Below are positions 1 to 64,000 of a DNA stretch of 64,000 bases, one piece after another. Origin of the DNA: Variovorax sp. (GTDB taxonomy: Bacteria > Pseudomonadota > Gammaproteobacteria > Burkholderiales > Burkholderiaceae_C). The stretch lies in assembly GCA_017744935.1 (NCBI GenBank), contig JAGIAI010000025.1, forward strand, positions 1 through 64,000. Direction: 5' to 3'. The notes beneath the pieces were generated by a model, which did not search any database, was not told the DNA's origin, and saw nothing but the letters and a program-made list of their open reading frames with translations. A program made the translations under genes and the position numbers. How positions within the stretch are numbered: position 1 is the first letter of the stretch; each line of letters starts with the position of its first letter.

Positions 1-1311
1 GACGCCGCCCTGGCCGCCGGCAGCGCCGGCCCGCTGGCCGGCGTGCCCATCGCCCACAAGGACATCTTCGTGACCACCGGCTGGCCCAGCACCGCCGGAT
101 CGCGCATGCTGGCCGGCTACCAGTCGCCCTTCAACGCCACCGTGGTGCGCAAGCTCGCCGAGGCGGGCGTCGTGACGCTCGGCAAGCTCAGCTGCGACGA
201 GTTCGCCATGGGTTCGGCCAACGAGAACGTGGCCGTGCCGGCCATCGGCCACGACAAGGCCGTGCCGGTGCGCAACCCCTGGGACACGACGCGCGTGCCC
301 GGCGGCTCCTCCGGCGGCAGCGCCGTGGCCGTGGCCGCGGGCCTGGCGCCCGCCGCCACCGGCACCGACACCGGCGGCTCGATCCGCCAGCCGGCCAGCT
401 TCTGCGGCATCACCGGCATCAAGCCCACCTACGGCCGCGCCAGCCGCTACGGCATGATCGCCTTCGCCTCCAGCCTGGACCAGGCCGGCCCCATGGCCCG
501 CTCGGCAGAGGACTGCGCCCTGCTGCTGTCGGCCATGTGCGGCCCCGACCCCGACCGCGACTCCACCTCGCTGGACCGCCCGGCCGAGGACTTCTCGCAG
601 GGCCTGGCCGGCTCGCTCGACGGCCTGCGCATCGGCGTCCCGAAGGAGTTCCTGGGCGACGGCGTGGCCCCCGGCGTGCGCGCCGCCATCGACGCCGCGC
701 TGGCCGAGTACGAAAAGCTCGGTGCAAAGCGCGTCGAAGTGAGCCTGCCGCGCACCGAGCTGGCGATCCCCGTGTACTACATCATTGCCGCGGCCGAGGC
801 CAGCTCCAACCTCAGCCGCTTCGACGGCGTGAAGTTCGGCCACCGCGCCAGCCAGTACAAGGACCTGGCCGAGATGTACATGAAGACCCGCGCCGAAGGC
901 TTCGGCGACGAGGTCAAGCGCCGCATCATGATCGGCACCTACGTGCTCTCGCACGGCTACTACGACGCCTACTACCTGCAGGCGCAGAAGGTGCGCCGCA
1001 TGATCGCGGACGACTTCCAGGCCGCCTTCCGCGACTGCGACGTGATCGCCGGCCCCGCCGCGCCCACCGTGGCCTGGGCCATCGGCGCGCACAGCGACGA
1101 CCCCGTGGCCGACTACCTGGCCGACGTCTTCACGCTGCCCGGCTCGCTGGCCGGCCTGCCCGGCCTGTCGCTGCCCTGCGGCTTCGACGGCGGCATGCCC
1201 GTGGGCCTGCAGCTGATCGGCAACTACTTCGCCGAAGGCCGGCTGCTGAACGCCGCCCACCGCTTCCAGCAGGCCACCGACTGGCACCAACGCACGCCCA
1301 CCGGCTTCTGA
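1..1311 (+). CDS. gatA: Asp-tRNA(Asn)/Glu-tRNA(Gln) amidotransferase subunit A, 5' truncated by window edge
   Basis: Amidase signature ([26 protein letters not shown]); frame open from base 1; stop overlaps/abuts gatB. Confidence 0.95.
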
Positions 1312-1312
1312 G

Positions 1313-2806
1313 ATGAGCACCGAGACCAACACCTTCGCCGCCGCCCAGGAGGGCCGCCCCACCGGCCCGCTGGTGCAGGGCTATGAAGTCGTCATCGGCT
1401 TCGAGACGCATGCGCAGCTCTCCACCCAGAGCAAGATCTTCAGCCGCGCGCCCACGGCCTTCGGCGCCGAGCCCAACACGCAGGCCTGCGCGGTGGACCT
1501 GGCGCTGCCCGGCACGCTGCCGGTGATGAACCGCGGCGCCGTCGAGCGCGCCATCCGCCTGGGCCTGGCCCTGGGCAGCACCATCGCGCCGCGCAGCATC
1601 TTCGCGCGCAAGAACTACTTCTACCCCGACCTGCCCAAGGGCTACCAGATCAGCCAGTACGAGATCCCCGTCGTGCAAGGCGGCTCGGTGAGCTTCTTCC
1701 TCGGCGAAGACAAGAAGACAGTGCGCCTGGTGCGCGCGCATCTCGAAGAAGACGCCGGCAAATCGCTGCACGAAGATTTCATCGGTCAGTCGGGCATCGA
1801 CCTGAACCGCGCCGGCACGCCGCTGCTCGAGATCGTGACCGAGCCGGACATGCGCTCCACCGCCGAGGCCGTGGCCTATGCGCGCGAGTTGCACAAGATC
1901 GTGACCTGGATCGGCATCTGCGACGGCAACATGCAGGAAGGCAGCTTTCGCTGCGACGCTAACGTGTCGGTGCGCAAGCCCGGCGAGCCGCTCGGCACCC
2001 GGCGCGAGATCAAGAACCTCAATAGCTTCAAGTTCATGCAGCAGGCGATCGATTTCGAGATCCGCTGGCAGATCGATGAGCTGGAGGAAGGCCGCGCGAT
2101 CCAACAGGCCACGGTGCTGTTCGACCCCGACACCGGCGAAACACGCGCGATGCGCACCAAGGAAGACGCGGCCGACTACCGCTACTTTCCCGATCCGGAC
2201 CTTCCGCCGCTGGCCATTGCCGCCGAGTGGATCGAGCGCGTCCGCGCCGAGATGCCCGAGCTTCCGCGCGCCATGGCCGAGCGTTATGTGCAGCAACACG
2301 GCCTGTCGGAATACGACGCGACGCAGCTCACGCAAAGCCCTGCACTCGCGCGCTACTTCGACGACGCGGTGAGCGCCGGCGCCGCGCCCAAGCTGGCGAG
2401 CAACTGGATCACCGGCGAGATCGCACGCCGCCTGAACCTTCAGGACATCGGCATTGCCGATGCGCCGGTCGGTGCGGTGCAGCTGGCCAAGCTCATCGCG
2501 CGCATCAGCGACGGCACGATCTCGAACAACGCTGCGCGCCAGGTGTTCGACGCACTCTGGACCGGCGAAGGCCAGGACGTCGACAGTGTGATCGAGGCCA
2601 AGGGCCTGAAGCAGATGAACGACACCGGCGCGCTCGAAAAGATCATCGATGGCGTTCTGGCGACGAACCAGAAGAACATCGACGAGTACCGCGCCGGCAA
2701 GGACAAGGCCTTCAACGCGCTGGTCGGTCAGGTCATGAAGGCCAGCCAGGGCAAGGCCAACCCGGCGCAGGTCAATGCGCTGCTGAAAGCCAAACTCGGG
2801 GGCTGA
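1313..2806 (+). CDS. gatB: Asp/Glu-tRNA amidotransferase subunit B
   Basis: GatB motifs ([39 protein letters not shown]); directly downstream of gatA. Confidence 0.97.
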
Positions 2807-2920
2807 ACTCGCCCCCAGGCTGCCCGCACTTCGCGTCGCTTCGCCAACCCCCTGCCGGGGGCAATGCCAGCGGCCCGGCGAAGCCGGTTCCGCGGCATTT
2901 CGCGGCGCTGCGTGTCAGTC
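2807..2920. repeat. Dispersed intergenic repeat, copy A
   Basis: Contains ccccctgccgggggcaatgccagcggcccggcgaagccggttccgcgg, shared with the copies at 8.4 kb and (split) 29.3/41.6 kb. Confidence 0.7.
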
Positions 2921-2938
2921 CGCCGACAAGGCGCCCAG

Positions 2939-3625
2939 TCAGCGCTGCGCCTGGGCGGCCGCGTTGGCGGCCCAGAGCGGCTTCAGGCGGGCCTGCTCTT
3001 CATCGAAGCGCGCGTTGACGCGCTTCTTTTCTTCTTCCTGTTCCGTGATGAAGCGGTTCTGCACATCGACGCTTCGCGTGTTGTCCTCGGCCTTGCGGCG
3101 GATCGAACCGGGCGCCTTGCTCGGGTCGCTCTTGTAGAACTCGAGTTCGTCGTCGATGCGCTTGCGGTCTTCTGCCAGTTCGCTCAGTCGCTTCCTGGCG
3201 GCGGTGATCACCGCGTCGATCTGCACCAGCGCCTCAGCGCGCTCGCGGTCATGCGCGGCGGCGTTCGGGTAACGGACCAGCAATGCGCGCTCGCGACGGC
3301 GCTCCTCGACCTGGCGCGCCGCCTGCAACTGGGCCTGGCGCTCGCGCTCTTCGCGCTCGGCTTGCTCGCGCGCGGTGTAGGTGGGTTCGATCTTGCGGCG
3401 CGTGGTGCCACTAGGATTCAGTTCGCGCTGCTCGCGGTCGTTGCAATCCGCTATAGGACGGTCCGCGGTGATCGTACGGCCCTTTGAATCGATGCAACTG
3501 TAGATACCGGCACTGTTGGGAGTGCTCGACTGGCGAGCCGCACCGGATTGCTGCGCTTGCACTTGGCCGGCCGCAGCCAGCGAAAGCGCCATGAAAGCTA
3601 ACAACGATGCCTGGAATCTCGCCAC
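2939..3625 (-). CDS. DUF4124-type exported protein with coiled-coil
   Basis: Signal peptide followed by GIYSCIDSKGRTITADRPIADC and a charged coiled-coil. Confidence 0.7.
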   Translation of the reverse strand: MARFQASLLAFMALSLAAAGQVQAQQSGAARQSSTPNSAGIYSCIDSKGRTITADRPIADCNDREQRELNPSGTTRRKIEPTYTAREQAEREERERQAQLQAARQVEERRRERALLVRYPNAAAHDRERAEALVQIDAVITAARKRLSELAEDRKRIDDELEFYKSDPSKAPGSIRRKAEDNTRSVDVQNRFITEQEEEKKRVNARFDEEQARLKPLWAANAAAQAQR

Positions 3626-3649
3626 GTCCGTCCCTTCGGGAAGGTTGAA

Positions 3650-4333
3650 TCAACGCGCTCCGTAGCGCGCCCGATACTCCAACACTCCCTGTCGGTGGGC
3701 GCCCAGCTCTCCGTCCGCGCGGCCCGAGAGGTACTGTAGCAAGTCGTCCAGCGTCGCGATGGCCACCACCTGCAGCCCCAGCTGATTCCGTACATATTGC
3801 ACGGCGCTGTGGTCTACATCCACGCCGTTCTCGGTCGCCTTTTCCTGGCGGTCCAGCGCGATCGCGACTGCGTGCGGCGTGGCGCCGGCATTCCGGATGG
3901 CGGCGATGGATTCACGCACCGCGGTGCCGGCCGACATCACGTCGTCGACGATCAATACCCGTCCCTTGAGCGGCGCCCCGACCAGCGTGCCGCCTTCGCC
4001 GTGGTCCTTGGCTTCCTTGCGGTTATAGGCAAACGGCACGTTGCGGCCGCGGCGCGCGAGCTCGGCAGCCACGGTGGCGCCCAGCGGAATGCCCTTGTAG
4101 GCGGGGCCGAAGATCATGTCGAATTCGAGCCCGCTCTCGATCAAGCGGTCTGCATAGAATCCGGCGAGCCGCGCGATCTTGGCGCCGTCGTCAAACAGGC
4201 CCGCGTTGAAAAAATAGGGGCTCATGCGACCGGCCTTGGTCTTGAACTGGCCGAAGCGCAGCACCCCCGACTCCAGGGCGAACTGCACGAACTCCTGTGC
4301 GAGCGCGCCGCCCTCTCCAAACTCTCCAGCCAT
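3650..4333 (-). CDS. pyrE: Orotate phosphoribosyltransferase
   Basis: PRPP motif VLIVDDVMSAGTAVRES; FGPAYKGIPLGATVA; start chosen at MAGEFGEGG. Confidence 0.93.
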   Translation of the reverse strand: MAGEFGEGGALAQEFVQFALESGVLRFGQFKTKAGRMSPYFFNAGLFDDGAKIARLAGFYADRLIESGLEFDMIFGPAYKGIPLGATVAAELARRGRNVPFAYNRKEAKDHGEGGTLVGAPLKGRVLIVDDVMSAGTAVRESIAAIRNAGATPHAVAIALDRQEKATENGVDVDHSAVQYVRNQLGLQVVAIATLDDLLQYLSGRADGELGAHRQGVLEYRARYGAR

Positions 4334-4346
4334 AGGGAATGTCCTC

Positions 4347-5150
4347 GTGTTCAAACTGACCAGCCTCAACCTCAACGGCCTGCGATCGGCTGCCACCAAG
4401 GGCGTTGCCGACTGGGTGGCCGAACTGGCGCCGGATTGTATTTGCATGCAGGAAACCCGCGTCCAGGCCAGCGACATCGAGGGTCGCTTCGAAGAAATGG
4501 CAGGCCTGAAGGGCCATTTCCATTTCGCCGAAAAGAAAGGCTACTCCGGTACCGCGGTCTACACCAGGCACGCGCCTAGCGACATCGTGATCGGCTGGGG
4601 CGATGCGGAATTCGACGCAGAGGGCCGCTATCTCGAAGTGCGCTTCGACACGCCCAAGCGCAAGTTCTCGGTGATCAGCTGCTACTTCCCGAGCGGCTCC
4701 TCCGGTGAGGAACGGCAGGAAGCGAAGTTCCGCTTTCTCAAGGGCTTCTTTCCGCACCTCGTGGCGCTCAAGAAGGATCGTGAGTTCGTCCTGTGCGGCG
4801 ACATCAACATCGCGCACAAGGAAATCGACCTGAAGAACTGGCGCGGCAACCAGAAGAACAGCGGATTCCTTCCGGAAGAGCGCGCCTGGATGACTCGCCT
4901 GCTCGACGTCGGCGCGGAGGGCGCCGGGCTCGTCGACGTCTACCGCATGCTCAAGCCCGAGACCACCGGCGAGGCCTACACCTGGTGGAGCAACCGGGGC
5001 CAGGCCTACGCGAACAACGTGGGGTGGCGTCTGGACTATCACCTGGCGACGCCGGCCATCGCCAAGCTCGCGCGCACCGAATCGATCTTCAAGACGATCA
5101 AGTTCAGCGACCACGCGCCGATCACGGTCGATTACGACTTCAACCTTTGA
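4347..5150 (+). CDS. xth: Exodeoxyribonuclease III
   Basis: FKLTSLNLNGLRSA, CMQETRVQ, CGDINIAHKEIDLKNWRGNQKNSGFL, RLDYHLATP, SDHAPITVDY; GTG start. Confidence 0.93.
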   Translation: MFKLTSLNLNGLRSAATKGVADWVAELAPDCICMQETRVQASDIEGRFEEMAGLKGHFHFAEKKGYSGTAVYTRHAPSDIVIGWGDAEFDAEGRYLEVRFDTPKRKFSVISCYFPSGSSGEERQEAKFRFLKGFFPHLVALKKDREFVLCGDINIAHKEIDLKNWRGNQKNSGFLPEERAWMTRLLDVGAEGAGLVDVYRMLKPETTGEAYTWWSNRGQAYANNVGWRLDYHLATPAIAKLARTESIFKTIKFSDHAPITVDYDFNL

Positions 5151-5162
5151 ACGCCGGGCCGC

Positions 5163-6068
5163 TCAGCGCGACAGCGCGGGCAGCGCCGCCGTCAGCGTCG
5201 CGCCGAATGCCTGCATCGCCTCCGACTCCATCGCGCCGCGCTTGGTGATGCGGTAGAAGTCCATTGCGACCTTGGGCCGGACCAGCACATCGGTACGCAC
5301 CCGGTGACGGCGACACGCCGCCAGCGCAAAGGTTGGCATCACGGCATTGCCGAAGCCGGATTCCACCATCGAGATCAGGGTGCCGAAGAAGTTGAAGGTC
5401 GGCCGCTGCGCATCCGCACGGCCGATGGTCGCGAGGTGGCCGTCGATGACTTTCTGGATCGGATTGCTCGGCGGCAGGCCCAGCAGTTCTTCGGAGCGCA
5501 ATACCGACCACGGGACGGCGCCAGGGGTCGACACGTCTTGGTCCGGCCCAGCCGGCGCCACGCGCATCAGGTGGAACCGGCCGACCGGCGATCGCTCCAG
5601 TCCGGGCGCGGCCTTGAAGAAGAAGCCGAGGCCCATGTCCGCCTCGCCATTGACCACCATGTCCTGCACATCCCGCAGATCGGCATCGAAGAGCCTCAGG
5701 CTCACCGCGGGATGGCTCTGCCGGAATTGGTGAAAGACCTGCGGCAGCAGATGAGACGACACCAGCGGCGTCGCGGCGATGCGCAGTGTCTGCCTTGCGG
5801 CATCGCCTTCCGCGCCCAGATGCGCGGTCACGTCGTCAAGGTCGGTCACCACGCGCTCCACCACCGGCAGCAGCCGCCGGCCGGAGGCAGTGAGATTGAC
5901 GACGCGCGTCGTACGGTCGAAGAGCCGGCAGCCGAGTTGCCGCTCCATCTCGCGGACCAGCGTGCTCAGGCCCGCCTGCGTCATGTGCGCCTGCTCAGCC
6001 GCTCGCGTGAAGTTGCCGATGCGTGCAACGTGGAGAAAGGCGCGCATCTGGCGGGTCGACAAATTCAT
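5163..6068 (-). CDS. LysR-family transcriptional regulator
   Basis: N-terminal HTH MNLSTRQMRAFLHVARIGNFTRAAEQAHMTQAGLSTLVREME; divergent from the FAD monooxygenase. Confidence 0.9.
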   Translation of the reverse strand: MNLSTRQMRAFLHVARIGNFTRAAEQAHMTQAGLSTLVREMERQLGCRLFDRTTRVVNLTASGRRLLPVVERVVTDLDDVTAHLGAEGDAARQTLRIAATPLVSSHLLPQVFHQFRQSHPAVSLRLFDADLRDVQDMVVNGEADMGLGFFFKAAPGLERSPVGRFHLMRVAPAGPDQDVSTPGAVPWSVLRSEELLGLPPSNPIQKVIDGHLATIGRADAQRPTFNFFGTLISMVESGFGNAVMPTFALAACRRHRVRTDVLVRPKVAMDFYRITKRGAMESEAMQAFGATLTAALPALSR

Positions 6069-6082
6069 ATCAATTAATGATA
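6068..6082. promoter_or_regulatory. Candidate LysR box (TATCA-N5-TGATA, T-N11-A)
   Basis: tatcaattaatgata, perfect 5-bp arms, in the LysR/monooxygenase divergent region. Confidence 0.4.
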
Positions 6083-6172
6083 AATCCATACGACATCTAA
6101 ATTTCTCAGATGATCTTCGAACCGGTCTAATCCACTGTTTGTTGACCGAAGACAGAGACAAGGCAGATCGAC

Positions 6173-7432
6173 ATGAGCAAAGAAACCGAAGTCATCGTGC
6201 TGGGCGCCGGCATCGGTGGGCTCACGCTGGCGCTGAGCCTGCATCAAGCCAGCATTCCGTGCCGCGTCTACGAGGCGGTGCCCGAACTCAAGCCGCTGGG
6301 CGTCGGGGTCAACCTGCTGCCGCATGCGGTGCGCGAACTGAGCGAACTCGGTCTGAAGGCGGTGCTCGATGCTGTCGCGGTCCGCACCAAGGAAGCGGTT
6401 TTCTTCAATTCGCACGGCCAGCTCGTTTTCCGCGAAGCGGCCGGCACCACCGCTGGCTATGACTGGCCGCAGTACTCCATCCATCGCGGCGACCTGCACT
6501 CCGTGCTGCTGGCCGCGACCCGGCAGCGCCTCGGCGCCGATGCCGTGGTGTGCGGACATCGCTGCGCCGGGGTGGACCAGGACGACACAGGCGTCACCGC
6601 ACGGTTTACAGCACCCGACGGCTCATCGCTGCCGAGCGTGCACGCGACCATCGCGGTGGCTTGCGACGGTATCCATTCGGTCCTGCGCAAGCAGCTCTAT
6701 CCCAACGAAGGCGCGCCGCGCTACTCGGGCGTCAACATGTGGCGCGGCACCGCGAAGCACAAGCCCTTCCTCTCCGGCGCAAGCATGGTGCGCGCAGGCT
6801 GGCTCGACGAGGGCAAGATGGTGATCTACCCAATCCGCGACAACGTGGACGGTGAGGGCAACCAGCTCATCAACTGGGTTGCGGAGATCCACGCACCAAA
6901 GCCCGCGTTGCAGGACTGGAGCCGTCCCGGTCGCCTCGAGGACTTCCTCCCCGCCTTCGAGAACTGGCACTTCGACTGGCTCGACGTGCCCGCGCTGATT
7001 CGTTCGTCGGATTCGATCCTCGAATACCCGATGGTCGACCAGGACCCCCTGCCCAAGTGGACGCACGGCCGCGTGACGCTGCTCGGCGACGCGGCGCACC
7101 CGATGGTGCCGCGCGGGTCGAATGGCGCGGGGCAGGCGATCATCGATGCGCGCTATCTCGCGGGCGCACTGCGCCGGCTCGGCGTCGGCAATGCCGCACT
7201 GGAGGAATACGACAGCGTGCGGGTGAAGGCGACCACCAACGTGGTGCTGACCAACCGGACCAATCCGCCCGACGCGATCCTGCGCGAAGTGTTCGAACGC
7301 TCCGGCGGACGGCGATTCGATCGGCTCGACGACTTCGTCACACAGGCAGAGCTGCAGGCGATCTCGGACAACTACAAGCGCGTGGCGGGTTACGACCCGG
7401 CCGCCCTGAAGGCACGGCCTTCCTATCTGTAA
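6173..7432 (+). CDS. FAD-dependent aromatic-type monooxygenase
   Basis: GAGIGGLTLALSLHQ N-terminal FAD motif; GRVTLLGDAAHPMVPRGSNGAGQAIIDA. Confidence 0.85.
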   Translation: MSKETEVIVLGAGIGGLTLALSLHQASIPCRVYEAVPELKPLGVGVNLLPHAVRELSELGLKAVLDAVAVRTKEAVFFNSHGQLVFREAAGTTAGYDWPQYSIHRGDLHSVLLAATRQRLGADAVVCGHRCAGVDQDDTGVTARFTAPDGSSLPSVHATIAVACDGIHSVLRKQLYPNEGAPRYSGVNMWRGTAKHKPFLSGASMVRAGWLDEGKMVIYPIRDNVDGEGNQLINWVAEIHAPKPALQDWSRPGRLEDFLPAFENWHFDWLDVPALIRSSDSILEYPMVDQDPLPKWTHGRVTLLGDAAHPMVPRGSNGAGQAIIDARYLAGALRRLGVGNAALEEYDSVRVKATTNVVLTNRTNPPDAILREVFERSGGRRFDRLDDFVTQAELQAISDNYKRVAGYDPAALKARPSYL

Positions 7433-7457
7433 AACGACAAACGACGACGGAGACACG

Positions 7458-8420
7458 ATGCGCAAACTCACGAAATTCCTCGGCGCCATGCTGCTGGGCG
7501 CCAGCGCCATGGCCGCTCACGCATGGCCCGACCAGCCCATCACGCTGGTCGTCCCCTACACGCCCGGCACCGGCATCGACCTGATCGCGCGGCAGTTGTC
7601 GGTACGGCTGCCCGCCGTGCTCGGCCAGCCGGTGATCGTCGAGAACGTCCCGGGCGCGAGCGGCAACATCGGCAGCGAGAAAGTCGCGCGCGCCAAGCCC
7701 GACGGCTACACGCTGATGGTGCAGGTCAACACGCTGGTGATGAACAAGAGCCTCTACAAGACGCTCGCCTACGATCCGGTGGCTGACTTCACGCCGGTGT
7801 CGCTCACCTCGTGGGGCACACTGCTGCTGGTGACCAACCCGAACGTGCAGAAGTTGACCACCGTGCAGCAGATGGTGGCCGCAGCCAAGGCGGCACCGGG
7901 CAAGCTGACCTACGCAACTCCCGGCGTCGGCACGCCGCACCACCTCGCCATGTCGCTGCTGATGCAGAACACCGGCACCGAGATGCTGCATGTGCCGTAC
8001 AAGGGCACGGCCGGCGCGGTGACCGATCTGCTCGGCGGGCGCATCGACTACATGTTCCTGCCGGTGCACGTGGCACTTCAGCAGATTCAGGCCGGCAAGC
8101 TCAAGGCCATCGCCACCGGCAGCGACAAGCGTCTGCCGCAACTGCCGAACGTGCCGACGCTGGCGGAAGCCGGCATCAAGGGCGGCAACGTCGACATGTG
8201 GTATGGCGTGCTCGCGCCCAAGGGCGCCCCGCCTGCCGTCGTCGCGCGGCTTAACAAGGAGATCGGCGCCATCCTCAGGCAGCCTGAAGTCGCGACGGCC
8301 TTCGAAGCGCAGGGCATGGTGCCCGCCGCATCGACGCCAGAGGAATTCGGCGCGCTGATCGCAAGGGATGAAAAGCGCTGGGCCGACGTCGTGCAGCGCG
8401 GCGGCATCACCGCTGAATAG
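7458..8420 (+). CDS. Tripartite tricarboxylate transporter (Bug family) substrate-binding protein
   Basis: Signal peptide; WPDQPITLVVPYTPGTGIDLIARQL; GASGNIGSEKVARAKPDGYTLM. Confidence 0.9.
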   Translation: MRKLTKFLGAMLLGASAMAAHAWPDQPITLVVPYTPGTGIDLIARQLSVRLPAVLGQPVIVENVPGASGNIGSEKVARAKPDGYTLMVQVNTLVMNKSLYKTLAYDPVADFTPVSLTSWGTLLLVTNPNVQKLTTVQQMVAAAKAAPGKLTYATPGVGTPHHLAMSLLMQNTGTEMLHVPYKGTAGAVTDLLGGRIDYMFLPVHVALQQIQAGKLKAIATGSDKRLPQLPNVPTLAEAGIKGGNVDMWYGVLAPKGAPPAVVARLNKEIGAILRQPEVATAFEAQGMVPAASTPEEFGALIARDEKRWADVVQRGGITAE

Positions 8421-8520
8421 GGGCTCTCCCCCAGCCTCGCCCACTTCGTGTGGCTCGGGCACGCCCTCTCCGGGGGCAATCCCGGCGGCCCGGCGGAGCC
8501 GGTTCCGCGGGATTCCTGGG
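8421..8520. repeat. Dispersed intergenic repeat, copy B
   Basis: ccccagcctcgcccacttcgtgtggctcgggcacgccctctccgggggcaatcccggcggcccggcggagccggttccgcgg; matches copies A and C. Confidence 0.75.
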
Positions 8521-8533
8521 TTCGCGATATTGC

Positions 8534-9280
8534 TCAGCGACTGGGGCGCCTGGCGCGGCCTGTGTGGCGCGCCATGTGCACTTGGTGCAGCGTGATCTTG
8601 CGGACCTCGGCCTGGCTGGTCTCGATGTGCGCGCGCAGCAGCATCGCGGCCTGATCGCCGCGATTGGCGCGGATCGCCTTCAGGATCTTCGCGTGCTCGT
8701 CGTAGGTCGCGTCGATGCGCGGCTGCTTGGTGAAGTCGAGCCGGCGAATGATGCGGATCCGATCGGTCACGTCGCGATGCACGCGCGCCATCTCGGCGTT
8801 GCCGGCGGCTTCAACCAGCGAGCAGTGGAAGGCCTCGTCCCACTGCGCGACCTGCACCGTGTCCGCGCTGCGCTGCGCGACCGGCACCAGCCAGATGTTG
8901 GCGAGACTGTCGAGCAGGCTGCGGTCCACGCGATGGTCGCTTTCGCAGAGCCGATGCACCGCGGTGGTCTCCAGCACCATGCGCAGGTCATAGAGTTGTT
9001 CGAACTGGTCGAAGTCGAAAGGCAGCACCCGCCAGCCGCTACGGAAGAGCACCTCGACGAAGCCCTCCTGCTGGAGCCTGAAAAGCGCCTGCCGCACCGG
9101 CGTGCGTGAAACGCCGAGTCGCTCGCTGATCTCGTTCTCCGTAAACCGGTCGCCCGGCACCAGGCTGAACTCAGCCACGTCGCGCTTCAGTTGCGCATAG
9201 ACCTGGTCGGCACGCGTGCGAAAGGCCGCGTCCTGCGACGCAGCGGCAGTGGGGTCGGAAGGAGATCGAACGTTCGACAC
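8534..9280 (-). CDS. GntR-family (FCD-type) transcriptional regulator
   Basis: FTENEISERLGVSRTPVRQALFRLQQEGFV wHTH; FCD-like C-terminal domain. Confidence 0.9.
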   Translation of the reverse strand: MSNVRSPSDPTAAASQDAAFRTRADQVYAQLKRDVAEFSLVPGDRFTENEISERLGVSRTPVRQALFRLQQEGFVEVLFRSGWRVLPFDFDQFEQLYDLRMVLETTAVHRLCESDHRVDRSLLDSLANIWLVPVAQRSADTVQVAQWDEAFHCSLVEAAGNAEMARVHRDVTDRIRIIRRLDFTKQPRIDATYDEHAKILKAIRANRGDQAAMLLRAHIETSQAEVRKITLHQVHMARHTGRARRPSR

Positions 9281-9290
9281 GAATGGGATG

Positions 9291-9956
9291 TTAGTGCTTG
9301 CCGAGCGCGGCGAGCAGTGCGTTGCTTGGCGCGGTCCAACCGACGATCGCGCCCTGCGCGCGGATCATCTCGATGGCCGCCGCCTTGAAGGCGGGAAAGT
9401 AGCTCTCGGTGCAATCTTCGAGCAGCAGGCTGTCGTAGCCACGGTCGTTGGCCTCGCGCATGCTGGTCTGCACGCAGACCTCGGTGGTCACGCCGCCGAA
9501 GATGAGGTGCGTCATGCCACGACGCTTGAGCATCTCGTGCAGGCCGGTGGCGTAGAACGCACCCTTGCCGGGCTTGTCGACCACGATCTCGCCCTCGAGC
9601 GGCGCGAGCGCCTCGATGATCTGGTTGCCGGGTTCGCCCAACACGAGGATGCGGCCCATCGGCCCCTCGTCGCCGATGCGCAGGGTCGGATTGCCGCGGT
9701 TGCGCTTCGCGGGTGGGCAGTCCGATAGATCGGGTTTGTGCGCCTCGCGCGTGTGCACGACCAGGCCGCCCGCCTCACGCCACGCTTCGAGCGCCCGGCG
9801 CGTTGCCGGCACGATGGCTTCGAGCAGCGACACATCGTTGCCCAGCGTTTCGCCGAAGCCGCCGGGCTCGATGAAGTCGCGCTGCATGTCGATCAGCACG
9901 AGCGCGGTCTTCGCAATGTCGAACTCGTAGGCGAACGGATTGGCGTCGATCTGCAT
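9291..9956 (-). CDS. Isochorismatase-fold cysteine hydrolase (biuret hydrolase paralogue)
   Basis: LIDMQRDF (Asp), [12 protein letters not shown] (Lys), [21 protein letters not shown] (Cys). Confidence 0.85.
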
Positions 9957-9972
9957 GTCAATGCTCGAAGGG

Positions 9973-11586
9973 TTATGCGGCAGCCGCGTGCTGATGGTCG
10001 CCGCCGCCCATGTGGGCGCCGAGCACATGGCGCTCTGCCGTGGCGGCGGGTGTCTCGAAGACCACCCGGCCTTCGCTCATGACGACGATGCGGTCGGCCA
10101 TTTCGAGCAGCTCGTCGAGGTCCTCGCTGAGGAGCAGCACCGCGCCGCCGCGTGCGCGCACCTGCTTGATACGGCTGTGGATCTCCGCGACCGCCGCGAA
10201 GTCCAGCCCGAACACCGGGTTCGCCGCGATCAACACATTGACGTCGCCGGCAAGCTCCCGCGCCAGCACCGCGCGCTGCACGTTGCCGCCAGAGAGACTC
10301 CGGATCGGCGCACCCTCGCCCTGCGTCTTGACGCCGTATTCCGAGATCCACTCGCGTGCGCGGCTTCGCCAGACCGGGAAGTTCAGCACGTCCGCGCCCG
10401 TCGCCTTCCAGGCCAGCGGTGGCTGGTCGAAATCGCGCAGTGCCATGTTTTCCGAGACGCTGAGATCGCCCACGCAGGCATTGCGCAACGGCTCTTCGGG
10501 AAGGCTTCGCACCTTCAAGCGGCGATTCTCCTCGCGGCGCGCACCGTAGGGTTCGCCCATCACGGTGACCTGCCCGCCGAGGCGCGGGCGCTGGCCGACC
10601 AGCGCCTCGACCAGCTCGCGCTGGCCATTCCCCGATACGCCCGCCACGCCGAGGATCTCGCCGCTGCGGACCTCCAGGCTCAGGTCGTGCACGGCGAGCG
10701 TGCCGCGATCGCCTTGCGCGCTCAGCCGTTCCACCTTGAGCGCGACGGCCGCGTCTGCACGGGTCGGCGTCACCAGATGGAGGGCGCGTTCCGGAGGGGG
10801 TGGCGTGTCGACTTCGGGCGGCGGCGCTTCGCCCTCGCCCATCATCGCGGCGGCGAGCCGTGCCGGGTCGGTGTCCGGCACCTTGCAGTGATGCACCGCC
10901 TTGCCGCGGCGCAGCACCGTCACGCTGTCGGCATAGGCCATCACCTCGCGAAACTTGTGCGTGATGATGAGCACGGTGCACATGCCGCTCAGCGCGAATT
11001 CGCGTACATGGCCCAGAACCTCGTCGGCCTCCTGCGGTGTCAGCACGGAGGTCGGTTCGTCGAGGATCAGCAGGCGCGGCTTCAGGTACAGCTGCTTGAG
11101 AAGTTCCAGCTTCTGCTTTTCGCCTGCGGCCAGCTCGGCGGGTCGCACGTCCAGATCGAGACTGAACGGCGTGGTCGCGAGGAAGTCCTTGAGCTCCGCG
11201 CGCTTGCGCTTCCAGTCGATCAAGGCAGGCGTCTTCCCGCCGGCCAGCAGCAGGTTTTCGGCCACCGTCATGCCCGGCGCGAGCGTGAAGTGCTGGTAGA
11301 CCATGCCGATGCCGAGCGCGCGCGCGACGATCGGATTGGCGATGTCCTGCTCGCGTCCGTCGATGAGGATGCTGCCCTCCTCGGCCCGCTGGTAGCCCGC
11401 GACGCATTTGACGAGCGTGCTCTTGCCGGCGCCGTTCTCGCCGAGCAGTGCATGGACGGTGCCGGGCTCGACGCGCATCGTCACGCGGTCCATCGCGGTG
11501 AAGCTGCCGAAGCGCTTGGTGAGCTCGTAGGTGTCCAGCGCGAGCGCGCCGGTGGCGGGGGGAAGCGGATCGACGGGCGCAATCAT
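9973..11586 (-). CDS. BMP/nucleoside-type ABC transporter duplicated ATP-binding protein
   Basis: Walker [33 protein letters not shown]; second degenerate NBD with [15 protein letters not shown]. Confidence 0.92.
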
Positions 11587-11602
11587 GGTGGCGTGGCCTT
11601 TC

Positions 11603-12310
11603 TCAGAACGTCGCGAGCGTTTCGAGCAACGCGCCCGAGGTCGCGTGGGCACCGAACACGCCGCCCTGCATCGTGATCATCTTGAGCGCCGCGAGATGGT
11701 TGCCGTGGTCGGTCGCGGCCGTGCAGTCCGACAGCAGCAGGCATTCGAAGCCGCGGTCGTTCGCGTCGCGCATGGTGGTGTGCACGCACACGTCGGTGGT
11801 GATGCCGGCGAGGATCATGTTCTCCACGCCGCGCGTGTGCAGCACCAGTTCGAGATCGGTCGCGTAGAACGAGCCCTTGCCCGGTTTGTCGATCACCGCT
11901 TCGCCCTCGATCGGCGCGAGCGCGGGAATGATTTCCCACCCCGGCTCGCCGCGAACGAGGATGCGGCCGCGGGGGCCTGCGTCGCCGATGCCGACGCCAT
12001 TGGCACCGATCTGCCGCGAGCGCCACCGCTTGTTGGCTGGCAGGTCCGCGAGATCGGGGCGATGGCCCTCGCGCGTGTGAATGATGTGAAAGCCCAGTGC
12101 TCGCATCCGCGCCAGCGTGCGGCGGATCGGTTCGATCGGCGCCTGCACCAGCGAGAGGTCGTAGCCCATCACGTCGACATAGCCACCTTCCCCGCAGAAG
12201 TCGGTCTGCATGTCGATGACGATCAGCGCGGTGTTGTCCGGCCGCAGCGCGCCGTTGTAGGGCCAGAGATAAGGCTCCGCCGCAACGTGTGTCGTTTTCA
12301 TGGTGTTCAT
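11603..12310 (-). CDS. biuH: Biuret amidohydrolase (BiuH-like)
   Basis: [49 protein letters not shown]...[17 protein letters not shown]...[18 protein letters not shown]...[25 protein letters not shown]; closely resembles the Rhizobium BiuH sequence as recalled, not searched. Confidence 0.82.
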
Positions 12311-13227
12311 CGTGTGGAAGACAACTCGCCGGGACTTCCAACGGCCACCTTGCCCGGCTTGCAGGTCAGCACCAGGATCACGAGCGTGAGCAGGTAGGGC
12401 ACCGTGTTGAACAAGTGATACCCCCAGCCCACCCCGATCGACTGCAGCGCCGGCCCGATCGCACCCGCGCCACCGAAAAGCAGCGCCGCGCCGATGCAGC
12501 GCAACGGGCTCCAGCGCGCGAAGATCACCAGTGCGACCGCGATCAGCCCTTGTCCGCTGGAGATGCCTTCGTTCCAGCTCCCCGGATAGAACAGCGTGAG
12601 CGACGCACCGCCGAGTCCTGCGATGAAGCCGCCCGCGGTCGTCGCCGCGATCCGTAGCCCCGAGACCGAGTAGCCGAGCGCCCGCGTCGCGTTTGCCGAA
12701 TCGCCCGCCATGCGCACCAGGAGGCCGATCCGCGTGCGCGCGAAGCCCCACCACAGCAGGACCGCGATAGCGATGCCGATCGGCACCAGTGCATTGACCT
12801 GCAGTGCCGAGCGGATGACCGGGTTGTCGCTCCAGTTGCCGAGCGGGATCGATGGCAGTTGCGGTGCCTGCGGCTGGATGAGCGGCTTGCCGAGATAGAA
12901 CGCAAGGCCAGTGCCGAACAGCATCAGCGCGATGCCGGTCGCGACGTCGTTCACACGGTCGAGCGAGCACAGGAGGCCATGCAGGAGTGCCAGCATCGCG
13001 CCGACGACCGCGCCGATCAGCGCGCCCAGCCATGCGGAATCCGTGAGCCACGCACCGCCGAACGACGCCATGGCCGAGAGCACGAGCACGCCTTCCAGCC
13101 CGAGGTTGATGCGGCCCGATTTCTCGGTGAGGCACTCGCCGAGACTCACGAAGAGAAACGGCGCCCCAACGCGCAGCGCGCCACCGACGATGGCCGCGAA
13201 GAGGGCGACCCACTGGTCGGCCGTCAT
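12307..13227 (-). CDS. ABC transporter permease (BMP/nucleoside type)
   Basis: [28 protein letters not shown]; overlaps neighbours by ATGA. Confidence 0.9.
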
Positions 13228-14309
13228 GGCGTGACCTCCGTCGCGATCGCGGGGCCGCGTGGCGCGAGGGGCGGGCGGTTCTTCAGCAGCGCCTTCCAGT
13301 CGACCATGCGCAGCCCTTCGCTCGCGAGGATCAGGACGAAGGCCATGCCCTGGAGCACCAGCACGGACGCATCCGGCAAGCCGAGCCGCCGCTGCAGCAG
13401 GCTGCCGGCCGCGCCGAATCCGCCGAAGAGGATCGCCACCGGAATGATCGCGACCGGGTTGTGCCGCGCAATGAACGAAACGAGGATGCCGGCGTAACCG
13501 TATCCCGCGATCAGCGACGCGTTGGCGTTGGTGTGGACGGCAGCGACCTCGACCGCACCAGCGACGCCAGCGCATGCACCACCGAGCCCGCACGCGGCAA
13601 GGATCAATCGGTTGGCCGGCAAGCCAACGAGTTGCGCCGTACGCGGGTTGCCGCCGACCACACGCACCGAAAAGCCCGATGCGGTAAAGCGCAGCCACAG
13701 CCCCGAGGCAATGCAGGCGACGATGCCGATCACCAACCCCCAATGCACATCCGAACCGCCGATGCCGCCAATGCCAAGGCCCTCCGCGAGCGATCGCGTC
13801 GCCGGCTTGTTCAGGCTTGCCGGATCACGCAGTGCGCCTTCGACGAAGTGCTTGAAGAATCCGATCGCCACGTACGCCAGCAGCAGGCTGCTGATGGTCT
13901 CGTTGATGCCGCGGTATTGCCGCAGCCACCCGGCAAGGGCGATCCACGCGCCGCCGGCGATTGCACCAGCGACGCAGAGCGCGAAGGTCCCCACGATGTT
14001 CGCCGGCAGCGGCAGCACATAAGGCAGTGCCGCGCAGGCCAATCCACCGAGCACCAGCGCACCTTCGCCACCGATGATCACCAGCCCCGCGCGCGCCGGA
14101 ATCGCAACGCACAGCGCGGTGAGCATCAACGGCGCCGCGCGCTGCAAGGTGTTCTGCCACGAGAACCAGTCGCCGAACGCGCCCTTGAAGAGGATGACCC
14201 AGACATCCACGGGGCTCACGCCGGCGAACCAGACGAACACGCCGAACAGCAGCAGCGCCGCCGCGATGGCGAACACCGGCAGGGCGATCTCTTTCAATGC
14301 GCTGGGCAT
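13224..14309 (-). CDS. ABC transporter permease (BMP/nucleoside type)
   Basis: Multi-[40 protein letters not shown]. Confidence 0.9.
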
Positions 14310-14340
14310 CGTCGGCTCGCTGCGCTGGAAAGAACCGCGC

Positions 14341-15456
14341 TCAGCCTACGGAGCCCACGACCCCTTCGACGAGGTAGTTCATCTTTTCCAGTTCGAGATC
14401 GGTCTGCTTGAGCGTCTTGCCGGCTGCGATCACGACATTGCCCTTGTTGTCCTTGAGCGGCCCCTGGAAGATGTCGAATGTGCCCGCGAGCATCCTGGCC
14501 TTGATGTCGTCGGCGTTCTTCTTCGCAGCGTCGGTCACCATCGGGCCGTAGGGCGACATCTTCACGTAGCCCTCTTTCAGGCCGCCGCGCAGGAAGTTGG
14601 GATGTGGCTTTCCGGTCTGCGCCGCGTCGATGATGGTCTTGTAGGCGGTGAGCCAGTTCCACTCCGCGCCGGTCAGGTAGGCGTTGGGCGCGAGCTTCGC
14701 CTGGCTCGCGTGGTAACCGCAGACCATCTTGCCGCGCTTGGCGGCCGTCTCGACCACCACCTTCGGGCCGTCGACGTGCATCGTGAACACATCGCAGCCT
14801 TGATCGGCGAGGCTGTTGGTGGCTTCCGCTTCCTTGACCGCCATCGACCAGTCGCCGGTAAAGATGACGCTGCAGGTGATGTTCGGCTTGACCGATCGCG
14901 CGCCCATGGTGAAGGCGTTGATGTTGCGCAGCACCTGCGGAATGGGCTTCGCGGCGACGAAGGCGATCTTGTTGCTCTTCGTCATGTGGCCGGCGACCAC
15001 GCCGTTGAGGTACTGGCACTCGTCGATGTAGCCGAAGAAGCTGCCGACGTTCTTCGGATGCTTGCCTTCGGTCCAGAGGCCGCCACAGTGCGAGAAGCGG
15101 ACATCGGGGTTCTTCGGCGCGACGGCGAGGATGTGCGGGTCGAAGTAGCCGAACGACGTCGGAAAGAGCAGCGTCGCGCCGTCCTGCGCGATCATGCCGG
15201 TCATCGTCTTCTGCACGGCCGCGGTCTCGGGCACGTTCTCTTCCTCGACCACCTTGATGCCGGGCATCTTCTTGAGCTCGGCCGCCGCCTGCGCGTGCGC
15301 CTGGTTGTAGCCGTAGTCGTCGCGCGGACCGACGTAGATCACGCCGACCGTCATCGGCTTCTGCGCGTTGGCGAGCACGCTCCAGCCGCCGAGCGTCGTC
15401 GCCGACGCAAGTGCTGCAAGGGACTTGAGGGAATCGCGACGATTGAACTGGCTCAT
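14341..15456 (-). CDS. BMP-family ABC transporter substrate-binding protein
   Basis: Tat/Sec-like leader; MTVGVIYVGPRDDYGYNQAHAQAAAELKK. Confidence 0.92.
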   Translation of the reverse strand: MSQFNRRDSLKSLAALASATTLGGWSVLANAQKPMTVGVIYVGPRDDYGYNQAHAQAAAELKKMPGIKVVEEENVPETAAVQKTMTGMIAQDGATLLFPTSFGYFDPHILAVAPKNPDVRFSHCGGLWTEGKHPKNVGSFFGYIDECQYLNGVVAGHMTKSNKIAFVAAKPIPQVLRNINAFTMGARSVKPNITCSVIFTGDWSMAVKEAEATNSLADQGCDVFTMHVDGPKVVVETAAKRGKMVCGYHASQAKLAPNAYLTGAEWNWLTAYKTIIDAAQTGKPHPNFLRGGLKEGYVKMSPYGPMVTDAAKKNADDIKARMLAGTFDIFQGPLKDNKGNVVIAAGKTLKQTDLELEKMNYLVEGVVGSVG

Positions 15457-15502
15457 GGTGCAGGCTCCTGGAAGTGAAGGGTCGGAGGGCGCTGAGGCCT
15501 AA

Positions 15503-15517
15503 CTTGGATACAAGATG
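15503..15517 (-). promoter_or_regulatory. Candidate GntR operator upstream of BMP-type operon
   Basis: Plus-strand cttggatacaagatg; near-identical to the site at 22001-22015; about 47 bp upstream of the SBP start. Confidence 0.6.
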
Positions 15518-15564
15518 GTGTGCATAAACCGTACCAACGGGAATGCGCCAAAAAGGGACCGGAA

Positions 15565-15945
15565 TCAGCCCAAAAGGCTCACGTGCGCGGCCACCACGCG
15601 CCAGCCTTGGGCAGTGCGCATCCATGTCTGGCTCTGGCGCCCCGTCGTTGTGCTTCCTTCGCGGCGGAATTCGATGTTGGCGGTCGCGAAGTCGAGGCCG
15701 TAGGTGGTGATCACGGTGCGCAGGACCTCGCGCGCAAGCCCCTGCGAAGGGCGCGCGGCGCGGAATGCCTGGATCTCGGCGTAGCCGTAGAGGTTCTCGG
15801 TCGCGCCGTAGCGCAGCGTGTGCGGGCTGTGCCAGAACAGCTCGTCGAGCACCTCGACCTTGTTGTTCACCAGCGCGTCTTCGTAGCGGTCGAAGGCGGC
15901 CGTGACTTCAGCCACGACCTCGGGGAGATTGATCAGGGGCGTCAT
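15565..15945 (-). CDS. atzH: AtzH/HpxZ-like (DUF3225) protein
   Basis: [47 protein letters not shown]; adjacent to atzE/atzG homologues. Confidence 0.82.
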
Positions 15946-15959
15946 CGTCTGGGCCTCCT

Positions 15960-17384
15960 TCAAAGCGGTGCGACGGGCGCCTGCGCAATGCCCGCCGATT
16001 CGAGTGCCGCGGCAACGCGCAGCACGAGGTCTTCGCGCCATGGCGCGGCGATCACCTGCACGCCGATCGGCAGGCTGGGGTGCGCGCCCCACACTGGCAC
16101 TGCGCATACCGGCAGGCCGATGCACGAGATGGGCTGCGTCAGCACACCCATGTTGGGGCGCACCGGCAGGCGCTGGCCCCCCAGCTCAAACCATTCGGCG
16201 CCGATCGGCGTCGCAGCGCAGGGTGTCGCTGGAGCCAGGAGGATGTCGAAGCGATCCAGCAGGCGCGCCACCTGCTCCGCATAGAGGCGCCGCACGCGCT
16301 GTGCACGTGCGACCCACGCCGCCGGCAGCAGCGCGCCCGCCAGAAAGCGGTCGCGCGACAGCGGCTCGAAGTCCTGCGCTCGTGTGCGCAGGTCCGGCAA
16401 ATGCAATGCTGCGCCTTCGCTGTTCGTGATGAGGAAAGCGGCAGCGCGTCCCGCCTCGACCAACGGCAGTTCCACCGTGTGATTCGCTCCCAGGGCCTGC
16501 GCGACGGAATCAACCGCGGTGAGCGCCTCGGGCTGCGCACGTTCGCGGAACCAGCCACCGAGCACGCCGATGCGCAATCCGTGCAGGCCATGCCCCAAGG
16601 CCGGGGTCGCGAGCTCGATGCTTCGCTGCGCGCATCCGGGGTCGCGCGGCCCCAGCGTTTCGGGGCCTTGCATGGCGTCATACGCGGTTGCGAGATCGCG
16701 CACCGATCGCGCGAAAGGCCCGAGATGGTCGAGGCTCGACACGAAGGGGTAGCTCCCGGTGCGCGGCAAGCGTCCGAAGGTCGGCTTGAGCCCGAACACG
16801 CCGCACAGCGATGCCGGCACGCGGATCGATCCATTGGTGTCCGACCCGAGTGTGATCGGCACCTGACCCGCCGCCACGGCCGCACCGGAGCCTCCCGACG
16901 ATCCGCCTGCGATGCGCGACAGGTCATGCGGGTTGTGCGCCGCGCCGACATGGCCGTTCTCGGTGGTGAATCCGTAGGCGTACTCGTCCATGTTGAGCGC
17001 ACCGACGAGGACTGCGCCCGCGCTCTCCAGCCGTCGCACCAACGCGGCATCGCTGCGCGCCGGCGTCGCCTCGCGCTCGATCTTCGAGCCCGCGAGCGTC
17101 GGCAGGCCGGCGATGTCGAAGAGGTTCTTCACCGCGAAGGGCACGCCCAACAACGGCAGTTCGCGGGTGCGCGCGCCCCTGTCGGATGCGAGTGACTCAT
17201 CAATCTGCGATGCGCGCCGCAGTGCACGTTCGCGGACCACATCGGTGAACGCGTTGATGCGCACGTCTGTCGCTGCGATGCGATCGAGACTCGCCTGCAC
17301 CAGCGCACCGGCGCTCACCACGCGGGAGCGCACCGCCTCGGCCATCGAAGTCGCATCCTTGAGCACGATCTCGGCGGCCTTCAT
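15960..17384 (-). CDS. atzE: AtzE-family amidohydrolase (1-carboxybiuret hydrolase-like)
   Basis: Amidase signature [35 protein letters not shown]; overlaps atzG by 4 bp. Confidence 0.85.
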
Positions 17385-17587
17385 TGCTCTTTCTCCCTCG
17401 GCACGACCGGCGAGAAAGCCACAGCCGGCTCGTGGTGCGGCTCCAGCGGCACTGCATCGATGACGGCGGCGAACTCCGCCGCGAGTGCGAAGTAGCGCAG
17501 AACACCCGCCCGGTGATCGGGCCGAAGCCGCATACCGAGTGCAGTGGATGTGGCGTCAACGTAGGCTTCGATCTGAGCGGGGGTCAT
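17381..17587 (-). CDS. atzG: AtzG-like (DUF4089) small subunit
   Basis: 68 aa; MTPAQIEAYVDATSTALGMRLRPDHRAGVLRYFALAAEFAAVIDAVPL; ATGA overlap with atzE. Confidence 0.85.
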   Translation of the reverse strand: MTPAQIEAYVDATSTALGMRLRPDHRAGVLRYFALAAEFAAVIDAVPLEPHHEPAVAFSPVVPREKEQ

Positions 17588-17598
17588 GGCGGCTCCCT

Positions 17599-18429
17599 TC
17601 AGCGGCGCACTTCGCGCTGGAAGATTTCGAGGCTGAGCTTTTTCATCGCGACGAAGCTCGCGGCGCTCAGCGTTTCGAGCGTGCGGGGCCTCCCGTCCCG
17701 GTAGTCAAGGATCTCGGCCACCTTCGTCGGCCGCTTCGTCAACAGCAGCACCTGGTCGGCCAGGTACACCGCCTCTTCGAGATCGTGCGAGACCAGCAGC
17801 ATCGTGGTGCCGGTCTGCATGAACACTTCCTGCAGCTTTTCGCGGATGAAGAGCGTCATCTCGAAGTCGAGCGCGGAGAAGGGTTCATCGAGAAACAGCA
17901 CCTCGGGGTTGGGCGCCAGCGCCCGCATGATCGAGGCCGTCTGCTGCTGCCCGCCCGAGAGTTCGTACGGATATCGGTTGAGGTCGAACTTCACATCGAA
18001 CGAGGCCACGAGTTCCTGCATGCGGCGGTCGACTTCCGCTTTTGATCGGCCTTCCAGCTTCAGCGGATAGGCAATGTTGTCGATGGTCCGCATCCACGGG
18101 AACATCGCTTCCCGGTAGTTCTGGAAGACGTAGCCGATCTTGGTGTCCTTGAGCGACTTGCCGTCGAACAGGATCTCGCCCGAGTCGATCGGGATCAGCC
18201 CCGCGATCATGTTGATCAGCGTGGACTTGCCGCAGCCGTTGGGGCCGAAGACCGAGACGATCTTGTTCTTCGGAATGTCGAGATCGAAGTTCTCGTACAG
18301 CGGCCAGCCCGCGAAGTACTTGGTGAGCCCGCGGATCGTGATGTGCGTGCCGGCGGGTCCGGGCTGGAAAGCCGGTGTCGGCACATCGGCATAGACCGGG
18401 CCGTTGATGACGTTGCCTTCGGTTCTCAT
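17599..18429 (-). CDS. Nitrate/sulfonate/taurine-type ABC transporter ATP-binding protein
   Basis: FGPNGCGKSTLINMIAGL, YELSGGQQQTASIMRAL, LFLDEPFSALD. Confidence 0.92.
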   Translation of the reverse strand: MRTEGNVINGPVYADVPTPAFQPGPAGTHITIRGLTKYFAGWPLYENFDLDIPKNKIVSVFGPNGCGKSTLINMIAGLIPIDSGEILFDGKSLKDTKIGYVFQNYREAMFPWMRTIDNIAYPLKLEGRSKAEVDRRMQELVASFDVKFDLNRYPYELSGGQQQTASIMRALAPNPEVLFLDEPFSALDFEMTLFIREKLQEVFMQTGTTMLLVSHDLEEAVYLADQVLLLTKRPTKVAEILDYRDGRPRTLETLSAASFVAMKKLSLEIFQREVRR

Positions 18430-19238
18430 CGCCCGCTCCAGTGCACGATGCGCCTCTCGGCCAGCAGGAAGAGGATGTTCAGCGCATAGCCCAGCGCGCC
18501 GGCCGCGAGGATCGATGCGTACATGTCCTTCACGTTCATCACCTGCTGCGAGTTGATGATCCGGTGGCCGAGGCCGCTGTCGGAGCCGATGAACATCTCG
18601 GCGACGATCACGATCACCAGCGCCATCGAGACCGCCGAGCGCAGGCCGACGAAGCTCGGCTGCAGGCTCTCCCACACCAGCACGTCGCGGAAGATCTGCC
18701 AGCGCGATGCGCCCATCACCTTCGCGGCCATCACGCGCTGCTTGCGTGCGTTCATCACGCCATAGGCGCTGTTGAACACCACGATCAGCATGGCGCCGAA
18801 CGCGGCGATCGCGACCTTGTTGACGTCCGAGACGCCGAAGATCATCAGGAAGAGCGGGATCAGCGCGGAGGACGGTGTGGAGCGGAAGAAGTCGATCAGG
18901 AACTCGACGCTGCGATAGGCCTTCTCATTGCTGCCGAGCAGCACGCCCAGCGGCACGCCGACGACCGCCGCGATCAGGAAGGCCTGCAAGGTGCGCCAGA
19001 CCGTGACCGCGAAGTCGGTCAGCAGCGCGCCGCCCGCAAGACCGGTCAGCAGCGTGGCGATGGTGTCCGAGGGCATCGGCAGCAGGATCGCCTTGATGAG
19101 GCCGAGGCGAACCGCGAGGTCCCACACGATGAAGAGCACGACCGGCCCGATGAAGGGCAGTGCCTTGCCCCAGTGCGATGCGCGCGGCGGCGCGGCGGCT
19201 TGCGATGCGGCGGGCGCGGCCCAGGGCGTGGCGCTCAT
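18426..19238 (-). CDS. Nitrate/sulfonate/taurine-type ABC transporter permease
   Basis: BPD permease EAA-like region; RSTPSSALIPLFLMIFGVSDVNKVAIAAF; ATGA overlap. Confidence 0.92.
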   Translation of the reverse strand: MSATPWAAPAASQAAAPPRASHWGKALPFIGPVVLFIVWDLAVRLGLIKAILLPMPSDTIATLLTGLAGGALLTDFAVTVWRTLQAFLIAAVVGVPLGVLLGSNEKAYRSVEFLIDFFRSTPSSALIPLFLMIFGVSDVNKVAIAAFGAMLIVVFNSAYGVMNARKQRVMAAKVMGASRWQIFRDVLVWESLQPSFVGLRSAVSMALVIVIVAEMFIGSDSGLGHRIINSQQVMNVKDMYASILAAGALGYALNILFLLAERRIVHWSGR

Positions 19239-19242
19239 CGCA

Positions 19243-20256
19243 TCACCCCTTGTAGAGCATCGTGTCGACCATCAGGCGCGACGAGAAGATGCCCTTTTCC
19301 GAGAACAGATCGAAGAACTTCTGGAAGTACGCGACGTCGGCCGGCGTGAACTCGTTGTACATCGTGTAGGCCGCCAGGGGCACCTCGGCGGTGAGCGGCC
19401 CTTCGATGGCGGTGTAACCCTTGAGGAACTGGCGCGCTTCCGCCGGCTTGTTGCGCACGAAGGCCACGCCCTGGCCGTAGGCGGTGATGAATTTCTTCGC
19501 GGCCTCGGGGTTCTTCTTGATGAAGGCCGAAGTGAGCGACGCCGAGCCGCCGAACCACGGTGCCATCGGATCGCCCAGCACGTACTTCGCGATCACGCCG
19601 GATTCGAGCACGCGGGTGCTGCCGTTCAGTCGCCCGATGGTGCCGGTCGGCTCCAGCGTGTAGCAGCCGTCAACCTGCCCCGCCGCGAGCGACGCGACAT
19701 GCTGGCCGATCGGCAGTTCGACGACGGTTGCGCCGGTTGCGCCGCCGCGTTCGAGGATCGTCTTGGCGAGCGTCACGTTCTGGATGCCCGGCCCCGAGGC
19801 GACGCGCTTGCCCTTGAGGTCGGCCATGGTCTTGGCGGTGCTAGCGGCCGGCACCAGCATCTGGTCGAGCACGTTCTTCGCGTTGCTCGGGTTGGAGCAG
19901 AAGATCTTGAAGCTGCCCGGCGCGGCAATCTCGCCGATGGCGATGTTGGCCGAGCCGGTGCCGTTGGCGCTGCCGTCGCAGCGGTCGGAAAGCATCGCTT
20001 CCATGATCTGCTGCGCGCCGGCGAAGCGCTGCACCTCGACATCGAGGCCGGCGCTCTTGAAGTAGCCCTGCTCCACCGCGGCATAGAAAGGCAGCCCCGC
20101 TGCAATGGGCCAGTAGCCGATACGGATCTTCGGAGAGGTCTGCGCGCGCACCAGCGCCGGTGCGGCAAGCACGGCCAATCCGGCGGCGCCGGCCTGGAGC
20201 ACGCGGCGACGCGAGGCCGGCGTTTGGGGAGTCAGGGGAGAGTCGGAACGGGCCAT
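19243..20256 (-). CDS. ABC transporter substrate-binding protein (NMT1/SsuA-like)
   Basis: Tat-like SRRRVLQAGAAGLAVLAAPAL; KIRIGYWPIAAGLPFYAAVEQGYFKSAGLDVEVQRF. Confidence 0.9.
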   Translation of the reverse strand: MARSDSPLTPQTPASRRRVLQAGAAGLAVLAAPALVRAQTSPKIRIGYWPIAAGLPFYAAVEQGYFKSAGLDVEVQRFAGAQQIMEAMLSDRCDGSANGTGSANIAIGEIAAPGSFKIFCSNPSNAKNVLDQMLVPAASTAKTMADLKGKRVASGPGIQNVTLAKTILERGGATGATVVELPIGQHVASLAAGQVDGCYTLEPTGTIGRLNGSTRVLESGVIAKYVLGDPMAPWFGGSASLTSAFIKKNPEAAKKFITAYGQGVAFVRNKPAEARQFLKGYTAIEGPLTAEVPLAAYTMYNEFTPADVAYFQKFFDLFSEKGIFSSRLMVDTMLYKG

Positions 20257-20293
20257 GGAGTACTCCAGAGAGTTCGAAGTTGGATAGGAGGGT

Positions 20294-21988
20294 TCAGGCG
20301 GTCTGCGCGGTGCGCGATGCGATGTAGGCGCGCCAGCCGCCGTGGTGCGTGATGTCTTCGGCGCCCTGCACGGCCAGCGCCTCGCAGAGAAAGCCCTGCA
20401 CGCTGCTGCCGTCGGCCAGCGTCAGGCTCCCGATGCCGAGCGGTGCCGGAATGAGCGCGACGAAGCTGCCGTAATGCGCAAGCGGCATCTCCCAGACCTC
20501 GACCGCGATGGCCGCGCCTTCGCCCGAAGGCACGCGCAGCAGCCCCGGCTTTGGCGGCACCGTGCCGGGCAGTGCGTAGAGGCGGTACTGCGGCGCGGTG
20601 TGCGTCGCACGCAGCAGTCGTGCACCGCGTTCGATCAGCTGGCCATTGAGCGGCATGCCGGAGAGATGTGCGCCAACCAGGACGACACGCACTGTTGGTG
20701 CGGGCGCGACGATCGGCAACGCCTGCGGCGCAGGCATCGGTTCGCCGGTCGCGCCGAGCGGAAGGCAGGTGGCGTGATGAAAGCGCTGCCCCAGTTCAGC
20801 CAACTGGAAGTCGCTGCCGCAGCGGCCGATGATCGTGATGCCGAAAGGCAGGCCGTCCTCGCGAATGCTCGCCGGCACCGAGATGGCCGCGTAGTCGAGC
20901 AGGTTCACGAAGTTCGTGTATTCGCCCAGGTTGCGATTGAGCGCGACCGGGTCGGCCTGCATGGCTTCGATCGTGTAGTGGGTCGGCGCAGTCGGCACCA
21001 GCAGCACGTCGATGCCGTCCCACACCGCCGCGGTGCGTTGGACCAATGCCTGCAGCTTCACGCGCGCATCGACGAAATCGGCAGCGCTGTAGCCCCGGCC
21101 TTGCGCGAGGATGCCGCGCACCGGTTCGATCACCTCGGCCTCGTGCGCATCGAAGAACTCGCGCACCGCGGCGTAGCGTTCGGCCACGAGCGCACTGTCG
21201 TAGAGCAGCGCGGCCGCTTCGGCAAGCGGGGCGTAGTCGATCTCCACCGGCGTGCCGCCGAGCGCGCACATCTGTTCGATCGCACGCGCGAAGGCCTGCT
21301 GCGCCTGCACGTCCCCGAAGAAGCGCAGCACCGACGGAACGCCGAATCGGAAGCTCGCCGGCAGCGGCTGCGTCGCGAGCGTGAGGCTGCGCGAATACGG
21401 GTCGCCCGCGTCGAAGCCCATCGCGGCCTGCAGCACGCGCGCCGCGACATCGACGGTGCGCGCGAAGATCGACACGCAATCCACGCTCTGCGCGGCGGGC
21501 ACCACGCCGCGCGCACTCAGGAGTCCACGCGAAGGCTTGATGCCGACGATGTTGTTGAGGCCGGCCGGCACGCGGCCCGAGCCAGCGGTGTCCGTGCCGA
21601 GCGCGAAGTCGGCCTCGCCCTTTGCCACCACATAAGCCGAACCCGAGCTGGAGCCGCCCGAAACGTAGCGCGCATCGAAGCTGTTCGGCACCGCGCCGTA
21701 GGGCGAACGCGTGCCGTTGAGTCCGCAGGCGAACTGGTCCAGGTTGGTCTTGCCCAGCAGTTCCGCACCGGCGTCGAGCAGGCGCTGCACCACGGATGCG
21801 TGCGTCATGGCTGTGCGCGCGAAGGAGGGGCAGGCGGCCGTGGTCGGAACGCCGGCCACGTCGATGTTGTCCTTGGCCGCGAAGCGCAGGCCGGTCAGCG
21901 GGCCGGCCGCGGCCGTCTTCACGGGCGAGGCCAGCCGCGTGATCCACGCCGGTCCGGCTGCGTCATCCGTTTGCTTGTGCACCATCAT
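20294..21988 (-). CDS. atzF: Allophanate hydrolase
   Basis: FAAKDNIDVAGVPTTAACPSFA; YVSGGSSSGSAYVVAKGEADFALGTDTAGSGRVPAGLNNIVGIKPS; C-terminal AtzF-type domain (VVLVGAHLSGMPLNGQL). Confidence 0.93.
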   Translation of the reverse strand: MMVHKQTDDAAGPAWITRLASPVKTAAAGPLTGLRFAAKDNIDVAGVPTTAACPSFARTAMTHASVVQRLLDAGAELLGKTNLDQFACGLNGTRSPYGAVPNSFDARYVSGGSSSGSAYVVAKGEADFALGTDTAGSGRVPAGLNNIVGIKPSRGLLSARGVVPAAQSVDCVSIFARTVDVAARVLQAAMGFDAGDPYSRSLTLATQPLPASFRFGVPSVLRFFGDVQAQQAFARAIEQMCALGGTPVEIDYAPLAEAAALLYDSALVAERYAAVREFFDAHEAEVIEPVRGILAQGRGYSAADFVDARVKLQALVQRTAAVWDGIDVLLVPTAPTHYTIEAMQADPVALNRNLGEYTNFVNLLDYAAISVPASIREDGLPFGITIIGRCGSDFQLAELGQRFHHATCLPLGATGEPMPAPQALPIVAPAPTVRVVLVGAHLSGMPLNGQLIERGARLLRATHTAPQYRLYALPGTVPPKPGLLRVPSGEGAAIAVEVWEMPLAHYGSFVALIPAPLGIGSLTLADGSSVQGFLCEALAVQGAEDITHHGGWRAYIASRTAQTA

Positions 21989-22000
21989 TAAGCATCCCGT

Positions 22001-22015
22001 CTTGTGTACAAGATG
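22001..22015 (-). promoter_or_regulatory. Candidate GntR operator upstream of atzF operon
   Basis: Plus-strand cttgtgtacaagatg; arms TCTTG-TGTA-CAAGA; 13 bp upstream of the atzF start. Confidence 0.6.
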
Positions 22016-22112
22016 CCTTGCAAGCGGTATGCCAACGCCAGAACGCGCATTGGCGGCGCGGACGACCCGACGCAAGCGGGAATAATGCGGGAACCCTGAA
22101 CACCGCCAGTCC

Positions 22113-23483
22113 ATGTCCGCACCACCGGCTGCCGAAACCCCCTCTTCCCTGCCCTGGCGCGATGCGCTGAAGGTCTACCTCGAACCCGCCACGCTGCGCA
22201 TGCTTGCGCTCGGCTTCTCGGCGGGCCTGCCGCTGCTGCTGGTGCTCGGCACGCTGAGCTTCAGGCTGCGCGAAGCTGGCATCGACCGCACCACCATCGG
22301 CTTCCTGAGCTGGGTCGGGCTGGCCTACGGCTTCAAATGGGCGTGGGCGCCGCTGGTGGACCGCGTGCCGGTCCCACCCTTCACCACGCTCCTGGGCAGA
22401 CGCCGCGGGTGGCTCCTGATCGCACAGTTCGCGGTGATCGCCGGTCTTTGCGGCATGGCCTTCAACGATCCGCGCGACGGCCTGCCGCCGCTGGTGTGGT
22501 GCGCGGTGCTGGTGGCTTTCGGCTCGGCGACGCAGGACATCGCGCTGGACGCTTTCCGCATCGAATCCGCCGCCGCGCGCAAGCAGGCCGCGCTGGCCGC
22601 CGCCTACCAGACCGGCTACCGCCTCGCGATGATCTGGGCGGGTGCAGGCGTGTTGTGGATCGCGGCGTGGGCCGAACTGCCGGGGCTCTCCGGCTACCAG
22701 AACGGGGCATGGAAGTTCGCCTACCTCGTGATGGCCGGCTCGATGGCGGTGGGCGTGATCACCGTGCTGCTGTCGCCCGAACCCGTGCGCGCGGCGCTGC
22801 CCAAGCCGAAGAGCGCGGGCGAGTGGCTCGAAAGCGTGCTCATCGAGCCTTTCGCCGACTTCATCCGCCGCTACCGGTGGCAGGCGGTGCTGATCCTGTC
22901 GCTGATCGCGGTCTACCGCATCAGCGACGTGGTGATGGGCATCATGGCGAACCCGTTCTATGTCGACATGGGCTTCACCAAGGACGAGGTTGCGACCGTC
23001 AGCAAGATCTACGGCGTGATCATGACGCTGGTCGGCGCGTTCGTCGGCGGCGTGCTGTCGATGCGACTCGGCGTGATGCGCGTGCTGATGCTCGGCGCGG
23101 TCCTGAGCGCCGCGAGCAACCTCCTCTTCGCTGGCCTGGCCACGCGCGGACACGACCTGACCGCGCTGGTGCTGGTGGTGTCGGCCGACAACCTGGCCGG
23201 CGGCATCGCATCGGCGGCCTTCATCGCCTACCTGTCGAGCCTGACGAACGTGAGCTACTCGGCCACGCAGTACGCGCTGTTCAGTTCGCTGATGCTCCTG
23301 CTGCCCAAGTTCATCGCAGGGTATTCGGGTGCGTTCGTGGATGCCTTCGGCTACCACGCCTTCTTCATCGGGACGGCGGCGCTGGGCGTTCCGGTGCTGT
23401 TCCTGGTGGCGCTTGCGTCGCGCACCCATACCAACGACGCAGCGAAAGACAAGGCGCCCGACCCGGCCGCTACCTCACCCTGA
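22113..23483 (+). CDS. MFS transporter, AmpG-like
   Basis: About 12 TM; LGFSAGLPLLLVLGTLSFRLREAGIDRTTIGFLSWVGLAYGFKWAWAPLVDR. Confidence 0.88.
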   Translation: MSAPPAAETPSSLPWRDALKVYLEPATLRMLALGFSAGLPLLLVLGTLSFRLREAGIDRTTIGFLSWVGLAYGFKWAWAPLVDRVPVPPFTTLLGRRRGWLLIAQFAVIAGLCGMAFNDPRDGLPPLVWCAVLVAFGSATQDIALDAFRIESAAARKQAALAAAYQTGYRLAMIWAGAGVLWIAAWAELPGLSGYQNGAWKFAYLVMAGSMAVGVITVLLSPEPVRAALPKPKSAGEWLESVLIEPFADFIRRYRWQAVLILSLIAVYRISDVVMGIMANPFYVDMGFTKDEVATVSKIYGVIMTLVGAFVGGVLSMRLGVMRVLMLGAVLSAASNLLFAGLATRGHDLTALVLVVSADNLAGGIASAAFIAYLSSLTNVSYSATQYALFSSLMLLLPKFIAGYSGAFVDAFGYHAFFIGTAALGVPVLFLVALASRTHTNDAAKDKAPDPAATSP

Positions 23484-23586
23484 CGCTCACCGTCAGGACG
23501 GCAGGACGGGCGGTCGCCTCCAGATCGCCGGTAGCTGTTAGGCTTAAAGGTTTCGCGCTGAGGCGCATTTGCACACCTCTTTCACC

Positions 23587-24780
23587 GTGTCACCTTCACG
23601 CATTCCTCCCCTGCGAGTCAGCGCCTTCACCGCCACGTCGTCGGTCGGCGTGGGCAAGGGCCCGCTTCTCGCGGCGCTCGAACAATCGAAGAGCGGCCTT
23701 CGCGCCAATGACTTCGGCCCCACGCCGCTGCCGACCTGGATCGGCCGCGTCGATGGCCTCGAAGAACTCCGGCTGCCCGAAGAGCTCGCAGGCTGGGATT
23801 GCCGCAACAACCGGCTCGCATGGCTCGGCCTGCAGGCGGACGGCTTCATCGAAGCAGTGGCTACGGCACGGAAGCGCTATGGCGCGGCCCGGATCGCGCT
23901 GATCCTCGGCACCTCGACCTCGAGCATCGGCGAAACCGAAGCGGCCTACACCGAGCTCGACAACGGCGCCTTCCCGGCGCACCAGCACCGCCCCAAGGTG
24001 CACACGCCACACTCGCTCACCATGTTCGTGCAGGAAGCGCTCGGCCTCGAAGGACCGGCGGAGACCATCTCCACCGCCTGCTCGTCGAGCGGCAAGGTGT
24101 TCGCTTCGGCCGAGCGGCTGATCCGCCTCGGGCTGGTCGATGCGGCCGTGGTCGGCGGTGTCGACACGCTGTGCGGCAGCGTGCTCTTCGGCTTCAACTC
24201 GCTCGAACTGGTGTCGCCCGAACCGTGCCGCCCCTTCGACGCCGGACGCAACGGCATCAGCCTCGGCGAAGCCGCGGGCTTCGCGCTGCTCGAACGCGGC
24301 GAGGGCCCGCTCGAACTGCTGGGCTATGGCGAGGCGAGCGACGCACACCATATGTCCACCCCGCACCCCGAAGGGCTGGGCGCCGAACACGCGCTCGACG
24401 ACGCGCTCGCGCGCGCCGGCCTCAAGCCCGCGGACATCGACTACATCAACATGCACGGCACCGCGAGCACCAAGAACGACGAAGTGGAAGGCGCGCTGGT
24501 TGCGCGGCGCTTCCCGGAAACCACCCACGCCAGCTCGACCAAGGGCTTCACCGGCCACACGCTGGGCGCGGCGGGCATCGTCGAAGCCGTCATCAGCCTG
24601 CTGGCAATCGAGACCGGCCTCAAGCCCGGCACCGTCAACACCACCGTGCTCGACGCCGAATGCGGCCCGCAGATCAAGCTGCAGCCGGCACGCGGCGACG
24701 TGCGCTACGCGCTCAGCAACTCCTTCGGCTTCGGCGGCAACAACTGTGCGCTGATCTTCGGCAAGGGGGCCGCCGCATGA
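23587..24780 (+). CDS. Beta-ketoacyl synthase
   Basis: TACSSSGKVFASAERLI (Cys), NMHGTASTKNDEVE (His), STKGFTGHTLGAAG (Lys/His). Confidence 0.9.
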   Translation: MSPSRIPPLRVSAFTATSSVGVGKGPLLAALEQSKSGLRANDFGPTPLPTWIGRVDGLEELRLPEELAGWDCRNNRLAWLGLQADGFIEAVATARKRYGAARIALILGTSTSSIGETEAAYTELDNGAFPAHQHRPKVHTPHSLTMFVQEALGLEGPAETISTACSSSGKVFASAERLIRLGLVDAAVVGGVDTLCGSVLFGFNSLELVSPEPCRPFDAGRNGISLGEAAGFALLERGEGPLELLGYGEASDAHHMSTPHPEGLGAEHALDDALARAGLKPADIDYINMHGTASTKNDEVEGALVARRFPETTHASSTKGFTGHTLGAAGIVEAVISLLAIETGLKPGTVNTTVLDAECGPQIKLQPARGDVRYALSNSFGFGGNNCALIFGKGAAA

Positions 24781-25583
24781 GCGCGAAGACCCCGACCGTC
24801 TACATCGAAGGACCGGCCTTCTGGGCGCCCGCACTGCCCGGCTGGGACGCTGCGCGCGCTGTCTTCCGCGGCGAGGGACAACCCGTCGATCCGCCGGCCA
24901 AGCGGCCGTCACCGCAGGTGCTGGCACCGGCCGAACGCCGTCGCGCGCCCGACACGGTCGCGCTGTCGCTCGAAGTCGCGGCGGCTGCCGTGGCCGGCTC
25001 GGGCCGCAACGCGGCCGACCTGCCGTGCGTGTTCGCATCGGCGCACGGCGACCTCGGCATCAACGACTACATGTGCAGCACGCTGGCGGCCGATCCGAAG
25101 CTGCTGTCGCCGATCAAGTTCCACAACTCGGTGCACAACGCGGCGGTGGGCTACTGGACCATCGGCACCGGCTGCATGGCGGCAAGCAATTCGCTGACGG
25201 CCTATGAAAGCACCTTCGCGTCCGCCCTTCTCGAAGCAGCGGCGCAGTGCGCGGCCGACCAGCAAGCCGTGCTGCTCGTCGGCTACGACATGCCCGCCGT
25301 CGGCGCGCTCGCCTCGGTGACGACAAGCCGCGGCCTGCTGGCGGTGGCGATGGTCATCTCGCCCGAGCGCACCGACCACACCGTGGCGTCGATCGACTGG
25401 TCGCTCGCGAGCGGCCCGGCGACCGCAACGCCGCTGCGTACCGATGCCGCGCGCGCGCTCAGCGACAACGCGATGGCCGATGCGCTGCCGGTGTTCGAAG
25501 CACTGGCGCGTGGCGATTCCGAATCGCTGCGCCTGCCGCTGTCGGCAAAGCTCACCCTGCAGCTCGCGCTGCAACCTTGCTGA
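24777..25583 (+). CDS. Beta-ketoacyl synthase chain length factor-like
   Basis: FASAHGDLGINDYMCSTLAADPKLLSPIKFHNSVHNAAVGYWTIGTG; overlaps KS by ATGA. Confidence 0.85.
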   Translation: MSAKTPTVYIEGPAFWAPALPGWDAARAVFRGEGQPVDPPAKRPSPQVLAPAERRRAPDTVALSLEVAAAAVAGSGRNAADLPCVFASAHGDLGINDYMCSTLAADPKLLSPIKFHNSVHNAAVGYWTIGTGCMAASNSLTAYESTFASALLEAAAQCAADQQAVLLVGYDMPAVGALASVTTSRGLLAVAMVISPERTDHTVASIDWSLASGPATATPLRTDAARALSDNAMADALPVFEALARGDSESLRLPLSAKLTLQLALQPC

Positions 25584-25590
25584 GATCGCC

Positions 25591-27219
25591 ATGGCCGTGA
25601 CCACCGCCCAGCACGACGTCGTGATCACGGGCGGCGGGCTGGCCGGGCTCACGCTCGCCCTGCAGCTCAAACAGCAGTTCGCCGACATCGACGTGATCGT
25701 GCTGGAGCGCCGGAGCCATCCGGTGCCGCACGCGGCCCACAAGGTCGGCGAATCGTCGGTGGAGATCGGCGCGCACTATTTCGACACCGTCCTCGGCCTC
25801 GGGCCGCACATGCGTGGCGCGCAGCTACGCAAGTTCGGCTTCCGCTTCTTCTTCAGCGAAGGGCGGCGCGACATCGACGCGGTGACCGAGATCGGCGCGA
25901 GCCGCTATCTCTCGGTGCCGAGCTACCAGATCGATCGCGGCATCTTCGAGAACTACCTTGCCGAAGAAGCTGCGCGTCGCGGCGTGCGCTTCATCGACGG
26001 CGCCACGGTCCGCCGCATCGACCTGGCCGACGACCCGCGATCGCCGCATCGCATCGAATGGACGCGCGCCGGCGAGACGCACGCGCTGCAAGCGCGCTGG
26101 CTGGTCGATGCCTGCGGCCGCGCTGGCATGCTCAAGCGCAAGCTGGGGCTGGCACAGTCGAACGCGCACGAATGCAACGCGGTCTGGTTCCGCATTGGCG
26201 ATCGCATCACCATTGACGATTGGTCAGACGACCCGGCCTGGCGCACGCGCTGCGAGCCACAGGCGCGGTGGCTGTCGACCAACCACCTCGTCGGCGCGGG
26301 CTACTGGGTGTGGCTGATTCCGCTGGCCTCGGGCTCGCACTCGGTCGGCATCGTGGCCGATCCGCGGCTGCATCCGCTGGAGAAGATGGACAGCTTCGAC
26401 AAGGCGATGGAGTGGTTTCGCACCTGGCAGCCGCGCCTTTTCGACGAGCTCGACGGCAAGCGCCATCTGCTGCAGGACTTCGCTTTCTTCCGCCGCTTCT
26501 CGTACGGCTGCAAACAGGTGTTTTCGGCCGACCGCTGGGCGCTCACCGGTGAGGCCGGGCTCTTCCTCGATCCGTTCTATTCGCCGGGCAGCGATTTCAT
26601 CGCGATCGGCAACACCTACATCACCGATCTGATCGCGCGCGACCGCGCCGGCCTGCCGTTGGAGGCGCGCGCGCAGCTCTACGACCAGATCTATCACTCG
26701 TTCTACGAAAGCACGCTCGCGCTCTACACCAACCAGTACGCGATGTTCGGCGACCCGGAAGTGCTGCCGGTCAAGGTGATCTGGGACTACACCTACTACT
26801 GGGGCGTGCTGTCGCAGATCTTCTTCCAGCAGCGACTCACCGACGTGGCGCTGCTCGGCCAGGTGCGCAACGACCTGCAGCATTGCCAGCGACTGAATTT
26901 CGCGGTGCAGGATTTCCTGCGGGCGTGGTCGGCGGTGAGCAGCCGTCGCAATCCGCCGGCGCTGCTCGACCATGCCGCGCTGCCGTGGTTTGCCGAACTC
27001 AACCGCAGTCTCACGGACCGGCTCGACGACCGCGCCTTCGTCAAGCGGCTGAAGGATTCGGCGCAGCAGCTGGATCTGCTCGCGGCAGAGATCCTCGAAC
27101 GCGCGACGCTCGACCATCCCGCGCTGGAAGCCGGCAGGCTGCGCGCCGTGCTCGGCGAGCGGCCGATGGCCGCCATCTGCGACAGCCCCCGCGAATCGAT
27201 GCTTTTCGCGCCGGCCTGA
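25591..27219 (+). CDS. Halogenase-like FAD-dependent oxidoreductase
   Basis: GGGLAGLTLALQLKQQ; HKVGESSVEIG; WVWLIP (matches WxWxIP); LFLDPFYSPGSDFIAIGNTY. Confidence 0.82.
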   Translation: MAVTTAQHDVVITGGGLAGLTLALQLKQQFADIDVIVLERRSHPVPHAAHKVGESSVEIGAHYFDTVLGLGPHMRGAQLRKFGFRFFFSEGRRDIDAVTEIGASRYLSVPSYQIDRGIFENYLAEEAARRGVRFIDGATVRRIDLADDPRSPHRIEWTRAGETHALQARWLVDACGRAGMLKRKLGLAQSNAHECNAVWFRIGDRITIDDWSDDPAWRTRCEPQARWLSTNHLVGAGYWVWLIPLASGSHSVGIVADPRLHPLEKMDSFDKAMEWFRTWQPRLFDELDGKRHLLQDFAFFRRFSYGCKQVFSADRWALTGEAGLFLDPFYSPGSDFIAIGNTYITDLIARDRAGLPLEARAQLYDQIYHSFYESTLALYTNQYAMFGDPEVLPVKVIWDYTYYWGVLSQIFFQQRLTDVALLGQVRNDLQHCQRLNFAVQDFLRAWSAVSSRRNPPALLDHAALPWFAELNRSLTDRLDDRAFVKRLKDSAQQLDLLAAEILERATLDHPALEAGRLRAVLGERPMAAICDSPRESMLFAPA

Positions 27220-27323
27220 AATATCCGGCGAGACACGTTTACTGAACTTTACGTTGCGTTCAAGCCCGCTTGGCGGCGGGCGAGGAACCTTGCAACATGC
27301 CGTCCCGTGGAGGGAATAAAACG

Positions 27324-28037
27324 ATGAGCACGCCCCAACTCCTGATGATCGAAGACGACACCCGCCTCGCGCAGATGGTGGGTGAATACCTGACCCAATC
27401 GGGTTTCGGCTTCAGCCACGCCGCAGACGGCGCGAGCGGCCTCGAACTGCTGCAGCAGCGCACACCTGACCTCGTCATCCTCGACCTGATGCTGCCGGAC
27501 ACCGACGGCCTCGAGATCTGCCGCCGCATCCGCGCGCTGCCCAACGGGCTTGCCAAGGTGTCGGTGCTGATGCTCACCGCCAAGGGCGATCCGATGGACC
27601 GCATCATCGGCCTCGAGATCGGTGCCGACGACTACCTGCCCAAGCCCTTCGAGCCGCGTGAACTGCTCGCCCGCATCCGCGCCGTGCTGCGCCGTCGTGG
27701 CGAGAGCGCCGCGGATGCGACCGCGCCTTCGGTGATGCGCTTCGGCTCGCTCGAGATCGACCGCAACGCGCGCACCGTCACGGTCAGCGGCGAGCCGGCC
27801 GACCTCACCTCCTACCAGTTCGACCTGCTCACCGCGATGGCCGAACGCGCCGGCCGCGTGCTCACGCGCGACCAGATCATGGAAGCCGTGCGCGGCCGCG
27901 AACTCGAAGCCTTCGACCGCTCGATCGACGTGCACATGGGCCGCATCCGTGCCGCGATCGAGGCCGACGCCAAGAATCCGAAGCGCATCCTCACCGTGCG
28001 CGGTGTGGGCTACGTCTTCGCCAAGCAGCAGGACTAG
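27324..28037 (+). CDS. OmpR-family response regulator
   Basis: Receiver DDTRLAQMVGEYL, VILDLMLPDTDG, MLTAKG; C-terminal wHTH. Confidence 0.93.
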   Translation: MSTPQLLMIEDDTRLAQMVGEYLTQSGFGFSHAADGASGLELLQQRTPDLVILDLMLPDTDGLEICRRIRALPNGLAKVSVLMLTAKGDPMDRIIGLEIGADDYLPKPFEPRELLARIRAVLRRRGESAADATAPSVMRFGSLEIDRNARTVTVSGEPADLTSYQFDLLTAMAERAGRVLTRDQIMEAVRGRELEAFDRSIDVHMGRIRAAIEADAKNPKRILTVRGVGYVFAKQQD

Positions 28038-28043
28038 GCGGCG

Positions 28044-29243
28044 ATGCTGCTGAACCTCTACCGGCGCCATCTCTACGTCCGCATCTGGCTTGCGGTCGTG
28101 GCGGGCGTCTTCATCCTGACGCTCACGGCCAACTGGATCGTGCGCGAGGCCGCCGAGTACGAGCGTGAACGGCTTGCACCCGTGCCGCGCGACGTCGTGG
28201 TGCTCGACGACCAGGACCGCCCCATCGGGCGCGGCAAGGCCATACGCGTGCCGGGACAGGGCCTCGACTTTGATGTCGACCTGGGTGACGGTCGCAACAT
28301 CACGCTGCGCGTCGGACCACGGCCCCAGATGGGTCCACCGGGCGGCCCGGGCCCAGGCCTGGCGCCCTGGCGCTCGCCGTTCGGGCTGGGCTGGATGGTG
28401 GCGCTGATCGGCGTCGCCGTCGCGCTGGGCGTCTATCCGATCGTGCGTCGGCTCACCAAGCGGCTCGAAGGGCTGCAACGCGGCGTCCAGAGTTGGGGAG
28501 AAGGCGACCTCTCGGCGCGGGTCGTCGAAGAGGGGCAGGACGAAGTCGCCGACCTGTCGAAGCGCTTCAACCTGGCGGCCACCCGCATCGAGGAACTCGT
28601 GCGTTCGCACAAGTCGCTGCTCGCAAACGCATCGCACGAATTGCGCTCGCCGCTCGCGCGCATCCGCATGGGCCTGGAACTGATGGGCGGCGAGCGCCCC
28701 AGCGCGGCCGTGCGAGAAGAGATCTCACGCAACATCGCCGAACTCGATCAGCTCATCGACGAGATCCTGCTTGCTAGCCGGCTGGATGCGAAGGAAGCCG
28801 ACATGGGCACCGTCGAAACGGTGGACCTCACGGGCCTTGCCGCCGAGGAATGTGCGCGGGTCGATGCCGACCTCGAAGTGAGCGAAGGCACTCAAAGCGA
28901 CGTGCTCACGGTGCGGGGTGTTCCACGCCTCCTGCGCCGCGCGATCCGCAACCTGCTTGAAAACGCCCGCCGCTATGGCGCCGGCGAAACCAGCGTCGAA
29001 CTGGCGAGTCGCGGCAACCTCGCCGAGATCCGCGTCAGCGACCGCGGCCCCGGTGTGCCGGCTGCGCTGCGCGATCGCATCTTCGAGCCCTTCTATCGGC
29101 TGCCCGGCGCGAGCGAACGCAATGGCGGCGTCGGTCTGGGTCTGGCGCTGGTCAAGTCCATCACCGAACGCCATGGCGGCAGCGTCCGCTGCGAAGACCG
29201 CCCGGGCGGCGGTGCGAGCTTCGTCATCACGCTCCCGCACTAG
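28044..29243 (+). CDS. Sensor histidine kinase
   Basis: HAMP, ANASHELRSPLARIRMGLEL H-box, NLLENARRYG N-box, GVGLGLALVKSI. Confidence 0.93.
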   Translation: MLLNLYRRHLYVRIWLAVVAGVFILTLTANWIVREAAEYERERLAPVPRDVVVLDDQDRPIGRGKAIRVPGQGLDFDVDLGDGRNITLRVGPRPQMGPPGGPGPGLAPWRSPFGLGWMVALIGVAVALGVYPIVRRLTKRLEGLQRGVQSWGEGDLSARVVEEGQDEVADLSKRFNLAATRIEELVRSHKSLLANASHELRSPLARIRMGLELMGGERPSAAVREEISRNIAELDQLIDEILLASRLDAKEADMGTVETVDLTGLAAEECARVDADLEVSEGTQSDVLTVRGVPRLLRRAIRNLLENARRYGAGETSVELASRGNLAEIRVSDRGPGVPAALRDRIFEPFYRLPGASERNGGVGLGLALVKSITERHGGSVRCEDRPGGGASFVITLPH

Positions 29244-29249
29244 AGCTCG

Positions 29250-29298
29250 CCCCCAGCCTCGCCCACTTCGTGTGGCTCTGCACCCCCTACCGGGGGCC
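29250..29298. repeat. Left half of dispersed repeat copy C; candidate attL
   Basis: ccccagcctcgcccacttcgtgtggctctgcaccccctaccgggggc then loses repeat identity; 14-mer cccctaccgggggc at 29284-29297. Confidence 0.65.
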
Positions 29299-29410
29299 GT
29301 AACCGTTCATAAACTGCGTTTCGCTGAGAACGAAAAAGCGGATTTTCAGAGGGAAAACCGCAAAATCCGTGATCAGCGAGGTGCACCGGATTCCACGTTT
29401 TTGTCCCGCT

Positions 29411-29434
29411 TTACGGATACCGTTACGGATACCG
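29411..29434 (+). repeat. Tandem 12-mer x2 (ttacggataccg) upstream of integrase
   Basis: Exact tandem duplication; possible arm-type integrase sites. Confidence 0.6.
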
Positions 29435-29460
29435 CCCTGCGCCATGTTCAACCCTTTTCG

Positions 29461-30619
29461 ATGGACGACATGGCCGACTACAGAATCGACACCCCCGCCG
29501 CCCGCGCGAAGCTCGCGCCGCGCCGCAAGCCCTATTTTCACAAGATCCTGACGAACCGCTTCGTCGGCTTCCGCTACATGACCCCCGGGCACCCCGGGGA
29601 CCCGGAGCGCCAAGCGCCAGGAAGGCCGCAAGGAAGTCGCCCTCCCGCTCGGGACACTTGACCACCTGGCCGAGAAGGATCGCTTCGCCTTCGCCCTCAA
29701 GGCGGCCCAGAAGTGGTTCGACGAGCAGGATACCCTCACCAAGGGCCAGACCATCATCCCGTCGAAGATGACGCTGCGCCAGGCGGTACAGGCCTACATC
29801 GTCGAGCAGGGCAAGAAGACCAAGAACGGCCTGGAGGCCGCGCGCTCGACGCGCTCGCGCTTCAACCTGCTCGTGGTGCCCTATGCCGACGAGAACGGCC
29901 GACGCTGGATTGATACCCCGATCGCCAGGATCACCACGGCCGAGTTCGCAGCCTGGCGCGAGTGGGTCGTGAAACTGCCAGTCACCCGAACGGGCGCGAT
30001 CGCCGGCAAGCCGCGCAAGGCCTCGACCGTGAACCGCGACGTGGCGAGCTTCCGGGCCGCGCTTAACCTCGCAGCGAAGGTTCACCGCTTGCACGACCAC
30101 TGGAGCGAGGTCCTCAAGCGCGACCTCGTCGGCGACGAGGGCCGGGGCTCGGAGGTCTATCTCAAGCCGGGGCAGCGTGCGGACCTGCTCGCCTCGGCAG
30201 CCGAGCTCGCACCCCACCTCCGGCCGCTCGCCAAGGCAATGCTCATCGTGCCGATCCGCCCGGGTGCCTTGGCCGCGCTCACGGTCGCCGACTATGACCG
30301 CCGCAAGCACAGCTTGTGGATTCACACCGACAAGGTCAACGCGGGCCGCTGGGTGACCCTGCCCGCCAGGAATAAGGACGGCACCCCGCACGAGTCGGTG
30401 GCGCTTCTCGCTGACCTGGTCCACCACAAGCTGCCCGCCGCGCCGCTGTTCGCGAACGACGGCGGCGGCCACTGGAATGCCAAGACCTGGAACGTCGCGA
30501 TCAAGGAAGTCGCCGCCGCGGCGAAGCTCCCGAAAGAGCTGACGATCTACTGGCTGCGCCACTCGCGCATCACCGACCTGATCACCGCGGGCATCGCGCC
30601 CATGACCATCGCCAAGATG
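29461..30619 (+). pseudogene. Tyrosine-recombinase integrase, frameshifted and 3'-truncated
   Basis: MADYRIDTPAARAKLAPRRKPYFHKILTNRFVGFRYM in frame 1; GTRSAKRQEGRKEVALPLGTLDHLAEKDRFAFALKAAQKW onward in frame 2; YWLRHSRITDLITAGIAPMTIAKMAG then homology ends. Confidence 0.8.
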
Positions 30620-30620
30620 G

Positions 30621-31076
30621 CTGGAAGTCGTCAAAACAGTTTCCACCCCACTCTTCTGGGCGGTAACCGTGGTGTGTAGCTTGCTGATCAACATCGCGAG
30701 CAACTATCTGCAGCGCCGCCTGGACAAAGGGCATGCTTGGTTCGCACGGTGGAAAGGCGCTCGATCGGCCGCGAGGCAAGCATCGCATGACCGGCAACTG
30801 AGTGACCTCATTCAACATCCGGACCTTGTTGAGCCCTACATTGCTCGCGAAGGTCGTCTCTGGGCCGCAGCGGTGTTGTCCTGTCTTGCCGCCCTGGTGC
30901 TTGCGGCGTTCTACCTTCTTACTGTTCAGGCGGCGGATAGAGGGCCGTCCTACACGGTCATTCGCATGGTTCTTTCTGGGATTGGGTCTGGGCGTACTGG
31001 CTGGAGGACTTGCCCTAATGACATCGGCGACTCAGGCCGCCGATGTCCTGATTGCTCTCGGCCGCGCAAGGCGTAG
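30621..31076 (+). pseudogene. Membrane protein fragment without recognisable start
   Basis: EVVKTVSTPLFWAVTVVCSLLINIASNYLQRRLDKG; two hydrophobic segments; 5' end fused to the integrase remnant; C-terminus appears frameshifted. Confidence 0.45.
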
Positions 31077-31282
31077 CGGTCATCTTGCGCAGCTTGGCGA
31101 GCAGAACCAGCGCGATGATGAACGGCAAGGAAGTACAACGGCCGAAGAGGCTGATTCAGCCTCGTCTACTCGGTAGTTGGCCGAGAACGCGGCGCGCGCC
31201 TCGGAAGCGCCCCCTCTAAACTTGTGGCAACCGAGCCGGCCGGGCGCTCCGTCCGCCCGAACTTCAGATAGAGACTCGACCA

Positions 31283-31320
31283 AAGGCCCCCGATGGCCAC
31301 GCTCGGGGGCCTTGCTTTTT
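31283..31320 (+). terminator. Rho-independent terminator
   Basis: AAGGCCCCCGA-tggccacgc-TCGGGGGCCTT followed by gcttttt. Confidence 0.8.
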
Positions 31321-31476
31321 CAAGCGCTGCGAAACGGCCGCAGCTGCATTTTCGGATTTATCTGATGGACTCCCCGTGGACGCCCTTCTTAGAGTGGCGG
31401 CTTAAAGGCGCACGCTCTCTCTTTCTGCGCGCCTAGAAGCTGAATACCCGCGCGCTTCGACGCGGCAAGAAGAACA

Positions 31477-31715
31477 GTGGCATCGCTTTCCCCGAGGGAG
31501 GAAGGGCGCAGGGCGGTCGCGTGCCGCGCTCCGGGACTCTCAATATCTGCTGTCACATCTTTGCTCCTCGCAGGGCTGGCTTTGCCGTTCGCGGCTCAAG
31601 CGCAACTTGCATCGAGCCCGCGTCCTGCGATCGAGGAGCAGCGCCAGCAGGAGCGCGAACGGGCTCTGCGCGAGCAGCAGGAGCGCAGTGTCGACGCGCG
31701 CATCGAGCGAACACC
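31477..31715 (+). pseudogene. 5' remnant of CdiB/ShlB-type TPS transporter
   Basis: SAVTSLLLAGLALPFAAQAQ signal peptide then RPAIEEQRQQERERALREQQERSVDARIE; homology then stops. Confidence 0.6.
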
Positions 31716-31719
31716 GTCG

Positions 31720-34427
31720 ACAGCACGCGTGCCGTCGCCTCGGAGATCGGCGGGCGCACCGTCACCATCGTCGCGGGCAACGACATCGGCGTGAAGGGCT
31801 CCAACATCATCGGCGACCAAGGCACCACGCTGGTCGCCGGCAGCGACATCAAGATCGAGTCGGTCACCGAAACCAGGAACACCAGCGGCAGCAACCAGAT
31901 CAGCCGCAGCGGTGTCTTCTCATCCGACGCGGCCGTCACCTTCGGCAAGCAGGAAGAGCAGAGCAGCATTCGCCGCAGCAGCACGAGCGCGGCCGGCAGC
32001 ACTGTCGGCAGCATCTCGGGCAACGTGAATATCGTTGCCGGCAACAGCTACAGCCAGGTTGGCAGCGACGTGATTGCGGCCACCGGCGATGTGAACATCC
32101 TCGCCAAGGACGTTCGCATCACCGAAGCGCGCGAGACCTCGCAGACGCACACCGAGCAGCGCTACCGGCAAAGCGGCATCAGCGTTGGCGTGAGTTCGCC
32201 GCTTCTCGATGCGGGCATGGCCGCGCGTGATCTGGCCGAGGCTTCGGGGAAGACCGAGAGCAGCCGGATGCAGGCGCTGGGGGTTGCTGCCGGAGCGGGC
32301 ACCGTCCACAACGGCAAGAACGCTCAGGAGGCCGCAAACGCCAGGGCTGCGGATGCTGGGTCTTCAAGCCCGATGGCCGGCAAGTTGACGGTGACCGCTG
32401 GTGGCAGTCGCAGCGAAAACACCAGCGATCAAAGCGCCAATACCGCGAAGGGTTCGAATGTTCACGCGGGCGGCGATGTCAACATCATGGCGCTGGGCGG
32501 CGGTGCGGATAGCAACATCCTCATCCAGGGCAGCAACGTCAGCGCGGGCAAGAACGTCAACCTCGCGGCCGACAACAAGATCGAACTGCTGGCGGCGGAA
32601 AACACGGTCAGCCACAGCAGCTCTAGCAGTTCCAGCGGCTGGAGTGCAGGCGTCGGGTTCGCGAGCGGAAGTCAGAACGGCGTGACCTTCGAGGTCGGCG
32701 CGAACACCGGCAAGGGCAGCAGCGATGGCAGCGGCACCTACTGGACCAACACGCACGTCACCGCCGGCAACCAGGTCAACATGATCAGTGGCGGGGACAC
32801 CACGCTCAAGGGCGCGGTGGTTTCGGCCGATCAGGTCAATGCGCTGGTCGGCGGCAACCTCACCATCCAGAGCTTGCAGGACACGAGCGTCAACGCGTCG
32901 AAGCAAAGTGGCGGTGGCTTCTCGGCCAGCGTGTGCACGCCGCCCTTCTGTTATGGCGATAGCAGCGCAAGTGCCAATGCATACAACACGCACGCGAACG
33001 GCAACTACGCGAGCGTGACGGAGCAAAGCGGCATCAAGGCGGGGGACGGCGGATTCAACGTTCACGTCGCGGGCGACACGAACCTCATTGGCGGCGTGAT
33101 CGAGAGCACGCAGGCGGCTGTCGATCAAGCCAAGAACAGCTTCAGCACCGCTAACCTCACGATCACTGACATCGCCAACGTCGATCAGCAGACGGGTGGC
33201 GGCTGGAGCGTGAGCGTCAGCACGGACGGCAGCAAGCCCAATGGATCGTCGGCGGGCTTCTCCAACCTGGATGAAGGCCAGGAAAGCGTGACGCGCTCGG
33301 GCATCTCCGGCATCGCGGGCGATGAGAGTGTGAGGACCGGCGACAACAGCAGCGTCGGGGCACTGGCGAATCGCTGGAACGAGCAGCAAGCGATGCAGGA
33401 CCTCGCGGCGCAGCAACAGATCACGGCGGCCTTCGGGTCAAGCGCGGCGACCGCTTGGGGCGACTACGCGAACAAGCAGGAAGCGGCTGCGCAAACGGAC
33501 GAAGACAAGGCATGTTGGAGCGCATCGGGCGCATGCCGTGCGGCGGGCCACATGGTCATCGGGGGCCTGTCTGGTGGTGTGGAGGGACTGCTCGGGGCCG
33601 GTGCAGCCACGCAACTGGCCGGAACCATCGATCAGGCCGTGACGAATGCGGGCCTGACCGGTGCCGCGCACGACGCGGTAGTGGCGGGACTGACGACGGC
33701 CGTGGGTGGTGCGCTCGGTGGAACGGCCGGTGCGGCTGGTGCTTACAACGAGGTGACGAACAACTACCTCTCAAGCAAACAAGTGCTCGAGATGATGGAC
33801 CAGCTGCGCGAGGCTGAAACCCAGGCCGAGCGCGACAAGATCCTGAAAGACTACGCAGACTTGAGCGGCCGGCAAAGCGCGGAGGCCAAAGGTTGCACGT
33901 CCCAGTGTGACGCCATCGCCGAAGATGCTTACGGGGGCAAGCAGGCGCTCGACTCGGTTAAGAACGAGCTGAAGAATTTGGCTGGGGATTCGTCTGTAGC
34001 GGAACAAATCCTAGGAACGCAAAAGAACGACAGCCTATTCTTCACTAGCCTCGGCAATGGCTGGATTGATTCGCATGGAAATCCTATCGATATTTCCAAA
34101 CAAATGCGCCAGACGGGTAAGGATATGGCGGACAGCATTTCGTCGGCAGCTGCGTACGCTTCAGCTGGATGTGCGACCGTTGTAGTGTGCGCTCCCGCTA
34201 TTCCAGCATTTACGGCGGCCGGCTTTTGGACCGGGATGGCGGGGTCTTTTATATTCGACGTCAATCCTGCTGGCGCATTTGTAGACACTGCCATTGATAA
34301 GTCGATCGATACGATCAGATATAAACTGAAAGTGCCCGCCTTGATTTCTACTTCAATCGCAGAGGGCATAAAGGGATCAAAGGAGATGAGTGACTGGAAG
34401 GACTCGCTATCAATTGACAAGAGGTAA
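31720..34427 (+). pseudogene. C-terminal portion of CdiA-like filamentous haemagglutinin with variable C-terminus
   Basis: Haemagglutinin-type repeats (GDIGVKGSNIIGDQGTTLVAGSDIKI..., GDVNIMALGGGADSNILIQGSNV); VTNNYL pretoxin-like junction at about 33753; no N-terminal TPS domain. Confidence 0.78.
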
Positions 34428-34429
34428 TT

Positions 34430-34687
34430 TTGAAGAACCTATTTTATAAATACTCGATACTCGGAGTTCCTTTGGGGGCTTCGGGTTTTCTATTCAACTC
34501 GCCTTGGATTAGTTACCCACTATTTGTTGCCGGAGCCTTTATTTGTGGATTTGGATGGATGATTGGCATGGAAAAGGCGGGGCAAGAAGCATTAGAGAAG
34601 CAAAACAAAAAAAAGAAAGGGAAAAGAGAAGATGAAAAAAGACCTCTAACTCAAGGCCGAGGTCAAGTCGCAAGAACATCCCTTTGA
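34430..34687 (+). CDS. Small membrane protein, candidate CDI immunity
   Basis: TTG start 2 nt after the cdiA' stop; two hydrophobic segments; low GC relative to surroundings. Confidence 0.5.
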   Translation: MKNLFYKYSILGVPLGASGFLFNSPWISYPLFVAGAFICGFGWMIGMEKAGQEALEKQNKKKKGKREDEKRPLTQGRGQVARTSL

Positions 34688-35235
34688 AGAATTCCATCAA
34701 CACTCCCCAGTCTTCTGCAAGACTCAGTTCACAAGCGTCAATGATGAATACATATACCACCCGATCCATTCGTACGCCTACTCAGCCCGAGGTTGCATCA
34801 AACGAAGGGCCTTCGGGCTTCGGCGGATGGCTTCTTCTGCCGCTGATATCCATCACGCTTAGCCCCCTTCCGTTCGCCGCTGGCGCCATGGGTCTTTGGA
34901 TCGGCATGTCTGACAAATGGGGTTCCACGTGGGAACAAAACGCCCCACTTGCTGTTCTGTGTGTAGGCGAAATTTTGGCCAACCTCGCGCTCATGTTCTT
35001 CGCCCTGAATGTCGCTTCGCATTTCTGGCGAAAGACCAAGGAAACACCGTTGCTCTTCACCCTGCTCATGGGCATTAGCCTAGCTGTCCTTGCGCTCGAC
35101 TACATCCTTAGTCTCGCATTCTTCAACGGGGATCAAGTTCCCGGTCGCGGTCTAGCCCGTCAGGCAATTGCATGCGCCATCTGGATTCCCTATTTCCGTG
35201 TCTCCAAGCGGGTCCGGAACACCTTCGTTCGATAA
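34684..35235 (+). CDS. DUF2569-like integral membrane protein
   Basis: GFGGWLLLPLISITLSPLPFA; four hydrophobic segments; overlaps upstream ORF. Confidence 0.5.
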   Translation: MKNSINTPQSSARLSSQASMMNTYTTRSIRTPTQPEVASNEGPSGFGGWLLLPLISITLSPLPFAAGAMGLWIGMSDKWGSTWEQNAPLAVLCVGEILANLALMFFALNVASHFWRKTKETPLLFTLLMGISLAVLALDYILSLAFFNGDQVPGRGLARQAIACAIWIPYFRVSKRVRNTFVR

Positions 35236-35304
35236 GCGCTGCCGCCGCGGCATTTACACGACAGCACTCCGTGGCTGAACCCAATTTCAACGTACACCCA
35301 CATC

Positions 35305-36048
35305 ATGCGCCCTGGAAAGTCCAACTCGCCAGCGATGTACGGCATCAAGCGTAGCTCCGACTCCGAAGCCTGGGCCGTGCGATTGAGCCGCAAGGGGAAG
35401 ACGCTCTACAAACAGTTCTGCTTCAGCCTCTACGGTGGTGAACAAGCAGCACTCGTGCGTGCACAAGTCTGGCGCGACGAGATAGTCAGGGCTCATCCGC
35501 TGATGCCTCGGAGTCAGATGGCCGCCATCGTCCGGCGCAACAACACGAGCGGTATAGCGGGCGTCTCCTGCAGATTGGGGCCGGATGGCGAACCTCGGTG
35601 CTGGACTGCCAGAACTCTGATCGCAGCCAACACGGAGCTGCGTGCCTCATTCAGTGTTACTCGCTATGGCGCGCAGGCCAAACAGTTGGCGATTGCCGAG
35701 CGAGAGAAGCAACTGAAGCAATTGATAGGGCTGACTCACGTGCATAGTGCGGAGGCAATTGTTCGAGTCTCGTCGCCAAGAGAGTTGCCGCCCGATCTTC
35801 CCGTCCCCGTCACAAAGCCCCTGGTTGCCCGGCGAGACAGCAGAAGCGGCATTGCCGGTGTGTACCACCAAACTAAGCGGGAGAGTGACCCAGGACGATG
35901 GTGCGCGCGTACCAACATAGGGGGCGGAAAAATCCTTGTGAAGTCCTTCTACGTCAAGCAGCATGGCGAAGAAAAGGCCAAAGAGTTGGCGATCGCCGAG
36001 CGCAAGCGGCAGCTTGAGCAGGTTCGCGGCGTCTCCGCCCGGCCCTGA
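35305..36048 (+). CDS. AP2-like domain protein with three repeats
   Basis: YGIKRSSDSEAWAVRLSRKGK..., SGIAGVSCRLGPDGEPRCWTARTLI..., SGIAGVYHQTKRESDPGRWCARTNI..., the last two ending AIAEReKQL/AIAERKRQL. Confidence 0.65.
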   Translation: MRPGKSNSPAMYGIKRSSDSEAWAVRLSRKGKTLYKQFCFSLYGGEQAALVRAQVWRDEIVRAHPLMPRSQMAAIVRRNNTSGIAGVSCRLGPDGEPRCWTARTLIAANTELRASFSVTRYGAQAKQLAIAEREKQLKQLIGLTHVHSAEAIVRVSSPRELPPDLPVPVTKPLVARRDSRSGIAGVYHQTKRESDPGRWCARTNIGGGKILVKSFYVKQHGEEKAKELAIAERKRQLEQVRGVSARP

Positions 36049-36054
36049 ATTGCC

Positions 36055-36201
36055 ATGCTCGACACTATAAAAGCGTCCCTGCGCCTCATCGCAACGATCC
36101 TGGCCGCCGCGCTTCTGACTGGCTGCGGCGTCCTCGGCTGCGTCGGAGCTGGAAGCAACAGCGGGTATTCCGCGGGGTGTGGGACCAACGTGCGGTTCTG
36201 A
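36055..36201 (+). CDS. 48-aa lipoprotein-like peptide
   Basis: MLDTIKASLRLIATILAAALLTGCGVLGCVGAGSNSGYSAGCGTNVRF; lipobox LLTGC; not in the supplied ORF list. Confidence 0.55.
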   Translation: MLDTIKASLRLIATILAAALLTGCGVLGCVGAGSNSGYSAGCGTNVRF

Positions 36202-36229
36202 GGGCTAGCGTACCAGCCCGCGTTCGCGG

Positions 36230-36574
36230 TCATTCCTTGCTGGCGGCGCCAGTGCGCGCCGCGAACATCCACCCCGCCACGGCCTCGACGAACCGCGCCC
36301 CGGAGAAGCTCGCGACCACGACGAAGGCCAAGCCCGCCCAAACATCGAACGCCCCCGATTCGCTCAGGAGGAACGCGAGCGTTCCGGCCAGCCAGCCGCT
36401 ACCCATGTGCGCGGCGCAAAGGAGCAGCCTGCGCGTGAACCCACCCGGCAAGTCGGCGCCATCGACCCACAGGCAGCGCTCGATCCGCACCAGCAGCGCG
36501 ACCACCGCCGACGCCGTCGAGAGCCCGGCCGACACGGTCATCAGCGGCAGCGACAGCACGAAGGGCGTGCGCAT
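36230..36574 (-). CDS. Holin-like phage membrane protein
   Basis: MRTPFVLSLPLMTVSAGLSTASAVVALLVRIERCLWVDGADLPGGFTRR; about 3 TM; next to tail fibre. Confidence 0.5.
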   Translation of the reverse strand: MRTPFVLSLPLMTVSAGLSTASAVVALLVRIERCLWVDGADLPGGFTRRLLLCAAHMGSGWLAGTLAFLLSESGAFDVWAGLAFVVVASFSGARFVEAVAGWMFAARTGAASKE

Positions 36575-36588
36575 CTCGTTCGGGTCGA

Positions 36589-38227
36589 TCACCGCGAGCC
36601 GCCTTCCAGGATCGCCATGCGCTCTTCCAGCGCCTCGACCACGCGAGCAAGCTGCTGGATGGCATGCAGTGCATCCACGAGCATGGCGAGCGTGTCCACG
36701 GTCTTGTAACGCCCCGCGTCGCTCACCCACTCCGCATCGATCGTCTCGATCTCCTGGGCGATCACGCCGATCGTGTGCAGGTGCCCGTCGTCCACCTTGA
36801 TCGTCGCCGGGTGGTCCTCCGGATCGCCCTCCTGCGACTGCCACGCGAGCTCCGGCCGGAAGCGGAACTGCCGGAACCGAAGGCGCATGATCTTGGCGAG
36901 CGAATCATCCGTGCTGTCCGCGATCTCCATCTTCAGGCGCTCATCCGATGCGTTCGTCGGCACCAGATATCACCATAGCCCGCCAGGCCGCACAGCAGTT
37001 GCAGCACGCCGTTGTTGCGGATGTTGCGCGTCGCGGTGTCTCCGTTGTTGAGCCAGTACTCGCCCTGCCTGCCCATGAAGCGGTCGGCATTGTCGGCGTT
37101 GCTTGCCCGGCCCGCGCTGTTCGAGTAATTCGCGCTGTTGGCGTAGCTCACATTGAGGTTCCCCGGCTGCACAAGGAACTGGAATTGCCCGTCCCCGGCC
37201 GTGGCCCACAGGTACGGCGGGTTGTAGTTCAGGTTGTTGTAGGTCCAGCCACCGATGCCATTGACCATGTAGGCATTGCTCGCGGAGGCCGCATAGTCCG
37301 CGCTGGCGCTGCTGTCAGCGCGCCCCGAGGTGGCCGAGCGCGTCGCGTTGCCGGCGTTCGTCGCCACGGCCGCGCGCCCGCTCACATCGATAGGCCAAGC
37401 ATCGCCGAAGGCATCGCCCTCCACCGACACCAGCAGCCGCATCAGCGTGGCGCTCCAGCCGATGCTGACCGGCTCCAATCCTTGCCCAGGACCCACACCC
37501 TGGCGCACGGGCGTGAAGCCCAGCAGCGCATCGACGCTGCGCAGTGCGCAGGCCTCACCCGTGGCGTCGAGCGCGATGGCATGGTTCGCGAGAGCGGCAC
37601 CATCCCCCGGCCCCCCCGGCACCGGAAGCCCGAGTTGCCTGAGCGTCGTGGGCCACCCGCTGCCCGTGATGACCCAGTCCGCGAAGGTCCCGCTGCCCTG
37701 CGCCATCCCTTCGCCCACGACGAGGTCCATCGCGCCCGTCGCCGCGTCATAGCGGCCCACCACCGCGTTCATGCCCACACCGGCCGGATCGCTCGCGAGC
37801 GCGATGTGCACGAACTGGCCCGGCGCCCACAGCCGCCCGGGGTCCGTGATGAGCGTGCGCGTGCCTTCGCCGACCGTGAGCGAGGTGGTGCTCGTCCCAG
37901 GTGCTGCCGGCGCTGCAGCAGCAGCCCGCGCCGCTTCCTCGGCCGCCAGGCGAGACACCTCCGACGCCTGCGCCGACGCGCTCGCATTGGATGCACTGCC
38001 GACCGCCGCCAGCGCATCGGCATGCGTCTCGTCCCCGCGCTCGTTCATGTAGCCGCCCAGCGCGTTCGTCCGTCGATCGTCGCCGGCAGCGCCCCCAGCG
38101 TCGCATCCGCGCGCACCGCGAAGTTCTGCGGGTCGTTGCGTTGCGGCACGGGCGTGGGAATGGGCGGCACCACCGGAGGCGGCACCAGCGCGGCATTTTT
38201 GGGCGTGAAGGCGGGCTTCGCTTTCAT
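36589..38227 (-). pseudogene. Phage tail fibre with C-terminal S74-type intramolecular chaperone, split into three frames
   Basis: MKAKPAFTPKNAALVPPPVVPPIP... / NALGGYMNERGDETHADALAAVGS... / PTNASDERLKMEIADSTDDSLAKI...HTIGVIAQEIETID; apparent frameshifts near 38070 and 36964. Confidence 0.75.
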
Positions 38228-38237
38228 GGGGATTGCC

Positions 38238-39119
38238 TCAGGTGAGGCCCTCGATCTCAAGCGTGCAGAAGGAGTGCGTGTAGTGCGCGATGTCCACGCT
38301 GAAGCTCTTGTAGAAGCCGTAGACGATCAGCGCCCCGAAGCGTTCGTCATTGCCGTTCCAGATCAGGGGCGTCGCGCGGTACTTCGCCAGCAGCCGACAG
38401 ACCTCGTCCACCAGGATGTTGTCCACCAGCACGTTCGCGCTCATGCGCTTGGAGAACGCACGCTCCACCACGAAGTAGTCGCCCCAGGCATCCACTTCCT
38501 TGCGCGAGTAGTCGTTGATCGACAGGTGCGGCGAGATCTGCGTCACGCCGAAGATGCGCGACTGCCCGACGATGATCTCGCCCACCGCCACGTCGTTCAC
38601 CGGCTTGGAGATCGTCACCGTCAACTCGCCTTCGAGATACGGGGGCACATTGGCGAAGCTCACGTCCGTGCGCGCGCGGAACTGCGCGAAGAAGTACTCG
38701 AACCAGTCGGTGATGACCTCGCTCGTGCGCATGTCGCGTTCATCGCGCCACACCGTCTCGCCAGCATGGTCCAACGCCACCTCCACGAGCTCGGCATCCA
38801 CGTTCAGGATCGCCACGTCGCTGATGATCCCCGCGCGCAGTTTCACGACGATCGGCGTCGGTCCCTTCGACTGGCTGCCCACCCGCTGGTCGAACATGGC
38901 CCAGGTGTTGGTCGCGCCGATGTCGAGCCAGTACTCGGGGTTCGCGCGCGGGACCACGCCCGTGCCGTCCTGCACCGCCTCCCAGATGCGCCGCTCGTGG
39001 ATGACCTGGTCTCCGACGATGAAGGCCGCCACCATGTCCCACGCGGGCAGCGCCTCGTCCACCACGTTGCTGTAGCTCAGCGTGGCCGGCGTGATGGGCG
39101 TGGGGATGATGACCTTCAT
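38238..39119 (-). CDS. Phage tail-associated protein
   Basis: Carbohydrate-binding-like DMVAAFIVGDQVIHERRIWEAVQDGTGVVPRANPEYWLDIGATNTWAMFDQ; between tape measure and fibre. Confidence 0.65.
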   Translation of the reverse strand: MKVIIPTPITPATLSYSNVVDEALPAWDMVAAFIVGDQVIHERRIWEAVQDGTGVVPRANPEYWLDIGATNTWAMFDQRVGSQSKGPTPIVVKLRAGIISDVAILNVDAELVEVALDHAGETVWRDERDMRTSEVITDWFEYFFAQFRARTDVSFANVPPYLEGELTVTISKPVNDVAVGEIIVGQSRIFGVTQISPHLSINDYSRKEVDAWGDYFVVERAFSKRMSANVLVDNILVDEVCRLLAKYRATPLIWNGNDERFGALIVYGFYKSFSVDIAHYTHSFCTLEIEGLT

Positions 39120-41041
39120 GCCGAAGTCCTCACGCGTTGCATGCGCGGGAGCCGCGGTTCGGCCCGTTCGGCCTCGTCGACATCCCGCACGCGCAGCGCA
39201 TCGCCGCCCTCGCTCAGGCGATCCAGGAGGTGATAGGTGCGTTGCCCCATGCTGGCGATGGCCGCATCGCCCGTGCGGCCCTCCGTGCTGCCGCGGGCCA
39301 GTTCTTCGAGCAAGGCATCCAGCAATTGGACGATGCGGTCCTCGTGCGAGCGATCCGGAGCCGTGTGGGAAGCGCTCGGCCGGTCCCAGATCCGGGCGTC
39401 ATTGGCGGCATGCCCCCGAATCGCGGCGCCCAACTGCTGCTGGTTCCAGATGCGCGACGCCCCGGTCGCCTCGACCTCCCAGCCGCGCTCGCCGACCAGA
39501 CGCAGCCCGCCCGCGTGCAGGCCACCCGACGCGAAGCCCGGCAATACACCGCCCGCGAGGATCGCCCGCGCGAAGTCCACCAGGTTCGCGTTGATCGCCT
39601 GCAGCTCGATGATCTGCCGTGCGCTCGCATCCGCGATCACCTGCTGGATGCTGGCCTGTTCCTCCGCCTGCTCCAGCACCGCCGCGAGCTTGGCCTCGGT
39701 GAGCGCCCGGTCGCGGAGGTACTCCACGCGCGTGCCGCTCGTGCGCTCGGAGGCTTGCAGGAAGGCGGTCGCCGAGCCGCCCACGCGCTTGGCCGCCTCG
39801 ATGTCGCCGGTGTCCCCGGAGAGAGCCTGCACCACGTTCCGGTCGAGCTGCGCGAGGCCCCGGGCGTATCGCATGGCCGGGTCGATCAGGTTCTGCGTGT
39901 CCGCGCGCAGGCGCTCGATGTCGCCGCGCAGGTTGTTGGCGACCGAGCGCCAGGCATCGGCCGCGGACTGCGCCGTGCGGATGATGTCCACCTGGGCCTG
40001 CGCGGAGGCCTCGGCCGCGTCGGCCACCTCGGCGAACTGGCCCGCGAGGCTCATGAGCTGTCCGAAGAGCTGCGCGCCCGCGTCGGTGGAGGTGTCGAGA
40101 CTCTCGACCAGCGCGCGGAAGGCGTCCTTGCCGGCCGGCACGGCCACGCCGATGCGCTCGAACTCCTCGGCGAGGCGAGATGCTTTCGCGGCGTTCTGTT
40201 CCTCCTCGGAGAAGAACGCATCGAAGCAATCCTGCAGGCCGCTTTGCAACTGCTCGATGCCCCCGGCCCCACGCACCATCATGGCCGAGAGATCCAGAGC
40301 TTGCGCACCCACCGAGCGCATCGCGCCGCGCACGTCGGTGAGCACCTTGTACAGGTCGATCAGTTCGTCGTAGCTGCCGGTGAAGATGTCGATGATCTCG
40401 CCCACGCCCGTGAGCGCACCCGAGGCGGTGTATTCCAGCGCGGTGACCGACTGCCGCACGATCTCGGTGGCCAGGTCCCCGCTCTTGTTGAGGACCTGCG
40501 TGTAGTCGATCGCGGCGACCCCGAACTTCTCCAAGGCGTAGTTGGCTTTCTCGACATCGGCCGAGACGCGCACGAGCGTCTCGAACAGACCCTCGCCGAC
40601 CCTCTGGAATTCGGCGATCGTGGGCACGGCCGCGCGCGCGATCTGGTCGCCGAGGCTTGAGAAGAGCGCCTCCAATTCGGCCTGCGCCTCCTGGCCCGAC
40701 TTGCCCATGAGCGACAACTGGCCGCCGCCGACGATGCCGAACATGCGCATCATGGACGTGTCGCCCAGGTCCGGCAGGATCGACAGCATGCGCGACATCA
40801 TCCCGGGGTCGTCGAGCTTGAGGTTGTGCGCGGCCATCCCCACGGCATCCACCATGCTCACCACCATCGACGTCATGGAGTCGGTCAGCTCCGAGTCGAG
40901 CGCCGTGTACATGGCGCTCGCGCCCTTTTTCTTCGCCCAGGTGACGACATGGCCCACGGCCTGCACACCCTTGGTGATCATGTCGCCGACGGTCTGCGGC
41001 GCGAAGGAGATGCCGCTCGCGATGGTCTCGCCGCCGCTCAC
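39116..41041 (-). pseudogene. Phage tail tape-measure protein, 5' truncated
   Basis: Long helical protein ending FASGGLHAGGLRLVGERGWEVEATGASRIWNQQQL; begins abruptly at the 41.04 kb junction. Confidence 0.7.
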
Positions 41042-41042
41042 A

Positions 41043-41569
41043 TGGAAACCTGAAGCCCACGGCGACTTCGAAGCCTACGCCGCGATCTCCGAGCGAAACA
41101 AGGCGGTCAAGGACGACCCCAGCATCCCGATTTATGTGGGGAAAGCCGTGCCCAGGGTGCCCGCAAGGGAAAGGTCATGGCGGACCCAACGCGCTCGAAG
41201 GCGTTGTTCAGCCGCCTCGTGGAGCACGCCGAATCGGTGGGCGCGAGCAACACGCTCTCTGTCGACGACTTCTCCTGCCGCTACCTCGTGGTGGACGAGA
41301 TCTGGATTCCCCTCGGTGAATCGCTGATGATCACGAAGTTCTCGCCGCTGTGGAACCTGTTCGTCGAGGGCTTTGGCAATCACGATCCTGGCAAGGGTCG
41401 CTACGAAGGACTGCGCCCCCGGTGGGACGTCATTCATCCCGCACGGGCATGGGCCGAGAAGTGCACGCCAAGACAAGAAAGCGAAGCAGACATCCTGAGC
41501 GACGTCCGCACGCATCTGGCGTCCATCGTCATGCCGCAATCAGCGCATTTCCTCGGGCGCGGGGCCTGA
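41043..41569 (+). pseudogene. Eco29kI-family (GIY-YIG) restriction endonuclease, 5' truncated and frameshifted
   Basis: DPSIPIYVGKAVPR in frame 3, then GARKGKVMADPTRSKALFSRLVEHAESV...CRYLVVDEIWIPLGESLMITKFSPLWNLFVEGFGNHDPGKGRYEGLRPRWDVIHPARAWAEK in frame 2. Confidence 0.75.
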
Positions 41570-41580
41570 ATCCCCAATGA

Positions 41581-41605
41581 AAGCCGCATTTTTGGCTTTA
41601 TTTTC
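41581..41605 (+). terminator. Rho-independent-like terminator
   Basis: AAAGCC-gcattttt-GGCTTT-attttc. Confidence 0.5.
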
Positions 41606-41611
41606 ACGAAG

Positions 41612-41685
41612 CCCCTACCGGGGGCAATACCTGTGGCCCGGCAAAGCCGGTTCCACGGTGTTTCGCGAAGGGGCCTGGCTGCGCC
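41612..41685. repeat. Right half of dispersed repeat copy C; candidate attR
   Basis: cccctaccgggggcaatacctgtggcccggcaaagccggttccacgg; 14-mer at 41613-41626. Confidence 0.65.
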
Positions 41686-41726
41686 GGCCCTATTTGGGTG
41701 GGAGGGGGAACTAGATAATTGCCTTT

Positions 41727-42959
41727 ATGAGATCAAACATCGTCCGCCCCGCCGCAATGTTCTGGGGCCTCACGGTGTTCATGCCGGTCGGCGTCACCTA
41801 CGTTGCGGCCGTCCTCCTGCTCATCACGTTGTTCGCGGCCGGTGGCTTGCGCGAGCGCGCCATTCGGCTGCGCGGCAATCCGATGTGGTGGCCGGTCGTG
41901 TTCTACGTGGCGTGGACGCTGATCGTGCTGGTCATTGGGCCGCACTATCCACAGACCGGATCGAACCTGGGACACGGACTCCGCATCGCTGCGACGGTGC
42001 TGATGGCGCTTGCGCTCACGGATGAGGAAGCCATCTGGGCGCTGCGCGGCTTCTGGATCATCGGGCTCGTCAACATCGCGATGATCGGGCTCTACTACTC
42101 GGTCGGCTTTCCGATGCTGGAGCCATGGCGGGGCGTGCTGATCCTCGTGGGCAACAAGTCGATCAGCAATGCCCTGCTCTTCACCATCATGGCGGCGACG
42201 GCGGTGGTGTTCGGCCTCAAGTCACTCATGGAGCACCGACCCTGGCGCGTGCTGGCCGCCCTCGCGCTGGTGCTGGCGGTGGCCGCGATCATCACACTGA
42301 CCCTGATCTCGCGCACCTCGCTGCTCGCGCTGCTGATCGCCTCGGCCGCTGCTTGCGTGCACAAGTGGCGCCGGCAGCTCAAGCTTCTCGCGGTGGCGAT
42401 GGTGGTCGGCGGCGCGGTGGTCGCCGTGGGGCTCTGGAATTCGCCGGGCGTGCAGCAGAAGTTCGAGCTCGGCATGCATGAAATCGAAGCCGCGCAGGCC
42501 GGCTCGGTCTCTGAAGGCAGCTGGGTGGTGCGCTACTACATGTACCGCGACACCGCGCGGATGATCATGGACCGCCCGCTTGCCGGCTGGGGCATCGGCG
42601 GATGGACCGAGCAGTGGCATCTGCGCGGGCCGAGGCTGCTCGCGGACTACAACATGCCGCACAACGACTTCCTGTGGATGGGTTCGCAGGCAGGCGTACT
42701 GGGTTCGCTCAGCCTGCTGGCGATCGTGCTCACCGCGGTCTGGATCGCGTGGCGTCGCGACGATGTCGCGGGTCGCTATGCCTTCGTCGCGACGCTGATC
42801 CTGCTGATCGCCACCAGCCTCAATTCCGCGCTTCGCGACGCGCAGATCGGGCTCTCGATCCTGTGGATCACGATGGTTTACCTGCGTCTCGCGCAGGCGC
42901 CAGGTGATTCATGGCGCGGCCTCTTGCCGCAGCGGCTTGCGGCGCGGCTTCAGACCTGA
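41727..42959 (+). CDS. O-antigen ligase/polymerase-family membrane protein
   Basis: Multi-TM; RPLAGWGIGGWTEQWHLRGPRLLADYNMPHNDFLWMGSQAGVLG. Confidence 0.85.
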   Translation: MRSNIVRPAAMFWGLTVFMPVGVTYVAAVLLLITLFAAGGLRERAIRLRGNPMWWPVVFYVAWTLIVLVIGPHYPQTGSNLGHGLRIAATVLMALALTDEEAIWALRGFWIIGLVNIAMIGLYYSVGFPMLEPWRGVLILVGNKSISNALLFTIMAATAVVFGLKSLMEHRPWRVLAALALVLAVAAIITLTLISRTSLLALLIASAAACVHKWRRQLKLLAVAMVVGGAVVAVGLWNSPGVQQKFELGMHEIEAAQAGSVSEGSWVVRYYMYRDTARMIMDRPLAGWGIGGWTEQWHLRGPRLLADYNMPHNDFLWMGSQAGVLGSLSLLAIVLTAVWIAWRRDDVAGRYAFVATLILLIATSLNSALRDAQIGLSILWITMVYLRLAQAPGDSWRGLLPQRLAARLQT

Positions 42960-43570
42960 AGACGCGCGAGGTCCTTCACCGCAAGGATCAACGCGCCGCC
43001 CTTGAGCATGTCGACGACGACATCGCGGTCCTTGTACGAGAAGACCAAGCAGCCTTCGCTCAGACCGGCACTGCCGCGCTCGCGGATGTTGCGCGGGTCC
43101 ATGTACCAGTGGCCGTGCACGACGATGAGGCGCTTGTAGGCGTTGCTGTTGCTCGGCGACAGGCCATGCAGGCGCATCGACAACCCGTTCTCCAGCTGCT
43201 CACTCACGTAGATGTCGCCAGTGCGGTAGAGCCCGAGGCTGCTGGCCTCGCTGCCCTCGGTGTTGGAGAACACCTCCGCATAACCGTCGTCCGAAGGTGC
43301 GGCCGAGCCAACGCCATGCGCGACCACGAAGCTCTGGACGATCTCCCGCGAACTGCGCTCGACCACATGGAAGCGCGGCTCGGTTGAACGCTGCGAGAAG
43401 TCGACCACCGCACTGAAGGGATGCTCAGACGGCTGAGCGAGGAGCTGCGCCACGGCAGCATCCAGCAGCGACTCCGGCTCTTCCTGGGCGTGAACCAGTC
43501 TCTGCGCGCAAGCTGCGAGCATCGAAAGCGCGGTGGCGGCCGGCGCGAGGAGCAAGGCGCGGCGTTTCAT
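42950..43570 (-). CDS. Murein L,D-transpeptidase catalytic domain-like protein
   Basis: Lipoprotein-like leader; VVAHGVGSA, LIVVHGHWYMDPRNIRERGSAGLSEGCLVFSYKD. Confidence 0.72.
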   Translation of the reverse strand: MKRRALLLAPAATALSMLAACAQRLVHAQEEPESLLDAAVAQLLAQPSEHPFSAVVDFSQRSTEPRFHVVERSSREIVQSFVVAHGVGSAAPSDDGYAEVFSNTEGSEASSLGLYRTGDIYVSEQLENGLSMRLHGLSPSNSNAYKRLIVVHGHWYMDPRNIRERGSAGLSEGCLVFSYKDRDVVVDMLKGGALILAVKDLARLQV

Positions 43571-43655
43571 CAGCCGCAGGCCCCTTCCAGCCCTGGAAGG
43601 TACGTTGAATCCACGCCGCCATGCTAGGCAGGCGCGAGGCGCTGTCAATCAGCCA

Positions 43656-44087
43656 TCAGGCCGAGCGTTCGTAGCCTACGAAGGGGCCGAAGAAGACCGT
43701 GTCTTTCGAGATCGCAGCCGCGAGCTCGTCGCGTTGCGGAAGTTCGTCGATGAACTCGGGCCACGACTGCGCAATGTGCTGCACCCAATCGTCGAGTTCG
43801 ATGCGGGAGACAGGGCCTTGCGTCCCCAGGAACTCGAAGCCCTTCGAGGTGAGCTTCATGATCGCGAGCCGGGTGGCGGCGTCGGCGTCTGCCGCGGTCA
43901 CGTAGGCCGAGACATACGCGCCTGCCAGTCCCGACGACAGCTTGTTGCTGCAGCCGCGACCCACCTTGACGTTGACGAGGAACAGGCCCCGCGCAGGCAC
44001 CGCATGTGCGCGGCGCCGGGCCCTGAAGATGCCGAGGAGCGGTATCGCCCGGATGGAGCCTCCACCCGCGGCGTGAAGGAGACCCAT
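43656..44087 (-). CDS. Conserved hypothetical protein
   Basis: Coding-like ORF upstream of ilvE block; no family recognised. Confidence 0.45.
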   Translation of the reverse strand: MGLLHAAGGGSIRAIPLLGIFRARRRAHAVPARGLFLVNVKVGRGCSNKLSSGLAGAYVSAYVTAADADAATRLAIMKLTSKGFEFLGTQGPVSRIELDDWVQHIAQSWPEFIDELPQRDELAAAISKDTVFFGPFVGYERSA

Positions 44088-44092
44088 GGACT

Positions 44093-44305
44093 TCAGTGGT
44101 GGCTGCCGGCCACCTCACCCGCCTTGAGGCGGTAGACCGTGCCGCAGTACGGGCACTTCGCTTCGCCGAGGCGTGCGACGTCGAGGTAGACCTTGGGGTG
44201 CGCATTCCAGAGCTGCATGTCCGCCTTCGGGTTCGGGCAGAACACGCCGCCCTGGTCGTTCAGGTCTTTGGCGAGCAGTTCGATGACGGCTTTGGGGGAC
44301 GACAT
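44093..44305 (-). CDS. Zinc-finger domain protein
   Basis: FCPNPKADMQLWNAHPKVYLDVARLGEAKCPYCGTVYRL. Confidence 0.85.
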   Translation of the reverse strand: MSSPKAVIELLAKDLNDQGGVFCPNPKADMQLWNAHPKVYLDVARLGEAKCPYCGTVYRLKAGEVAGSHH

Positions 44306-44313
44306 AGCTTCTC

Positions 44314-45252
44314 TCAGACCTTCGTGAGCCAGTGGGCGTATTTGGGATTGCGTCCGTTCACGATGTCGAAGAACGCATTCTGGATTTTCTCGGTGACCGG
44401 GCCGCGCGAGCCAATGCCGATCTGCACGCGATCGAGCTCACGGATCGGCGTGACTTCAGCCGCAGTGCCGGTGAAGAAGGCCTCGTCGGCGATGTAGACC
44501 TCGTCGCGCGTGATGCGCTTCTGCACGACTTCGACGCCGAGGTCCTTGCAGATGTGCAGGATGGTGTTGCGGGTGATGCCGTTGAGCGCACCAGCCGACA
44601 GGTCGGGCGTGTACACCACGCCGCCCTTGACGACGAAGATGTTCTCGCCTGCGCCTTCGGAGACGAAACCGGCCGAGTCGAGCAGCAGGGCTTCGTCGTA
44701 GCCGTCGTCCACCGCTTCCATGTTGGCGAGGATCGAGTTGCTGTAGTTGCTGACCGCCTTGGCCTGCGTCATCGTGATGTTGACGTGGTGGCGGGTGTAG
44801 CTGGAGGTCTTGACGCGGATGCCCTGCTTGAGGCCTTCCTCGCCGAGGTAGGCGCCCCACGACCATGCGGCGACCATCGAGTGGATGGTGTTGCCCTTGG
44901 GGCTCACGCCGAGCTTTTCGGAGCCGATCCACACCAGCGGGCGCAGGTAGCAGCTTTCGAGGTTGTTGACGCGAACCACCTGCTTTTGCGCCTCGTTGAC
45001 CTGTTCTTGCGAGAACGGGATCTTCATGCGCAGGATCTTGGCGCTGTTGAAGAGGCGCTCGGTGTGCTCCTGCAGGCGGAAGATCGCGGTGCCGTTGACC
45101 GTGTTGTAGGCGCGGACGCCTTCGAAAACGCCGCAGCCATAGTGCAGTGTGTGGGTCAGCACGTGGATCTTGGCGTCGCGCCAGTCCACGAGATCGCCAT
45201 CCATCCAGATCTTGCCGTCACGGTCGTCCAGTGCGGGGGGCAGCGCGCTCAT
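44314..45252 (-). CDS. ilvE: Branched-chain amino acid aminotransferase
   Basis: GKIWMDGDLVDWRDAKIHVLTHTLHYGCGVFEGVRAYNT; DEALLLDSAGFVSEGAGENIF. Confidence 0.94.
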   Translation of the reverse strand: MSALPPALDDRDGKIWMDGDLVDWRDAKIHVLTHTLHYGCGVFEGVRAYNTVNGTAIFRLQEHTERLFNSAKILRMKIPFSQEQVNEAQKQVVRVNNLESCYLRPLVWIGSEKLGVSPKGNTIHSMVAAWSWGAYLGEEGLKQGIRVKTSSYTRHHVNITMTQAKAVSNYSNSILANMEAVDDGYDEALLLDSAGFVSEGAGENIFVVKGGVVYTPDLSAGALNGITRNTILHICKDLGVEVVQKRITRDEVYIADEAFFTGTAAEVTPIRELDRVQIGIGSRGPVTEKIQNAFFDIVNGRNPKYAHWLTKV

Positions 45253-45369
45253 GTTCTTTGTCCTTCGCGGGAGGGGTATGTCGCAAAAGCTGACGATTTT
45301 ACGGCCGAGCCCAATCCCGACGCACCGACAATGCTCGGCTTTGCCAATCAGCCAAGGAAAAGGGTTCCC

Positions 45370-46356
45370 GTGTCCGTTTTCAAGAACGTCATCGTCTACC
45401 GCATCGAGACCACCTGGTCGCAGCCGCTCGAAGAGGTCCAGAAAGGCCTGGAGACCCAGCGCTTCGTGCCCTGCGGCCCCTCGCAGGAGAAGTCCATCGG
45501 GTGGATCGAGCCCCGTGGCGAAGCGCATGGCCCGCTGGTCGAATCGGTGGGCGGGCAATGGCTGCTCGAATTCATGATCGAGAGCAAGACGCTGCCGGCT
45601 TCTGTCGTGCGCCGCAAGGTCGACGAGCGCGCCGCGCAGATCGAAGCCACCACCGGCCGCAAGCCGGGCAAGAAGGAAAAGAAGGAACTCAAGGAAGACA
45701 TCACCCACGAGCTGCTGCCGCTGGCCTTTACCCGCCATGCGCGCGTGGCGGTGTGGATCGACCAGCAGTCGCACCGGCTCGTCGTGAACGCAAGCAATGC
45801 GCAGCGCGCCGACGAGGTGGTCACCAGCCTCGTGAAGGCGCTCGACGGCTTCGCGGTGAGCCTCGTCAACACGCAGGTCGAACCGGCCGCCGCCATGGCC
45901 GAATGGCTGTCGAGCCAGGAACCGCCGGCCGGCTTCACCATCGACCGCGAATGCGAGCTCAAGGCCAGCGACGAATCGAAATCGGTCGTCCGCTACGCCA
46001 AGCATGCGTTGGACATCGACGAAGTCCGCCAGCACATCGCCAACGGCAAGCGCCCGACGCGACTCGCGATGACCTGGGACGACCGCGTCTCCTTCGAGCT
46101 GACCGAAGGCATGCAACTGCGCAAGATCGTGTTCCTCGAAGGCACCCTGGACGACGCGCCGGGCTCGGGCAAGGAAGACAACTTCGACGCCGACGCCGCA
46201 ATCGCGACCGGCGAACTGGGCCAACTGGTGCCGGAACTGCTCGAAGCCCTGGGTGGAGAAATGCAGCTCGGTGCCGCGCCTGCCGCTGCATCGGCGCCGG
46301 CCGCACCGGCCCAGGTGCAGGAAGAGGCCCTGGCCGACGAATCCGCGCCGTTCTAA
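45370..46356 (+). CDS. rdgC: Recombination-associated protein RdgC
   Basis: VFKNVIVYRIETTW; ALTFTRHAR-type AFTRHARVAVWIDQQSHRLVVNASN; GTG start. Confidence 0.92.
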   Translation: MSVFKNVIVYRIETTWSQPLEEVQKGLETQRFVPCGPSQEKSIGWIEPRGEAHGPLVESVGGQWLLEFMIESKTLPASVVRRKVDERAAQIEATTGRKPGKKEKKELKEDITHELLPLAFTRHARVAVWIDQQSHRLVVNASNAQRADEVVTSLVKALDGFAVSLVNTQVEPAAAMAEWLSSQEPPAGFTIDRECELKASDESKSVVRYAKHALDIDEVRQHIANGKRPTRLAMTWDDRVSFELTEGMQLRKIVFLEGTLDDAPGSGKEDNFDADAAIATGELGQLVPELLEALGGEMQLGAAPAAASAPAAPAQVQEEALADESAPF

Positions 46357-46371
46357 ACCGGCGCCAGAAAC

Positions 46372-46854
46372 TCAGACCGGCGGGCGCAGCGCGTCCGTCG
46401 CGCCGGGTTTCACCGCATCCGAAGCCGGCGCATCCGCCTCGATCGCGGCGGCTTCTTCTTCCGTGGGCTCGGGGCGCACGAGGTTCCACTCGGTCAACTT
46501 GCCGTTGACGAAGGTCGCATCGACCCACGAGCCGCCGGCGTCGGTCCAGCGGAAGATCTCGGGCTGGGTGTCCTGCGGCGAGCGCAGTTCGCCGATGGCG
46601 CGGGTCAGCGCCACCACATGCAGCAGGTTCGCCTTCGGCTTGAGCTTGGCGTTGAGCATCACCGCGCTCGCGACCGTGCCGATGGGACGATCGGCCGCAC
46701 GCTTCAGCACCTGGATCGCCCGGTTGAAATGCAGGAGCATGAACATCACCATCGCGCCCACAACCAGCGCCACGCCGGACCAACCGTAGCTGCGCCACGC
46801 GCCAGCGATCAATACGATGCCGACGAGGGGCACCAGGACTTTGCCGAAATTCAT
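46372..46854 (-). CDS. Hypothetical membrane protein
   Basis: Two N-terminal TM segments; start MNFGKVLVPLVGIVLIAGAW. Confidence 0.6.
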   Translation of the reverse strand: MNFGKVLVPLVGIVLIAGAWRSYGWSGVALVVGAMVMFMLLHFNRAIQVLKRAADRPIGTVASAVMLNAKLKPKANLLHVVALTRAIGELRSPQDTQPEIFRWTDAGGSWVDATFVNGKLTEWNLVRPEPTEEEAAAIEADAPASDAVKPGATDALRPPV

Positions 46855-46986
46855 GGGCGCGATTGTCGCGCGTCCGAAAACCCCGGCCGGCGCCGCAATC
46901 CCGGAGCGAACTCGGGCGTTCATCTGACAACACCGCAGAGCGGGAGCGGCGCACAATTTGCAACATCCCCACCCCCTGCGCCGCTC

Positions 46987-49062
46987 ATGCATCAAGCGTC
47001 GTCATCCGCACCCTGGCCTGCCGCCACCGGGAATGCCGCTACCTGCATCCGCGCGCTTGACGCCGCCAACTCGCCGCTGGGGGCGCCGGACGACTGGCCC
47101 GAAGCCCTGCGGACCGTCGTTGATCTGATGCTGACCTCACAGGCGCAGATCGTTCTTTTCTGGGGCCCGCAATACTGCGCGCTCTACAACGACGCCTATT
47201 CGCCAACCATCGGCGACAAGCACCCCGCCGCGATGGGCCGCCCCGGCTGCGAATACTGGACCGAACTCTGGGACGACCTGCGCCCGCTGCTCGATCGCGT
47301 CTTCATCGGCGGCGAAACCGTCGCCGCGCGCGACCGCCCCTTCCAGATCAACCGCCACGGCCACATGGAAGAGGTGTTCTTCGACATCTCCTATTCGCCC
47401 GTGCGCCTGCCCGACGGCTCCGTCGGCGGCGTGCTGTGCATCGTCAGCGAAACCACCGACCGCGTGAACGCCACCCGCCGGCTCGCCGCCAGCGAGGCCG
47501 AACTCGAACAGCGCGTGGAAGAACGCACCCGCGACCGCAACCGCCTCTGGCAGCTCTCGACCGACCTGCTGGTCGTCATGTCGCTGGAGGGCCGCGTGAT
47601 CGCGGTCAACCCGGCCTGGTTCGCCACGCTCGGATGGAAAGAGTCGGAACTGGTCGGCGGATCGATCCTCGACCGCGTCGCGTCGCCGGACACGCCCGCC
47701 GTCTCCGGCGAACTCATGCAGTTGGCCAAGGGGAACGCGGCCTCCCGCTTCGAATGCCGGCTGCGGCACAAGGACGGCAGCCTGCGCGTTCTTTCATGGA
47801 CCGCGGTGCCTGACGACCGCTTCGTGCATGCGGTCGGGCGCGACGTGACCGCGCTGCGCGCATCCGAACAGCGCACGCTCCACAGCCAGAAGATGGAGGC
47901 CGTTGGCCAGCTCACCGGCGGCATTGCGCACGACTTCAACAACATGCTGCAGGGCATCACCGGCGCGCTCGAAGTCATCCGCCGCCGCATCGCCATTGGC
48001 CGCACCCAGGACCTCGACCGCTTCGTCGAAACCGCTGCCAGCTCGGCGCAGCGCGCCGCCGCACTCGTGCAGCGGCTGCTCGCCTTCTCGCGGCGCCAAT
48101 CGCTCGACCCACGGCCGGTGGACGTCAACGCGCTCATCCGCTCCATGGAAGAACTGATGCGCCGCTCGCTCGGCGAACAGGTCCGGCTGTGCGTGGACCT
48201 CACGCCGATCACGGTGCTTGCCGTCGGCGACGAGAGCCAGCTTGAAAGCGCCATCCTCAACCTCTCGATCAACGCGCGCGACGCGATGCCGCGCGGCGGC
48301 GACCTCACCATTTCCACGGATGAAGTCGTGCTGCCCCCTTCGGCCCAGCGCGAGATCGACGGCGTTCTGCCTGGCCGCTACATCGCCATGCGTGTTGCCG
48401 ACACCGGAACGGGCATGACGCCCGACGTGCTCGCGCGCGCCTTCGATCCCTTCTTCACGACGAAGCCGATCGGGCAAGGCACCGGTCTCGGGCTGTCGAT
48501 GGTCTACGGCTTTGCGCAGCAATCACGTGGCCACGTGCAGATCGACAGCGCGCCGGGGCGCGGCACCACCGTCACGCTGCTGCTGCCGCGCGCCACGCAG
48601 GCGGCCGCGCGCATCGAAGCACCCATCCTCGATCCGCTGCCGCAAGGCAATGGCGAATTCGTGCTTGTCGTCGAGGACGACCCGAGCGTGCGCCTCTTCG
48701 TGCTCGAAGTGCTGGCCCAGCACGGCTATCGCGCGCTGGAGGCGGCGGATGGCAATGCGGCGCTGCCCTATCTGATCGAACAGCGGCTGCATATCGATCT
48801 GCTCATCAGCGATGTGGGCCTGCCCGGCATGAACGGCCGGCAACTCGCCGAGCAGGCACGGCAGTACCGGCCCGGGCTGCCCGTGCTGTTCATGACCGGG
48901 TATGCGGAATACGCGCTCAACCGCTCGGAGTTTCTTGGCGAGGGCATGCAGATGATCAGCAAGCCCTTTGCGCTCGATGAGTTCGTGCACAAGCTGCGGG
49001 AGATGCTGAGGGAGCGGCAGACGGGTGGCGCTCACCCGGCGAGCTTTGCCGCTGCACCCTGA
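46987..49062 (+). CDS. PAS-containing hybrid sensor histidine kinase
   Basis: PAS regions, [23 protein letters not shown]-box, HATPase motifs, C-terminal receiver [12 protein letters not shown]...[13 protein letters not shown]. Confidence 0.93.
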
Positions 49063-50381
49063 AGTCCCTCCAGGATGCTTTCGGCCACTGCCTGCGGAAA
49101 GCCGTCGGGCAATTGCGCGCGCACTGCTTCAACCACCTGCGGTGTGCGCTCGACCAAGCTGTCGACCACGAACTGCGCCGCGCGGCCATCAGCCGTCGTG
49201 ACGCCGTGGCGTTCGCCCAGCGCGAGCCAATGGCGGCGCTGGATCTCGCGCATCTTCCAATGCGCATTCTTGGAGCGCACAGCCATCGCCATCTTCGCCT
49301 TGAAGGGCGACAGCTGCCCCGCCCCCGCACCAAGGATCGGATAGGCCGACAACACGTCATAGAGAGGTGTGAGCTGATACCGCCCGCCCGGCCGCAGGAA
49401 CACGCTGAAATTCTTCGCGTGACCATCGGTGGCGCACAGCATCCAGAAAACGATCTGCGCTTCGAAGAACGCCCGCCGATCTTCCTCGCGGGTGATGGAG
49501 CCCTCAAGCGCCTCCATGATGCTGTCGATGCCCGGACCGCCTTCCGCCTCGTACTTGAGGATTGGCGGCACGCCTCTCGCCTGGCACATGTCTTCCTGCG
49601 GCAGCCGCACGAGCCGGTTGTCGCCCGCGGGGCTCTTCCACCACGTGCGATCGAAGCGCTCGACCGACAGCACCTTCACGTCCTCGAACTGAAGCGGCTC
49701 GCAGGGCGCGACTGGCAATCCATAGGCCTTCAGGATCAACGAACAAAGCCACTCGTTCTCCACCGAATCGCGCATGTCGTACTTCATGCCGCCAATCAGG
49801 CCCAGGGGGAGCTTGAAGATGTGCGTGGTCGGCGTGTCGCCGTGCGGCAGGCACCACTTGCCGTCGAAGTGAAGCAGCGCGGTCTTCTCCTGCGCGCCGG
49901 CAATCGAGATGCGGAAGTCTTCATCCTCATCGCCGCGGCCCAGCAGCGTCGGAGCCACTGTGTTGCGCAGCATCTGCGCCACGCCGCTCTCGTGCAGCGG
50001 CGTGGCCTGCACCGGCTGAATACCGGCCGGGACGTTATCAAGCGGAAGAATCTGCAAAGCGCCCACACAGTCGCGCCCGATCTCCGCCAGCAACTGGAAG
50101 GCATCGGTTGAGCCGGTGCTGTATCGCCGCGCGATCCGCGCGCGGATGTCCTCGCTGTCGGGCAGCAGGTTCTCGAAGTACGCCCGCACCTTTTCGCCTC
50201 GATGCGGCGCCCCGCCGGGCCTGAACGGCAGCGACAGCGACAACGGGCGACCCTGCTCCGAGGCCACCCATTCAGGGTCATACGTGAGTACGTCGCCGGT
50301 TTGCGGATTGATGCGCCAGGTGCCGACCCGGGCACCGTTCATCCAGAGCCCCAACTCACGGGCATGCGAACGCCGACCCAT
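49032..50381 (-). CDS. hipA: HipA-family toxin kinase
   Basis: ISIAGAQEKTALLHFDGKWCLPHGDTPTTHIFKLPLG; CATDGHAKNFSVFLRPGGRYQLTPLYDVLS. Confidence 0.93.
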   Translation of the reverse strand: MGRRSHARELGLWMNGARVGTWRINPQTGDVLTYDPEWVASEQGRPLSLSLPFRPGGAPHRGEKVRAYFENLLPDSEDIRARIARRYSTGSTDAFQLLAEIGRDCVGALQILPLDNVPAGIQPVQATPLHESGVAQMLRNTVAPTLLGRGDEDEDFRISIAGAQEKTALLHFDGKWCLPHGDTPTTHIFKLPLGLIGGMKYDMRDSVENEWLCSLILKAYGLPVAPCEPLQFEDVKVLSVERFDRTWWKSPAGDNRLVRLPQEDMCQARGVPPILKYEAEGGPGIDSIMEALEGSITREEDRRAFFEAQIVFWMLCATDGHAKNFSVFLRPGGRYQLTPLYDVLSAYPILGAGAGQLSPFKAKMAMAVRSKNAHWKMREIQRRHWLALGERHGVTTADGRAAQFVVDSLVERTPQVVEAVRAQLPDGFPQAVAESILEGLQGAAAKLAG

Positions 50382-50384
50382 GGC

Positions 50385-50657
50385 TTACCAGTTGGGCCGG
50401 GACGAAGCGGTGGAGTCCGGCGGCGCGCTCGGAGGCTGCTCGGCTTTGCGCAGCACCAGCTCGACGCCCAGGATGCTGAGCAGCCGCATCAGCCGGCTGG
50501 CATTGACCTTCTCGGCATTGCGTTCGAGCGCGGAAAGCGTTTGCTGGGTCACGCCCAGCCGCAGTGCGGCTTCGGCTTGGGTCAGGCCGGCCTGCTTGCG
50601 GAAGGCTTGAAGAAGTTCGGGGAGCTGCTCCGATGTGCGGACGGTGAAGTCGGTCAC
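50385..50657 (-). CDS. hipB: HipB-family HTH antitoxin
   Basis: LLQAFRKQAGLTQAEAALRLGVTQQTLSALERNAEKVNASRLMRLLSILGVELVL. Confidence 0.9.
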   Translation of the reverse strand: MTDFTVRTSEQLPELLQAFRKQAGLTQAEAALRLGVTQQTLSALERNAEKVNASRLMRLLSILGVELVLRKAEQPPSAPPDSTASSRPNW

Positions 50658-50721
50658 GGCTGGCCTCTCTGGATTGGCGATTTACGCATCTTAGGCTGTA
50701 TTTTGGTTTTACGCATTTTGA

Positions 50722-50742
50722 TTTGTATTTTCAAAATACAAA
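50722..50742. promoter_or_regulatory. HipB operator candidate, perfect 10-bp-arm inverted repeat
   Basis: TTTGTATTTT-C-AAAATACAAA upstream of hipB; outer gctgtattt (50695) / aaatacagc (50761) also inverted. Confidence 0.6.
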
Positions 50743-50799
50743 CCTTGGGCTGTAAAAATGAAATACAGCTTATGAGCTGTGCGACCGGCGAACTCCAGC

Positions 50800-51336
50800 C
50801 TACTGCCGCGGAGCATTCGCCACGATGAGCCGCGAAGTCGCCCGCGTCGCGCCGACATAGAACAAGCGCATCTCTTCCCGCGCTTCGTCATCCGCCACGC
50901 CGGCCTCACTGCCCGCCTCCGGCTGCCGCGCCCCCATCACGGCAACCACTGGAAACTCCAGCCCCTTGCTCGCATGCAAGGTCATCACCTTGATCGTGTC
51001 CGCCAGCGGATCGAAGTCATGCGCGCCCTTGCGCACCTTGTGCGGCAAACGGCGACGGCTCAAGGCGCGCGAACATTCGTCCATCAGCGCCCAGCTTCGG
51101 CACAGCACCGCCATGTCGCCCCGGGTATGGCCTTCGTTGTGCGCGCTTGCCATCAGGTCGGCGATGCGGTCGGCCTGCTCGCGCGGGCTTGGAAGATCAA
51201 TCACCAACGGCTCCGGCCCATCGCGACCGCAGCTCACCGGATGCAGAACAGGAATGCCATCGTCATCCTTCTCCTGCGCGCGCAACAGGTCTGCAGCCAT
51301 CGCGCTCGCTGTCTGAAGGATCTGCCGCGTGTTACT
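50800..51336 (-). pseudogene. C-terminal fragment of UvrD/Rep-type helicase
   Basis: Starts at NTRQILQTAS; GDMAVLCRSW, IKVMTLHASKGLEFPVVAVMG, REEMRLFYVGATRA. Confidence 0.75.
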
Positions 51337-51693
51337 TCAGTGCAACGCCTCACGCACCGTCTGAATTGCATCAGTCACCGTCTGCATCCTCCGCACCATT
51401 TCCGCGTTGACTACCTCCAGCAAGGCCCGCAGTTCGCTTGGTCGAACGAAGAACTCCTCGAAGTCGTGGCGGTAGATCGGGGTCAGGAAGTTCTCCACGC
51501 AGTCGTATGCGCAATGCGCTGCGCGGAGGTTGTTGAATTCGTCCTCGACGGACATCAAGGCGCTGCTGATCGCCCTACTCTTGGCTGATTTGCGTGGTGG
51601 CGCGCTTGATGCCACCCGACGTTTGACGGCCTTGAGCCTTGCGCGTTTGGAGTAGCCGGAAGAGGTCGCGGTTGTGCGATCGGACTTGGCCAT
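51337..51693 (-). CDS. Hypothetical protein
   Basis: MAKSDRTTATSSGYSKRARLKAVKRR...; abuts the helicase fragment. Confidence 0.45.
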   Translation of the reverse strand: MAKSDRTTATSSGYSKRARLKAVKRRVASSAPPRKSAKSRAISSALMSVEDEFNNLRAAHCAYDCVENFLTPIYRHDFEEFFVRPSELRALLEVVNAEMVRRMQTVTDAIQTVREALH

Positions 51694-52046
51694 TGTTGGC
51701 CTCCCTGAGGTTGCGGTTTGCAGAAACCACCGCTCCCGAGACCAATCGAGGGCGGCAGCTCGACGAGTTGGTCTACCGGGCAACCTCTTGCGAGAAACCG
51801 GCCGGGCTCGCGCCCGCCCGTCGAGCCGCCATAAGGGGCACGACGCGGCGAGGCCGCAAAACCTTGCAGACAGAACTGCGACCTTCGCCGCAGAGATTGC
51901 ACGGGAGACCAATCCCGATCACGCCCTTTTTCGACGCGACGGGCGCAGTATGCCAGCGGCACCGAATGCCGCGTTGTGCCCAGCCCCGACAAGTGCTACG
52001 GTCGAACGCCCTCCGGCCCAACCGCTCATTCAACGAAGGAGCTGCC

Positions 52047-52730
52047 ATGGGAAACCCACCGCCACTCCCCCTGCAACCGGGCGATCCAGCGCCTGATTTC
52101 GTGCTGCCGTCAGCAAGTCAGGAAGGCACGGTTGCCCTTGCGGACCTGCGCGGCCAACCCTTTCTGATCGGTCTTTTCCGGGGCCTGCATTGCCCCTTCT
52201 GCCGCCGACAGGTGATGCAGTTGGCGGCGCAGCAACCCGCCCTGCAAGCGGCCGGGGTCAAGACGCTGGCGGTGATCAACACGCCGGTGGAGCGTGCCCG
52301 CCAGTACTACCGTTTTCGGCCGACGCCACTCCTGCTGCTGTCCGACCAGGAGTGCCGCACGCATCAGGCCTTTGGCGTGCCGCGCGCCGCGTTCCAGTCA
52401 CCCGAGAGCACCGAGCCGCCGCAATGGCCGTACCGCGCGAGCATGGCGGAGTTCGAGGCGGCCCGCATCAACCCGAACGGCGAGTTGCCGGAACCCACGC
52501 AGCCCATGGCTGCGAACGCGGTGCTCAATGCCAGGGACGGCTTTGAAATGGAGCCGGTCGACGGCGCGATCGCGGAAACCTACGGCACGCAGCTGGTTGG
52601 CCATTTCCTGATCGATCAGGCGGGCACCATCGCGTGGCGGCACATCGAAGCATTGGAAAGCCCGAACGGGCTCTGCTGCCTGCCCAACGCAGCGGAGATC
52701 GCGGCGGCGGTCGCAGGACTAGATGCCTGA
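52047..52730 (+). CDS. AhpC/TSA-type redoxin domain protein
   Basis: GDPAPDFVLPSASQEGTVALADLRGQPFLIGLFRGLHCPFCRRQV. Confidence 0.82.
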   Translation: MGNPPPLPLQPGDPAPDFVLPSASQEGTVALADLRGQPFLIGLFRGLHCPFCRRQVMQLAAQQPALQAAGVKTLAVINTPVERARQYYRFRPTPLLLLSDQECRTHQAFGVPRAAFQSPESTEPPQWPYRASMAEFEAARINPNGELPEPTQPMAANAVLNARDGFEMEPVDGAIAETYGTQLVGHFLIDQAGTIAWRHIEALESPNGLCCLPNAAEIAAAVAGLDA

Positions 52731-53621
52731 CGCGATGTCGGAGGCCTCCTTGGCAACCCACGCCTCGAAGTCCCGCACGCGCTGCGGAACCGGCCGGTCT
52801 GCGCGCCACGCCATGAAGTAGCCGCCCGAGGTCTGCACGCGCAAATCGAAGGGCGCGACGAGGCGCCCGGCCGCGAGGTCATCCTCCACGAACGGGAGCA
52901 CGGCCACCATCACACCAAGCTCCTCCGCCGCAGCCTGGTAGGCCATCGCGGCGTTCTCGAACTCCAGGCTGCGATGACCGGCGCTGCGCTCGATGCCCGC
53001 CGCGGCGAGCCATGTCGGCCAGTCGTTCGGACGGTTCAGTGACGACAGCAGCGAATGCTTCGCGAGGTCCGCCGGCACCTTCAGCGGTGGCTTGCGCCGC
53101 AGCAGTGCAGGCGCGCAGACCGGCAGCAGGGTTTCGTTGAACAGCAGGCGGAAGCCGGCCCCCGTCGGCGGCTGCGGTTCCGAATGGATGCTGACGTCCA
53201 CGTCGTCACGGTCGAAGTCGGTCGGCTTGTGCGATGTCGTGATCTGCACGTCGATGCGCGGGTGCAGCGCATGAAAGCGCCCCAGCCTCGGAATGAGCCA
53301 CCGGATCGCGAAGGTGGGCGGCAGCTTGATGCGCAGCAGCCATTGGTCGTTGCTCTGCTGGAGCTGCCGCGTGCCGTGCTCGATCTGGTCGAAGGCCGCG
53401 CGCATGCTGGCGAAATAGCTCTGCCCGGCGGCCGTAAGGCGGATGCCATGCCGTCCGCGTTCGAAGAGCTGCGCGTTGAGCCACCCCTCCAGCGTCGCGA
53501 TGTGCCGGCTCACCGCGCCCTGCGTGACGCACAGCTCCTGCGCGGCGCGGGTGAAGTTGCCGCAGCGTGCGGCGGCCTCGAAGGCGCGGAGGGCGTTCAG
53601 TGGGGGCAGGCGGCGCGTCAT
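52719..53621 (-). CDS. LysR-family regulator (GcvA-like)
   Basis: LPPLNALRAFEAAARCGNFTRAAQELCVTQGAVSRHIATLE. Confidence 0.92.
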   Translation of the reverse strand: MTRRLPPLNALRAFEAAARCGNFTRAAQELCVTQGAVSRHIATLEGWLNAQLFERGRHGIRLTAAGQSYFASMRAAFDQIEHGTRQLQQSNDQWLLRIKLPPTFAIRWLIPRLGRFHALHPRIDVQITTSHKPTDFDRDDVDVSIHSEPQPPTGAGFRLLFNETLLPVCAPALLRRKPPLKVPADLAKHSLLSSLNRPNDWPTWLAAAGIERSAGHRSLEFENAAMAYQAAAEELGVMVAVLPFVEDDLAAGRLVAPFDLRVQTSGGYFMAWRADRPVPQRVRDFEAWVAKEASDIASGI

Positions 53622-53723
53622 AGGGCATGAATTTAACTCATGCCTCACATGCCTAAATTGTGATTGCCGCTCTGTCTATACGGCACATAGGATTGCATCC
53701 ACTAGACAAGAAGGAGACACGCG

Positions 53724-54701
53724 ATGATGAAGAAAATGCATGCCTGCCTCGCGGCGGCCGTGCTTCTCGGATGGCATGCCGCGGCGCCTGCCGAAGATGT
53801 GGCGAGCTACCCGAGCCAGCCCATCAAGCTGATGGTTCCATGGCCGCCGGGCGGCGGGGTGGACACCACCGCGCGGATGGTCTCCGACCTGCTTGGCAAG
53901 CGGCTCGGCCAGGCCTTCGTCATCGACAATCGCGGCGGCGCCGGCGGCAACATCGGCACCGAGCTCGCGGCGCGACAGAAGCCCGATGGCTACAACCTGC
54001 TGATGTCGTCGATCAGCCCGAATGCGATCAACATCAGCCTCTACGGCAAGCTCGGGTTCGATCCAGTGAAGGACTTCGAGCCGGTCATCTACGTTTCGGC
54101 GGTGCCGAACATCCTCGTGGTGCCGGCGAATTCGCCCTTCAAGACGGTGCAGGACGTGATCGACGCGGCCCGCGCCAATCCGGGCAAGCTCAACTACGGT
54201 TCGGGTGGCGTCGGCTCGTCGCAGCATCTCGCGGCGGTGCAGTTCGCGTCGGCGGCAAAGCTCGACATCGTGCATGTGCCCTACAAGGGCACCTCGCCGG
54301 CCGAAGCGGATCTGGCTGCGGGCAACGTATCTCTGATGCTCGACACCACGACCTGCCTGCCTTTCATCGCGGGCGGAAAGATGCGCGCGCTCGCGGTCGC
54401 ATCGAAGGCGCGCAATCCCGCGCTGCCCGACGTGCCGACCTTCGATGAGGCAGGGTTGCCGGGCGTGTACGCGTCGTCGTGGTACGGCCTCTCGGCGCCC
54501 GCCGGTACGCCGCGCGCCATCATCGACAGGCTCAACGCCGAGGCCAACGCGGTGCTCAAGTCGCCGGAGCTCCAGAAGCGAATGCAGAAGCTCGGCGCCG
54601 AGATCGGCGGCGGCACGCCCGAAGACTACGGTCGCTTCATGGCCAGCGAAACCAAGCGCTATGCGGAGATCGTGCGTATCTCCGGCGCAAAACTCGATTG
54701 A
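53724..54701 (+). CDS. Bug-family (TTT) substrate-binding protein
   Basis: [50 protein letters not shown]. Confidence 0.92.
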
Positions 54702-54706
54702 TTCCC

Positions 54707-56122
54707 GTGACCCAACCCCGCACGCTCTTCGACAAGATCTGGGAGGCGCACGTCGTCATGCAGCGCGACGACGGGCAGAGCCTTCTCTACGTTGACCGCC
54801 ATCTGGTGCAGGACGGCTCCGCACCCGGCTTCGAGATGCTCCGGCAGCGCGGCCTCCCGGTGCGCAGGCCCGATCTCGCTTTCGCGACGCCGGACCATTA
54901 CGTGCCCACCGGCAGCCGCGCGCTGGCCGACGTCGCCGATGCTGAAAAGCGCGCGATGGCGCAAGCGCTGGAGGACGACAGCCGGGCCGCGGGCATCCGC
55001 TTCTTCGGCATCAACGACGTGCGACAGGGCATCGTGCATGTCGTCGGTCCGGAGCAGGGTTTGAGCCTGCCGGGCAGCGTGATCGTCTGCGGCGACAGCC
55101 ACACGGCCACGCATGGCGCACTGGGTGCGCTGGCGTTCGGCATCGGCGCGTCGGAAGTGGCGCATGTGCTTGCGACGCAAACGCTCTGGCAGCGCAAGCC
55201 GCGGACGCTGCGCGTGAACATCGACGGCAGGCTGGCCGATGGCGTCTCGGCAAAGGACATCATCCTGGCGGTCATCGCGAAGATCGGCGCGGGGGGCGGC
55301 ACGGGCTACGTCATCGAGTACGCGGGCAAGGCCATTCGCGCGCTGTCGATGGAGGGCCGCATGACGGTGTGCAACATGTCCATCGAGGCGGGAGCGCGCG
55401 CGGGCATGGTGGCGCCTGATGACAGGACCTATGCGTGGCTGGCAGGCCGGCCGAGCGCGCCTCAGGGCGCGGCATGGGACGAGGCGCTGCAGCGCTGGAA
55501 GCAACTCCCGAGCGACGAAGGCGCAGTCTTCGACCGCGAAGTGCACCTGCATGCGAATGACATTGCCCCGATGGTCACCTGGGGCAACAGCCCGGAGGAC
55601 GCACTGCCGATCACGGGGCGCGTGCCCGATCCTTCCGGCGCGGCCAGCAGCGAGCGGCGCGACGCGATGCAGCGCACGCTCGCGTACATGGGCCTGCAGC
55701 CCGGCCAGTTGCTGACGGACCTCGCGGTGGACCGCGTCTTCATCGGCTCCTGCACCAACGGCCGCATCGAGGACCTGCGCAGCGCCGCCGCCGTCGCGCG
55801 TGGCCGGCGCGTGGCGGACGGCGTCGAGGCCTGGGTGGTGCCGGGCTCGGGCCTCGTGAAGCAGCAGGCCGAGGCCGAAGGGCTCGATGCGGTGTTCCTT
55901 AAAGCGGGCTTCCAGTGGCGGCATGCGGGCTGCTCGATGTGCCTCGGCACCAACGGCGATCAGGTGCCCGCGGGCCAGCGGTGCGCCTCGACCTCCAACC
56001 GCAATTTCGTCGGCAGGCAGGGCCCGGGCTCGCGTACGCATCTGATGAGTCCTGCGATGGCGGCGGCGGCTGCGATCCATGGCCGCCTTGCCGATGTGCG
56101 CGGGCTGCTCGATGCCCGCTGA
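54707..56122 (+). CDS. Isopropylmalate/aconitase-family dehydratase large subunit (LeuC-like)
   Basis: [59 protein letters not shown]. Confidence 0.92.
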
Positions 56123-56150
56123 AGCGTTCGAAAGCCATACGAGCAAGTCC

Positions 56151-56738
56151 ATGGAAGCCTTTACCCAACTCGATGCGGTGGCTGCGCCGCTGGCGCGCGC
56201 CAATGTCGACACCGACCAGGTCGTGCCCGCCCTCTACCTGCAGAAGCCGCGCTCCGACAACTTCGGCGATTACCTGTTCCGCGATGTGCGGCACGACGCG
56301 CAAGGGCGGCGCGGCGACTTCGTGCTCAACCAGCCGGCCTTTTCGGAGGCGCGGATCCTGGTGGCGGGGCGCAACTTCGGCTGCGGCTCCTCGCGCGAGC
56401 ATGCGGTCTGGGCGCTTTACGACGGTGGTTTCCGGGCGGTGATCGCGCCGAGCTTCGGCGATATCTTTTTCTCCAATGCGCTGAAGAACGGACTGCTGCC
56501 GGTGCGCCTCGCCGAAGACACGGTGCAGGCGTTGCTGGATGCATTGAGCGCAGTCCCGGGCACGCATTTGCGCATCGATCTCGAGGCACAGCAGGTCACC
56601 GATCCACAAGGGCGCACGCATGCCTTCGAGATCGACCCGTTCCCACGTCACTGCCTGCTGCATGGCATCGACGAGATCGACTACACGCTGGCCCAGGGCG
56701 CGCGCATCGAGGCCTTCGAGCGCGCGCACGGCGGCTAG
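56151..56738 (+). CDS. Isopropylmalate dehydratase small subunit-like (LeuD-like)
   Basis: PLARANVDTDQVVPALYLQ; GRNFGCGSSREHAVWAL. Confidence 0.92.
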   Translation: MEAFTQLDAVAAPLARANVDTDQVVPALYLQKPRSDNFGDYLFRDVRHDAQGRRGDFVLNQPAFSEARILVAGRNFGCGSSREHAVWALYDGGFRAVIAPSFGDIFFSNALKNGLLPVRLAEDTVQALLDALSAVPGTHLRIDLEAQQVTDPQGRTHAFEIDPFPRHCLLHGIDEIDYTLAQGARIEAFERAHGG

Positions 56739-56768
56739 TTTTTCAACAGTTCAGAGAGGACCACGAAG

Positions 56769-57839
56769 ATGAAGATTGCAGTGATGCCAGGCGACGGCAT
56801 CGGTCGCGAAGTGACTGCGCAAGCCGTCAAGGTGCTGAAGGCGGTGATCGGCCACACGCAGTCGCTGGAGCTGGCTGAAGCCCCGATCGGACAGGCCGGC
56901 ATCGACGCGGCGGGCGACCCCCTGCCCGCCGCCACCACCGAGATCGCGCGCAAGGCGGACGCGATTCTCTTCGGCTCGGCCGGCATGCCCGGCGACGAAG
57001 CCATTCCTTTCATGATGCGGCCCGGCGCGAGTCTGCTGCGCCTGCGCAAGGAACTCGGGCTTTTCGCCAACTTCCGGCCTGCGTTCCTCTTTCCCGAACT
57101 GATCGGTGCATCGACGCTCAAGCCCGAGGTGGTCGACGGGCTGGACATCATGATCCTGCGCGAGCTCACCGGCGATGTGTATTTCGGCGAGCCACGCGGA
57201 AGCGGCCTCAATGCCGCCGGCGAGCGCGAGGCATTCAACACGATGCGCTACAGCGAACCAGAGATCGAACGCATTGCGCACGTGGCCTTCCGCACTGCGC
57301 GTGCGCGCCGCCGCAAGCTCTGTTCGGTGGACAAGGCCAACGTGCTCGAAGTGATGCAGCTATGGCGCGATGTGGTGGTGCGCGTGAGCGCGGCGTATCC
57401 GGACGTGGAGCTCACGCATCTCTTCGTCGACGCGGCCGCGATGCAATTGATGCGCGCCCCGAAGCAGTTCGACGTCATCGTCACCGGCAACATCTTCGGC
57501 GACATCCTCTCCGACGCGGCGGCGATGCTCACCGGCTCCATCGGCATGCTGCCTTCGGCTTCGATGGCGGCCGGCACTTTCGGTCTGTATGAACCGGTGC
57601 ACGGCACCGCGCCGGATATCGCGGGCAAGAACCTCGCGAACCCGCTCGCGTCGATTCTTTCGATGGCGATGATGTTGCGGCACACCTTCGGACAGGCTGC
57701 GAACGCGGAGCGCGTCGAAGGCGCCGTGCGGCGCGTGCTGGCCGATGGCCTGCGCACCGGCGACATCTTTCAGCCAGGGAGCACGCGCGTCGGCACGGAG
57801 GAAATGGGCGACGCTGTGGCCGCTGCGCTTCGCGGTTAG
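56769..57839 (+). CDS. Isopropylmalate dehydrogenase-like (LeuB-like)
   Basis: [65 protein letters not shown]. Confidence 0.92.
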
Positions 57840-57884
57840 TGCGTATCTCGGGTTGTGGCGCTTGAGGCAAGGACGCTAGTCAAG

Positions 57885-57985
57885 AGCCCGGCGCACGGCA
57901 ACCGCCGGGAACTCCAGCCCCTGCTCGCGTGCAGGGTCATCACCTTGATCGTGTCTGCCAGCGGATCGAAGTCATGCACCACTTT
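57885..57985 (-). pseudogene. Second UvrD-helicase remnant, similar to 50.93-51.03 kb
   Basis: DFDPLADTIKVMTLHASRG shared with the larger fragment; strong nucleotide similarity (gggtcatcaccttgatcgtgtctgccagcggatcgaagtcatgc). Confidence 0.65.
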
Positions 57986-58225
57986 CGTAGCTTCCGGCGC
58001 GAAGTCATGGCCCTCGTCGACTGGCACCGCGATCGCGAGCCTGCGAGCGCTCGGCCCCCCCTACTTTGGCGCCTTGGCCTCTGTCCTGAGGCACAGATCT
58101 GATTTTTTCCAAGAACCTTCTCGGCATGCCTCCGCAGTTTCGAATTCCAAGACTTCATGCGCTAGGGTCACGATGGCGCGCAGAAACAAGGCGACGCATA
58201 CATCACCATTCAGTGGAGGAGCTAG

Positions 58226-58708
58226 ATGGCACAGGACATGTTTTTGAAGTTGACCGGCATTTCTGGTGAGGGGCAAGATGCAAGCCACAAAGACGAAATT
58301 GAGGTCGTACGCTGGGAGTGGAGCATCCGCCAGCATTCATCAATGCACTCAGGCAGCGGCGGAGGCACGGGAAAGGCCACCGTTGGCGATTTGAAATTCG
58401 ATCACTACATGGATCGCTCAAGTCCCAACCTACTGAAGTACTGCCTGACCGGCAAACACATCGACACGGCCATGCTCGTGGTCAGGAAGGCGGGGGGTAG
58501 TCCCCTCGAATACTTCAAGATCACGATGGGCGATGTCATCGTGACACGCGTTACCCCAGTGTTGTACGACAGCATGGCCCGCCCTCGGGAATCGGTCGGC
58601 CTCTCGTTTGCGAGAGTCAAACAGGAATACGTGATCCAGAACCAACAAGGCGGTTCAAGTGGTACGGTTTCCGCCAGCTTCGACATTCAGAAAAATCGCG
58701 AAGCATAA
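58226..58708 (+). CDS. hcp: Type VI secretion Hcp-family protein
   Basis: MFLKLTGISGEGQDASHKDEIEVVRWEWSIRQ; DLKFDHYMDRSSPNLLKYCLTGKHID. Confidence 0.92.
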   Translation: MAQDMFLKLTGISGEGQDASHKDEIEVVRWEWSIRQHSSMHSGSGGGTGKATVGDLKFDHYMDRSSPNLLKYCLTGKHIDTAMLVVRKAGGSPLEYFKITMGDVIVTRVTPVLYDSMARPRESVGLSFARVKQEYVIQNQQGGSSGTVSASFDIQKNREA

Positions 58709-58717
58709 GGAGGGGGC

Positions 58718-59356
58718 ATGCTCTACATAACCAAAGACGGCCATGTTGATGCCGAAAGAATCAAGATAAGGATTTTTTCTGTAATCGAACGAACAAGGAT
58801 GAGCGCTGTTAACGGCATCGTGGTTCACCAAACCGGAGCGCCAACGGCCCAAGCGACCTTCAATTCGTATGGGGACACGAGAAATGGCACGCCCAACGGC
58901 GCGCACTTCTTGATCGACAAGGACGGCACGATCTATCAAACGGCCTCGCTGTATCGAGTGACCAACCATGTGGGCTTCGTGCAGTCGCGTTGCGTGATCA
59001 CCAAGCAGTGCACTCCGACCGAGTTGAGGCATGCGCAGAGTTTGGAGCTAACCAAGGGCAACAGGGCCAGGGCGATCGCGGTTCACAGAAATGAGATGAA
59101 CAAATCATGGCCTGATCGTTTCCCTTCCAACGTCGACTCCATAGGGATCGAAATCGTTGGCATGGCGAAAGCGCAGGTCTTGCCCAATGGTCGTGCAGAT
59201 GAAATCTATGAGCCCGTGGGCGCTCAGCAAAATGCTTCTTTGGAATGGCTCATCAAGCAACTCGCCGAGACATTGAACGTCTCAATGCAAGAGGTATTCA
59301 GGCATCCAGAAATCGGCAGAAAAAATGCCACGGAAGCGAGCACCGCCAAATGGTAG
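58718..59356 (+). CDS. Peptidoglycan amidase (Amidase_2/PGRP-like), candidate T6SS effector
   Basis: NGIVVHQTGAPTAQATFNSY; GAHFLIDKDGTIYQT; HVGF; SIGIEIVG; FRHPEIGRKNATEAS. Confidence 0.78.
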   Translation: MLYITKDGHVDAERIKIRIFSVIERTRMSAVNGIVVHQTGAPTAQATFNSYGDTRNGTPNGAHFLIDKDGTIYQTASLYRVTNHVGFVQSRCVITKQCTPTELRHAQSLELTKGNRARAIAVHRNEMNKSWPDRFPSNVDSIGIEIVGMAKAQVLPNGRADEIYEPVGAQQNASLEWLIKQLAETLNVSMQEVFRHPEIGRKNATEASTAKW

Positions 59357-59772
59357 GGAAGTTGTCGTTGATCGCCGCCTTGATCGCCGCCACCGCGTGC
59401 AACGATGGCCACGCCAGAACGGTGACCAAACTCAAAATTGAAGCCGTGGGCCTCAACCGCGATCCGCCGGAAAGGCACTCAGATGAAGAATGCAAGCGAT
59501 TCAGGCCAACGCTCAAGCAAGTCAAGAACTACTTCAACCGGGCCTATCCCGTTGAAGGGTACATGGTGACAACCGAAAGATACTCGCCCTGCTACGCCAC
59601 TGGCACCCTGGAATTTAGCGATGGACACTTCGGCACATGGAGACTGGATTCCAGCGGCACCTCATCGTTTACCTTCAATCGAGGGGACCAAGTGTTCTTG
59701 TTTTACAAACACAATCAATGGTTCGACCCCACGGCGTGCACGTACGGCATGGGCGATGTTGGCAGGTGCTGA
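59350..59772 (+). CDS. Lipoprotein-like candidate immunity protein
   Basis: MVGKLSLIAALIAATACNDGHA leader with lipobox-like AATAC; overlaps the amidase stop. Confidence 0.6.
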   Translation: MVGKLSLIAALIAATACNDGHARTVTKLKIEAVGLNRDPPERHSDEECKRFRPTLKQVKNYFNRAYPVEGYMVTTERYSPCYATGTLEFSDGHFGTWRLDSSGTSSFTFNRGDQVFLFYKHNQWFDPTACTYGMGDVGRC

Positions 59773-59795
59773 TCGGCGGTCCCGATGGTTTCGTG

Positions 59796-61187
59796 CTACT
59801 GCAGCTGCCGCACGATATCCAGCGCCTCTTCGATCCGCTCCACCGCGTGGATCGTCAGCCCCTCGATCTCCTTCGCGCCCTTCTTCGGCGCGTTCGCCTT
59901 GGGCACCACCGCCACGCTGAAGCCGAGCTTGGCCGCTTCACGCAAACGCTCCTGCCCGCGCGGCGCAGGCCGCACTTCACCAGCAAGACCAACTTCGCCG
60001 AAGGCGATGAAGCCCTTGGGCAGCGGCTTGCCACGCAGGCTCGACGTGATCGCGAGCATCACCGCCAGATCGGCTGCCGGTTCGCTGATGCGCACGCCGC
60101 CGACGGCGTTGACGAACACGTCCTGATCCATGCACGCCACGCCCGCGTGCCGGTGCAGCACCGCGAGCAGCATCGCGAGGCGATCGCGGTCCAGGCCCAC
60201 TGACAAGCGCCTCGGGCTGGGTCCGCCGTTGTCGACCAGCGCCTGGATTTCCACCAGCATCGGCCGCGTGCCTTCGAGCGTGACGAGCACGACGCTGCCG
60301 GGCACGGGCTCCGGGTGCTGGCTCAGAAAGATCGCGCTCGGGTTGGTCACGCCCTTGAGACCGCGCTCGGTCATCGCGAAGACGCCGATCTCGTTGACGG
60401 CGCCGAAGCGGTTCTTGATGGCGCGCACGAGGCGGAAGCTCGAATGCGTGTCGCCTTCGAAGTACAGCACCGTGTCGACCATGTGTTCGAGCACGCGCGG
60501 GCCGGCGAGCGCGCCTTCCTTCGTGACGTGGCCCACAAGCACGACCGCGGTGCCGCTGGCCTTGGCGAACCGTGTGAGGTGCGCCGCGCATTCGCGCACC
60601 TGCGCGACGGAGCCGGGGGCGGAGGTGAGCTGGTCGGAATACACGGTCTGGATCGAATCGATCACCGCGATCGTCGGGCGCGTGGCGTCGAGCGTGGCGA
60701 TGATCTTTTCGAGCTGGATCTCGGCGAGCACTTGCACCTGCGAGTGGTCGAGGCCGAGGCGTCGCGAGCGCAGCGCGACTTGCGCGCCGCTTTCTTCGCC
60801 GGTGACGTAGAGCGCGTTGCGGCCCATGTTCTGGAGCGCATCGGCCGCCTGCAGCAGCAGCGTGGATTTGCCGATGCCGGGGTCGCCGCCGATCAGCGTG
60901 ACGCCGCCGTCGACGATGCCGCCGCCGAGCACGCGGTCGAGTTCTTCCATGCCGGTGGGGGCGCGCGCGACGTCGGCGGCTTCGATTTCAGAGAGGGTGG
61001 CGAGCTCGGCCGATCCGCCGAGCGACGCAAACTGGGTGCCGAAGCGGTTGTTGGCCGCGCCGCCCGCGGGCTGCGCAACCTGTTCGATCAATGTGTTCCA
61101 TGCGCCGCAGCTCGGGCATTTGCCGAGCCACTTGGCGCTCGTGCCGCCGCACTCGGTGCAGACGTAAACGGTTTTTTCCTTGGCCAT
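59796..61187 (-). CDS. radA: DNA repair protein RadA
   Basis: YVCTECGGTSAKWLGKCPSCGAWNTL zinc finger; GGDPGIGKSTLLLQAA; KNRFGAVNEIGVFAM. Confidence 0.96.
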   Translation of the reverse strand: MAKEKTVYVCTECGGTSAKWLGKCPSCGAWNTLIEQVAQPAGGAANNRFGTQFASLGGSAELATLSEIEAADVARAPTGMEELDRVLGGGIVDGGVTLIGGDPGIGKSTLLLQAADALQNMGRNALYVTGEESGAQVALRSRRLGLDHSQVQVLAEIQLEKIIATLDATRPTIAVIDSIQTVYSDQLTSAPGSVAQVRECAAHLTRFAKASGTAVVLVGHVTKEGALAGPRVLEHMVDTVLYFEGDTHSSFRLVRAIKNRFGAVNEIGVFAMTERGLKGVTNPSAIFLSQHPEPVPGSVVLVTLEGTRPMLVEIQALVDNGGPSPRRLSVGLDRDRLAMLLAVLHRHAGVACMDQDVFVNAVGGVRISEPAADLAVMLAITSSLRGKPLPKGFIAFGEVGLAGEVRPAPRGQERLREAAKLGFSVAVVPKANAPKKGAKEIEGLTIHAVERIEEALDIVRQLQ

Positions 61188-61314
61188 GCCGTGAGTGTAG
61201 GGAGGCATCGGCGCCGGTTTCCCCGATTCGTCATCGCCAAGTCTGATGATGGAGCGGCGCGCGCCTTGGCGTCGAATTGCAAGGCTCAACGACAACCAAC
61301 GTGTGGAGATGAGG

Positions 61315-63147
61315 ATGCCCGCTTCCGTATCGAAGAAAACCGCAGGGCTCTCGGTCAGGGCCTACATCGGCGACGCCAAGACGCTTCTGGCGTTCGACAT
61401 GCCGAAGGGCAAGACGAAGAACCTGGTCGGGTTCACGATCAAGGTGCAGCCCGAGGGCCAGACGCCCTTCTACCTGCACAACACGCTGACTTTCGCGTCG
61501 CCGGAGCTTCACGCCCAGGACCCGAAGCAGCCGCCCGGCTCCAGCCTGAATGCGCCGTTCCAGAAGTTCCGGTGGCTGCATGTGCCGGGGTCGATCCACC
61601 AGGGGCTGCAGCCGTTCATGGGGATGTACACGTACACGGTGACGCCGCGCTATGTGGATGCCAGGCAGTCGATGCAGCCGCTGGACGCGAAGCTCAGCGT
61701 TTCGGTCAAGGTTCCGGTCATGCCTTTCGAGCTGGACGGGCTGCAACTGGGGTTCACGCGCGGCTACGTGCAGTCGCAGGGTTTTCTGAATCACTTCGGG
61801 CCGAAGGCGCTGATCCGCCCGAACGACAAGGAGCTTCTGTTCGACACGTCGCAGATATCGGGCGCGAACGCCGCCGGCGAGCAATACAGCTTCGAGGAGG
61901 AATACACCTGGCTCGGCTTCACAGCGCGTCAGCGCGTGATGGATCTGCTGGACGAAGTGCTTGCGGACGGCAAGCTGACGGTCGATGTCTTCGCCTACGA
62001 CCTCAACGAACCGACAGTGATCGAAAGCCTTCTCGCGCTCGCGAAGGTCGGCCGGGTCCGGGTCATCCTGGACAACGCCGCGCTGCATCACGACAAGGAC
62101 ATGTCCAAGCCGGAGGATCAGTTCGAGACGCTGTTCACCAAGGCAAAGCGGAGCGGCGCCGCGATCAAGCGGGGGCATTTCAAGCGGTTCGCGCACGACA
62201 AGGTCTTCGTGGTGCGCAAGGTGGCGGACGGCACCGCGACGAAGGTGCTATGCGGGTCGACCAATTTTTCGGTGACGGGGATGTACGTCAACTCGAACCA
62301 TGTGCTGGTCTTCGACGACGCGAACGTGGCCGGTGAATACGCCAAGGTCTTCGATACCGCGTGGGAGGGCGACGTGAGCGGCCCGGCGTTCATCAAGTCA
62401 CCGCTGTCCGGGCAGATTTTCGATTTCAAGCTGTCACGCAAGATCACGGGAGACATCAGCTTTGCGCCGCACTCGCCGCAAGTCGCCACCTCGGTGCTCG
62501 ACGAGATCGCGACGCGTATTGCGCAGGAGGGCAAGAAGCCGCAGGGCAAGGCCAGCGTGCTGTTCGCGGTGATGGAGATGGACAACGGCACGAGCCCCGT
62601 CTACACGTCGCTGAGCACGCTGCACAAGAACCAGAAGGTCTTCAGCTACGGCATCTCGGACAACCCGACGGGCATCGCGCTTTACGAGCCCGGCAAGTCG
62701 ACCGGGGTGCTGGTGACCGGCAAGCCGAGTTCGACCATCTTGCCGCCGCCTTTCAATCAGGTCCGCAGCGTGGGCCTCGGTCACCAGATCCATCACAAGT
62801 TCGTGGTGTGCGCGTTCAATGACGACAACCCGACGGTGTATTGCGGCTCTTCGAACCTTGCGCTGGGCGGCGAGCAGGCCAATGGCGACAACCTGATCTG
62901 CCTGCGCGGGGAGGAAGTGGCGACGGTGTTTGCGCTTGAAGCCATTGCGCTGGTCGATCACTTCCAGTTCCTCGATCGCTATGCGAAGAAGAAGGGCCAG
63001 AAGGAGCCGCTGAAGTCATCTGCGCCGGCCGCCAAGGACGCTGCCGCCAAGGCGGTGAAATGGTCGCTTCGCACCACCGGCGAATGGGCCGAGGCGTACT
63101 TCGATTCGTCCGATCTCAAGTTCGTCGACCGACAACTCTTTGCTTGA
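61315..63147 (+). CDS. Phospholipase D-like domain protein
   Basis: Two HxK motifs: HDKVFVVRK...CGSTNFS and HHKFVVCAF...YCGSSNLA. Confidence 0.78.
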   Translation: MPASVSKKTAGLSVRAYIGDAKTLLAFDMPKGKTKNLVGFTIKVQPEGQTPFYLHNTLTFASPELHAQDPKQPPGSSLNAPFQKFRWLHVPGSIHQGLQPFMGMYTYTVTPRYVDARQSMQPLDAKLSVSVKVPVMPFELDGLQLGFTRGYVQSQGFLNHFGPKALIRPNDKELLFDTSQISGANAAGEQYSFEEEYTWLGFTARQRVMDLLDEVLADGKLTVDVFAYDLNEPTVIESLLALAKVGRVRVILDNAALHHDKDMSKPEDQFETLFTKAKRSGAAIKRGHFKRFAHDKVFVVRKVADGTATKVLCGSTNFSVTGMYVNSNHVLVFDDANVAGEYAKVFDTAWEGDVSGPAFIKSPLSGQIFDFKLSRKITGDISFAPHSPQVATSVLDEIATRIAQEGKKPQGKASVLFAVMEMDNGTSPVYTSLSTLHKNQKVFSYGISDNPTGIALYEPGKSTGVLVTGKPSSTILPPPFNQVRSVGLGHQIHHKFVVCAFNDDNPTVYCGSSNLALGGEQANGDNLICLRGEEVATVFALEAIALVDHFQFLDRYAKKKGQKEPLKSSAPAAKDAAAKAVKWSLRTTGEWAEAYFDSSDLKFVDRQLFA

Positions 63148-63186
63148 GAACTCAGGGTTAACCCGGAGTGGGTTTCCTGCGTCCGA

Positions 63187-63204
63187 TATTTAACATGTTA
63201 AATA
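63187..63204. promoter_or_regulatory. Perfect 18-bp palindrome, MarR/HpaR operator candidate
   Basis: TATTTAACATGTTAAATA, 15 bp upstream of the marR-type start. Confidence 0.6.
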
Positions 63205-63218
63205 AATCGAGACACAGG

Positions 63219-63650
63219 ATGAGCACCACCTTCGCGCACCGCAATCTGCCGCGCCTGCTTCTGCAGGCGCGCGAAGCCGTGATGGCGCATACGCGCCCGA
63301 GCCTGCGCGAGCATGAGCTGTCGGACCAGCAATGGCGCGTGCTGCGCGTGGTCGGCGAACACGGGTCCGTCGAAACCGGTCGCGTGGCGCGCGAGGCGTT
63401 CATCCTCGGCCCGAGCCTCACCGGCGTGCTCGCGCGCATGGAGCGCGACGGGCTCATCACCCGCAGCCGCGATCCCGAAGACCAGCGCTGCACCGTCATC
63501 GAGGCGACGCCGCACGGGCGCAAGCTGGTGAAGCGGCTCTCGGTGAGCATCGAGGCGCACTACAAGTGGATGGAAGAGTCGCTCGGCAAGGAGAAGCTCA
63601 CCCAGCTCTATGCCCTGCTCGACGAATTGATCGCATTGGAACAACCATGA
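63219..63650 (+). CDS. hpaR: MarR-family regulator, HpaR/HpcR-like
   Basis: NLPRLLLQAREAVMAHTRPSLREHELSDQQWRVLRVVGEHG; next to HpaG-like gene. Confidence 0.85.
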   Translation: MSTTFAHRNLPRLLLQAREAVMAHTRPSLREHELSDQQWRVLRVVGEHGSVETGRVAREAFILGPSLTGVLARMERDGLITRSRDPEDQRCTVIEATPHGRKLVKRLSVSIEAHYKWMEESLGKEKLTQLYALLDELIALEQP

Positions 63651-64000
63651 CCTCCTTTCTCCCCAAGGGCACGGTCTACGGCGTGCTCCTCAACTTCCGC
63701 ACGGAAGTCGAGGCGCTCGCGCCGCAGATGAATCAGCCGCCGTACAAGGCGCCACCGAAGGCACCCATCCTCTACGTGAAGACGGCCAACACCTGGAGCG
63801 CGCACGGCAGCGCGATCACTGTGCCGGCGCATGTTGCCGAGGTCGAAGTCGGCGCGACGATCGCGATGGTGATCGGTGCGGACAACGACGTCGAAGGTTT
63901 CGTGCTGATGAACGATCTGTCGATCCCGCACGCGAGCTTCTTCCGCCCGCCCGTCAAGTTCAAGTGCCTCGATGGCTTCCTCGGCCTCGGCCCTGCCATG
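63647..64000 (+). CDS. hpaG: Fumarylacetoacetate hydrolase-family HpaG N-terminal domain, truncated by window end
   Basis: KGTVYGVLLNFRTEVEALAPQMNQPPYKAPPKAPILYVKTANT. Confidence 0.78.
   Translation, partial: MTSFLPKGTVYGVLLNFRTEVEALAPQMNQPPYKAPPKAPILYVKTANTWSAHGSAITVPAHVAEVEVGATIAMVIGADNDVEGFVLMNDLSIPHASFFRPPVKFKCLDGFLGLGPAM

Follow-up and report, generated by a model that had tools for sequence, protein, structure and literature searches.

A small integrative element probably entered the middle hairpin of a high-copy intergenic repeat in a Variovorax genome

Introduction

How did a small genomic island come to lie between a sensor histidine kinase gene and an O-antigen-ligase-like gene of a Variovorax genome, and what served as its attachment site? 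Tyrosine-integrase islands mostly hold one unique site per genome. An earlier note on this DNA had proposed that the integrase used a dispersed intergenic repeat, not a tRNA gene, as attB. We follow up this proposal in the window, that is, the whole analysed stretch of 64,000 nucleotides, and in the genomes of relatives.

Three known systems provide the frame for this question. Genomic islands with an anticodon-centred attP in tRNA genes are a standard class (Islander class A, PMC4383910). The filamentous prophage Nf1, or MDA island, of Neisseria meningitidis inserts in dRS3 repeats, which are 20 bp long and present in ~650-725 copies (PMC3898611). REP/BIME intergenic repeats are mobilised by RAYT transposases (PMC2817692).

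Results

The 14-mer CCCCTACCGGGGGC occurs exactly at both ends of the 12.3-kb island (Table 1), and a search of the whole window at up to 2 mismatches returned 4 matches vs 0.64 expected. The earlier note had described this direct repeat and placed its left copy correctly, while the right copy, given as 41613-41626, was off by one and lies at 41612-41625. As had been claimed, joining the flanks in silico restores a full repeat, and the joined sequence had been quoted correctly; the restored repeat is ~91 bp long and has three hairpins. When the joined 115 bp were used as a whole-genome query, at least 38 other places were found at 82-92% identity, most of them over 85-115 bp. On the repeat HMM the left half runs to position 54 and the right one from ~38-41 onwards, the overlap being the 14-bp core, and it is the middle hairpin that is broken by the island. 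Both boundaries are weak covariance-model matches (55 and 53 bits), nearly all intact copies scoring ~60-114. In the 1.74 Mb of the 6.0-Mb genome that were examined in detail, a selection favouring repeat-carrying contigs and holding 75 full copies, no left-half-only copy occurs besides the left boundary. Matches to the right half alone are several there, the right boundary among them, and those inspected resemble variants with a different 5' hairpin. A chance 14-mer is ruled out, since the two flanks complement each other as halves of a single repeat copy and the genes on either side adjoin in relatives. Homologous recombination between two complete copies is likewise ruled out, since each end carries only half a copy.

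Table 1. Coordinates of the island, its flanking genes and the repeat copies in the window.
Feature	Position	Strand	Evidence or remark
Intact repeat copy	2807..2899	+	Sequence; covariance model
Intact repeat copy	8423..8514	+	Sequence; covariance model
Sensor histidine kinase gene, left neighbour	28044..29243	+	94% identical protein beside ligase gene in G019
Left half of split repeat with core; attL, host side	29245..29297	+	Repeat HMM positions 2-54; 53/53 identical to intact G019 copy
14-bp core, left copy; middle hairpin CCCC-TACC-GGGG	29284..29297	+	Sequence; hairpin in consensus fold
TTTTCAGAGGGAAAA motif between core and int	29343..29357	+	Sequence; near-identical motifs flank core of C52 element
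Tandem direct repeat ACGGATACCG x2, probable integrase arm-type sites	29413..29434	+	Same position and style as relatives' GGATACTTTTAGGATACT and CCGTACTTTTTCCGTACT
Tyrosine integrase pseudogene	29470..30640	+	PF00589; frameshift near 29590; C-terminal end lost after ~30640
Filamentous-haemagglutinin-repeat protein, probably fragment of larger FHA/CdiA-type gene	31521..34427	+	PF13332 E 9e-55; phrog_27049 positions 2418-2966 of 3480
DUF2569 membrane protein	34684..35235	+	Domain match
AP2-domain protein	35305..36048	+	Domain match
Phage tail gene remnants, including tape-measure fragment 39116-41041	36933..41041	-	PHROGs; distant phage homologues
Eco29kI-type restriction endonuclease, C-terminal part, beside right boundary	41177..41569	+	PF09517 E 6e-45, profile positions 55-164 of 164
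14-bp core, right copy	41612..41625	+	Sequence
Right half of split repeat with long tail; attR, host side	41612..41717	+	Repeat HMM positions 38-92; aligns with G019 copy
O-antigen-ligase-like gene, right neighbour	41727..42959	+	94% identical in G019; adjoins kinase gene in most relatives examined

The ancestral empty site is seen in island-free strains, the comparison that the earlier note had suggested. In most relatives examined the island is absent and the histidine kinase gene lies directly upstream of the ligase gene. This holds for the closest relative, G019 (contig C19), whose flanking proteins are ~94% identical and whose kinase-ligase gap contains an intact repeat. When the reconstructed site was compared with the whole G019 genome, the best match was this same-gap copy (94% over 108 bp), with 53/53 bases in agreement across the left half plus core. 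With an identical att core at both island ends, the G019 copy reads as attB. It is inverted relative to the reconstructed site (alignment score 198 inverted vs 17 direct). The opposite orientations of the kinase-ligase repeat (window 29244-41726 vs L042 in G019) may reflect either an in-place inversion or separate insertions.

As the outcome that would speak against the proposal, the earlier note had named close relatives with another, unbroken sequence between the two genes. No such sequence is seen in the closest relative; the more distant ones vary, their gap having the repeat in either orientation or none, and the absence in some of them is consistent with the gain and loss of the repeat seen at other loci. 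The window contains no tRNA gene, and the island boundary lies in a repeat hairpin and not inside a tRNA gene. Together with the adjoining flanks in island-free relatives and the unbroken repeat of G019, this supports the view that the repeat was attB.

An alignment of 27 copies folds the ~91-bp repeat into three hairpins, with paired changes on both sides of the stem at 7 of 26 base pairs. Its covariance model matched 114 places at E≤0.001 in the 6.0-Mb draft genome, corresponding to ~110 copies, and detected the repeat in 32 of the 41 genera sampled in the family. The exact core is found at 13 genome places, two of them being the island ends. At the copies examined, the placement of the repeat was read by eye as intergenic, and inverted pairs are present in G019. 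Within the window, with its two intact copies, Rfam gave the repeat no match at gathering score; on another copy its only match was sub-threshold and at chance level. Outside the island, Rfam matched a C4 antisense RNA at 51748-51836 on the minus strand (54 bits vs gathering score 45).

Comparison of orthologous loci suggests that the repeat is often gained and lost between close relatives. Among 13 loci with flanks in both genomes, this genome lacks the main G019 copy at 7 and has it in the same orientation at 5, while at the remaining one, the island locus, the copy is inverted; where the G019 copy is absent, the gap in this genome is short. The absent orthologous copies were noted at G019 loci L229, L233, L235, L237, L238, L241 and L243 against contigs C107, C39, C11, C27 and C54 of the present genome. 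A RAYT as mobiliser of the repeat is unsupported: the genome has a single Y1 transposase (Y1_Tnp) gene as candidate, and no repeat copy was found in the DNA examined around it.

The island encodes an integrase with a recognisable catalytic domain (PF00589, 31.4 bits vs cut-off 27.1; phrog_1, E 6e-21). The C-terminal IEKHYGHL region with the Tyr nucleophile is missing, the N-terminus is frameshifted, and int is fused to foreign sequence at ~30640. The integrase is a pseudogene that would now be unable to excise the island, and its activity is not inferable because it is broken. A search for close relatives of the integrase gave no match in phages, one of 31% in plasmids, and two of 38-39% among 398 genomes of the order. 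In the tree, the branch of the window integrase is too long for a placement among the tRNA users. The right end of the island had no match in 101 other congeneric genomes. Among the cargo, the haemagglutinin-repeat protein (31521-34427) is possibly what remains of a CdiA-type gene, with small ORFs then following downstream.

In public genomes we found 80 wider relatives of the integrase with 31-42% identity, 74 of which had enough upstream DNA to be tested. In 70 of these 74, the 3' half of a tRNA, on the minus strand and broken in the anticodon arm, lies just 5' of int. Some of the exceptions use protein-coding genes as att (gene names by eye): L078 and congeneric G022 an acyl-CoA synthetase gene at its 3' end, with a 50-bp direct repeat, and L139/G067 a permease-like gene at its start, with a 16-bp direct repeat. 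The integrase family therefore switches its target occasionally. Congeneric loci with ends of protein-coding genes as att are L165/L166 (G022) and L163/L164 (G067). The same genome also carries, on contig C52, an intact 11.3-kb relative whose 45-bp att direct repeat ends at the anticodon loop of a tRNA-Val. This element (G000, ~72.6-84.0 kb, L158) encodes int, an AAA_25 ATPase and an ORC-CDC6-like protein.

The left end of the island has the same order as the C52 element, namely core, motif (here TTTTCAGAGGGAAAA), tandem arm repeats (here ACGGATACCG twice) and int, and its layout of core, tandem direct repeats and int also matches that of the relatives. The counterparts of the TTTTCAGAGGGAAAA motif in C52 are ATTTTCATTGGGAAAAT and TTTTCAGAGGAGAAAA, the latter near its right end. 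The core lies 216 bp from the N-terminal ARAKL motif in the window, the median for 21 relatives being 179 bp. No arm repeats are present in the 260 bp read at the right end of the island; the C52 and G067 elements have them at both ends, in tandem in C52.

We also compared the core with those of the tRNA users. A weight matrix was built from 22 distinct tRNA cores of the relatives, leaving the window out, and the reconstructed empty site was scanned with it on both strands. Among ~445 positions the window core comes first when 10-11 columns are used and second when 12-14 are, a result that is suggestive only, the matrix being C-rich and one offset having been chosen by eye. It fits an enzyme that would read a C-rich hairpin arm and take the repeat's middle hairpin instead of the anticodon stem. 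The core measures 14 bp in the window vs 45 and 50 bp in two relatives.

A second insertion into the repeat by this integrase family was found neither among the 80 wider relatives nor, apart from the window, among the four integrases of the family found in 102 congeneric genomes. The earlier note had further suggested looking for related integrases beside other copies of the repeat; in the 1.74 Mb examined here, none of the 75 full copies has another integrase of the family within 3 kb.

Discussion

According to our analysis, the island is likely an integrative element that entered the middle hairpin of the repeat by site-specific recombination, with an integrase whose relatives target tRNA anticodons. 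We posit that a small element would have integrated conservatively into the middle hairpin of the intergenic repeat between the kinase and ligase genes, bringing along a tyrosine integrase whose relatives use tRNA anticodon arms. Its attP would have shared the 14 bp CCCCTACCGGGGGC with the repeat, and therefore the repeat would have been split and the core duplicated. The C-rich run CACCCCCTACC of the repeat hairpin appears to resemble the usual anticodon stems GACCCCTACC or GACCCCTGCC, which plausibly permitted the change of target. Afterwards, the island may have decayed and rearranged, the integrase no longer excising it. The split repeat, the ancestral empty site, the tRNA use of the relatives and the matching attL layout are observed; from them we infer that the recombination was carried out by the window integrase and that the hairpin mimics an anticodon stem. 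The retargeting from tRNA to repeat hairpin is well supported, by a single decayed example. Against it stand the broken integrase and its long branch, the missing arm repeats of the right end, the short core, and the lack of a second repeat insertion in the genomes and relatives examined.

The boundaries could alternatively stem from two elements that used the same repeat, one providing the left end with int and the other the right end with the tail genes and the Eco29kI fragment, which were joined by a later deletion. The repeat would still be attB, and the right boundary would not have been made by the present integrase. The cargo gives some reason to consider such an origin, as it reads as a mosaic of unrelated fragments on both strands, and its right end may derive from another element; the lack of arm repeats at the right end and the fusion of int to foreign sequence point the same way. 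However, the 14-bp core is identical at both boundaries, and the 12.3 kb of the island are near the 10.4-11.3 kb of the three relative elements that were measured, so that we regard two elements as rather unlikely.

An event without any integrase is much less probable still. Either a transposon-like element would have inserted and duplicated a 14-bp target, or an incoming fragment would have recombined illegitimately with the repeat; such an event would suit a dead integrase and fragmentary cargo. Yet the ends read without terminal inverted repeats (left CGTAACCGTTC, right TTTTCACGAAG), and the left end has the full att layout of the integrase type. An artefact of assembly or binning, in which unrelated contigs were joined at the repeat, deserves a thought in a draft genome of 118 contigs that is 88% complete and 5% contaminated, given that assemblers fail at repeats. 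Two independent errors would have to hit complementary halves of a single copy, share an identical core and fall between genes that are adjacent in relatives, and we consider this hardly credible.

The preferred reading, entry by site-specific recombination into the repeat hairpin, relates to each of the known systems in part. As with Nf1 in dRS3, where hundreds of potential sites result, the target of a phage-type element is a short intergenic repeat in high copy that bears terminal inverted repeats. Unlike in that system, the target here is a ~91-bp repeat with three hairpins and ~110 copies, and the enzyme comes from a tRNA-using family of tyrosine integrases, whereas Nf1 is a filamentous phage. 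Repeated insertion is also a feature of the dRS3 system, while only one insertion is known here (in 1.74 Mb of genome). With Islander class A the locus shares the integrase family (tRNA use in 70/74 relatives), the core just 5' of int, arm-like tandem repeats at the left end and an element size of ~10-12 kb in the relatives measured. It differs in that its target is not a tRNA gene and that the island is without a target-rebuilding segment, so that the repeat remains split. The window repeat may resemble REP/BIME sequences in being high-copy, apparently intergenic, hairpin-forming, often in inverted pairs, and present or absent between close relatives. The window repeat is longer, with three hairpins, and was not found associated with a RAYT; its status as a REP is not established.

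In the open-access literature we found no report of prophage or island integration into REP-type repeats beyond dRS3. The present case joins an anticodon-type integrase with a high-copy repeat target, a variant that appears to be new in this literature. If the target did change from a tRNA arm to a repeat hairpin, one site would have become about a hundred, and many potential attB sites per genome, as the earlier note had suggested, are a possibility. It would also mean that integrase specificity can drift while the C-rich hairpin that is recognised is retained. The further-reaching idea, that the integrase lineage switched to a high-copy, structured repeat whose middle hairpin mimics the anticodon stem and that its elements could enter many places per genome across the family of repeat-carrying bacteria, appears doubtful to us. 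The case also highlights a three-hairpin intergenic repeat spread across many genera of the family. With its paired stem changes and no Rfam match in the stretches searched, this repeat perhaps merits a description of its own.
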